37,030 bases of DNA from Lachnospiraceae bacterium (GTDB lineage Bacteria; Bacillota; Clostridia; Lachnospirales; Lachnospiraceae), in the NCBI GenBank assembly GCA_024694965.1, contig JAILJC010000180.1, forward strand, positions 1-37,030, read 5' to 3'. A program made the position numbers and the translations under genes. Below the pieces are notes generated by a model. It was not told the origin of the DNA. It searched no databases and was given only the letters and a program-made list of their open reading frames with translations. Shown here one piece after another: positions 1-37,030 of the stretch. Position 1 is the stretch's first letter, and the number at the start of each line of letters is the position of its first letter.

Positions 1-202
1 CATCGCCAATCCTTTTATCCATCTCAGTTGTTACACGTATCCACTTATCCTTGATAACCAGATAGTAATAAACATGATATGGTGGCTCTCTATCTGCTTC
101 ACCATTAAAAAAAACAATATCTCTCTCTTTGTATTCAGTGACAGTGATTGGCGAATATTCGATCCCCCTATTACTTACATATTTTTTTTCTGTCTTCTTC
201 AT
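1..202 (-). CDS. Partial hypothetical protein, runs off left edge
   Basis: An open frame on the minus strand begins at an ATG (complement of 200-202) and stays open for 67 codons to the window edge. It starts MKKTEKKYVSNRGIEYSPIT and contains an aromatic, charged stretch (PPYHVYYYLVIKDKWIRVTT). I recognise no family; there is no signal peptide or membrane segment in the visible part. The start is uncertain because no Shine-Dalgarno sequence precedes it. The DNA is visibly richer in A and T than the rest of the window, with long A/T runs. It lies directly downstream of the 3' end of the minus-strand tRNA-Val gene, a usual border for integrated elements, so foreign origin is possible. A competing plus-strand frame over 129-335 runs into the tRNA and is less likely. 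Confidence 0.5.
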   Translation of the reverse strand, partial: MKKTEKKYVSNRGIEYSPITVTEYKERDIVFFNGEADREPPYHVYYYLVIKDKWIRVTTEMDKRIGD

Positions 203-314
203 AATTATTTGTTGTCTGAAATCCCATATACTTTACCATAAAAGTTTAGCAGGTTATATTGAAATGGCCTTAAATTGCAATAATGGGATCAGCAGGGCTC
301 GAACCGTGCTAGGC

Positions 315-333
315 AAACATCCCCCGGATGTTT
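315..333 (-). repeat. Hairpin 2 of the tRNA insert
   Basis: This is a perfect 8-bp inverted repeat on the minus strand, AAACATCC and GGATGTTT around a GGG loop. It has the same architecture as the hairpin at 366-384. The two stems differ at two positions and both differences keep pairing. It lies in the variable region of the tRNA-Val gene. Confidence 0.8.
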
Positions 334-365
334 AGGTCTCCGTTTCACTTCGGTCCGTCCAAAAC

Positions 366-384
366 CAACGTCCCCCGGACGTTG
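366..384 (-). repeat. Hairpin 1 of the tRNA insert
   Basis: This is a perfect 8-bp inverted repeat on the minus strand, CAACGTCC and GGACGTTG around a GGG loop. A flanking GGTCC (386-390 region) can also pair with a GGACC further along the insert, so the hairpin may sit inside a larger fold. It pairs with hairpin 2 (315-333) as a two-copy structural repeat separated by 32 bases. Confidence 0.8.
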
Positions 385-481
385 TGGACCCTTTTCGCAC
401 GTCAAGCGAATGCTCTCCCAGCTGAGCTATGATCCCATTGCATATATTTTAACATAGATTGGGCTTTTAATGGAGAGAACT

Positions 482-499
482 TTTCTAGTTGACTAGAAA
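482..499. repeat. 7-bp inverted repeat, possible operator
   Basis: TTTCTAG and CTAGAAA form a perfect inverted repeat around TTGA. It sits in the divergent region between the minus-strand tRNA and the plus-strand amino acid transporter operon. There is no T-run after it, so it is not a terminator. It could be a regulator site; no specific protein can be named. Confidence 0.4.
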
Positions 500-569
500 C
501 CTGACCCCCAATTGACCTCCTTATCCTGGCCCGGAATAACAATAAGTTGGACAAGGAAACATATTATGC

Positions 570-598
570 TTGTTAGAGCGTTCTTAATAAACTATAAT
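570..598 (+). promoter_or_regulatory. Sigma-A promoter of the amino acid ABC operon
   Basis: A perfect -10 box TATAAT (593-598) follows a -35-like TTGTTA (570-575, four of six consensus bases) at the ideal 17-base spacing. Transcription would begin near 605, giving a leader of about 24 bases before the ATG at 629. A second weaker pair, TTGACC (512-517) and AATAAC (535-540), is also present. Confidence 0.6.
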
Positions 599-628
599 AA
601 ATTTAAATTACGTAACAGGGAGGGCATT

Positions 629-1393
629 ATGAGAAGAAAAGTATTAGCAATGATGTTGGTAACAACTATGATCCTAAGCCTTGCAGGATGCGGAGGCAAG
701 TCGGGCGGCGGCTCGGGAAAGAAGTGGATAATCGCTACCGATACGGCGTTTAAGCCCTTTGAGTATACCGATGACAGCGGCAAGTTTGTGGGAATCGACG
801 TTGATATCCTGGATGCGGTTGCCAAGGATCAGGGTTTTGACTATGAATTACAGAGCCTCGGATGGGATGCTTCGATCGCTGCGTGCCAGGCGGGACAGGC
901 AGACGGCCTTATCGCAGGTGCGTCCATAACGGATGAGCGTAAAGCTTCGGGATGGATATTCTCGGACGGTTACTATGACGCCAATCAGTGCCTTGCTGTC
1001 GAAGAATCATCATCGATCACCGGTTTTGCGGATCTGAACGGTATGTCGGTTGCGGTAAAGACAGGATCGATGAGTGCGGAATATGCCGAGAGCATTGCCG
1101 ATCAGTACGGCTTTACGGTAACGTATTTTGAAGATTCTCCCACGATGTACCAGGCTGTAGTAGGCGGACAGGCAGGCGGATGCATCGACGACACGCCCAT
1201 AATGGCTGCAAACATCAAGGACGGCGGTCTTGCAATGAAGCTTGTTGACGGAACGGGCAACGAGTCCGCGGCATACGGCTTTGCTGTATTCAATGCGGAG
1301 AATCAGGTACTTGTTGATATGTTCAACAAGGGTCTTAAGAATATCAAGGAGAACGGAACTTACGACGCTATACTCGCTAAGTATCTGGGTTAA
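629..1393 (+). CDS. Polar amino acid ABC transporter substrate-binding lipoprotein
   Basis: This 254-residue lipoprotein binds an amino acid outside the membrane and delivers it to the permease and ATPase encoded next. The start at 629 is preferred over an upstream ATG at 512: it follows a strong AGGGAGG site and begins a clean signal peptide with lipobox LAGC, the lipidated cysteine being residue 21. The mature part has the family 3 solute-binding fold (SBP_bac_3), with the opening pattern IIATDTAFKPFEYTD, then VGIDVDILDAVA and the hinge-region KTGSMSAEYAE. Such proteins bind polar or charged amino acids; the exact ligand cannot be told from sequence. The gap to the permease gene is only 9 bases, and the 1403-2810 genes complete the importer. 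Confidence 0.9.
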   Translation: MRRKVLAMMLVTTMILSLAGCGGKSGGGSGKKWIIATDTAFKPFEYTDDSGKFVGIDVDILDAVAKDQGFDYELQSLGWDASIAACQAGQADGLIAGASITDERKASGWIFSDGYYDANQCLAVEESSSITGFADLNGMSVAVKTGSMSAEYAESIADQYGFTVTYFEDSPTMYQAVVGGQAGGCIDDTPIMAANIKDGGLAMKLVDGTGNESAAYGFAVFNAENQVLVDMFNKGLKNIKENGTYDAILAKYLG

Positions 1394-1402
1394 TAAATTA
1401 TT

Positions 1403-2074
1403 ATGGTAAGGATAATCACTGTTTACGGAGGATTACTGTTAAGCGCCCTGGGGCGGACACTTCTGCTCGCCCTGCTGGGGCTTTTCTTTGCGTGTATAAT
1501 CGGACTGTTTTTCGGTATGCTGAGTGTTATCAAAAACAGGGTGTGCAACATCATATCCCAGATATTCGTAGATGCCATAAGGGGCGTCCCCATGATAGTG
1601 CTCGCGTTCTTCATCTATTTCGGTATACCTTATCTGTTCAATACGATAATAGGCGGGTTCAATATAACGCTTACGGCGCTGCAGGCCGGTACGGCATGTC
1701 TGGCACTTAACTGCGGAGCCTATATGTCAGAGATCATAAGGGCCGGTATCCAATCCGTAGATGTCGGACAGATGGAGGCTGCAAGATCGCTGGGGCTTTC
1801 ATACGGGAAGGCAATGAAGAAGGTTGTTCTTCCCCAGGCAATACGTACTATGATCCCCAGTATAATAAACCAGTTCATCATTACCCTTAAGGATACTTCC
1901 ATTCTTTCGGTCATCGGCTTCCCGGAGCTTGTAAATACGGCCAAGAACGTACAGGCTAATACCTTTATGGCATTCCAGACCTGGGCGATAGTGGGAGTTA
2001 TGTACCTTATCGTTATCACGATCCTGTCAAGGAGTGCAAAGATGCTTGAGAGGAGGCTGAACGTTGGACGCTAA
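1403..2074 (+). CDS. Amino acid ABC transporter permease
   Basis: This 223-residue integral membrane protein forms the channel of the amino acid importer, probably as a homodimer since only one permease gene is present. The family is the HisM/GlnP type (BPD_transp_1). The first membrane helix spans about residues 10-38, and the cytoplasmic EAA loop that contacts the ATPase is seen around residues 124-145 ([20 protein letters not shown]). Length matches the family. The ATG at 1403 has no good ribosome binding site; the only GGAGG (1427-1431) lies inside the frame, in front of a possible CTG start at 1436, so the exact start is not settled. The end overlaps the ATPase gene by 11 bases. Confidence 0.9.
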
Positions 2075-2810
2075 AGATATTGAAAACAAGATACATGTAG
2101 AAAACCTTAAAAAGAGTTTCGGTCCCCTGGAGGTGCTTAAGGACATATCCCTTGATATACGCGAGGGGGAGGTTGTTGTAGTTATAGGACCCTCGGGGTC
2201 CGGAAAGTCAACCCTGCTTCGCTGCCTTAACAGGCTTGAAGAGGCAACGGCCGGCAAGATAGTCGTTGATGGTACGGATATTACCGACAAAAAGGTAAAT
2301 ATAAATAAAGTCAGGGAAAACATAGGCATGGTCTTCCAGCACTTTAACCTGTTCAATAATATGAACATCATGGACAACATGATCCTTGCCCCTACCCAGC
2401 TTGATAAGTGTACCAAGGCGGAAGCAACGGATAAGGCAAAGGCCATGCTTGACCGCGTGGGGCTTATTGACAAGGCTGAAAGCTTTCCGTCCCAGCTCTC
2501 CGGCGGGCAGAAGCAGAGAGTCGCGATCGCGAGGGCTTTGTGTATGGAGCCTGATATCATGCTGTTTGACGAACCTACTTCCGCGCTCGATCCCGAAATG
2601 GTGGGAGAGGTGCTTAAGGTAATGAAGGACTTAACCGAGGGCGGAATGACTATGGTCATCGTAACGCACGAGATGGGATTTGCAAGGGAAGTCGCAGACC
2701 GCGTCATATTCATGGACGGCGGATATATAGTTGAAGAAGGAACTCCCGAGGAGCTGCTCCTTAATCCAAAGGAGGCACGTACTAAAGACTTCCTTGATAA
2801 GGTTCTGTAA
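2064..2810 (+). CDS. Amino acid ABC transporter ATP-binding protein
   Basis: This 248-residue cytoplasmic ATPase powers the amino acid importer. Walker A is GPSGSGKST (about residues 42-50), the signature is LSGGQKQR (about 144) and Walker B with the catalytic glutamate is MLFDEP (about 164-169). The ALDPE D-loop and the switch histidine (VTHEM) are intact. It belongs to the GlnQ/HisP group of polar amino acid transporters. The start is TTG at 2064, chosen because AGGAGG at 2051-2056 lies seven bases upstream. It overlaps the permease end, which suggests coupled translation. Length is typical and nothing is missing. Confidence 0.92.
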
Positions 2811-2824
2811 AACGGAGGTGCTTA

Positions 2825-3424
2825 ATGAAGAACATAATCACGATAAGCCGCCAGTTCGGAGCCGGTGGAGGGCAGATAGGCAGGGCGGTTGCCGAGCGCC
2901 TGGGATATTATTACTGCGATAAGGATGTTATCATACGTTCGGCAGTGGAGGCATCCGGTATTTCGCCGTCGGATTTCCGTATATATGATGAGAAAGTGCC
3001 TTTCAGCTTCGGTTTCGGCCAGAGCCTTTTCGATTTTTACAATAAACCTCTTAACGAGAGTCTTTTCGAAGCTCAGAAAGAGGCGATACGAAAGGTTGCC
3101 GAGAAGCGCAACTGCGTCATAGTCGGACGTAACGCAAACGTGGTCCTCAAGGATTTTGATCACAGCCTGCATGTATTTATTTCGGCTTCCCAGTATTTCA
3201 GGCTGGAAAACTTAAAGAAAAAGATGCCGGACCAGTCCGAGGAAAAGATACTCGAAAAGATGAGATCAGTTGATAAAACGCGAAAAAAATACTGTACGTT
3301 TTATACAAATACGGTTTTCGGAGATGTCGAGTATTACGATCTTTCACTTAAAAGCTCGTCTCTGGGAATAGATACCTGCATCGATATAATCTGCGATATC
3401 GCCTTATCGCATTCCGTCACGTGA
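2825..3424 (+). CDS. Cytidylate kinase-like family protein
   Basis: This 199-residue cytoplasmic protein belongs to the Cytidylate_kin2-type family. It opens with the characteristic ITISRQFGAGGGQIG nucleotide-binding loop, followed by AVAERLGYYYCDKDVI and later the VIVGRNANVVL strand. The family resembles CMP kinase but is shorter and separate from the housekeeping Cmk; in Clostridia it is often found in accessory positions and its true substrate is not established. The start ATG follows a clear GGAGG site, 14 bases after the ABC ATPase stop, so it is probably cotranscribed with the importer. Nucleoside monophosphate phosphorylation is the best guess. Confidence 0.8.
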   Translation: MKNIITISRQFGAGGGQIGRAVAERLGYYYCDKDVIIRSAVEASGISPSDFRIYDEKVPFSFGFGQSLFDFYNKPLNESLFEAQKEAIRKVAEKRNCVIVGRNANVVLKDFDHSLHVFISASQYFRLENLKKKMPDQSEEKILEKMRSVDKTRKKYCTFYTNTVFGDVEYYDLSLKSSSLGIDTCIDIICDIALSHSVT

Positions 3425-3453
3425 GTTAGTGCTTCCCGAACACGAGGTGTCTC

Positions 3454-5370
3454 ATGGTAAAAAAGATACAACAATGGCTTGGCCTTGATGATCAGGATCC
3501 GTATATCAAGGACTATATAGAAGAGTCGAATATGCGCTCTGCGAAGTATATGTGTACGTTTGTGATCTTCGTAGAGGCGTGGATGATCCTGCGTATCGTC
3601 AAGATGTTGCTGTTCGGCGGCGAAGAGAGGACGATAGAGTGGATAGTGGTACACTTCAGGCTTTATATCGTGCTTCTGGCCGCATCAGTTGCCATGATGT
3701 GGTATGCACTGACTTATGCAAAGGGAAGAAAACGCACTCACGGAGTGACTCTTGTATGGAAGGTAGCATATACCGCGATATGTACGGGTTTCGGTATGTA
3801 TGTTTCATATCTTGATTATATCAAGGGTGAGCAGATGATGAGTTTTCTTACGATGATCCTGTTCGTTGCATGTCTGCTTGTGTGGCGTCCATTCGTATCG
3901 CTTATCCTGCTGACCGTTTCATATGGTACGTTTTACTACATCTGTGATAAGGCTGTTCCGGCGACCATTGCCACCAACGTAAATATGTTTACAACCTATG
4001 TGGCTATGCTTATGATAAGTATCGGCAACTACAGGCAGCGCCTGTCGGAAGCACTTAAGGACAAGGGGCTGGAGGAACTGTCTAATCGTGATGATATAAC
4101 CAATATTTCAAATATGCGTCATTTCAGGAAGAAAGCACGGAGGATGTTCGAATCTGCTGCCGGTTCGGGCAGACAGCTTTCTCTTATTTATTTTGATATA
4201 ATTAATTTCAAGGCCTACAATGAACGATACGGTTTTTCTGGCGGAAATACCCTTCTTGTAAAAATTGCGGAACTCTTAAGAGATACATTCCCGGGCGGTG
4301 AGATAGCAAGGTTTTCGGACGACCATTTTGCGGTCCTGACCGATGAGGAAAACCCGGAAGATAAAGTTGAAAAGCTGCAGGATAAGGTATGCGGCATACG
4401 CGGAGATGTTTTTTTGAGGCTGAAAGCAGGGATTTACCGTACCGACGGTATGAAAGCGGATGGCAGCGGAGTTGAGGATATCAGCATTCTGTGCGACCGG
4501 GCCAGGTTCGCCATAAAGAGTATTAAGGAAAAGGCAGATACATCTTATTGTTTTTATGATGAGAAACTTGATGAAATTCAGCGCAGGAAGCATTATATAG
4601 TAAGCCACATAGATGAGGCGGTAAAGAAGGGGTATATCAAGGTTTATTATCAGCCAATAATGGATGCGGAAACAGGCTGTGTATGCGCGTTGGAGGCGCT
4701 TGCAAGGTGGGCCGATCCGGATCTTGGAATGCTCTCCCCGGGCGAGTTTATAGATACACTTGAGGAATTCAGGCTGATACACAAACTGGATGCCTGTGTT
4801 ATAGAACAGGTTCTGCGTGATCATACGGAAGCCGGAGAAAACGGACATGAAGCCATTCCCATTTCGGTAAATCTGTCAAGGCTTGATTTTGAACTGTGTG
4901 ATGTTGCGCAGATGATCAATGATATAGTGGCTAAATACAATGTTCCGAGGGAATATCTTGAGATTGAGATAACCGAGAGCGCTCTTTCACGTAACGCACA
5001 GGCTCTTGATTCGGCGATCGAAAGCTTAAAGATGGCAAAATACAATCTCTGGCTCGACGATTTCGGGGCAGGGTATTCATCGTTTAACGTTCTTAAGGAT
5101 TACAGCTTCGATGTGCTTAAGATAGATATGAAGTTCCTTGAAAACTTCGGAAAGAGCGACCGGCTTGAGCCGATAATCAAGTCGATAATAGCTTTATGTA
5201 AAGAGCTTAAGATGATATCGCTTGCAGAGGGCGTGGAAACGCAGGAGGAATATGAATTCTTAAAGGAAAACGGATGCAACAGGATGCAGGGATATCTTAT
5301 TTCGCGTCCCGCTCCGATAGAAGAGATTAACGTTATGTTCGGCGAAGGAAAGCTGAAGGCCGCAAAATGA
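3454..5370 (+). CDS. Membrane GGDEF-EAL protein, likely c-di-GMP phosphodiesterase
   Basis: This 638-residue protein has an N-terminal membrane region of about six helices (residues 30-195), a GGDEF domain (about 205-370) and an EAL domain (about 390-630). The GGDEF signature is replaced by SDDHF near residue 290, so cyclase activity is unlikely; the domain may bind GTP or regulate. The EAL domain keeps its key residues: the EAL motif in ALEALAR (near 414), the asparagine in SVNLSR, the glutamate in EITES, DDFGAGY, the lysine in LKIDMKF, AEGVET and MQGYLISRP. It should therefore hydrolyse c-di-GMP, which in motile Clostridia favours swimming over adhesion. It starts 29 bases after the kinase-like gene and may share the amino acid importer transcript. 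Confidence 0.88.
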   Translation: MVKKIQQWLGLDDQDPYIKDYIEESNMRSAKYMCTFVIFVEAWMILRIVKMLLFGGEERTIEWIVVHFRLYIVLLAASVAMMWYALTYAKGRKRTHGVTLVWKVAYTAICTGFGMYVSYLDYIKGEQMMSFLTMILFVACLLVWRPFVSLILLTVSYGTFYYICDKAVPATIATNVNMFTTYVAMLMISIGNYRQRLSEALKDKGLEELSNRDDITNISNMRHFRKKARRMFESAAGSGRQLSLIYFDIINFKAYNERYGFSGGNTLLVKIAELLRDTFPGGEIARFSDDHFAVLTDEENPEDKVEKLQDKVCGIRGDVFLRLKAGIYRTDGMKADGSGVEDISILCDRARFAIKSIKEKADTSYCFYDEKLDEIQRRKHYIVSHIDEAVKKGYIKVYYQPIMDAETGCVCALEALARWADPDLGMLSPGEFIDTLEEFRLIHKLDACVIEQVLRDHTEAGENGHEAIPISVNLSRLDFELCDVAQMINDIVAKYNVPREYLEIEITESALSRNAQALDSAIESLKMAKYNLWLDDFGAGYSSFNVLKDYSFDVLKIDMKFLENFGKSDRLEPIIKSIIALCKELKMISLAEGVETQEEYEFLKENGCNRMQGYLISRPAPIEEINVMFGEGKLKAAK

Positions 5371-5380
5371 GCATATGACC

Positions 5381-5407
5381 TAATTATTTAATCCAAACTG
5401 CCGATAT
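5381..5407 (+). promoter_or_regulatory. Sigma-28 (SigD/FliA) type promoter
   Basis: GCCGATAT at 5400-5407 equals the published SigD -10 consensus, and TAAT at 5381-5384 stands 15 bases upstream where TAAA is expected. Sigma-28 drives late flagellar, motility and chemotaxis genes. The site precedes the coiled-coil gene at 5478 with a leader of about 65 bases. Other -10 candidates of the normal sigma-A type are weak here. Confidence 0.6.
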
Positions 5408-5477
5408 ATACTATGCAGCGGATTCTGTTACCACGCAAAACGGCTTATGGCCGGGCGTAAATCCATGGAGGGATAAA

Positions 5478-6605
5478 ATGCGGATAAATGATCAGTCATA
5501 TAATCTCATAAATACGTTTAAGAACCAAACGGCGGGACGGGGCTTAAATATGCCCTCGGGGTCCGGCAAGAAGGGAAACGGCGGGATAACCGAACAGTGG
5601 GTCACGGGAAGTGCATCGCTTGATATAAACAGTAAGACGGATGTCAGAAAGCAGATGCAGCAGCAGCTGCGCGAGCTTTTTGAAAAGGAGCGTACAAAGC
5701 AGGCCGAGGCATACAGGGACAGTGCCATCGCAGCTGCGGCTACCGAAAACGAGGAAGAAAACAAGGAGGATAAGCTCCTTAACAGCGGTAAGGTCTATAA
5801 CTTCAAGGAGATATCCAATAAGATAATGCGTGCCAAGACTCCGGTAAGTGCGGGTCAGGCAGTGATGGCGGCAAAACGCAAGATAAGCGAGATAAAGCGG
5901 AAACTTGCGGGAGGCGGCGAAGACAATGACGAACTGCAGCTTGCCTTGACACATGCAAGGAAGATGGAGGTCGTTGCACAGCGTAAGAAGAATAACCTTG
6001 AGCTCGAGGAAATGGTAAAGAATACCCAGAACAGGGATGAGCTTTTTGATAAGATGGAAGAGACAGCCTCCTCGTTCGAAACGGATAAGATAGAGATGCT
6101 CAAGGAGGAGATAACGGATAAGCAGCTTGATCATATTGAGGAACAGGGTGAGCTGGCAAGGGAAGAAGCAAAGCAGGCCAGGGAGATGCTCGATGAAAAG
6201 CTTGAGGAAGTAACCGAGGAGATGGCTGAGCAGACAAGTGAATTCATCGATGAAATGAGCGATGAAGAAAGCGAAATGCTCAGCGAGACGTCTAAGATGC
6301 TCGATCAGATGGAAGTCGTTGATCCTCATATGAATAAACAGGAGTTTGAAAAGCTTAAGTTAAAACACCGGCTGGCGGAGCAGAAGGCTCTGATGAAGGC
6401 CGATATGGATTATCTTAAGGAAGTGTTTAAGAGCATGGAGAATAAAGGGATATCATCCCTGTCGAACGGCTCATTATCGGGAGGCTTCGCCGGAACGGTA
6501 TCTCTCGCGGGTCCGGTCGGTGCTTCGGCTATAGGCGCGGCCGCGATCGATTCCGATGCCGGTATTGATAAAGAACCCGTACATTCGGTTGATGTGGCGG
6601 TATAA
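5478..6605 (+). CDS. Coiled-coil protein of unknown function, possible motility regulon member
   Basis: The 375-residue product is hydrophilic and without signal peptide or membrane segment. An N-terminal polar segment of about 55 residues (opening MRINDQSYNLINTFKNQ) is followed by a long stretch rich in Glu, Lys, Gln and Met (about 55-320) with heptad-like spacing, then a Gly/Ser/Ala-rich tail. I do not recognise a named domain. The start ATG follows GGAGG. The sigma-28-like promoter at 5381-5407 suggests expression with flagellar genes, so a structural, anchoring or export-related motility role is conceivable, but no known flagellar family fits. It ends 41 bases before the YesN-like regulator, which has only a modest binding site of its own and may be read through from here. 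Confidence 0.8.
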   Translation: MRINDQSYNLINTFKNQTAGRGLNMPSGSGKKGNGGITEQWVTGSASLDINSKTDVRKQMQQQLRELFEKERTKQAEAYRDSAIAAAATENEEENKEDKLLNSGKVYNFKEISNKIMRAKTPVSAGQAVMAAKRKISEIKRKLAGGGEDNDELQLALTHARKMEVVAQRKKNNLELEEMVKNTQNRDELFDKMEETASSFETDKIEMLKEEITDKQLDHIEEQGELAREEAKQAREMLDEKLEEVTEEMAEQTSEFIDEMSDEESEMLSETSKMLDQMEVVDPHMNKQEFEKLKLKHRLAEQKALMKADMDYLKEVFKSMENKGISSLSNGSLSGGFAGTVSLAGPVGASAIGAAAIDSDAGIDKEPVHSVDVAV

Positions 6606-6646
6606 GGCGGCCGGGATATACTTTGGTTTTAAGGCAGGAATAACGG

Positions 6647-8251
6647 ATGCTTAAGGTTTTTCTGGCGGAGGATGAATTTGTCGTCCGCGAGGGAATAAAG
6701 AACAACATAGACTGGGCAGGGCACGGCTATGAATTTGTCGGCGAGGCGGCTGACGGAGAGCTTGCGCTGCCTCTTATTGCGCGTCTGAAACCGGACATAG
6801 TCATAACGGATATCAAGATGCCGTTTATGGACGGACTTGAGCTTTCAAGGCTTATAAAAAAAGAATTTCCCTGGATAGAGATAATTATCCTGTCGGGCTA
6901 CGCCGAATTTGATTACGCCAAGGAGGCCATTTCTATCGGAGTTGCCCATTACCTGACCAAGCCTATAAACGGAAATGAGCTGCTTGCGCAGATCGACGGG
7001 CTAAAAAAGAGGATAGAAGACAAAAAGAGGGAAAGGGCGCTTAAGGAGAAGTATATCGCCGAAATGGCCGAAAACTCCATAGAGGATAAGAGACGGCTGT
7101 TCAGGCATATGGTAAGCGGCGATCTAAGCCTTCCCGAGCTTCTCGAGCTTGCAAGGAGCCTTGATACCGACATTTCGGCAGGCCAGTATAATGTGGTGCT
7201 GTTCCAGATGATATCCAGCCATCATACCAGCACCGAGTATTCGGGCAGTGTTGTATCGCTTTATGAGAAGGTTGAGGAAGCAGCCGCAAACGAAGGTGCA
7301 CTCATATTTGACAGGAATCTTGAGGGCAAGGCGTTTGTACTGCGTGCGGATTCCCCGGAGGATATAGAGGCGGCAAGGGAACGTCTAACCGGGCAGATAA
7401 GTGAACTGCTGTCGGGGTATGAACATGTCAGGTATTACGGCGGCATAGGTCTGCCGGTCGGGCGTCTTACGGGACTTCCGGAATCGTTCAGACAGGCCAG
7501 CCATGCATATGCCCACAGGTTCTTCACGGAAAAGAACGGTTTCAGGATATTTGAGGACTCGCGGACAGAGGCGGATGAGACTGAGGAAAGCTTCAGCTTA
7601 AGCAGCATCGATCCGGATAAGATAAGCCGCAGCCGTATCATCGGATTTCTGCGCACCGGGCAGAAGGATGAGATCAGCTATTTTATGGATGAGCTTATCG
7701 GCAACATCGGAGAGAATGCGATGAAAGCCGCTACATTCAGGCAGTATCTCGCAACCGAGGTTTATTTTTCGGTCAGTGCGTTTGCCGAGGAGATAGGTGC
7801 GGAAAGGAATGAGATAGAAACCTTTGATCCGGTATCCGGAGAAATAAGGGATAAGGAGAGCGCGCTTGATTATTTTACGCGTATCATGTCAAAGGCCATC
7901 GAGCTTCGTGACGCAGGGGTAAGCAACCGTTATCTTTCCGTGATAGATGAAGTAAAGCGTTATATCGATGAGAACTACGGTGATGAGGAGCTGTCCCTTA
8001 ACAAGATAGCTGGACATGTGAACTTTTCGCCGAACCACTTAAGCATGGTATTCAGTGCCCAGACAGGCATGACTTTTATAAAATACCTTACCGATTACAG
8101 GATGAACAAGGCCAAGGAGCTTCTGCGCTGTACGAACAAGCGGGGTTCCGATATAAGTTATGAGGTGGGTTATAAGGATCCGCACTATTTCTCGTATCTG
8201 TTCAAACGCACCCAGGGCATGACCCCGACACAATACAGGGAAAGATCATAA
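6647..8251 (+). CDS. YesN-like response regulator, REC plus AraC-type DNA-binding domain
   Basis: This 534-residue regulator has an N-terminal receiver domain (about residues 2-118) with acidic residues E8 and D9, phosphoacceptor D55 in VITDIKMPF, and the conserved lysine in HYLTKPI. A middle region of about 300 residues of the YesN type follows. The C-terminal AraC-type double helix-turn-helix (about 430-532) shows LNKIAGHVNFSPNHLSMVF and ISYEVGYKDPHYFSYLFKR. Proteins of this kind pair with YesM-like kinases and activate carbohydrate uptake genes. The kinase gene follows after two bases and the sugar importer lies just beyond, so its target is very probably the 9921 promoter, where three direct repeats are found. 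Confidence 0.92.
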   Translation: MLKVFLAEDEFVVREGIKNNIDWAGHGYEFVGEAADGELALPLIARLKPDIVITDIKMPFMDGLELSRLIKKEFPWIEIIILSGYAEFDYAKEAISIGVAHYLTKPINGNELLAQIDGLKKRIEDKKRERALKEKYIAEMAENSIEDKRRLFRHMVSGDLSLPELLELARSLDTDISAGQYNVVLFQMISSHHTSTEYSGSVVSLYEKVEEAAANEGALIFDRNLEGKAFVLRADSPEDIEAARERLTGQISELLSGYEHVRYYGGIGLPVGRLTGLPESFRQASHAYAHRFFTEKNGFRIFEDSRTEADETEESFSLSSIDPDKISRSRIIGFLRTGQKDEISYFMDELIGNIGENAMKAATFRQYLATEVYFSVSAFAEEIGAERNEIETFDPVSGEIRDKESALDYFTRIMSKAIELRDAGVSNRYLSVIDEVKRYIDENYGDEELSLNKIAGHVNFSPNHLSMVFSAQTGMTFIKYLTDYRMNKAKELLRCTNKRGSDISYEVGYKDPHYFSYLFKRTQGMTPTQYRERS

Positions 8252-8253
8252 TA

Positions 8254-9735
8254 TTGGAAAACTTTAAAAAATCATGGGCGGAAATGCCCCTTGCATCCAA
8301 AATCAGATACTCCTATTTTATCGCGATACTGCCCATTCTAATCTTTATGGGCATATGCATGGTTACTCTCTGGACACAGAACCAGCGTTACGATAAGGTT
8401 ATCGAAAGTGCCGGAAGGGCCAGCGAATTTTCCCTTGATTTCAAAAAAGATTTTGATTACGAAACATATCTTGTCATAGTTGAAAGCAAATCCTATGAGG
8501 AATCAGAGCTTGAGAACATGTTAAGCGAGGCCTGGAGGGTAGTTGATTCCCTCGGCACCCAGAAGGACTTAAATCCGGACAATGCGGGAAGGCTTGAGGA
8601 TATCGGCAAATATCTTAACAACCTTGAGACATATACCGGCAGGATCAAGGAAAACCTTGATGCGGGCGACAAATACGAGGACAATATCGAAATCTGGGAA
8701 AACGACGTTCAGATCGTTACTGGCCTCGTCAGGGAAACCATCCTTCAGTTCATTTACTATGAGATCCAGGACATGCAGCTTGTTAAGAGTCAGATGCGGG
8801 CATTCTATGAGCGCGTGTTTGCGTATTCGATAATCGCAGCGCTTATCATAATGTCATATGTAGTATTTATAACCTACACTCTTTCGTCCTCGATCACCAG
8901 TCCTGTACTGGAACTTAGCCGGGTTACCGAACGGGTGGCAAACGGTGACCTAAGCGTCAGGGCCAACCTTGATGCCGGTGCGGAGCTGGGAGTATTGTCC
9001 CAGTCCCTTGACAGGATGATCGAGCGTATCAACGAGCTTCTTGACCAGGTTAAGGATGAGCAGGAGAACTTAAGGATAGCAGAGCTTGAGCTCATGCAGG
9101 CGCAGATAAATCCTCATTTCCTTTATAATACACTTGATACGATCATATGGCTTGCCGAGGCGGGCGACCAGCAGAAGGTAGTAAGCATGGTTGGCAGCCT
9201 GTCTGACTTTTTCCGCGCTTCCCTCGGTCAGGGAAGGGATATTGTTACCATAGGTGATGAGATAAAGCATGTCAGCAGTTACCTTGAGATACAGCAGGTA
9301 AGATACCAGGATATCCTAACATACAGTATAGATGTACCGGAAGAGATATATCTGTCAAGGATACCCAAGATCACTTTGCAGCCCATAGTTGAGAATGCTC
9401 TTTACCACGGCATAAAGAACAAGCGCGGGGGCGGAAGGATACAGATAACGGGAAAGATAGAGAGTAAATGTATCTATATATATATAGAAGATAACGGTAT
9501 CGGAATGACCGGGGAGAGGCTTGAGCAGATAAGCTCCAAGATCTACCGCGGCGAGAAGAGCGAGTCCATTCTCGATGCCGGCGGAAACCGCGAGGAAGCC
9601 GAGATCTTCGGGCTGTTTAACGTAAATGAGCGCATAAGGCTCAAGTTCGGTTCAAGGTACGGCATACACATCGATTCGGAATACGGAAAGGGTACAACGG
9701 TAACGGTTCTGCTCCCTATGGACTATAAGGTTTGA
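8254..9735 (+). CDS. YesM-like sensor histidine kinase
   Basis: This 493-residue membrane kinase has a first helix at about residues 20-41, an extracellular region (about 42-185), a second helix (about 190-212), a HAMP linker (about 213-265), a His_kinase domain of the YesM/LytS type with phosphoacceptor H288 in INPHFLYNT, and a HATPase domain with N-box PIVENALYHG and G-box DNGIGM. The start is a TTG at 8254, two bases after the regulator stop, with AGGG upstream. The extracellular sensor of about 140 residues is not a Cache domain I can recognise. It could sense sugar directly or through a binding lipoprotein such as those at 9921 and 14800. Confidence 0.92.
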   Translation: MENFKKSWAEMPLASKIRYSYFIAILPILIFMGICMVTLWTQNQRYDKVIESAGRASEFSLDFKKDFDYETYLVIVESKSYEESELENMLSEAWRVVDSLGTQKDLNPDNAGRLEDIGKYLNNLETYTGRIKENLDAGDKYEDNIEIWENDVQIVTGLVRETILQFIYYEIQDMQLVKSQMRAFYERVFAYSIIAALIIMSYVVFITYTLSSSITSPVLELSRVTERVANGDLSVRANLDAGAELGVLSQSLDRMIERINELLDQVKDEQENLRIAELELMQAQINPHFLYNTLDTIIWLAEAGDQQKVVSMVGSLSDFFRASLGQGRDIVTIGDEIKHVSSYLEIQQVRYQDILTYSIDVPEEIYLSRIPKITLQPIVENALYHGIKNKRGGGRIQITGKIESKCIYIYIEDNGIGMTGERLEQISSKIYRGEKSESILDAGGNREEAEIFGLFNVNERIRLKFGSRYGIHIDSEYGKGTTVTVLLPMDYKV

Positions 9736-9750
9736 CCCTTGCGATAGAAA

Positions 9751-9809
9751 TTTCAACCCGAATCATAAAAAATCCAACCTTAAGGATACCTGTCGAAAAA
9801 AATCCAACC
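9751..9809. promoter_or_regulatory. Three direct repeats upstream of the sugar importer, likely YesN sites
   Basis: Related sequences TTTCAACC (9751-9758), AATCCAACC (9771-9779) and AATCCAACC (9801-9809) repeat in the same orientation. Their CAACC cores are 21 and 30 bases apart, close to two and three helical turns. The last two are preceded by A-runs and share at least 13 bases (AAAAAATCCAACC). AraC-type regulators commonly bind direct repeats on one DNA face, and the REC-AraC gene is the nearest regulator. Confidence 0.55.
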
Positions 9810-9861
9810 ACGATAAGTTTTTTGTTAATTTCATTCCGGTTTGAAATGGGATAGGATATCG

Positions 9862-9889
9862 TTGTCAGGATTTCCTGATAAACTATCAC
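9862..9889 (+). promoter_or_regulatory. Candidate promoter of the sugar importer operon
   Basis: TTGTCA (9862-9867, five of six) and TATCAC (9884-9889, four of six) are separated by 16 bases. The weak -10 fits a promoter that depends on an activator, and the three direct repeats lie upstream. A 6-bp inverted repeat TCAGGA-TT-TCCTGA (9865-9878) falls inside it. An AATTTCA/TGAAAT inverted repeat lies at 9827-9847. Confidence 0.4.
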
Positions 9890-9920
9890 GTTTCATTTCA
9901 TAATAGGAGGGAATGATTAA

Positions 9921-11060
9921 ATGAAGAAGAAAGTTTTGGCAGTAGTTCTTGCATCAACAATGGCATTAGCTCTTGCAGCATGTGGCGGCCAGGCAGCAGC
10001 TACGAGTGCTCCCGCAGCACCTGAGGCAGCTCCCGCTGTTGAAGAAGCAGCTCCGGCTGAGGAAGCAGCTCCCGCTGAGGAAGCAGCTCCGGCTGAAGAA
10101 GCAGCTCCCGCTGAGGACGCAGGCGGCGATCTTATCAGCGTAGGTTTCGCACAGGTTGGTCATGAGTCTGACTGGCGTACAGCTTCAACAAAGTCTTGTC
10201 AGGATGTTTTCTCAGAGGCTAATGGTTACAACTTAAGCTTTGTAGACTGTGATAACGACTCTGCAGCTCAGCTCGAGGCAGTTAGGTCATTCATCGAGCA
10301 GGATGTTGATTACATCATCATCGACCCTATCGTATCAACAGGTTGGGACACCGTACTTGGCGAGTGTGAAGAAGCAGGTATCCCTGTTATCGTAATCGAC
10401 CGTACCATTGATGATTCAGACAAGTATGTATCATGGGTAGGTTCTGACTTCCTTACAGAAGGTAAGGCAGCAGCTGAGTGGCTTAAGGCTTATGCAGCTA
10501 AGCAGGGCGTTAGCGAGATCAACTACCTCATCATCCAGGGTACTACAGGTTCATCAGCTCAGATCGGACGTACCGACGGCTTCAGAGAGATCGCTAAGGC
10601 TGAAGGTTGGAACGAGCTTGACGCTCAGACCGGTGATTTCACTGAGGCAGGCGGACAGGAAGTTATGGAGTCATTCTGTAAGTCATATGCAGGCAAGTTC
10701 AACGTAGTAGTTTGTGAGAACGATAACGAAGCATTCGGCGCTATGACAGCTATGGATAACGCAGGTGTTACCTATGGTCCTGGCAACGATGTAATCCTTA
10801 TCTCTTACGATGCTTGTACAGCAGGTCTTAAGGAAGTTCAGGCAGGCAAGATCACAGCTGATTTCGAGTGTAATCCTCTTGCAGCTCCCACTGTTGAGAA
10901 GGTTATCCAGACTCTTCAGTCAGGTGGCGTTCCTGAGGCTCAGATCCTTGTTCCCGATAACTGGTATGCTCTTAAGGATCAGATTGTAGACTTCTCAGTA
11001 GACGGAAATGCTCAGTCAATGACAGAAGTTACCGACGCTGTTATCGAAGCTCAGTACTAA
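9921..11060 (+). CDS. ytfQ: Sugar ABC transporter binding lipoprotein, galactofuranose-binding YtfQ type
   Basis: This 379-residue lipoprotein has lipobox LAAC with the lipidated cysteine at residue 21, then an Ala/Pro/Glu linker (about 25-70) that spaces the binding domain from the membrane. The domain is Peripla_BP_4 with the YtfQ-like opening VGFAQVGHESDWRTAST and later IDPIVSTGWDTVL, IDRTIDD and VMESFCKSY. E. coli YtfQ binds galactofuranose; that ligand here is inferred. The ribosome binding site AGGAGG is strong. Codon choice is strikingly uniform (ATC for Ile, CGT for Arg, AAG for Lys, no ATA seen), unlike the ATA-rich neighbours, which points to very high expression. A terminator-like hairpin follows before the ATPase gene, allowing excess of binding protein over transporter. 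Confidence 0.92.
   Translation: MKKKVLAVVLASTMALALAACGGQAAATSAPAAPEAAPAVEEAAPAEEAAPAEEAAPAEEAAPAEDAGGDLISVGFAQVGHESDWRTASTKSCQDVFSEANGYNLSFVDCDNDSAAQLEAVRSFIEQDVDYIIIDPIVSTGWDTVLGECEEAGIPVIVIDRTIDDSDKYVSWVGSDFLTEGKAAAEWLKAYAAKQGVSEINYLIIQGTTGSSAQIGRTDGFREIAKAEGWNELDAQTGDFTEAGGQEVMESFCKSYAGKFNVVVCENDNEAFGAMTAMDNAGVTYGPGNDVILISYDACTAGLKEVQAGKITADFECNPLAAPTVEKVIQTLQSGGVPEAQILVPDNWYALKDQIVDFSVDGNAQSMTEVTDAVIEAQY
10047..10118 (+). repeat. Four 18-bp tandem repeats coding the lipoprotein linker
   Basis: Four back-to-back units of GCAGCTCCSGCTGARGAA type (S is C or G, R is A or G; the last unit ends GAC) encode Ala-Ala-Pro-Ala-Glu-Glu at residues 43-66. A fifth, imperfect unit precedes them at 10026-10043. 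Units alternate between CCG and CCC for proline. Such arrays change copy number by slippage and would alter linker length without breaking the frame. Confidence 0.85.
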
Positions 11061-11080
11061 TTATCAACTATATGCAAGGT

Positions 11081-11113
11081 AAGGGGAGGGAGTTCTTACT
11101 CCCTTCCCTTTTT
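11081..11113 (+). terminator. Intrinsic terminator/attenuator after the binding protein gene
   Basis: AAGGGGAGGGAG (11081-11092) pairs with CTCCCTTCCCTT (11099-11110) over 12 positions with one G-T wobble, around a TTCTTA loop, and runs into five T (11109-11113). It lies between the binding protein and ATPase genes of one transport system, so it probably stops part of the transcription rather than all of it. Confidence 0.8.
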
Positions 11114-11136
11114 AATAACAAACGGAGGAGCAGATC

Positions 11137-12651
11137 GTGGAAGAAAATGTAGTTTTGACTGCGAGGCAGATTTCAATGACTTTCCCCGGGGTTAAGGCTC
11201 TGGATCGTGTTGATTTTACCCTTCGCAAGGGCGAGATACATGCGCTCATGGGCGAGAACGGCGCCGGTAAGTCAACACTTATTAAATGTCTCACCGGTAT
11301 CAATGATTTCGAGCAGGGTGAGATACATGTGGACGGTATAGAGGAACCCGTTCGCAATCATTCGACCAAGGATGCCCAGGAGGTAGGTATTTCGACGGTT
11401 TATCAGGAAGTCAACCTGTGTCCCAACCTTTCGGTTGCCGAGAACCTTTTCATAGGCAGGGAACCGCTTACGGGTTTCGGAACGATAGACAGGAAGGCTT
11501 ATACCGAAAGAGCCCAGAAGATAATGGACGAGCTGGGAGTGGCCGTTGATGTAACGAGAAATCTTGAATACTACTCACTGGCCATACAGCAGATGGTTGC
11601 GATCGCACGTGCCGTTGATATGGACTGTAAGGTCCTTATACTCGACGAGCCTACTTCGTCTCTTGACGATGAGGAAGTTGAGAAGCTTTTCAATGTAATG
11701 CGTATGCTTAAGAGCAAGGGCGTAGGCATCATCTTCGTTACTCATTTCCTTGACCAGGTTTATGAGGTATGCGACAGGATAACGGTTTTAAGAAACGGTA
11801 AGCTTGTTGGTGAATATCCCATAGTTGACCTGCCGAGGCTTAAGCTGGTTGCAGCCATGATGGGTAAGGCATTTGATGATCTTCAGTCCATTAAATCCGA
11901 TGAAGCCGAAGCTATTTCGGATGAACTTGAGATCTCCGCAAGGGGTCTTGGACATACCGGTACGATCAAGCCGTTCGACCTTGACATTCATAAGGGTGAA
12001 GTTGTCGGAGTGGGCGGCCTCTTAGGAAGCGGTCGAAGCGAACTTGCCCGTGCTATCTACGGCGCTGACAAAGCTAATTCGGGAACGCTTAAAGTAAAGA
12101 ATAAGGATGTTAAGATCAACCAGCCAATTGATGCGATGAACTTAGGTATGGGCATGCTTCCCGATGACCGTAAGGCAGAAGGTATCATTGAAGATCTTTC
12201 CATAAGGGAAAATATTATGCTTGCACTTCAGTCAAAGAACGGAATGTTCAAGCTTATGACAAGGGCACAGCAGAATGAACTTGCTGATAAATACATACGT
12301 CTTCTGTCGATCAAGACGCCCAACCGCGAAACACTCGTAAAACAGCTTTCGGGCGGCAATCAGCAGAAAGTCATACTTGCGAGATGGCTCGCGACAAATC
12401 CGGATTTTCTTATTTTGGATGAGCCTACAAGGGGTATTGACGTCGGAACAAAGACCGAGATCCAGAAGCTCGTTCTTGAGCTTGCAAAAGAAGGAAAGAG
12501 CATCATGTTCATATCCTCGGAGATCGCAGAGATGCTCCGTACCTGTTCCCGCATGATCATCATGCGTGACGGTGAGAAGGTAGATGAACTCAGTGATGAT
12601 CTTACCGAAGAAAATGTTATGAAATCTATTGCGGGAGGTGACAAGAAATGA
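11137..12651 (+). CDS. ytfR: Sugar ABC transporter ATPase with two nucleotide-binding domains, YtfR type
   Basis: This 504-residue ATPase carries two fused ABC domains, as usual for ribose/galactofuranose-type importers. The first has Walker A GENGAGKST and Walker B LILDEPT; its signature region reads YYSLAIQQM, degenerate as in E. coli YtfR (FSVAMQQI). The second has GLLGSGRSE at the Walker A position (the expected variant), signature LSGGNQQK and Walker B LILDEPTRGIDVG. Phrases such as VYQEVNLCPNLSVAENLFIGRE and FVTHFLDQVYEVCDRITVLRNG match YtfR closely. The start is GTG at 11137 behind ACGGAGGAG. Its stop overlaps the next start by four bases (ATGA). It supplies energy to the permeases at 12648 and 13730. 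Confidence 0.93.
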   Translation: MEENVVLTARQISMTFPGVKALDRVDFTLRKGEIHALMGENGAGKSTLIKCLTGINDFEQGEIHVDGIEEPVRNHSTKDAQEVGISTVYQEVNLCPNLSVAENLFIGREPLTGFGTIDRKAYTERAQKIMDELGVAVDVTRNLEYYSLAIQQMVAIARAVDMDCKVLILDEPTSSLDDEEVEKLFNVMRMLKSKGVGIIFVTHFLDQVYEVCDRITVLRNGKLVGEYPIVDLPRLKLVAAMMGKAFDDLQSIKSDEAEAISDELEISARGLGHTGTIKPFDLDIHKGEVVGVGGLLGSGRSELARAIYGADKANSGTLKVKNKDVKINQPIDAMNLGMGMLPDDRKAEGIIEDLSIRENIMLALQSKNGMFKLMTRAQQNELADKYIRLLSIKTPNRETLVKQLSGGNQQKVILARWLATNPDFLILDEPTRGIDVGTKTEIQKLVLELAKEGKSIMFISSEIAEMLRTCSRMIIMRDGEKVDELSDDLTEENVMKSIAGGDKK

Positions 12652-13730
12652 AATTAAAACCCTGGTTATTAAAGGTAAAGAAGTCACAGCTCCTGCTTCC
12701 GCTTGTAGCGATGATACTTGTAATGGCCGTTAATATCATTCATGATGTTGCGACCGGAGCGGGTGCTTTCTCATTCTTTAAAATTACACTGCAGCAGACA
12801 ACAAGTAACGGAACCATCCTGTACGGCAGGATCATAGATATCTTAAACAGGGGTTCGGAAGCAGCACTCCTTGCACTTGGAATGACACTGGTTGTATCGG
12901 CATCCGCCGGAACCGATATTTCGGTGGGTTCTGTAATGAGCCTGTGTGCATCCTTCTGCTGTATGCTTCTTGCGGGATACGGTGTTTCATCCACCAACGA
13001 TCTCGCTGTACCGCTTGTAGTCGGCGTTCTCGCAGGTATCCTGATGGGATGTGTCTGCGGCGCTTTCAACGGTCTTTTGGTGGCGAGGCTTAATATCCAG
13101 CCGATGGTCGCGACGCTGATCCTTTATTCGGCAGCCCGTGCGATAGGACTTCTTGTTTGTAACGACCTTATAGTTTACATCAGGAATGACAGCTTCGGAT
13201 TTTTCGGAAGTTTCTTAGGTCCGATCCCTACGCCTATCATAATCACCGCGATATGCATAGCAATTCTTGCTGTGGTACTTAAAAAGACGGCGCTGGGTAT
13301 GTACATCCAGTCTGTCGGTATCAACTCGAAGGCCAGCCGTATAGCAGGTCTTAATTCCAAGATGATAATACATCTTGCGTATATCTTATGCGGACTTTTC
13401 GCAGGTATTGCCGGAATCGTTGCATCATCAAGGATCACATCGGCTGATTCAAATAACATCGGCCTCTACCTTGAGATGGATGCCATCCTTGCGGTAGCGC
13501 TGGGCGGCAATTCACTGGGCGGCGGTAAGTTTTCACTTGCCGGTTCCATCATCGGAGCCTATACTATCCAGGCTATAACAACAACATTGTATGCCCTCGG
13601 TGTTTCAACAAACCAGGCACCCGTGTTCAAGGCTATCATCGTTATAATCATAGTAGCGATCCAGGCACCGCCAGTTAAAGCTTATATAAGAAAGCGCAGC
13701 CTTAACAAGGCAGCAAAGGAGGTGGCATAA
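12648..13730 (+). CDS. ytfT: Sugar ABC transporter permease, YtfT type
   Basis: This 360-residue membrane protein is one of two permeases of the sugar importer (BPD_transp_2 family). It has about nine or ten hydrophobic segments. YtfT-like features include IDILNRGSEAALLALGMTLVV with TDISVGSVMSL, then LNIQPMVATLIL, LKKTALGMYIQSVGIN and LEMDAILAVALGGNSLGGG. The last phrase is the conserved region near the ATPase contact. It overlaps the ATPase gene by four bases and the next permease by one (TAATG), so the three are surely translated from one message. In E. coli YtfT and YjfF form a heterodimer, which the paired genes here also imply. Confidence 0.92.
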   Translation: MKLKPWLLKVKKSQLLLPLVAMILVMAVNIIHDVATGAGAFSFFKITLQQTTSNGTILYGRIIDILNRGSEAALLALGMTLVVSASAGTDISVGSVMSLCASFCCMLLAGYGVSSTNDLAVPLVVGVLAGILMGCVCGAFNGLLVARLNIQPMVATLILYSAARAIGLLVCNDLIVYIRNDSFGFFGSFLGPIPTPIIITAICIAILAVVLKKTALGMYIQSVGINSKASRIAGLNSKMIIHLAYILCGLFAGIAGIVASSRITSADSNNIGLYLEMDAILAVALGGNSLGGGKFSLAGSIIGAYTIQAITTTLYALGVSTNQAPVFKAIIVIIIVAIQAPPVKAYIRKRSLNKAAKEVA

Positions 13731-14758
13731 TGAAACTCAAAAAGCTTAATCTTAACAGCCACACAATCCTTCTTCTTATAACCATCGTGCTTTTTATCGT
13801 GTTGTACTGTCTCGGATGCATACTTTACGGCAAGAAAGGTTTTACACATTTACAGACCTTCCTTAATATCCTTATAACAAATGCAGGTCTTATATGTATT
13901 GCCTGCGGCATGACATGCGTAATGCTGACGGCAGGTATCGATATTTCCGTCGGCGGTCTCGTAGCAATGGACTGTATGATGCTTGCGGTCGGAATGAATA
14001 ACGGTATCCCGGCACCTGTAATGGTACTGCTGGTAATAGTTACCGGCCTTGCCTTCGGACTTATGCAGGGATTCTTCGTTGGTTATCTGCAGATACAGCC
14101 GTTTATCGTGTCGATGGCCGGCATGTTCTTTACACGAGGAATGACGGCCGTGATATCAACCGATCAGGTATCGATAACACAGGAAAGCTCGCCGCTTTAC
14201 TATGCATGGGCAAACTATAAGATAAAGCTTCCTTTCGGAGGATATGTAAATAACAAGGGCGTGTACAATGCTCCTTATATCCGTATAAATGTCGTTATAG
14301 CACTTCTGGTGCTTATAGTGATATTCTTCATGCTCCGACATACAAGGTTCGGAAGAAGCCTTTATGCGGTAGGCGGAAACGAGCAGTCGGCTGCCATGAT
14401 GGGACTTAATGTTAAGAATGTAAAGCTTAAGGCTTATGTGCTTTCATCATTCCTTTGCTCCATTGGCGGCATATGCTTCTCACTTAATACGATGTCGGGT
14501 TCGGTTCAGCAGGCGCTCGGTCTTGAAATGGACGCAATATCATCTGCCGTTATCGGTGGTACGCTGCTTACGGGTGGTGTCGGTAACGTTATAGGTTCAT
14601 TCTTCGGCGTTCTGATAAACGGAACGATATCGTCGATAGTAAAGACCAACGGAAAGCTTGCCAGCTCATGGCCAAACATTCTTACCGCAGCACTTCTGTT
14701 CCTGTTCATAGTTGTACAGAGTATCTTTGCTGCGATCAGAAGCAAGAAGTACCGTTAA
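13730..14758 (+). CDS. yjfF: Sugar ABC transporter permease, YjfF type
   Basis: This 342-residue protein is the second permease of the sugar importer (BPD_transp_2 family). It follows the YjfF pattern: CGMTCVMLTAGIDISVGGLVA, LQIQPFIVSMAGMFFTRGM, HTRFGRSLYAVGGNEQSA, MGLNVKNVKLKAYVLSS and LEMDAISSAVIGGTLLTGGVGNV are all recognisable (split here by other residues). The start ATG overlaps the preceding stop in TAATG and follows AAAGGAGG. The next gene, another binding lipoprotein, starts after 41 bases. Length is close to E. coli YjfF. Confidence 0.92.
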   Translation: MKLKKLNLNSHTILLLITIVLFIVLYCLGCILYGKKGFTHLQTFLNILITNAGLICIACGMTCVMLTAGIDISVGGLVAMDCMMLAVGMNNGIPAPVMVLLVIVTGLAFGLMQGFFVGYLQIQPFIVSMAGMFFTRGMTAVISTDQVSITQESSPLYYAWANYKIKLPFGGYVNNKGVYNAPYIRINVVIALLVLIVIFFMLRHTRFGRSLYAVGGNEQSAAMMGLNVKNVKLKAYVLSSFLCSIGGICFSLNTMSGSVQQALGLEMDAISSAVIGGTLLTGGVGNVIGSFFGVLINGTISSIVKTNGKLASSWPNILTAALLFLFIVVQSIFAAIRSKKYR

Positions 14759-14799
14759 TTTACGGTTATACACAGTAATGGGGCAAGTATAGCTTATCT

Positions 14800-15858
14800 A
14801 TGAAGAAAAACTTCTGCTTAGCAATAAGCGCTATTATAATCTTATTTCTCTTTCTATCCGGTTGCGGCACTTACGGGCAGTCGACGACTGGCGGGGGAGC
14901 GGCCCAGGCTACCGCTCCCCTGACAGACACTAAGCTGGTGACTGTAGGTTTTTCGCAGGTAGGTGCCGAATCGGATTGGAGGAATATCAATACAGATTCC
15001 ATGAAGGAATCGCTTTCTGCCGAAAACGGATATGATCTTATCTATGACGACGGGCAGCAGAAGCAACATAATCAGATAACCGCAATTCGTACATTTATCC
15101 AGAAGGAAGTAGAATACATAGTTCTGGCACCGGTTATAGAAGACGGCTGGGATACCGTTCTTACCGAGGCCAAGGATGCAAATATACCCGTCATCCTGGT
15201 TGACAGGATGGTAAATGTAAGCGATCCCGACCTTTTTACGTGCTGGGTCGGTTCTGATTTTGAACTTGAAGGTCACAAAGTCTGTGAATGGCTCAATGAA
15301 TTCTGCAGGGCCAACAGGATAAACGGCAATGAAATCAACATAGTGAACATTAAAGGAACCGAAGGTGCTTCCGCCGAGCTTGGCAGGACCAAGTCACTTA
15401 AGTCGGCCGTGAGCAGGTATGGCTGGAATCTCCTGGATGAACGTTCGGGTGAATTTACGCAGGCCAAGGGCCGGGAAGTGATGTCTCAGTTCCTTAAGGA
15501 ATATGATAATATAAATGTAGTCTACAGTGAGAATGACAACGAAGCTTTCGGAGCCATAGAGGCGATAGAGGCCGCAGGAAAGCATGTCGGAAGCGATATT
15601 AAGCACGGGGAGATAATGGTGCTTGCCTTTGACGGTACTTCCGATCAGGCGGTGGAAGCCGTGCGCTTAGGAAGGATAACCTGTATCGGCGAATGTAATC
15701 CTCTTCACGGACCTAGGGTTGAGAAGATCATCCGCAATCTTGAGGGCGGTATCACGCCCGATAAATACGAATATGTGGATGAAGGGATATTCAGTGCCGA
15801 TCAAAGTGTAAAGAGCGTAACGATAGGCGATGAGACATATGAAGTAAGGCTTCCGTGA
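14800..15858 (+). CDS. ytfQ: Second sugar-binding lipoprotein, YtfQ type
   Basis: This 352-residue lipoprotein has lipobox LSGC with the cysteine at residue 22 and a shorter Gly/Ala/Thr linker than the first copy. Its Peripla_BP_4 domain resembles E. coli YtfQ even more clearly: VGFSQVGAESDWRNINTDS, DDGQQKQHNQITAIRTF, LAPVIEDGWDTVL, LVDRMV and SGEFTQAKGREVMSQFLKEY. It is a diverged paralogue of the 9921 protein, with ordinary neighbour-like codon use and a poor ribosome binding site, so it should be made in much smaller amounts. It might recognise a related sugar for the same transporter, or act as the sugar receptor for the YesM-like kinase; the sequence does not decide. Confidence 0.9.
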   Translation: MKKNFCLAISAIIILFLFLSGCGTYGQSTTGGGAAQATAPLTDTKLVTVGFSQVGAESDWRNINTDSMKESLSAENGYDLIYDDGQQKQHNQITAIRTFIQKEVEYIVLAPVIEDGWDTVLTEAKDANIPVILVDRMVNVSDPDLFTCWVGSDFELEGHKVCEWLNEFCRANRINGNEINIVNIKGTEGASAELGRTKSLKSAVSRYGWNLLDERSGEFTQAKGREVMSQFLKEYDNINVVYSENDNEAFGAIEAIEAAGKHVGSDIKHGEIMVLAFDGTSDQAVEAVRLGRITCIGECNPLHGPRVEKIIRNLEGGITPDKYEYVDEGIFSADQSVKSVTIGDETYEVRLP

Positions 15859-15922
15859 ACGTGAAGATAATTTAGTAATTAAGAATCAGTTAAGGATTAT
15901 ACAGGAGTTGGGTTAAGACTTG

Positions 15923-15986
15923 CGCCTTCGCGTATTGTATGATGAGTTCGTAGTAAGGAACTCATTCGGTATGCGGAGGCGTTTTT
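15923..15986 (+). terminator. Large hairpin and T-run ending at the adaptor start codon
   Basis: CGCCTTCGC (15923-15931) pairs with GCGGAGGCG (15973-15981) with one wobble, TATTG can pair with CGGTA inside, and ATGAGTTC (15942-15949) pairs perfectly with GAACTCAT (15958-15965) around an 8-base loop. Five T (15982-15986) follow. It has the form of an intrinsic terminator for the sugar importer, but the ATG of the adaptor gene comes at once at 15987 and its ribosome binding site GGAGG (15975-15979) is inside the 3' arm, so it may also control translation of that gene. Confidence 0.75.
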
Positions 15987-17387
15987 ATGAAAATAATATC
16001 TGACAACAGGAAAAAGATAATAGTCGGAGGGATAATGGCGTGTGCAATGGTAGTTGTATCCGTAACGATACATGCCAATGCTGCGATGGCGGTTAATTCA
16101 TATGTCGTTGACCGGGGAACGTTAAGCAGTGTCATCGAGCTTAACGGAAATGTCGGTACCAATGCGGAAAAGACATATTACACACCGGCAGAAGTCCGCG
16201 TATCCCGGATACATGTAAAGCAGGGTGATCACGTTAGTAAAGGAGACCTGCTTATTTCATATGATGAGGAGTATCTTGAATATATGATCTCCATGACCGG
16301 TTATAACATGGAGTCGGCAAAGGACGGTTACGAAGGCACCATGCAGGCGGGCGACCGCAATGCGGGACTGTATTCGGCGGCAGCAGGTTCCATTCCGGCC
16401 CTGCAGGATGAGATAGAAAGCATACAGACACGTATTTTATACCTTCAGAACGAACTGACCTCAAGAAGGGCAATGCTTGCAAACGAAGGTGCAAGGCTTC
16501 AGATAGCGCTTATCGAATATGAGGAAAACTCGGAAGACGAAGAGGGCTTCGTACTCGGAGACAAGGAGTCGATCCTTAAGGATATACAGAGGAATACATA
16601 TGAGCAGCAGTTCGATACCGACATAGTGATGATGCAGCAGGAGATCGATGAACTTAACATCCGGCTTGCAACATATAAGGAGCTTAAGAGTGAGATGACA
16701 TCCCAGAAGATGTCCACCTTAAACGGAACCCTTACAAGCAGTGACAGGGACAGGATAGACGTGTTAAAATCGGCGAACGAACTGTCCGAGGGCGAGAAGA
16801 TAGAGCATTTCGAGATGGCAAGGGGCGGCATAGTAGCCGATTATGACGGCGTTGTCACCATGATAAACGCCACCGAAGGGGAAACCGTTACCGAAGGAAC
16901 TCCCGTTGTTACGCTTGAATCAACAGAGGAGATTGTGGTAAAGTGCAGTGTAAACAAGTATGATATCGACAGCATTGACAAGGACCAGACCGCAACGGTA
17001 AAGATCCGTGGCAAGGATTATCCGGGAAGAGTCACACGCATTGAGGGAATGACCGGAACGAACGCCGAACAGGCCTCAAACATCGGAGTGGAAGTAAAGC
17101 TTGATGAACCCGATGATGATATAATCATAGGACTCGAGGTAAAGGCATATATCGATACAGCGCAGGCAGAAAGCGCACTTCGTATCCCTATGGATGCGCT
17201 CGGTACCGGTGAAGAGGGTGACTACGTATTTGTGGCCCGTGGCAAAAAGGCGGTAAGGATAGGTGTCCAGACTGGCATTAAGAACGAAGAGATGGTTGAG
17301 ATAACACAGGGCCTTGTCGAGGGAGATATGGTTGTATGGGATGATTCCGTTGAACTTACGGACGGAATGGATATAAAGGTAAAATGA
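15987..17387 (+). CDS. Membrane-fusion (HlyD/MacA-like) adaptor protein of an ABC exporter
   Basis: This 466-residue protein has one N-terminal membrane helix (about residues 9-34), a barrel-sandwich half (about 40-95, YTPAEVRVSRIHVKQGDHVSKG), a long charged alpha-helical hairpin (about 105-275), the second sandwich half (GGIVADYDGVVTMINATEGE, split across strands) and beta-barrel parts ending near 466. This is the RND/ABC periplasmic adaptor layout; in Gram-positive cells such proteins work with MacB-like transporters at the outer membrane face. The ATPase gene overlaps its stop by four bases and the permease follows, so the three form one exporter. Translation may be controlled by the hairpin at 15923-15986, which holds its ribosome binding site. 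Confidence 0.9.
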   Translation: MKIISDNRKKIIVGGIMACAMVVVSVTIHANAAMAVNSYVVDRGTLSSVIELNGNVGTNAEKTYYTPAEVRVSRIHVKQGDHVSKGDLLISYDEEYLEYMISMTGYNMESAKDGYEGTMQAGDRNAGLYSAAAGSIPALQDEIESIQTRILYLQNELTSRRAMLANEGARLQIALIEYEENSEDEEGFVLGDKESILKDIQRNTYEQQFDTDIVMMQQEIDELNIRLATYKELKSEMTSQKMSTLNGTLTSSDRDRIDVLKSANELSEGEKIEHFEMARGGIVADYDGVVTMINATEGETVTEGTPVVTLESTEEIVVKCSVNKYDIDSIDKDQTATVKIRGKDYPGRVTRIEGMTGTNAEQASNIGVEVKLDEPDDDIIIGLEVKAYIDTAQAESALRIPMDALGTGEEGDYVFVARGKKAVRIGVQTGIKNEEMVEITQGLVEGDMVVWDDSVELTDGMDIKVK

Positions 17388-18196
17388 TGGAAAATAAAGA
17401 AGTGATTCTGAAAGCAACAGATCTGTCAAAGACATTTTCAAACGGTACGGTGCAGCAGCACGTGCTTAAGAACCTTAACCTGTCTATCTATAAGGGTGAC
17501 TTTACGGTCATAATGGGTAACTCGGGTTCGGGAAAGAGCACACTTCTGTATGCGCTTTCAGGAATGGACAGGCCGAGCCTGGGAACCATAACCTACTTTA
17601 CAGGCGGGAAGGAAACCGAAATTTCCAAATACGGAAATGATGCTCTGGCAGTGTTCCGCCGCGACCACGTGGGCTTTGTTTTCCAGCAGAATTACTTAAA
17701 TGACAGTATGAGTGCACTTGACAATATCATGGTATGCGGTCTCCTTCGGAGCAAAAGCAGGAAGGAACTGGCGGAGCGTGCGAAGAAGCTTCTTGTAAGT
17801 GTTGAGATAGGTGAGGGTGACTGGAATAAATTTCCGACCCAGATGTCGGGCGGACAGCAGCAGAGGGTAGCTGTTGTAAGGGGTGTGATAAATAAACCCG
17901 AGGTGCTTTACGCGGACGAACCAACAGGTGCTCTTAACTCCCAGAACACCGAAAATGTCCTTAATATACTGTCGGAGCTTAACAGCGAAGGCCAGAGTAT
18001 AGTCATGGTCACGCATACCATAATGGCTGCCGAGAGGGGAAACAGGATCATCTATTTATCCGACGGAGTGATATCGGATGAAATGGAACTGGGTCCTTAT
18101 GTCGGTGACTATAAGGATGAGAGCAATCCAAGGCTTGCACAGGCAAGGGAACGCCACGCAAAGCTTAAATCATTCCTTCAGAATATGGGTTGGTAG
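17384..18196 (+). CDS. ABC exporter ATPase, MacB/LolD/BceA-like
   Basis: This ATPase of 270 residues has Walker A GNSGSGKST (near residues 45-53), the Q-loop in FVFQQNYLNDSMSALDNI, signature MSGGQQQR and Walker B VLYADEPTGALNS. The last motif is typical of the LolD/MacB/BceA branch that drives mechanotransmission or extrusion by FtsX-type permeases rather than import. The start can be ATG at 17384 or the next ATG at 17387; the first overlaps the adaptor stop as ATGA. The permease begins one base after its stop (TAG to 18196, ATG at 18198). It acts on the cytoplasmic side of the membrane. Confidence 0.93.
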   Translation: MMENKEVILKATDLSKTFSNGTVQQHVLKNLNLSIYKGDFTVIMGNSGSGKSTLLYALSGMDRPSLGTITYFTGGKETEISKYGNDALAVFRRDHVGFVFQQNYLNDSMSALDNIMVCGLLRSKSRKELAERAKKLLVSVEIGEGDWNKFPTQMSGGQQQRVAVVRGVINKPEVLYADEPTGALNSQNTENVLNILSELNSEGQSIVMVTHTIMAAERGNRIIYLSDGVISDEMELGPYVGDYKDESNPRLAQARERHAKLKSFLQNMGW

Positions 18197-18197
18197 T

Positions 18198-20582
18198 ATG
18201 TACAGATATTACTTTATCGCAAAAAACAATATGAGGAAGCAGAGGAAGGATATGCTTACATTTTTTATCCTTACTGCCATCGCTTCCATTCTTATCTTTG
18301 TAAGTGTGTCACTTCTTTACGGAACTCCCAGGGTAATCGATACCAATTTTGAGCGGATCAACGGTGCCGATATCATGGCGATAATGACCGAGTTTGAACC
18401 GGCGAATGTAAAGCTTACCGAGATCATACGCGGAAATAAGTTTATCGACCGGTCCGAGGTAACGGATTATTATTCGACATACTGCAAGTACCGAAAAAAA
18501 GGTTCGGGAAACTGGATCGAGTATTCCTTTGCCATTTGTCCTTCCGACGAGGAGAGAACGATCGAAAAGACCAGCATTGACGTATCGCATCTTCATGATA
18601 ACGAAGTCGTGCTGCCCATATCCTTAAGCACTGCCTTTTCCCCCGGTGATATCTTCCAGCTTAAGATAGGTGATAATATATACGGTTTAAAGGTCGCCGG
18701 ATTTAATGAGGATATGTTTTACTGTTCAAGTGTCAACATGGGAACATACCTTATCTTTGTGCCGCGTAAGGCTTATAACGATATCGGATTTGAAAACCCG
18801 AAGAGTATCGTTATCCCATACAAAAGATATGCAATGAAGATTACGAATACGGCAAGAAAGCGGCATATGGATACAAACGTTATATCCGACCAGATAATGA
18901 ATGAGTTCATCGACTGGGACCTTAAGTATGTCGCCGCACACCCCGAGTACCCGGGAACAACATTTAACTTCCTGCCGGCGGAGCTTATGAAAACGGCGAC
19001 AATGATCATGCCGTATATCTTTGTTGCGATCGTGCTGCTGTTTGCCCTTATAATCTTCGTTATCGCGGTCGTAATAATCGATTTTTCCATAAAGAATTTC
19101 ATCATGACCAATATGAAGAATACGGCGATAATGGAGGCCTCGGGTTATACTGTAAAAGAAATGGTGCTTATACTGCTCATGCAGCTTTTGATGGTGGCCG
19201 GAGCGGGGAGCATATTCGGTGTGCTGGAAGGTGCTGCTCTTATCGATAAGGTCGGCGTTATCCAACTGTATCTCATGGGACTTTCATGGAACCAGCCTAT
19301 TTTTGTAAGCATCGCCGTATGTGTTGCGGTAGGAATATGTCTGGTCATTACCGTTATCACTTTCATACTCGGCAGGGATTACAAAAAGACGACGGTGCTT
19401 GAAGCCTTAAGGGGAGGGATCAATGCGCACAGCTTTAAGAAAAATTACTTTGCCTTTGATAAAACACTGCTTCCTGTACCTGTGACGCTGGCACTTAAGG
19501 AGACTTTCGGAAGGTTTTCGTCCCAGCTTGGAATCATATTTATCGCAGCGATACTCACGATATCCACAACTACCGGATTTGGCATGATAGATACGTTTTT
19601 TTACAATGATGAAGCGGTAATGAACATGGGCGGCTTTATTGCCGAAGATGCGGAGACTAACGGAGATGAATCCATGTATAAAAACATTATGTCCATGTCC
19701 AGTGTCAAATATGCATACGGGGATATATGGATGTCGTTTGAATATACGTACGGTAAGAGCAGACAGAGCATAACCACAAGGTGTTTTACCGATACGGAAA
19801 ACCTGCATAGCGGCGGCCTTGTGGAGGGAAGGTGGCCGAAACACAATAACGAGGTATTACTCGCAACAAACGCGGCAAACAGGCTGGGCGTAACGGTAGG
19901 GGACGTTGTCATGGTAAAGAGCGGAGAAAAAGAAGATTCTTACATAGTTTGCGGCTTGAACCAGACCTTCAATAATATGGGAATGATGGGATATATGACG
20001 ACCGGAGGGCAGGAGAGGTTAACTCCCAGGTACAACAACTATAACTGGAGCATAAAGCTTAAGAACGGATATACATATGAGGATTTTGAAACCGGATTTA
20101 AGGAAATGTATCCGGATGTTGATCTAGTTAATGTAGCGGAGTCTACCAGGAGTACCATAGGAATGATCACAGGTGCGATGAAAGGGCTTTCAATGGGCAT
20201 AGCGCTGCTTACGATCATTATAACCGCGTTTGTCGAGGCGCTTGTCATAAGAACACAGATAAACAGGGAGTGGCGTAACTTAGGTGTCAGCAAGGCACTG
20301 GGTTTCACATCATGGCAGCTTATAGTACAGACCATGCTCTCAAATATGCCGGGAGTATTGATGGGGGTGGCCATCGGCCTTATTGCAGGTAATGCTTCGG
20401 GAGCAAAGCTGAGTATGCTGATGTTTGGGATATTCGGCTTTAAGCGGGTGGATTTCGCTATATTCCCTCTGTCATATCTGCTTACCTTCCTTATAATCGT
20501 CGGAGTGGCGCTTATCACTTCCGGTATTGTTGGCAGAAGGATACGCGGCCTTGATCCCGTAAAGATGATCACGGAAGAGTAA
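18198..20582 (+). CDS. FtsX-type ABC exporter permease, two FtsX domains
   Basis: The 794-residue permease is placed from the ATG at 18198, not the upstream ATG at 18078, because the extension would lie within the ATPase gene and is not hydrophobic. It has a first helix at about 21-45, a large extracellular domain, an FtsX block (MPYIFVAIVLLFALIIF and following, about 270-400), another helix near 440-465, a second extracellular domain and a C-terminal FtsX block (about 655-790). Long two-block FtsX proteins occur in peptide-antibiotic resistance and lipoprotein-type transporters. With the adaptor and ATPase it forms a MacAB-like complex; the adjoining two-component genes suggest response to an envelope or peptide stress signal. 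Confidence 0.9.
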   Translation: MYRYYFIAKNNMRKQRKDMLTFFILTAIASILIFVSVSLLYGTPRVIDTNFERINGADIMAIMTEFEPANVKLTEIIRGNKFIDRSEVTDYYSTYCKYRKKGSGNWIEYSFAICPSDEERTIEKTSIDVSHLHDNEVVLPISLSTAFSPGDIFQLKIGDNIYGLKVAGFNEDMFYCSSVNMGTYLIFVPRKAYNDIGFENPKSIVIPYKRYAMKITNTARKRHMDTNVISDQIMNEFIDWDLKYVAAHPEYPGTTFNFLPAELMKTATMIMPYIFVAIVLLFALIIFVIAVVIIDFSIKNFIMTNMKNTAIMEASGYTVKEMVLILLMQLLMVAGAGSIFGVLEGAALIDKVGVIQLYLMGLSWNQPIFVSIAVCVAVGICLVITVITFILGRDYKKTTVLEALRGGINAHSFKKNYFAFDKTLLPVPVTLALKETFGRFSSQLGIIFIAAILTISTTTGFGMIDTFFYNDEAVMNMGGFIAEDAETNGDESMYKNIMSMSSVKYAYGDIWMSFEYTYGKSRQSITTRCFTDTENLHSGGLVEGRWPKHNNEVLLATNAANRLGVTVGDVVMVKSGEKEDSYIVCGLNQTFNNMGMMGYMTTGGQERLTPRYNNYNWSIKLKNGYTYEDFETGFKEMYPDVDLVNVAESTRSTIGMITGAMKGLSMGIALLTIIITAFVEALVIRTQINREWRNLGVSKALGFTSWQLIVQTMLSNMPGVLMGVAIGLIAGNASGAKLSMLMFGIFGFKRVDFAIFPLSYLLTFLIIVGVALITSGIVGRRIRGLDPVKMITEE

Positions 20583-20588
20583 ATGTTG

Positions 20589-20597
20589 TGGTATAAT
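20589..20597 (+). promoter_or_regulatory. Extended -10 promoter of the two-component pair
   Basis: TGGTATAAT (20589-20597) is a perfect -10 with the TGn extension, followed by a short leader to the ATG at 20617. No good -35 is visible, which an extended -10 can tolerate. The regulator and kinase can thus be made apart from the exporter genes. Confidence 0.5.
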
Positions 20598-20616
20598 TTG
20601 TCAAGAGAGGTATCAC

Positions 20617-21330
20617 ATGCATTATAATTGTCTTATTGTCGATGATGAAACAGAACTTGCCAAGATGACGGCGGAATACTTTAAGATGTTTGAGGTATCC
20701 ACCGAGTACGTTGTTTCCGCAGCCGGCTGTTATGACTTCTTTAAAGAGAATACCGCGGATCTCGTCCTGCTTGACATTAACTTAGGGGATGGTTCGGGCT
20801 TTGACGTATGCAAGAGGCTTAGGGAGGACATGCAGCTTCCGATACTGTTCATAAGTGCAAGGCAGAGTGACGACGATGTGCTCATTGCATTAAGTATCGG
20901 CGGCGATGATTACGTAAAGAAGCCATACAGCCTGTCGGTGCTTCTTGCAAAGGTAAAGGTCAATCTAAAAAGGATCGAGCAGATGAAGGCTTCGGGCGCT
21001 AAAGCCCGGGTACCGGAAGAGAGTGCTAAAGAGAATGGAGATACATTATGTAAACTAACGCTCTATGCACCAACCATGGCCGCTGTGCTTGAAGGAAAGC
21101 GTATCCCGCTAAAAGCGAAGGAATATGCCTTGCTTGACTGTCTTTACCGGCATAAGAACACCATTGTAAAAAAGGAAGTGCTTTTTGATGAAGTGTGGGG
21201 TGATACCTTTTTCTCCGACAGCACATTGAATGTGCATATAAGGAAGCTTCGTGAGAAGCTTGAGAAGGACCCCAATTCACCGGAGCTTATCAAAACGGTC
21301 TGGGGAACGGGATATTATCTGGAAATATGA
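20617..21330 (+). CDS. OmpR-family response regulator
   Basis: This 237-residue regulator has a receiver domain (about 3-118) with phosphoacceptor D53 in VLLDINLGDG, the acidic pair at DDE near residue 9, and the lysine in DDYVKKPYS. The winged-helix Trans_reg_C domain (about 140-237) shows LKAKEYALLDCLYRHKNTIV, then LNVHIRKLREKL and KTVWGTGYYLEI. The ribosome binding site is GAGAGG. The kinase gene overlaps its stop (ATGA). By position its targets should include the exporter operon at 15987-20582, a setting like BceRS with BceAB, though no binding repeat was identified. Confidence 0.93.
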   Translation: MHYNCLIVDDETELAKMTAEYFKMFEVSTEYVVSAAGCYDFFKENTADLVLLDINLGDGSGFDVCKRLREDMQLPILFISARQSDDDVLIALSIGGDDYVKKPYSLSVLLAKVKVNLKRIEQMKASGAKARVPEESAKENGDTLCKLTLYAPTMAAVLEGKRIPLKAKEYALLDCLYRHKNTIVKKEVLFDEVWGDTFFSDSTLNVHIRKLREKLEKDPNSPELIKTVWGTGYYLEI

Positions 21331-22646
21331 AGCTGCTTAAGAGAATGTTGATCATCTTTACGCTGGCCATGCTCGCCGCTCTTTATATGTTCGTCAGGAT
21401 CAATAATTGTAATTCATTCTCCAAAAGGGATATCGTGAGTTACAATGATAAGCTGCATTTGATCTGCGATGATTATAATGCGGGAATGACCGAAGAAGAG
21501 ATCGAAGCAAAGTACGGATGTGTCCTGGTACTGTCAACAGGGCTTGACGATCCGGAGCTTGCTTCTCTTTATGCCGACAATGCTTTTGTGCTTGATCTGG
21601 CACCCGAAGGAGAGTACATCGGCAAGGTCGCCTGGACAGACGTAAAGGGTGAATACAAAAAAATAAAGGCCGAGTTTTATCATGCCGCTATGGTACTATG
21701 GGCAGTAGTACTGATAAGCGGCTATTTGCTGTTATTGCTCTTTTACATCATGGTCGTAAGGCCGATCCGGGAGATGACCGGTTTTTCCGTCGAGGTTGCA
21801 AAGGGAAACCTGGATATACAGCTGCCGATGCGCAGGAATAACCTTTTTGAAAGCTTTACCGAAGGCTTCGATCTTATGCGGGAGGAACTAAAGGCATCCA
21901 AAAGGCGTGAGATGGAGGCGGAGATAGCGAGGAAGGAAATGGTCACCGCCTTAAGTCATGACATAAAAACACCCGTCGCGGTTATAAAGGCGGCGTGTGA
22001 AGTACTGGAGGTAAAGAACAGGCGCAGGCTCGAGGCGTTAAAGGGTAAGCCCGGCAGCGCCATGGAGGCTGATGAGATAGAGGATACTCTTGCAAAGGTA
22101 GGTTCTATATCACAGAAAGCCGATACGATCAGCGCACTTATGAGCAATGTCATGCATGTGACTCTGGAAGAGCTTGACAGGATCGAAGTAAATCCGGAGC
22201 CGGAGAGCACCGAAGTTATAGAGAGTTATTTCAGGTCACTTACCGCATACGGAAAGATAATCATCGAGGACGATATACCCAAATGTCTCGTATACATGGA
22301 TAAGCTGCGTTTGGAACAGGTTATCGATAATATCGTCGGAAATTCGAATAAATACGCCGGAACGGATATACGTGTAAGCTTTTCGGAGACACCGGACATG
22401 CAGTTGGCGGACGGTAATTCCGTTAAGTTTATAAGGGTAAGCATAAAGGATTCGGGACCGGGAGTTTCAGAGGAGGATCTTCCGCTCATCGCGGCCAAGT
22501 ATTACCGTGGCGGAAATACCGGCGGAAAAACCGGATACGGTCTCGGGCTTTACCTTGCCAAGTGGTATATGGAGAAGCAGAAGGGCGGCCTTGAATACTA
22601 CAACGATAACGGCTTCTGTGTGGATATACTGCTAAGAAAGGTATAA
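21327..22646 (+). CDS. Sensor histidine kinase, HAMP-HisKA-HATPase
   Basis: This 439-residue kinase has membrane helices at about 4-24 and 115-142 around an extracellular part of about 90 residues, then HAMP (about 142-195), HisKA with H211 in LSHDIKTPVAVIK, and HATPase with DNIVGNSNKYAG, DSGPGV and TGYGLGLYLAKW. It overlaps the regulator gene by four bases, so the two are coupled. The extracellular part lacks a domain I can name; it is longer than in intramembrane-sensing BceS kinases, so a direct extracellular signal is possible. All catalytic motifs are intact. Confidence 0.92.
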   Translation: MKLLKRMLIIFTLAMLAALYMFVRINNCNSFSKRDIVSYNDKLHLICDDYNAGMTEEEIEAKYGCVLVLSTGLDDPELASLYADNAFVLDLAPEGEYIGKVAWTDVKGEYKKIKAEFYHAAMVLWAVVLISGYLLLLLFYIMVVRPIREMTGFSVEVAKGNLDIQLPMRRNNLFESFTEGFDLMREELKASKRREMEAEIARKEMVTALSHDIKTPVAVIKAACEVLEVKNRRRLEALKGKPGSAMEADEIEDTLAKVGSISQKADTISALMSNVMHVTLEELDRIEVNPEPESTEVIESYFRSLTAYGKIIIEDDIPKCLVYMDKLRLEQVIDNIVGNSNKYAGTDIRVSFSETPDMQLADGNSVKFIRVSIKDSGPGVSEEDLPLIAAKYYRGGNTGGKTGYGLGLYLAKWYMEKQKGGLEYYNDNGFCVDILLRKV

Positions 22647-22661
22647 AGGTGAATATTGTGC

Positions 22662-22690
22662 TTGACGAGCTTACGGGAGGGCATGATATT
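22662..22690 (+). promoter_or_regulatory. Candidate sigma-A promoter of the chemoreceptor
   Basis: TTGACG (22662-22667, five of six) and GATATT (22685-22690, four of six) are 17 bases apart, giving a leader of about 60 bases. I looked for a sigma-28 site here, which would be usual for a chemoreceptor, and found none with the GCCGATA core. Confidence 0.45.
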
Positions 22691-22758
22691 ATTACATATA
22701 TGATTAAATGTAACACAGCCTGAAGGCATTTGAAATCCGAACAACAGGGAGGCATGAA

Positions 22759-24750
22759 ATGAAAGGTACGATCAAAGGTAAACTTACAGCGGCCGTTATA
22801 ATCATAGTTGCGGTCGTAATGCTTGTTTCAACATCGATAATCGTTGGGACATCAAGTAAAAATCTAACCGTGCATTTGAAGAAGGAGCTGCAGTATAGCT
22901 CAGACAAATATGCCAATTCCATCAATAGCTGGATAGAACTCCAGATGGGCCTTAATACGGCGGCGTCCGCTTCTTTTAAGGCACTTCCGGATGAGGATTA
23001 TGACAGCGCTCATATGCAGGCAATAGTTACGACCGAATCCGAAGGCCGTGATGAGCTTTTAAACCTGTATTACGGAACAGAAGACAAAGAGTTTTTGCAG
23101 ACAGATCCTGAAGCGGAGACTCCGGAAGGCTACAATCCCACCGCAAGGGGCTGGTACAAGGCAGCCAAGGCGGCGGGAACTACCATTGTTACGGATCCGT
23201 ATATGGATGTTCTCATAGGCGGAATGTGTATAACCATTGCTTCCCCCGTGTATAGGGAAGGCCAGCTCGTAGGTGTACTCGGAGCCGATTATACACTGGG
23301 ATATATAGAGGGTATTCTTAATGAAATCCCCTATGAACCGGGTGAGTACGGTTTTCTCATCGATTCATCGGGCAATTATGTCATACATGAAAATGCCGAT
23401 TATCTTCCGGGTGAAGACACGGCGGTTGCAGTATCAAGCGTTATGCCGGGGCTTACTTCTCTCATAAGCAGTCCGGGGAGCGGCGCGGTACTTACAAATG
23501 ATTATAACGGCGAGGCCAACTATTTTGTCACCTCAAAGGTGGAAGGCTGCAACTGGCTGCTGGGTCTTGCAACACCCAAGAAGAACGTAACTTCCGGCAC
23601 ATACAGCCTCATATTGCTGAGTGTGATCATAGCTGTCATAGCTATAATTGCCGTCGTTATCATCATGACCGGCCTTATCAGGCAGCAGCTTGCTCCCATG
23701 GAAAAGATGAAGGCGTTCATTACCGATAAGATCATCGGCAGCGGCAATGTAAAGGAGACACGATCCGAGGTTGAACAGATAGGGTACCTGCTCTCCGAGC
23801 TGGAAACTCGCTTTATCGATGCAATACATAAGACTAAACAGGAATCGGAATCCATCAGGGAGAAGATGCTGTCCGCATCTGATAAGATAAGCGGCATCAA
23901 TGACAGTATCCTTGAGATAAACGAGGCAATGCAGCGTACCGAAGGCGGTATCATGGAGCAGACCTCGAGCATACAGAGCATTGAATCTATCTGCAATGAC
24001 GTGACCGAAGCATCCGATTCGTTCACAAATGATACAAGGCTCATGAGTGAGAGGACAGATGAGATAATCCGCAGGGTCGAGGCTATGGTTCCCGAAATCC
24101 TTAACAATAAGAATCATGCGGTAGAGGTGACCAACAGATCCAAGAACGATCTTGAATCGGCCCTTGAAGGCGTTAAGGTAATAGAACAGATCGTGGATGT
24201 CGCTAATGCTATCCAGAGCATTGCAAACCAGACCAACCTTTTAGCGCTCAATGCTTCCATAGAGGCGGCAAGGGCGGGAGACGCGGGCCGCGGTTTTGCC
24301 GTTGTTGCAGATGAGATAAATTCCTTAAGCGTTACTACGGGTAATGAGATAGACAAGGTTAATTCGCTGATTTCCGAGGTTATGTCCAATATTAAGCGCT
24401 TATCAAGCGTAAGTGAGCAGATAATAGAGTTCCTTAATGAAAATGTGCTGCCTGATTACGATAACCTTGAAACCCTTGCCAATAATTACAGGGAAGATGC
24501 CGAGTATTACAGCGGCGTGAGCAGGGAGCTTGGCTCAGGTGCAGACAGGCTTAATGCATCCGTTACCGAGATAAGCAGGGTTATCGAGGCGATAACAAGC
24601 GCTCAGGATGCACTTAACAATGCTGTACATGATATCTCCGGAAATATGCAGAATATTACAGCATCAAGCGAGAATGTATCCGATGAGACAAGGGATGTAA
24701 TGGACAGCATCGGCACGCTGCAGGATACAACCGGAAGGTTTAATATTTAG
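22759..24750 (+). CDS. Methyl-accepting chemotaxis protein with amino-acid-type dCache sensor
   Basis: This 663-residue receptor has membrane helices at about 8-30 and 282-306 around a dCache_1 domain, then a long cytoplasmic coiled coil with the MCP signalling tip near 490-522 (NQTNLLALNASIEAARAG, AGRGFAVVADEI). In the sensor, Y125, R130, W132, Y133, Y148, D150 and D177 have exactly the spacing of the residue set that holds the amino and carboxyl groups of ligands in dCache_1AA receptors such as PctA. An amino acid ligand is therefore likely. No C-terminal CheR-tethering pentapeptide is present. The start follows GGGAGG. Its presence implies a motile cell and fits the sigma-28 site at 5381. 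Confidence 0.93.
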   Translation: MKGTIKGKLTAAVIIIVAVVMLVSTSIIVGTSSKNLTVHLKKELQYSSDKYANSINSWIELQMGLNTAASASFKALPDEDYDSAHMQAIVTTESEGRDELLNLYYGTEDKEFLQTDPEAETPEGYNPTARGWYKAAKAAGTTIVTDPYMDVLIGGMCITIASPVYREGQLVGVLGADYTLGYIEGILNEIPYEPGEYGFLIDSSGNYVIHENADYLPGEDTAVAVSSVMPGLTSLISSPGSGAVLTNDYNGEANYFVTSKVEGCNWLLGLATPKKNVTSGTYSLILLSVIIAVIAIIAVVIIMTGLIRQQLAPMEKMKAFITDKIIGSGNVKETRSEVEQIGYLLSELETRFIDAIHKTKQESESIREKMLSASDKISGINDSILEINEAMQRTEGGIMEQTSSIQSIESICNDVTEASDSFTNDTRLMSERTDEIIRRVEAMVPEILNNKNHAVEVTNRSKNDLESALEGVKVIEQIVDVANAIQSIANQTNLLALNASIEAARAGDAGRGFAVVADEINSLSVTTGNEIDKVNSLISEVMSNIKRLSSVSEQIIEFLNENVLPDYDNLETLANNYREDAEYYSGVSRELGSGADRLNASVTEISRVIEAITSAQDALNNAVHDISGNMQNITASSENVSDETRDVMDSIGTLQDTTGRFNI

Positions 24751-24774
24751 TCATTCTCAAGTAGGAAAGTATGC

Positions 24775-24819
24775 TTGAAATTATCCTGCCTGTGTGTTAG
24801 TATAAACAGGCAGGATAAT
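24775..24819 (+). promoter_or_regulatory. Promoter overlapped by a 14-bp inverted repeat
   Basis: TTGAAA (24775-24780, five of six) and TAGTAT (24798-24803, four of six) are 17 bases apart. A perfect inverted repeat, ATTATCCTGCCTGT (24780-24793) and ACAGGCAGGATAAT (24806-24819), has its centre over the -10 box. It may be an operator, or a hairpin closing the chemoreceptor transcript; no T-run follows it. Confidence 0.5.
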
Positions 24820-24824
24820 CACTT

Positions 24825-24857
24825 AACGGGCCGGATGTGACAAACGGCCCGTTTTGA
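24825..24857 (+). terminator. Terminator-like hairpin in the leader of the surface protein operon
   Basis: AACGGGCCG (24825-24833) pairs perfectly with CGGCCCGTT (24845-24853) around an 11-base loop and is followed by a short T-run (24852-24855). It could end the chemoreceptor transcript, or act as an attenuator if transcription starts near 24810. The Shine-Dalgarno AAGGAGG lies just after it. Confidence 0.5.
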
Positions 24858-24872
24858 AACAAGGAGGTTAAA

Positions 24873-27800
24873 ATGAGAAACAAACGTATTATTTCATTGA
24901 TCCTTACGGCGGTTCTCGGGATTACGTCCGCAGCTTTCCCTCAGACGGTTTTCGGAGTGGAGATTGCGGACGGTACATCATACGAAACTCTTGAGGACAC
25001 AAGTCTGTCGGAAAACTGTGAGGAGGACATTCTTGAAGAAGGCGCCCTGGATGCGGGCCTTGAAGATGCAGTTACGGAGAATAAAGGAGTTTCCGCAGCC
25101 GCGGGAGTTTCCGCCGGCGAGCGAAGGGGTATAAATGTTCAGGATACGGAAGACATAAACATTGATAATGAGCCCGATGATGATTGGCTTAAGCCTGAAT
25201 TTACCGTAGACGGGCGGATCGTTCCGGTATTTGATCCGGCCAATGCACCCAATAAGGGTCACTTTACTTATCAGCTGTCCAGGTATGATGATAAGGGTGA
25301 AATTGAAAGGGTTTTCTACTTCATTCGTGATAACATAGAGAACCTTAAAACACTTCGCTGGAGACAGTCATATTTTGACAAAAGCGGAAAATACGAATGC
25401 TATATCAAGGTTGAAGGTGCTGAAGAAGGATATAACGGGAAGTTTTTCAGCAACACCATAGATTACGTTATACCTTCCACGAGGCTTTCAACCCCGGCAA
25501 ACCTTAAGGTAACCGACAGGGACGGCGTTGAATGGCTTGAATGGGATGAGGTGGAAGGAAGCAAAGGTTATCTCGTAGACATACTGCCGGATGGCGCATC
25601 AGAAGATGATAACCTTCCGTTTGATGTCGATATAAATGAGTTTAATTTAAGTTCTTTTGCGGAAACTTACGGATCAGGCAAATATTCCATAAAAGTTTTG
25701 GCCAATTCAGGTAATATAAACGAGATACGCTGCAGTGAACCTGCATCTGTTACATGGACGCCTGCCAGCAAAATGACGGTTACCCTTGATAAGGACAGTC
25801 TTTGGCTTGCAACCGGCAGCAGTGCGCTTATAACACCTAAGTTTGCCAATGTATCGGACAAGGATGACAGGACGCTTATATGGATGACATCCGATTCTTC
25901 GGTCGCTTCTGTTGATCAGTCCGGAAATGTTACTGCGATAAATGCAGGAAAGGCCGTTATTTCCGTAAAGACGGGAGCCGGCATACCTTCAACGAACACT
26001 TGTGAAGTTACGGTATATGAGCCGATAAAGTCCATTACACTTGACCCTGAATCTGCTACAATAGGTACGGGTGACGCGTTTACCTTACGTGCGGATGTGG
26101 GAGCTTATACACCTACGGGAACCACCGTCACAACGACGGGAGGTGCCGTTGTGGTATCAGGACCGGCCATATCCTTTGAGGCTTCTGATTCAAACCTTAC
26201 AGTCACCAATCAGGGTGGCGGCAGGGCGCTTGTTATAGCGGCAGCTTCCATACCGGGTGACAAGTCAACGGTAGAATCACAGGTTATCGTAAAGTCAACG
26301 GACGGAGGCAATAAGCAGGCTATATGCAAAGTTACCATAGGAGTAAAGGCTGAAAGCATTGAGATAACTGCTCCGGAAGGCTTAAAGATACTCAATAAGG
26401 GAAAGAAACTCGCTCTTACCGCAAAGGTAACTCCCGCAAATGCGATCAGCGACAGGATAAGATGGATAAGTTCCGACAGCAGGATAGCTACGGTTGACTC
26501 AAAAGGAAATGTTACAGCCGTTTCGGGCGGAGACGTAACTATTGTTGCATATGATGATTTCAGTAGAAAACATGCATCATATGCACTTAAGGTGGTTGTG
26601 CCTTTAAGTAAGCTTAGTCTTAATGCAACAAATATCACTCTGCATTCGGGTAAATCATTTACCTTAAAGCCGGCGCCTGTACCTGAGGATGCGACGATCG
26701 AGGGTGAGGCTGTATTCAGTGTTGTAAGCGGCGAAAGCTCATATATTAAACTTGAAGGCGGAAAGATCACGGCACAGGCCCTTCCCGAGGGTGTGAAAAA
26801 GGCTGTGGTCAAGGTAGGCGTTAAGGTTAAGGATGTAACGGGCGCGGAAAAGGAAGCCGTATGCACTGTCAATGTTGTAAGTACCGAGGTTAAGGTAAGC
26901 AAGGTTACACTTAAGCCTTCTAAAGCTGACATGGGCATCGGGGCGGTAAAGACGATAAGGGCAGCTGCGGCACCGGAGTGGGCAGATAACACTGAGCTTG
27001 AATGGAGCGTTTCCGAAGAAGGAAAAATAAGCTTCACCGTAAATCCTGACGGAAGCATACGTGTTAAGGCATTAAGCGCTGGTACAGTAAAGCTTACCGC
27101 AACAGCGAAGGATGGCAGCAATAAGAAGGCTGTATGTACGATAAAGATAGGTAATCCGGTAGAAAGCGTGAAGATAGATAAATCCAAGCTTTCTCCTTAT
27201 CTGGCCGTGGGCAAGTCGATTAAATTAAAGGCCGATGTTTCGGCTGCAAGCGGTAAACCCGCTAACAAATCGCTTGTATGGACAAGCAGTGATGCCAGTA
27301 TCGCATCGGTGGATGCCAAGGGTAAAGTCACAGCTAAGGGTGTCGGAATTGTTACGATAACAGCTACTGCCGAAGAGCCTGACGGAGGTTTTGCAAAATA
27401 TGACAGCTGCACATTCAGTGTATGCGTTCAGGTTAAGAAGGTAGCACTTGCGGATAAGGCTGATAAGAAGCCTACGTTGATGGAAGGTAACAGCTTAGAG
27501 ATAAACCCTGTAATTGTGACTCCTTCGGAAGCTACATATAAGAGTATTTCATGGACAAGCAGTAACGAAGAGGTGGTGGTCGTGGATACCAAGACAACCT
27601 CAAGCGGAATGAAGTTAAAGTTTTCAGCCGTTGCCCCCGGGACCGCAAAGCTGACCGGTATCACAACTGACGGGAGCAAAAAGAAGGTTGTTGTTACCGT
27701 TAAGGTCCTCGGACGCATGCATGAGGAAGACGTAAAGCTTAATATTAAGAGCAGTCCGAAAGGCACAACCGTTACGGATAACAATTCCAAGGCAGTGAAG

Positions 27801-28025
27801 GTTACGGGACTTAGTGCCGGTAAAAAACAGAAATTTACGCTTACACCGGTATTGACAGCCAGGGCGGCTGATAAGAGGGTCAGCTTTATAAGCTCCGATC
27901 CTAACGTTGTAACTGTCGACGGGAAAGGCAAGGTTACTGCCGTCGGTACAGGGTCGGCTGTAATAACCATGACAACATCTGACGGAAATTATACGGCAAC
28001 ATGCACAATAAGCACAGTAGAGTAA
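24873..28025 (+). CDS. Secreted multi-domain Big_2 (Ig-like) surface protein
   Basis: The 1050-residue protein has a signal peptide (about residues 1-28, cleavage near VFG-VEIA), an acidic linker rich in Glu and Asp, a fibronectin-like segment (about 205-295) and eight bacterial Ig-like Big_2 domains starting near 298, 385, 492, 577, 676, 762, 853 and 953. Typical signals are LIWMTSDSSVASVDQSGNVTA and ITATAEEPDG or IWT/WTSSD-x-IASVD patterns repeated along the chain. No LPXTG, transmembrane or S-layer anchor is visible at the C terminus (ends CTISTVE). Big_2 arrays act as stalks or adhesins on the cell surface. The membrane protein gene downstream overlaps it by 25 bases, which suggests a common transcript. 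Confidence 0.9.
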   Translation: MRNKRIISLILTAVLGITSAAFPQTVFGVEIADGTSYETLEDTSLSENCEEDILEEGALDAGLEDAVTENKGVSAAAGVSAGERRGINVQDTEDINIDNEPDDDWLKPEFTVDGRIVPVFDPANAPNKGHFTYQLSRYDDKGEIERVFYFIRDNIENLKTLRWRQSYFDKSGKYECYIKVEGAEEGYNGKFFSNTIDYVIPSTRLSTPANLKVTDRDGVEWLEWDEVEGSKGYLVDILPDGASEDDNLPFDVDINEFNLSSFAETYGSGKYSIKVLANSGNINEIRCSEPASVTWTPASKMTVTLDKDSLWLATGSSALITPKFANVSDKDDRTLIWMTSDSSVASVDQSGNVTAINAGKAVISVKTGAGIPSTNTCEVTVYEPIKSITLDPESATIGTGDAFTLRADVGAYTPTGTTVTTTGGAVVVSGPAISFEASDSNLTVTNQGGGRALVIAAASIPGDKSTVESQVIVKSTDGGNKQAICKVTIGVKAESIEITAPEGLKILNKGKKLALTAKVTPANAISDRIRWISSDSRIATVDSKGNVTAVSGGDVTIVAYDDFSRKHASYALKVVVPLSKLSLNATNITLHSGKSFTLKPAPVPEDATIEGEAVFSVVSGESSYIKLEGGKITAQALPEGVKKAVVKVGVKVKDVTGAEKEAVCTVNVVSTEVKVSKVTLKPSKADMGIGAVKTIRAAAAPEWADNTELEWSVSEEGKISFTVNPDGSIRVKALSAGTVKLTATAKDGSNKKAVCTIKIGNPVESVKIDKSKLSPYLAVGKSIKLKADVSAASGKPANKSLVWTSSDASIASVDAKGKVTAKGVGIVTITATAEEPDGGFAKYDSCTFSVCVQVKKVALADKADKKPTLMEGNSLEINPVIVTPSEATYKSISWTSSNEEVVVVDTKTTSSGMKLKFSAVAPGTAKLTGITTDGSKKKVVVTVKVLGRMHEEDVKLNIKSSPKGTTVTDNNSKAVKVTGLSAGKKQKFTLTPVLTARAADKRVSFISSDPNVVTVDGKGKVTAVGTGSAVITMTTSDGNYTATCTISTVE

Positions 28026-29854
28026 AAAAAATATACTTACCAAACGGATACTGGATCCCGACCGCTGCTGCGGTCGGGATTATTCCGCTTATAACAGGCG
28101 TATACTTTTATACGAATGATGTTCTGGCCGGATACCCGTGGTTCCTTCCTTCAAGCTATTATTCGTCGGATGTTTTTCTTGCATATAAATCTTTTGCAGT
28201 TCAGATACTTATGGCGGTAATGATAATTGCCTCTGTTTTCAGGGTGCTGAAAACAAAGGAAAAGCCATGTGTTGACAAGTCGTTTCTGTTGTTTATCCCA
28301 TATCTTTTCTTTGTGGTGCTTTCGGGGATCTGTTCGAAGTATCCGGCACTTTCTTTCGGAACATCTTATGACAGGTTTGAACCCGTCGGAGTTGTTGTAT
28401 CATATGCGGTGATATGCACGTATTCATATCTGTTTATCGATTCCGAAAGTCAGCTTAAAAAAGTCATATATCTGTGCGCCGTATCTTATGCCCTGATGAT
28501 GATCATCGGTCTCCTGCAGGGTCTGGGTGCAGATCCCTTTAATACCGAATTTGTAAGCCGGCTTTTAACACCCGCCGGTATGCGTGACGGATCCGGAAAG
28601 ATAGCGGTAATGCGGTACGGGAAAGTGGCTTACTGTACACTGTACAACGAGAACTATACCGGAGTATATCTTTCAGTCATGCTTCCCGTATGTGTTATGA
28701 TCGCTTCATTACGAATAAATAAATATCTTCGGATCGCGGCAGGAGTGCTGGCAGCAGTTTCACTGTTTGTATTGTACAGGAGCGGATCGATGTCGGCCGT
28801 GATAGCCCTTGGGGTTTCGGTATTTGCGGTATTTATGTTAAGGATGTATCGAAAAATGGGTGTAAAAGCGCTTGCGGCTGCAGCCGCGGTATTTATCGCA
28901 GTCATTCTGGCCGTACTCATCGTACCCGCATTGCGATCCCGCGTAAGTGAAAAAATATCCGGAAAAAGCAGGTATCCGTACGGAAGGATAGTTGATATGG
29001 ATACAAAAGACGATGAGGTGGTATTTTTCTTCTATTCGGGGAATGAGCTGCACTGCAGGTTTGATTTTACGGATGACGGTGAGATAAGGCCCGAGTTTTG
29101 GGATAAGGAAGGAAGAACCTTAAAAACATCATACAGCGACGGAGTGTACAGTCTGGATGAGTGCTTTGAGTACGCTTTTGCCGCGGTAAAGGGTGAACCC
29201 ACGGGACAGCCCGGGGTATATGTAGCGTCATTTGTCATAGACAATCATCAGTGGCCTGTAACAAACTGCACAGACGGTACGTATTATTATGTAACATCAG
29301 GTCTGTGCCTGGTTAAATATCCAAAGATAATTTCGGCAGGGTTATTTCCGGATGAATTTTTAAGCGGACGTGGTGCCATATGGAACAGGAGCATTCCCGT
29401 ACTGAAAAAGCATTTTCTGCTGGGATGCGGTTCGAATCTTTTTATCACGGATTATCAGCAGGATGATTATGTGAGAAAAACATATTCGGTAGGCTGGGGA
29501 AGCTTTGAGTATGATGTTAAACCTCACAGCTACTATATCTGCACATGGATGGAGAGCGGATTTCCCGCATTGCTTTGCATTATTGCTTTCTTCCTGTATT
29601 ATATTATAAAAGGAGCACGTTTATACGTGAGCATCGATCTTAATGACGAAACCCTTATGTACGGGTCAAGGATAGGACTTGGCATGTATATCGGCTGCAT
29701 CGCATATATGATCATTGTTGCGGCAAATGACAGTATCGTATGCACGGCACCCGTATTCTGGGGTGTTCTGGGTATGTCGATAGCTTTAAATGAACGGCTT
29801 AATATGATCAAGGGGCAGGATAGTGGGAAGGGACAAAGAAATAAGCGAGAATAA
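28001..29854 (+). CDS. O-antigen ligase/polymerase-like (Wzy_C) membrane protein
   Basis: This 617-residue polytopic protein has several membrane helices up to about residue 310, a mostly hydrophilic, beta-rich insert (about 315-450) and a C-terminal membrane part. The Wzy/WaaL-like core is visible as SGRGAIWNRSIPVLKKHFLL followed by GCGSNLF, then PHSYYICTWMESGFPALL. Such proteins join lipid-carried glycan units to each other or to acceptors at the outer face. The ATG at 28001 lies within the end of the surface protein gene, with only a weak binding site, and no other usual start codon occurs soon after. It overlaps the permease gene at its end by 32 bases. It may glycosylate or assemble surface glycan for the Big_2 product; that is inference. 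Confidence 0.75.
   Translation: MHNKHSRVKKIYLPNGYWIPTAAAVGIIPLITGVYFYTNDVLAGYPWFLPSSYYSSDVFLAYKSFAVQILMAVMIIASVFRVLKTKEKPCVDKSFLLFIPYLFFVVLSGICSKYPALSFGTSYDRFEPVGVVVSYAVICTYSYLFIDSESQLKKVIYLCAVSYALMMIIGLLQGLGADPFNTEFVSRLLTPAGMRDGSGKIAVMRYGKVAYCTLYNENYTGVYLSVMLPVCVMIASLRINKYLRIAAGVLAAVSLFVLYRSGSMSAVIALGVSVFAVFMLRMYRKMGVKALAAAAAVFIAVILAVLIVPALRSRVSEKISGKSRYPYGRIVDMDTKDDEVVFFFYSGNELHCRFDFTDDGEIRPEFWDKEGRTLKTSYSDGVYSLDECFEYAFAAVKGEPTGQPGVYVASFVIDNHQWPVTNCTDGTYYYVTSGLCLVKYPKIISAGLFPDEFLSGRGAIWNRSIPVLKKHFLLGCGSNLFITDYQQDDYVRKTYSVGWGSFEYDVKPHSYYICTWMESGFPALLCIIAFFLYYIIKGARLYVSIDLNDETLMYGSRIGLGMYIGCIAYMIIVAANDSIVCTAPVFWGVLGMSIALNERLNMIKGQDSGKGQRNKRE
28055..28080 (+). repeat. 11-bp terminator-like inverted repeat inside the Wzy-like frame
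   Basis: ATCCCGACCGC (28055-28065) and GCGGTCGGGAT (28070-28080) form a perfect GC-rich hairpin with a TGCT loop, 29 bases after the surface protein stop codon. TATTCC follows instead of a T-run. It lies within the first codons of the membrane protein, which here encode part of its first helix. Confidence 0.7.
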
Positions 29855-30980
29855 ACGGACTTTTTCCGCTGCTTGTATCGTTGCGGGTAACGGTATAGGC
29901 AGCGGTGTCATGGCTATACCGTACTTTGTGGTGCGCGCCGGGATCGTTGGAGGCGTGCTTGCTTTTCTGCTTGCCTATCTTGTCAGCGTACTCATGCATC
30001 TTATGATAGCCGAGCTTATGCTACATGAGGACAACGTGTCGGATATCCTTGGGGTTTTTAATACATATCTTTTTAAAGGCCGGGCCGGAGGAGCCTTAAG
30101 GCTTTTATTCTTTGTTATCCTTGTGGTGGTTCTTGAAGCCAACCTTGCCGCTTATATTTCGGGTGCGGCCGATATTATCACTCCGCTCATAGCGGTAAAG
30201 GGGGCTGTTATCCGTATAGTATTTTATGTTGTCGCCGCACTTGTTGTACTTTTGGGACTTAAGGCTGTTGCTGCGGGTGAGGGTGTTACAGTCATACTGA
30301 TGACGGCCATTCTGGTAACTGCCGTTGTATTCTCGGCTGCCAATATAAACGCTGATGCAGGCATGGTAATATCCGGAAGCTTAAAAGGCTTTGCTGCTCT
30401 GTTCAGTATGATAATGTTTTCATTTTCCGCGATATTTGCCGTTCCACAGTCGGTTGAATATCTTAAGAGGGAAGTCAAGCCGGTACGCAGGTCTATTCAG
30501 CTTGGCCTGCTTATAAACCTTGTCCTGTCGGTTACGGTGGCAGTCTGTACTATCATAACTTCGAAAGAGGTGACAGAGATAGCGATAGTCGGGTGGGCCG
30601 ATGCGGTAGGAGGAACCGTCAGGATACTGGGTTCCCTGTTTATCGTATTCGCTATGCTTACATCCTTCTGGTCGATAGGGCTTGCCTCGTCGGATATCGT
30701 TTCTGTGCAGACAGGGCTTAAAGGGCGGATAGCCTTTGCGATAGCCACGGTACCCGCGCTTATCCTGACCTTTGTAAGCGGCAGCGGGTTCATGGGATAT
30801 CTTAAGATAGTAGGCGGTGCGGTAGCACTTATCATTTCGCTGATGGTCATACCGAGCTTTGTGATATGCATGAAAAACAATGATAAACCTGCGCTGATGA
30901 ACAGATTTGAAAAGTCGAAATATGCGGTCGCTTTTGTGCTTGTGATGTATCTGGTCATGGCCGTGGGATCCGTATTCTGA
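29823..30980 (+). CDS. Amino acid permease, aromatic (HAAAP)-like
   Basis: This protein of 385 residues has about eleven membrane helices and belongs to the amino acid/polyamine transporter superfamily. The N-terminal pattern VAGNGIGSGVMAIPYFVVRAG resembles the substrate-contact helix of Mtr, TnaB and TyrP, the hydroxy and aromatic amino acid permeases. A cytoplasmic loop with VPQSVEYLKREVKPVRRSI follows helix six. Import by cation symport is expected; substrate is not certain. The start is GTG at 29823 with GGGGCAGGA upstream, within the preceding gene's end (32-base overlap). It stops 11 bases before the first radical SAM gene, so it is probably part of the same unit and may feed it substrate or move its product. 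Confidence 0.75.
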   Translation: MGRDKEISENKRTFSAACIVAGNGIGSGVMAIPYFVVRAGIVGGVLAFLLAYLVSVLMHLMIAELMLHEDNVSDILGVFNTYLFKGRAGGALRLLFFVILVVVLEANLAAYISGAADIITPLIAVKGAVIRIVFYVVAALVVLLGLKAVAAGEGVTVILMTAILVTAVVFSAANINADAGMVISGSLKGFAALFSMIMFSFSAIFAVPQSVEYLKREVKPVRRSIQLGLLINLVLSVTVAVCTIITSKEVTEIAIVGWADAVGGTVRILGSLFIVFAMLTSFWSIGLASSDIVSVQTGLKGRIAFAIATVPALILTFVSGSGFMGYLKIVGGAVALIISLMVIPSFVICMKNNDKPALMNRFEKSKYAVAFVLVMYLVMAVGSVF

Positions 30981-30991
30981 AGGGGTAAGAT

Positions 30992-32329
30992 ATGAAGGTT
31001 GCTTTTCTTGCTCCCGCGGGGGCAATGCACAGATACAACGGAATGTTCCATAAAAACCTGCACTATGCGCCGATAACACTGGCTCTGCTTGCAGCACTGC
31101 TCCCCGCTGAACTTAACGCGGAACCTGTGATATATGACGAGACGGCAGAAGCGATACCGCTTGACCTTAAGGCGGATGTGATCTGTATAACCTGCATCAC
31201 GGGAACAGCAGAGCGCAGCTATCGTTTCGCGGATTATTTCAGAAGCAGGGGGATCCCGGTAATTATAGGAGGCGTACATGCAACCGTGATGCCCGATGAG
31301 GCAAAGCAGCACGCTGACTGCGTGATGGTAGGGCTTGGGGATGAAACTTTCCCGCAGGCCATGCGTGATCTTGCGGCGGGCAGATTAAAGGAGTTTTACT
31401 ACGGACATTCCTGTGTTGATATTTCGGGCCGGCCGATACCAAGAAAGGATCTGCTTAAAAAAGACAGGTACATCACGCTTAATACCGTAGAGTGCGTCAG
31501 GGGCTGCAATCACGCATGCTCTTTCTGTGCTTATCCAACGGCATTCGGAAAACACGTGATAACAAGGCCCGTAGAAGATGTCATAGCGGAGATAAAGACA
31601 TTTAAGGGTAAGATAGTCATCTTCCCTGACGTGAATCTTATAGCGGACATAAAGTATGCAAAAGAACTGTTCACTGCCATGATACCGCTTAAGAAGTGGT
31701 GGTTCGGGCTTACAACGACAGCGATAGGGCATAACGATGAGCTTCTTGCCGTATTTAAAAAGAGCGGGTGTAAGGGCCTGCTTTTGGGATTTGAGTCGGT
31801 CAATCAGGAAACGCAGAAGGACATAAACAAGGGCGTCAATACGGTGAACGAATATGACTGGATCATGCAGAAGCTTCACGATCACGGCATACTTGTCATG
31901 GGCTGCTTTGCATTCGGAAGCGATGAGGATCATACGGATGTATTTAAGCGTACGGCACAGCTTTGCCTAAGCGCAAAGATCGATCTGCCCAGGTTTTCGA
32001 TAATAACTCCGTTCCCCGGAACACCATTCTATAACGAACTTAAGGAACAGGACAGGATAACCGAGGATGACTGGGCGCTTTACGATGTGGAACATGTTGT
32101 GTATAAGCCTAAGAACATGACCAAACAGGAACTCGAAAGAGGTATCGAAGAAGCCTGGATGATGTGTTATTCGTGGAAGGCGATATTTCAGAGGTTCGAT
32201 TTTAAGCGGATCAAGCGCTGGTTTTTCATCTATCTCTTATGCAACATAGGTTACCGCAAATATGCGAAGAACTTCAATAAATATGATGAAAGCGTAATGA
32301 CCGATAACTCGGATATACCGGAGGTTTAG
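30992..32329 (+). CDS. Cobalamin-binding-type radical SAM enzyme 1
   Basis: This 445-residue enzyme has an N-terminal B12-binding-like Rossmann domain (about 1-150, with GGVHATVMPDE and HADCVMVGLGDETF) and a radical SAM barrel (about 165-370) whose 4Fe-4S cluster cysteines are C172, C176 and C179 in GCNHACSFC. The layout is that of the BchE/HpnP class B group, whose members do methylations, ring closures and C-C bond chemistry. The classic DxHxxG cobalamin ligand is absent, as in much of this group. It is the most divergent of four neighbours: IFPDVNLI replaces the DDN motif of the others, and the KWW motif near residue 360 is absent. The start follows AAGGGG. Confidence 0.88.
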   Translation: MKVAFLAPAGAMHRYNGMFHKNLHYAPITLALLAALLPAELNAEPVIYDETAEAIPLDLKADVICITCITGTAERSYRFADYFRSRGIPVIIGGVHATVMPDEAKQHADCVMVGLGDETFPQAMRDLAAGRLKEFYYGHSCVDISGRPIPRKDLLKKDRYITLNTVECVRGCNHACSFCAYPTAFGKHVITRPVEDVIAEIKTFKGKIVIFPDVNLIADIKYAKELFTAMIPLKKWWFGLTTTAIGHNDELLAVFKKSGCKGLLLGFESVNQETQKDINKGVNTVNEYDWIMQKLHDHGILVMGCFAFGSDEDHTDVFKRTAQLCLSAKIDLPRFSIITPFPGTPFYNELKEQDRITEDDWALYDVEHVVYKPKNMTKQELERGIEEAWMMCYSWKAIFQRFDFKRIKRWFFIYLLCNIGYRKYAKNFNKYDESVMTDNSDIPEV

Positions 32330-32334
32330 CATCT

Positions 32335-33666
32335 GTGGCGAAAACACGGATAGCATTCATAAAAGTCAATATGATGTATTCAAAAGGGAAGGACGCGCTA
32401 AAGCCCCTCGTTTTTCCCATAGTGGAAGCATTAACGCCGGATGATTTTGACATAAGCTTCTACGATGAACGGATAGAATCACTGCCGGATAAGCCTGATG
32501 CGGACATAGTGGCATTTTCGGTTGAAACTTTCGCCGCAAAACATGCATATGAACTGGCGGATAAGTATAAGAAGTACGGTCTGCGTACTGTCATGGGAGG
32601 CTTTCATGCTTCCGCTATGCCGGATGAGGTACTAAAGCATGCCGACACCGTCCTTGTAGGTGATGCAGAGGATACATGGGTTTCATATCTTGAAGATGTG
32701 AAAAACGGCTGTGTGAAACAAAGATATGATTCAAAGAATCAGTGTTCCATGGCCTGTGTTAACAACAACTCACATTGCTTTGACGGCAAGAAATACTTAA
32801 GGCTCGGCATGGTGCAGGCCTCCAGGGGCTGTAAGTACAACTGTGATTTCTGTTCGATAAAGAGCCTGTATCCGTCAGGCGTCAGACAGAAGGATATAGA
32901 TGATGTCATAAAAGAGATAAAAAACAGCAGGGAACGGCTAATTTTTTTTATAGATGACAACCTGTTCGTAAATGAGAAAACGGCAAGGGAGCTGTTTACT
33001 GCGATGCGTCCGCTTAAGAAACGCTGGGCATGCCAGATCAGCATGGATATCGCGTTCAATGACGAACTGCTTACGCTCATGCGTGAATCGGGCTGCATCA
33101 TGGTGCTTATAGGGTTTGAATCGCTTAACGCAAAAAACCTCGAACTTATGCATAAGAGTGCCAATATCGGTGTCAAGGATTACGAAGCCGCGATAAGAAA
33201 TATTTACAGGCACGGAATAATGATATATGCGATGTTTGTGCTCGGATACGATCATGACACGGCCCGGTCCATTAAGGAGACCTATGAATTTGCAATGAAG
33301 AATCATCTGGCCGTGGCGAATTTCAATCCGCTTATGATCCTGCCGGGAACCTCGCTGTATAAGCGAATGGAAGAGAAGGGCTTAATGAGGTTTGATAAAT
33401 GGTGGCTTGACGATGAGTACAGGTACGGGGATGCAATGTTTTACCCTGAGTCCATGACCTGTGATGAGCTCATGGAGGGCTGCAGGGCAGCAAGATATGA
33501 CTTTAATACATTCCGAAACATCTTAAAAAGGATGTTCGGGGCAAAAGTCAATCATCAGGGAGTGTTTGGATCCATTGTGTTCGTGCTCATAAATCTTATC
33601 TCACGTTCGGAGATACACAGGAAACAGGGTGGTTTTCTGGGCAGCGTCATGAAGGGGGATACTTAA
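32335..33666 (+). CDS. Cobalamin-binding-type radical SAM enzyme 2
   Basis: The 443-residue protein has the same two-domain layout: B12-binding-like domain with MGGFHASAMPDEVLKHAD and VLVGDAEDTW, then radical SAM barrel with C166, C170 and C173 in GCKYNCDFC. It shares with enzymes 3 and 4 the motifs VETF-x-A (near residue 62), F-I/V-DDN after the cluster site, GFES, a proline-glycine-threonine loop (LPGTSLY) and KWW near residue 358, so these three are a recent subfamily. The start is GTG at 32335 with GGAGG upstream, five bases after enzyme 1. The substrate is unknown; the close sequence kinship suggests related steps or alternative substrates. Confidence 0.88.
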   Translation: MAKTRIAFIKVNMMYSKGKDALKPLVFPIVEALTPDDFDISFYDERIESLPDKPDADIVAFSVETFAAKHAYELADKYKKYGLRTVMGGFHASAMPDEVLKHADTVLVGDAEDTWVSYLEDVKNGCVKQRYDSKNQCSMACVNNNSHCFDGKKYLRLGMVQASRGCKYNCDFCSIKSLYPSGVRQKDIDDVIKEIKNSRERLIFFIDDNLFVNEKTARELFTAMRPLKKRWACQISMDIAFNDELLTLMRESGCIMVLIGFESLNAKNLELMHKSANIGVKDYEAAIRNIYRHGIMIYAMFVLGYDHDTARSIKETYEFAMKNHLAVANFNPLMILPGTSLYKRMEEKGLMRFDKWWLDDEYRYGDAMFYPESMTCDELMEGCRAARYDFNTFRNILKRMFGAKVNHQGVFGSIVFVLINLISRSEIHRKQGGFLGSVMKGDT

Positions 33667-33702
33667 GCGGAAGGGGTCCATATTACGATCGGAGAGAAGA
33701 AG

Positions 33703-35160
33703 TTGAAGATAATCCTTATAAAACCCAATATCGGAAGGCGGGAACACAGCCTGTACGTTGACAATGCGAGCATGGAACCGCTGCAGCTTGGCATCCTTGC
33801 CGCGCTGACACCTCCGGATATTGAAGTTAAGATGTATGATGACCGCCTTGAACCCATACCGTATTCCGAAGCTGCGGACCTTGTTGCGATAACGGTCGAG
33901 ACATTTACTGCGAGACGTTCGTACGAGATAGCGGATGAATACAGGAGGCGGGGCATTAAGGTTCTGATGGGCGGTATGCATGTCAAACTGCTGCCCGGGG
34001 AAGTAAAGGGACACGCCGATTCCGTCATGATAGGCGATGCCGAGGATAAATGGAAAGAAATGACGGATGATCTGAAGGCGGGAACGCTTAAGGAAGTATA
34101 TGAATGCGCACCCGTGTGTGTTCCGCAGAAGGGCGTGATCACCCGGAGGGATATCTACAAGGGTAAGAAATACATGCCGATATCCCTCCTCCAGTATTCA
34201 AGGGGCTGTAAGTATAACTGTAAATACTGTGCGAGCAGCGTGTATTTTGGGCAAAGGCACTTTACAAGGGACGTTGACGAAGTGGTGACAGAGATAAAGT
34301 CACAGAAGAGAAAGCTCTTGTTCTTCGTGGATGACAATATAGTGGGAGATAAAGAACGTGCAAAGGAGCTGTTCCGTGCTCTCATTCCCTTAAAGGTACG
34401 CTGGGTCAGCCAGGGCAGCCTTGATATGCTCGATGACGATGAGCTTATGAGGCTCATGGTAAAAAGCGGGTGTCTCGGACTTGTGATCGGATTTGAGTCG
34501 ATAAAGCCCGAAAGCCTTGACTATATGCATAAGGGTGTCAACAAAAAGTATGTTTCCAACCATTATGCCGAGGCTGTTGAAAAACTGCGGCACTACGGCC
34601 TGCAGACCTGGGCAGCTTTCACTATCGGGCACGATACGGATACGCTTGAGTCGATAGAAGCGACCTATGACTTTGCAAGGAGGAACAAGTTTACTTTTGC
34701 GGCTTATAACATACTTATGCCTTATCCCGGCACCGCACTGTATGACCAGCTTAAGGCCGAGGACAGGCTGTTATATGGCGGAAAGTGGTGGCTTCACGAG
34801 CAGTACAGGTTCAATTATACTGCGTTTGTACCCAAAAACATGACGGCGGATGAGCTTACGGAGGCGGGCTTTTCGTGCAGGCGCAGGTTTAACAGCGCAG
34901 GTTCCATACTTTACAGGATGCTTGAACCGCGGACCAACTTAAGGAATCCGGTGAGGTTTTTCACTTATCTTATATATAATCCCGTGTTTAAGAAGGAAGT
35001 GTTCGAAAAGCAGGGAATGACCTTCGGCTGTAAGGAGAAGGACGATAATGAAGGTGACGTTCATACTGCCGGCGATAGGCAGGAAGAAAAACGAGAAATA
35101 TCTGAAATCCTGGCTGATGGAACCGCTGACCATCGCCGTGATGAACACGCTGCTTCCTGA
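33703..35160 (+). CDS. Cobalamin-binding-type radical SAM enzyme 3, with extended C terminus
   Basis: The frame gives 485 residues from a TTG start at 33703 (GGAGAG upstream). It has the B12-binding-like domain (MGGMHVKLLPGEVKGHAD, VMIGDAEDKW) and the radical SAM barrel with C169, C173 and C176 in GCKYNCKYC, plus FFVDDN, GFES, YPGTALY and KWW. The sibling proteins end soon after the position matching KQGMTFGC. Here the frame continues for about 40 more residues, very polar, through the first 113 bases of enzyme 4. A TAA at 35046 overlapping the next ATG lies in another frame, so the original stop may have been lost by a small indel. Function is as unknown as for enzymes 2 and 4. Confidence 0.85.
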   Translation: MKIILIKPNIGRREHSLYVDNASMEPLQLGILAALTPPDIEVKMYDDRLEPIPYSEAADLVAITVETFTARRSYEIADEYRRRGIKVLMGGMHVKLLPGEVKGHADSVMIGDAEDKWKEMTDDLKAGTLKEVYECAPVCVPQKGVITRRDIYKGKKYMPISLLQYSRGCKYNCKYCASSVYFGQRHFTRDVDEVVTEIKSQKRKLLFFVDDNIVGDKERAKELFRALIPLKVRWVSQGSLDMLDDDELMRLMVKSGCLGLVIGFESIKPESLDYMHKGVNKKYVSNHYAEAVEKLRHYGLQTWAAFTIGHDTDTLESIEATYDFARRNKFTFAAYNILMPYPGTALYDQLKAEDRLLYGGKWWLHEQYRFNYTAFVPKNMTADELTEAGFSCRRRFNSAGSILYRMLEPRTNLRNPVRFFTYLIYNPVFKKEVFEKQGMTFGCKEKDDNEGDVHTAGDRQEEKREISEILADGTADHRRDEHAAS

Positions 35161-36376
35161 AGAGGTGGACAGGGAATTTTACGATGACAGGATAGAAGGT
35201 ATCAATTATGATACTGAAACCGATCTTGTGCTGATAACGGTCGAAACATACACGGCAAAGAGGGCATACCATATAGCCGGAGAATTCAGGAAACGCGGCC
35301 GAAAGGTGGTACTTGGCGGATATCACGTGACCCTTATGCCCGATGAAGCCCTCGAATACTGTGATGCGATAATGATAAACAACTGCGGTGCGAACATGCG
35401 CTCGCTGATCGAAGATCTTAAGGGAGGGGTACTTAAGGATCGATATGTGGGCAGTCCCTGCATAGATTACAGGATAGCCGACCGCTCGATATATGCGGAT
35501 AAGCTTAATAAGTACCTGCCGGTATCCTTAGTGGAAACCGGCCGCGGATGCTACCATAACTGCGAGTTCTGCTCGATCGCAAAGTATTATGATTCAAAGT
35601 ATATACACCGCGAGGTTTCAGACATCATCGCGGAGATGAAGTCGTGCAGGCATAAGCTGTTTTTCCTTGTCGATGACAGTATTTTTTCCGACAGGGCTTT
35701 TGCACGGGAATTATTCACCGAGATCAAGAAGCTCAAGGTTACATGGACAACGCAGATAACCCTTGATATAGCCAGGGATGATGAGGCATTGCGGCTTATG
35801 CATGACAGCGGCTGTACCATGGTTCTCATAGGTTTTGAATCTATAAACATGGACAACTTAAAGCAGATGAACAAAGAGTGGACACAGCGCCTCGGGGAGC
35901 GTGACGAGCTTATCGAGAAGATCCATGCAGCCGGTATAAGCATCTATGCTTCTTTTGTGTTCGGCTTTGATGAGGATACCGAGGAAAGCTTTAAGCGCAC
36001 GCTTGAGTTCACGAGAAAGCATCAGTTCTTTGTTATAGCGTTCAACCATCTGCTGACTTTCCCGAATACGCCGACTTATAATGCCTTCCGTGACGAGGGC
36101 AGGCTTATTTCCGACAAGTGGTGGCTGCAGGAGGGGTATACCTTCGGGACGATATCCTTTAGGCCGAAGCGTTTAAGTGCCGAGGAACTGCGTGACCTGT
36201 GCCGTAAGTATAAAAAGGAATTTTTCCGTTTTGGCTCTATAGTAAGCAGGGGAATGACGTGCTTAAAACGCACCAGAAACCCGCTCATAAACTTTGCGTA
36301 CTGGTTTATCAACATCCTTTTCCATTTTGAGGTTGATAAAAGAATAGGGATACCGGTCGGCGAAAACATGGATTAA
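35048..36376 (+). CDS. Cobalamin-binding-type radical SAM enzyme 4
   Basis: This 442-residue protein repeats the family layout with C168, C172 and C175 in GCYHNCEFC, FLVDDS, GFES, FPNTPTY and KWW. The N terminus MKVTFILPAIGRKKNEK is full length for the family, and AAGGAG at 35032-35037 lies ten bases upstream, so the ATG at 35048 is well supported despite the 113-base overlap with enzyme 3. One difference: GGYHVTLMPDEALEYCDAIM is followed by INNCGANM instead of the VGDAED of its siblings, and PNT replaces PGT in the later loop. Its cobalamin site or partner contacts may therefore differ. A GNAT-like gene follows after 34 bases. Confidence 0.88.
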   Translation: MKVTFILPAIGRKKNEKYLKSWLMEPLTIAVMNTLLPEEVDREFYDDRIEGINYDTETDLVLITVETYTAKRAYHIAGEFRKRGRKVVLGGYHVTLMPDEALEYCDAIMINNCGANMRSLIEDLKGGVLKDRYVGSPCIDYRIADRSIYADKLNKYLPVSLVETGRGCYHNCEFCSIAKYYDSKYIHREVSDIIAEMKSCRHKLFFLVDDSIFSDRAFARELFTEIKKLKVTWTTQITLDIARDDEALRLMHDSGCTMVLIGFESINMDNLKQMNKEWTQRLGERDELIEKIHAAGISIYASFVFGFDEDTEESFKRTLEFTRKHQFFVIAFNHLLTFPNTPTYNAFRDEGRLISDKWWLQEGYTFGTISFRPKRLSAEELRDLCRKYKKEFFRFGSIVSRGMTCLKRTRNPLINFAYWFINILFHFEVDKRIGIPVGENMD

Positions 36377-36377
36377 G

Positions 36378-36397
36378 CGCCGCATGATCCTGCGGCG
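36378..36397 (+). repeat. 7-bp GC-rich hairpin before the acyltransferase gene
   Basis: CGCCGCA (36378-36384) and TGCGGCG (36391-36397) form a perfect stem with a 6-base loop, right after the enzyme 4 stop and right before the GGGGAG binding site. No T-run follows, so it is more likely an RNA-processing or translation element than a terminator. Confidence 0.5.
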
Positions 36398-36410
36398 AAA
36401 GGGGAGAGGC

Positions 36411-37030
36411 ATGGATTTTTGCTTTGCAACGCATGATGATGCGGCGGGCATTCTTAAGATAATGGAAGAGGATACGGCTCCCGGAGGGCTAAAACTTCTT
36501 TATACAAGACGCTCTGACCCGTGCGCTTCTTTTATTAGTGAGAGCGGCGATTCGGTAGCGGGAGTCATAAAAAGGAGCGGTGAAGTTATCGCGACGATAG
36601 CCGCAATACCGAGGTCCATGTATATAAACGGAAGTAAAAGAAGGGTCTGTTATGTGACTAACATGAAGCGGCTTAAGGGAATCGATACAGCCATTAACTG
36701 GTATGAAGCGTTTGATAAGATGTGTAAGAAGGTTAACTGTGACAGTTATTTCTGTTCGCTTATAACCGGAAATGACGATGTATCCAGAATGCTCCATAAA
36801 AAGCGCAGGTTCATGCCTTATGCCGAAAGGCTGGCGGCATACAGGACATATATAATAAACCCTAAGGTCCGCATAAAGGCAGGGCCGGCGGGAACAGAGT
36901 TTGTTAAGGCCGCCGCGGATGACGAAAGCGGGATCGTTAGTTTTCTTAACGAAAACGGCAGAAAGAAGAATCTCTTCCCGGCCTTTGACAGGCTGTCCGA
37001 TCTCGGGGATTTAAAGGCGGAGGACTTTTA
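36411..37030 (+). CDS. GNAT-like acyltransferase, partial at right edge
   Basis: An open frame of 206 codons begins at ATG 36411 behind GGGGAGAGG and runs off the window. It opens MDFCFATHDDAAGILKIMEE, followed by a strand pair around AGVIKRSGEVIATIAAIPRS and MYINGSKRRVCYVTNMKRLKG. That pattern of an N-terminal helix, a beta sheet and a segment leading to an acyl-CoA site is what GNAT-fold N-acyltransferases show, though the pyrophosphate-binding loop is not clear-cut (LKGIDTAINWYEAF). Identification is therefore tentative. It is 34 bases after the fourth radical SAM gene and likely in the same operon, so it may acylate the product or substrate of that pathway. Confidence 0.6.
   Translation, partial: MDFCFATHDDAAGILKIMEEDTAPGGLKLLYTRRSDPCASFISESGDSVAGVIKRSGEVIATIAAIPRSMYINGSKRRVCYVTNMKRLKGIDTAINWYEAFDKMCKKVNCDSYFCSLITGNDDVSRMLHKKRRFMPYAERLAAYRTYIINPKVRIKAGPAGTEFVKAAADDESGIVSFLNENGRKKNLFPAFDRLSDLGDLKAEDF

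What the first reader, a model, noticed from the sequence alone, without database searches (positions are those of the whole stretch)
29823..37030. Four tandem cobalamin-type radical SAM enzymes with permease and acyltransferase: candidate new pathway
Four full-length paralogues in a row, all with intact CX3CX2C sites and B12-binding-like domains, are uncommon. Three form a recent subfamily (VETF, DDN/DDS, KWW motifs), the first is older. Gaps are 11, 5, 36 and 34 bases with one overlap, so they act together. No precursor peptide gene is visible, so a peptide product is not supported. Options are fatty-acyl or membrane lipid coupling (long dicarboxylic diabolic acids are known in Butyrivibrio and bacterial membrane-spanning lipid synthases are radical SAM enzymes), or alkylated amino acids (aromatic-type permease). 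Both are speculative.
Basis: partly seen in the sequence, partly recalled or inferred. Interest (0 to 1): 0.72.

Follow-up and report, generated by a model that had tools for sequence, protein, structure and literature searches.

The report
Mobile four-enzyme radical SAM biosynthesis cassette
A rumen bacterium carries a set of four related radical enzymes plus an acyltransferase, and the same set, in other gene orders and with extra amide-forming genes, turns up in five bacterial phyla and on one plasmid, which points to an undescribed pathway for a small molecule.

Summary
Four intact B12-type radical SAM genes (A-D; 30992-36376) follow a Trp/Tyr-family permease and precede a GNAT-like acyltransferase (acylT1) that runs past the window end. 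They are not a recent expansion: in trees of 89 and 86 proteins A, B, C and D are old separate groups, each with Bacillota, Chloroflexota and Planctomycetota members (A, C, D also Omnitrophota). The set recurs in other orders and, once, on a Citrobacter portucalensis IncF plasmid (c9-GH3-A-D-acylT1-B-C). A search by acylT1 alone found A and D beside it in 16 of 30 new genomes. A-D-acylT1 is the core, B-C an add-on. Of 37 loci with the core, 17 have the permease, 18 have GH3 (amide synthetase) and/or c9, none both, 2 neither. One genome has GH3 and acylT1 in one open frame. The window genes reach no curated family cut-off; no RiPP precursor is conserved; no sequence match to tetraether synthase appeared. 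Best reading: a horizontally moved pathway in which radical SAM enzymes rebuild an acyl or amino-acid skeleton and GNAT/GH3 enzymes form the amide. Substrate, product and B12 use are inferred. Structure prediction could not be run.

The parts
29823..30980 (+). permease, Trp_Tyr_perm family (PF03222), first gene of the unit in this layout
   Evidence: Pfam 62.2 bits, cut-off 22; permease of this family in 17 of 37 loci that hold A, D and acylT1
30992..32329 (+). radical SAM A (group A, core)
   Evidence: PF04055 71.2 bits, PF02310 45.3 bits; group A in trees
32335..33666 (+). radical SAM B (group B, add-on pair with C)
   Evidence: PF04055 59.4, PF02310 36.5; one clade, SH-aLRT 97
33703..35160 (+). 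radical SAM C (group C, add-on pair with B; TTG start)
   Evidence: PF04055 66.1, PF02310 30.3, below cut-off; one clade, SH-aLRT 98
35048..36376 (+). radical SAM D (group D, core); overlaps C by 113 bases
   Evidence: PF04055 69.8, PF02310 25.7, below cut-off; 27 of 28 D rows together, SH-aLRT 89
35549..35572 (+). CX3CX2C [4Fe-4S] site of D (Cys 168, 172, 175), invariant
   Evidence: alignment A4 of 22 proteins
36384..37030 (+). acylT1, GNAT-like acyltransferase, cut by the window end (complete at G000:C11 base 37472; likely true start 36411)
   Evidence: complete copy L058:385-1473; GNAT model PF00583 matches 10 of 24 family members at E up to 0.05, best 2e-5, not the window's own copy at E up to 0.1

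Best explanation
The block is one biosynthetic cassette that moves between bacteria as a unit. Its core is radical SAM A, radical SAM D and the GNAT-like acyltransferase acylT1; B and C are an add-on pair. Shown: the linkage, the orthology of each gene, purifying selection, the enzyme superfamilies, and presence across phyla including one plasmid. Inferred: A and D carry out 5'-deoxyadenosyl-radical chemistry (C-methylation, C-C bond formation or rearrangement) on an acyl or amino-acid precursor, B and C add further such steps, and acylT1 (with GH3 and c9 in most other lineages) makes amide bonds, so the product is a radical-modified N-acyl amino acid or related acyl amide. In Lachnospiraceae the permease stands in for GH3/c9, most simply by bringing in the amino-acid building block. 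Confidence: about 0.9 that it is one linked, horizontally moved biosynthetic unit; about 0.4 for the amide-type product.
For: Tree of 89 proteins: A, B, C and D each hold Lachnospiraceae, Chloroflexota and Planctomycetota, and A, C, D also Omnitrophota (support 94, 95, 99, 82). Tree of 86: B one clade (97), C one clade (98), A+E against B+C+D (100). Orders differ while linkage stays: permease-A-B-C-D-acylT1 here; desaturase-B-C-A-D-acylT1-c9-GH3 in L049; A-D-desaturase-acylT1-rSAM-B-C-c9-GH3 in L052; A-C-D-acylT1-c9 in L053. Citrobacter plasmid NZ_CP134684.1: c9-GH3-A-D-acylT1-B-C-PAP2. acylT1 search without rSAM information: A and D on the same strand within 8 kb in 16 of 30 new genomes, c9 in 17, GH3 in 17. 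GH3 and acylT1 in one 926-codon open frame in L108. acylT1 is GNAT-like; GH3 domains N, M and C. Permease only 17, c9/GH3 only 18, both 0, neither 2 of 37 loci (one duplicate contig removed). An esterase/thioesterase-like gene lies between permease and A in L035 and L039. Distances co-vary over 22 loci: A-D r 0.77, D-acylT1 0.62, A-acylT1 0.41, each 0 of 2000 permutations as high. No small ORF family beside the array is shared by more than 4 loci.
Against: acylT1 also occurs without A or D: 12 of 30 genomes had neither near it on the stretch fetched. GH3 and c9, the strongest amide argument, are absent from the window's cassette; the window's genome has no GH3 match, and only 1 of the 11 array-bearing genomes of the genus has one. 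The GNAT call for acylT1 rests on weak matches and for c9 on less. The permease/GH3 split mostly follows lineage, so it may be history and not substitution. Desaturase, Rieske, AurF, P450, PAP2 and SPASM-rSAM neighbours in other phyla would equally suit a lipid product. B12 binding by C and D is below the Pfam cut-off. Co-variation of distances is also expected from plain vertical descent. No structure, substrate or product datum exists.
Confidence: 0.42

Rival explanations
1. Membrane-lipid modification: the four enzymes couple, methylate or ring-close fatty acyl chains (diabolic acid, ladderane-like or hopanoid-like chemistry), and acylT1 transfers the chain.
For: Best-scoring curated models for the window genes include HpnJ and rSAM_ladder_B12; fatty acid desaturase genes lie beside the unit in Chloroflexota, several Planctomycetota and Citrobacter; Butyrivibrio is reported to hold diabolic-acid lipids (passages of PMC13274423).
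Against: Scores are far below cut-offs (HpnJ at most 107 of 577.6 bits, ladder at most 81 of 360). Chain coupling is assigned to Mss, described as resembling Tes; the rSAM profile finds no Tes entry at E up to 1e-5. The Zn-ribbon of the Tes family is found in 0 of 37 genomes of the genus, but that model may not cover bacterial Mss. Only 11 of 37 genus members carry the array.
Confidence: 0.22
2. Modification of an imported free amino acid (alkylated or rearranged aromatic amino acid), with acylT1 as an N-acetylating release or self-protection step; no fatty acyl part.
For: A permease of the Trp/Tyr family heads the unit; the smallest variants are permease-A-D-acylT1 (L060) and the same with a second A-like gene (L076); acylT1's weak curated matches are mainly aminoglycoside N-acetyltransferases.
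Against: The permease is seen only in Bacillota loci here; GH3 and desaturases elsewhere fit acyl chemistry better. The tryptophan C2-methyltransferase is only a distant match (E 6e-11).
Confidence: 0.22
3. RiPP pathway: the radical SAM enzymes modify a ribosomal peptide encoded nearby.
For: Several B12-type radical SAM enzymes occur in some RiPP clusters (recalled); the ApyD model matches 18 of 22 members, but at 42-55 of 750 bits in the window genes.
Against: Gaps are at most 36 bases; 539 ORFs of 20-90 codons flanking 15 Lachnospiraceae loci gave no family shared by more than 4 loci, and the families printed lie inside or opposite longer genes. A distant precursor gene was not searched for.
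Confidence: 0.05
4. Anti-phage or other defence island with radical-made nucleotides or lipids.
For: Candidate PADLOC model PDC-M51A matches B (44.8 bits), D (34.4) and A (16.5).
Against: Probably a general radical SAM resemblance; no other defence model in the six proteins at E up to 0.001; conserved linkage is to acyl-transfer genes.
Confidence: 0.04

Closest known systems
AprD4 (apramycin radical SAM enzyme, PDB 6fd2)
   Same: Nearest solved structure by profile, E 1.5e-21 over about 200 residues of the radical SAM core
   Different: AprD4's own NCBIfam model scores 30-58 of 500 bits in the window genes
HpnJ / BchE (TIGR03471, TIGR02026)
   Same: HpnJ is the top curated match of each window gene; both models match 22 of 22 members, as do the PhpK and TIGR04013 models
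   Different: At most 107 of 577.6 and 93 of 481 bits in window genes
Ladderane-type rSAM (TIGR04072)
   Same: B12-binding/radical SAM protein named for lipid biosynthesis; matches 21 of 22 members
   Different: At most 81 of 360 bits in window genes
Tes / Mss lipid-coupling radical SAM enzymes
   Same: Radical SAM enzymes; mss genes reported in Clostridia (passages of PMC13274423)
   Different: No Tes entry among solved-structure matches at E up to 1e-5
N-acyl tyrosine clusters (stieleriacine and relatives)
   Same: N-acyltransferase as the hallmark gene; stieleriacines come from Planctomycetota
   Different: Passages of PMC12479983 name ThiF and nitroreductase genes in the kyonggic and thalassotalic acid clusters; 'radical SAM' and 'GH3' occur 0 times in its main text

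Membership tests
Radical SAM superfamily with B12-binding-like domain | CX3CX2C site | tested here: met
   102 of 102 proteins examined; PF04055 above cut-off in all four window genes
Radical SAM superfamily with B12-binding-like domain | B12-binding domain PF02310 | tested here: inconclusive
   A and B above, C and D below the gathering score; GGxH motif in 101 of 102
Cobalamin-dependent C-methyltransferase | bound cobalamin and methyl transfer | not testable with these tools
   no biochemistry; structure predictor busy at all 14 attempts
HpnJ | NCBIfam equivalog cut-off 577.6 bits | tested here: not met
   92-107 bits in the four window genes
BchE | NCBIfam equivalog cut-off 481.35 bits | tested here: not met
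   69-93 bits
Ladderane-type rSAM_ladder_B12 | NCBIfam equivalog cut-off 360 bits | tested here: not met
   59-81 bits
AprD4 | NCBIfam equivalog cut-off 500 bits | tested here: not met
   30-58 bits
Tes/Mss lipid synthases | sequence relation to solved Tes | tested here: not met
   profile A4 found 5 solved sequences at E up to 1e-5, none named as Tes; Mss sequences themselves were not at hand
RiPP cluster | conserved precursor peptide gene beside the enzymes | tested here: not met
   539 small ORFs compared, none shared by more than 4 loci
GNAT N-acyltransferase (acylT1) | GNAT profile match | tested here: inconclusive
   10 of 24 members match PF00583 at E up to 0.05, best 2e-5; the window's own copy matches no family at E up to 0.1
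GH3 acyl-amide synthetase (neighbour in other phyla) | GH3 N, middle and C domains | tested here: met
   L052 and L129 copies above cut-off for all three

The most novel reading that the evidence does not exclude
A class of natural products built without PKS, NRPS or ribosomal precursor: a simple acyl or amino-acid precursor is remodelled by two to five dedicated B12-type radical SAM enzymes and amidated by GNAT/GH3 enzymes, in a cassette that moves between phyla and works both in anaerobes (permease form) and in facultative or aerobic hosts (GH3, desaturase form).
Probability: 0.35. Interest if true: 0.85.

Novelty: new variant of a known kind. Interest (0 to 1): 0.72.

Why it matters
Radical SAM enzymes do chemistry that is hard to reach otherwise, and most B12-type members have no known substrate (recalled). 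Here the same four orthologues, with a shared partner gene, recur in five phyla in different orders and on a plasmid, so function can be approached by subtraction: A-D-acylT1 alone, plus B-C, plus E, with permease or with GH3/c9. Likely cultured hosts exist (Butyrivibrio sp. NC2007 and CB08, whose records are not titled MAG; Citrobacter portucalensis 64A:C), so the product can be sought directly.

Tried and rejected
Rejected: membership in the HpnJ, BchE, ladderane-type, AprD4 and PhpK models (window genes far below cut-off) and close kinship to solved methylases such as TsrM, TokK or CysS; RiPP; riboswitch control near the array (one match, a tRNA, in 142,508 bases of six stretches); an E. 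coli home for the plasmid cluster (no match in 20,395 records in 'near' mode); wider plasmid spread (one record). Of the nine plasmid records with a relative of A only three were opened; the second and third have a lone radical SAM relative without acylT1, c9 or GH3. The upstream Wzy_C and Ig-like genes (28001-29854, 24873-28025) were left out of the unit because among the loci compared they are shared only with L034; gene c13 downstream is shared only with L034 and L035. Neighbours in other phyla (Rieske, AurF, FA_desaturase, PAP2, SnoaL-like, P450, M28, PALP, SPASM rSAM) were annotated but not forced into a pathway. A first gene caller missed genes in GC-rich contigs and was replaced by profile searches of open frames.

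Limits of counts: alignment A1 used 16 of the acylT1 copies seen; A4 used 22 of 89 radical SAM proteins. The 86-row tree left out 11 loci (near copies, duplicates or fragments) and rows under 330 residues or 300 bits; one D row (L102, long branch) falls outside D and one A row (L076, second copy) falls with E. The distance test used 22 of 26 loci, four near copies dropped. L074 is the same contig as L050 and is not counted twice. c9, GH3 and permease were counted anywhere on the fetched stretch. In one search the fused GH3-acylT1 of G994 (L108) was scored as having no neighbour; with it GH3 would be 18 of 30. Genome samples are drawn evenly from larger groups, overlap slightly, and include genomes from which the profile was built. 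My first notebook entry calls the window a whole contig; that is wrong, it is the first 37,030 of 181,777 bases.
Full report
WHAT IS THERE. The window is bases 1-37030 of a 181,777-base contig in a 2.76-Mb, 228-contig assembly, 88% complete; close relatives are rumen Lachnospiraceae and Butyrivibrio. The finding's coordinates hold: permease, four radical SAM genes named here A, B, C and D, and a GNAT-like gene cut by the window end, whose remainder was read from the same contig. All four radical SAM proteins match PF04055; PF02310 (B12-binding) is above cut-off for A and B and below for C and D. None of the four reaches the cut-off of an NCBIfam model listed; HpnJ scores highest for each, at under a fifth of its cut-off. 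The nearest solved structures by profile are AprD4 (E 1.5e-21), 9ccb, a tryptophan C2-methyltransferase, TokK and CysS.

IT IS KEPT. Against L034, the nearest species, dN/dS is 0.025 to 0.048 for A-D and about 0.11 for acylT1 and the permease, with dS near saturation. Within the genus 11 of 37 genomes carry relatives of B at E up to 1e-40, and 9 of these hold A, B, C and D on one contig, one of them cut inside D. One genome (G010, L060) has only permease-A-D-acylT1. A fifth paralogue, E, sits between A and B in some Butyrivibrio and alone on another contig in this genome. In the genus, E-type matches occur in 6 of 11 array-bearing and 0 of 26 other genomes (five of the six confirmed by profile or tree, the one in G005 not fetched; Fisher p 2e-4, not corrected for kinship).

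IT IS OLD AND TRAVELS. A search of genome contigs with B found 24 loci: 15 Lachnospiraceae, 3 Planctomycetota, 2 Chloroflexota, 3 Omnitrophota and one Peptococcaceae; two of the Omnitrophota and the Peptococcaceae hold only distant relatives without the unit. In a tree of 89 radical SAM proteins the window's four genes fall in four separate groups, each holding Lachnospiraceae with Chloroflexota and Planctomycetota, and A, C and D also with Omnitrophota; SH-aLRT 94, 95, 99 and 82 for A, B, C and D. A second tree with more genomes (86 rows) keeps B (97) and C (98) as clades and separates A+E from B+C+D at 100; D and A each have one stray row. So the four genes were already distinct before they reached these phyla, and the trio B-C-D is not recent.

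THE NEIGHBOURHOOD IS SHARED, THE ORDER IS NOT. Layouts: permease-A-B-C-D-acylT1 in the window and its relatives, with E between A and B in some, with an esterase/thioesterase-like gene between permease and A in L035 and L039, and again in a Bacillota genome of another family (L134); E-B-C-A-D-acylT1 in L077; desaturase-B-C-A-D-acylT1-c9-GH3 in a planctomycete (L049); A-D-desaturase-acylT1-rSAM-B-C-c9-GH3 in an Anaerolineales genome (L052); A-C-D-acylT1-c9 with GH3 further on in an Omnitrophota genome (L053); A-D-acylT1-c9-GH3 without B and C in six Planctomycetota (L104, L106, L111, L112, L113, L123), in L122 and L132, and with GH3 further on in L121. A tblastn of A against plasmids matched 9 records, one with the whole set: Citrobacter portucalensis 64A:C, IncFIB/IncFII, typed mobilizable, with c9-GH3-A-D-acylT1-B-C-PAP2 and, divergently, a fifth radical SAM and a fatty acid desaturase. 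This is a fifth phylum and direct evidence of carriage on a plasmid. It is a single record, and no E. coli genome record matches it in 'near' mode.

TEST WITHOUT THE RADICAL SAM GENES. Profile A1 of acylT1 alone was run over sampled genomes: Lachnospiraceae 3 of 397 (E up to 1e-20), Chloroflexota 3 of 301, Planctomycetota 20 of 343, Omnitrophota 4 of 237, Bacillota 6 of 299, the last four at E up to 1e-15; these counts include the genomes behind the profile. Of the 30 hit genomes not used for the profile, 16 have A and D on the same strand within 8 kb, two more have D at a contig edge, 17 have c9 and 17 GH3, and 12 have neither A nor D. Nine loci that hold only outlying radical SAM relatives or solitary E have no acylT1, c9 or GH3 match. 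The association is therefore strong, but acylT1 also has a life without A and D.

WHAT THE PARTNERS SAY. acylT1 is GNAT-like: 10 of 24 members match PF00583 (best 2e-5), one matches the aralkyl acyl-CoA:amino acid N-acyltransferase C-terminal family (E 4.5e-4), and solved-structure matches are weak (acetyltransferases E 0.03 upward, N-myristoyltransferase E 0.56). c9 has no family; its profile aligns weakly to acylT1 (E 2.5e-4, probability 43%). GH3 is clear. In one planctomycete contig (L108) GH3 and a full-length acylT1 lie in one 926-codon open frame without a stop, which ties the two functions together, though it is one case at a contig end. Permease and c9/GH3 exclude each other: 17 loci permease only, 18 c9/GH3 only, none both, 2 neither, of 37 distinct loci with A, D and acylT1. 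This split mostly follows lineage. In the genus GH3 is present in 3 of 37 genomes, one of them array-bearing, and c9 in none (the second search has no positive control of its own).

READING. Recalled knowledge: GH3 enzymes join a carboxylic acid to an amine through an adenylate, and GNAT enzymes transfer acyl groups from CoA, often to nitrogen. Together with an amino-acid permease in the form that lacks GH3, the parts point to an acyl amide, most simply an N-acyl amino acid, whose carbon skeleton is changed by A and D and further by B and C. Loss or decay falls on the add-ons: C is broken by stops or a frame change in L036 and L040, L057 has a C fragment and no B, L043 has an E remnant, while A, D and acylT1 read open in these loci where the contig holds them whole. 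Which radical reaction is done, and whether cobalamin is bound, cannot be told.

AGAINST. Desaturase, Rieske, AurF, P450 and PAP2 neighbours in other hosts also suit a lipid. The GNAT evidence is weak, and absent for the window's own copy taken alone.

PRINT. Searches in which I saw no description of such a cluster: (open-licence full texts only; judged from titles and abstract openings of the listed papers; some searches found more papers than they listed). Papers seen in passages: PMC13274423, PMC11868695, PMC12479983, PMC12078418. Others only in listings.

CHECK. On re-reading the calls I mended wording and a few attributions; no probability needed changing.

Noticed in passing
window 284-436, minus strand: A tRNA gene (anticodon reads GAC, Val) with about 80 extra bases in the variable region, holding two GC-rich hairpins; ARAGORN misses it. 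Genome G003 has the same tRNA with one such hairpin (L148), and part of the insert recurs elsewhere in the genus, twice near other tRNA genes (L145, L149).
   Followed up: partly
L129 (Citrobacter portucalensis plasmid NZ_CP134684.1): Full cassette on an IncFIB/IncFII plasmid from a gull isolate; an alpha-2-macroglobulin gene upstream and a large Ig-like protein gene downstream lie within the same 29 kb.
   Followed up: partly
L108:1-2778: GH3 and acylT1 in one 926-codon open frame in a planctomycete, at a contig end.
   Followed up: yes
L041:2646-15066: In Butyrivibrio sp. CB08 the permease-A pair is separated from E-B-C-D-acylT1 by a minus-strand gene and a block whose first gene clusters with ABC ATPases.
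   Followed up: no
L036:4890-6335 and L040:4407-5819: Gene C is broken by stops or a frame change in two related rumen MAGs.
   Followed up: partly
L103, L105, L109, L117: Planctomycetota loci with acylT1, c9 and GH3 but no A-D on the stretch fetched, beside Rieske, AurF or desaturase genes: perhaps a related amide pathway without radical SAM steps.
   Followed up: no
L035:7273-8640 and L039:7217-8584: An alpha/beta-hydrolase with esterase/thioesterase-like matches sits between permease and A in two loci.
   Followed up: no
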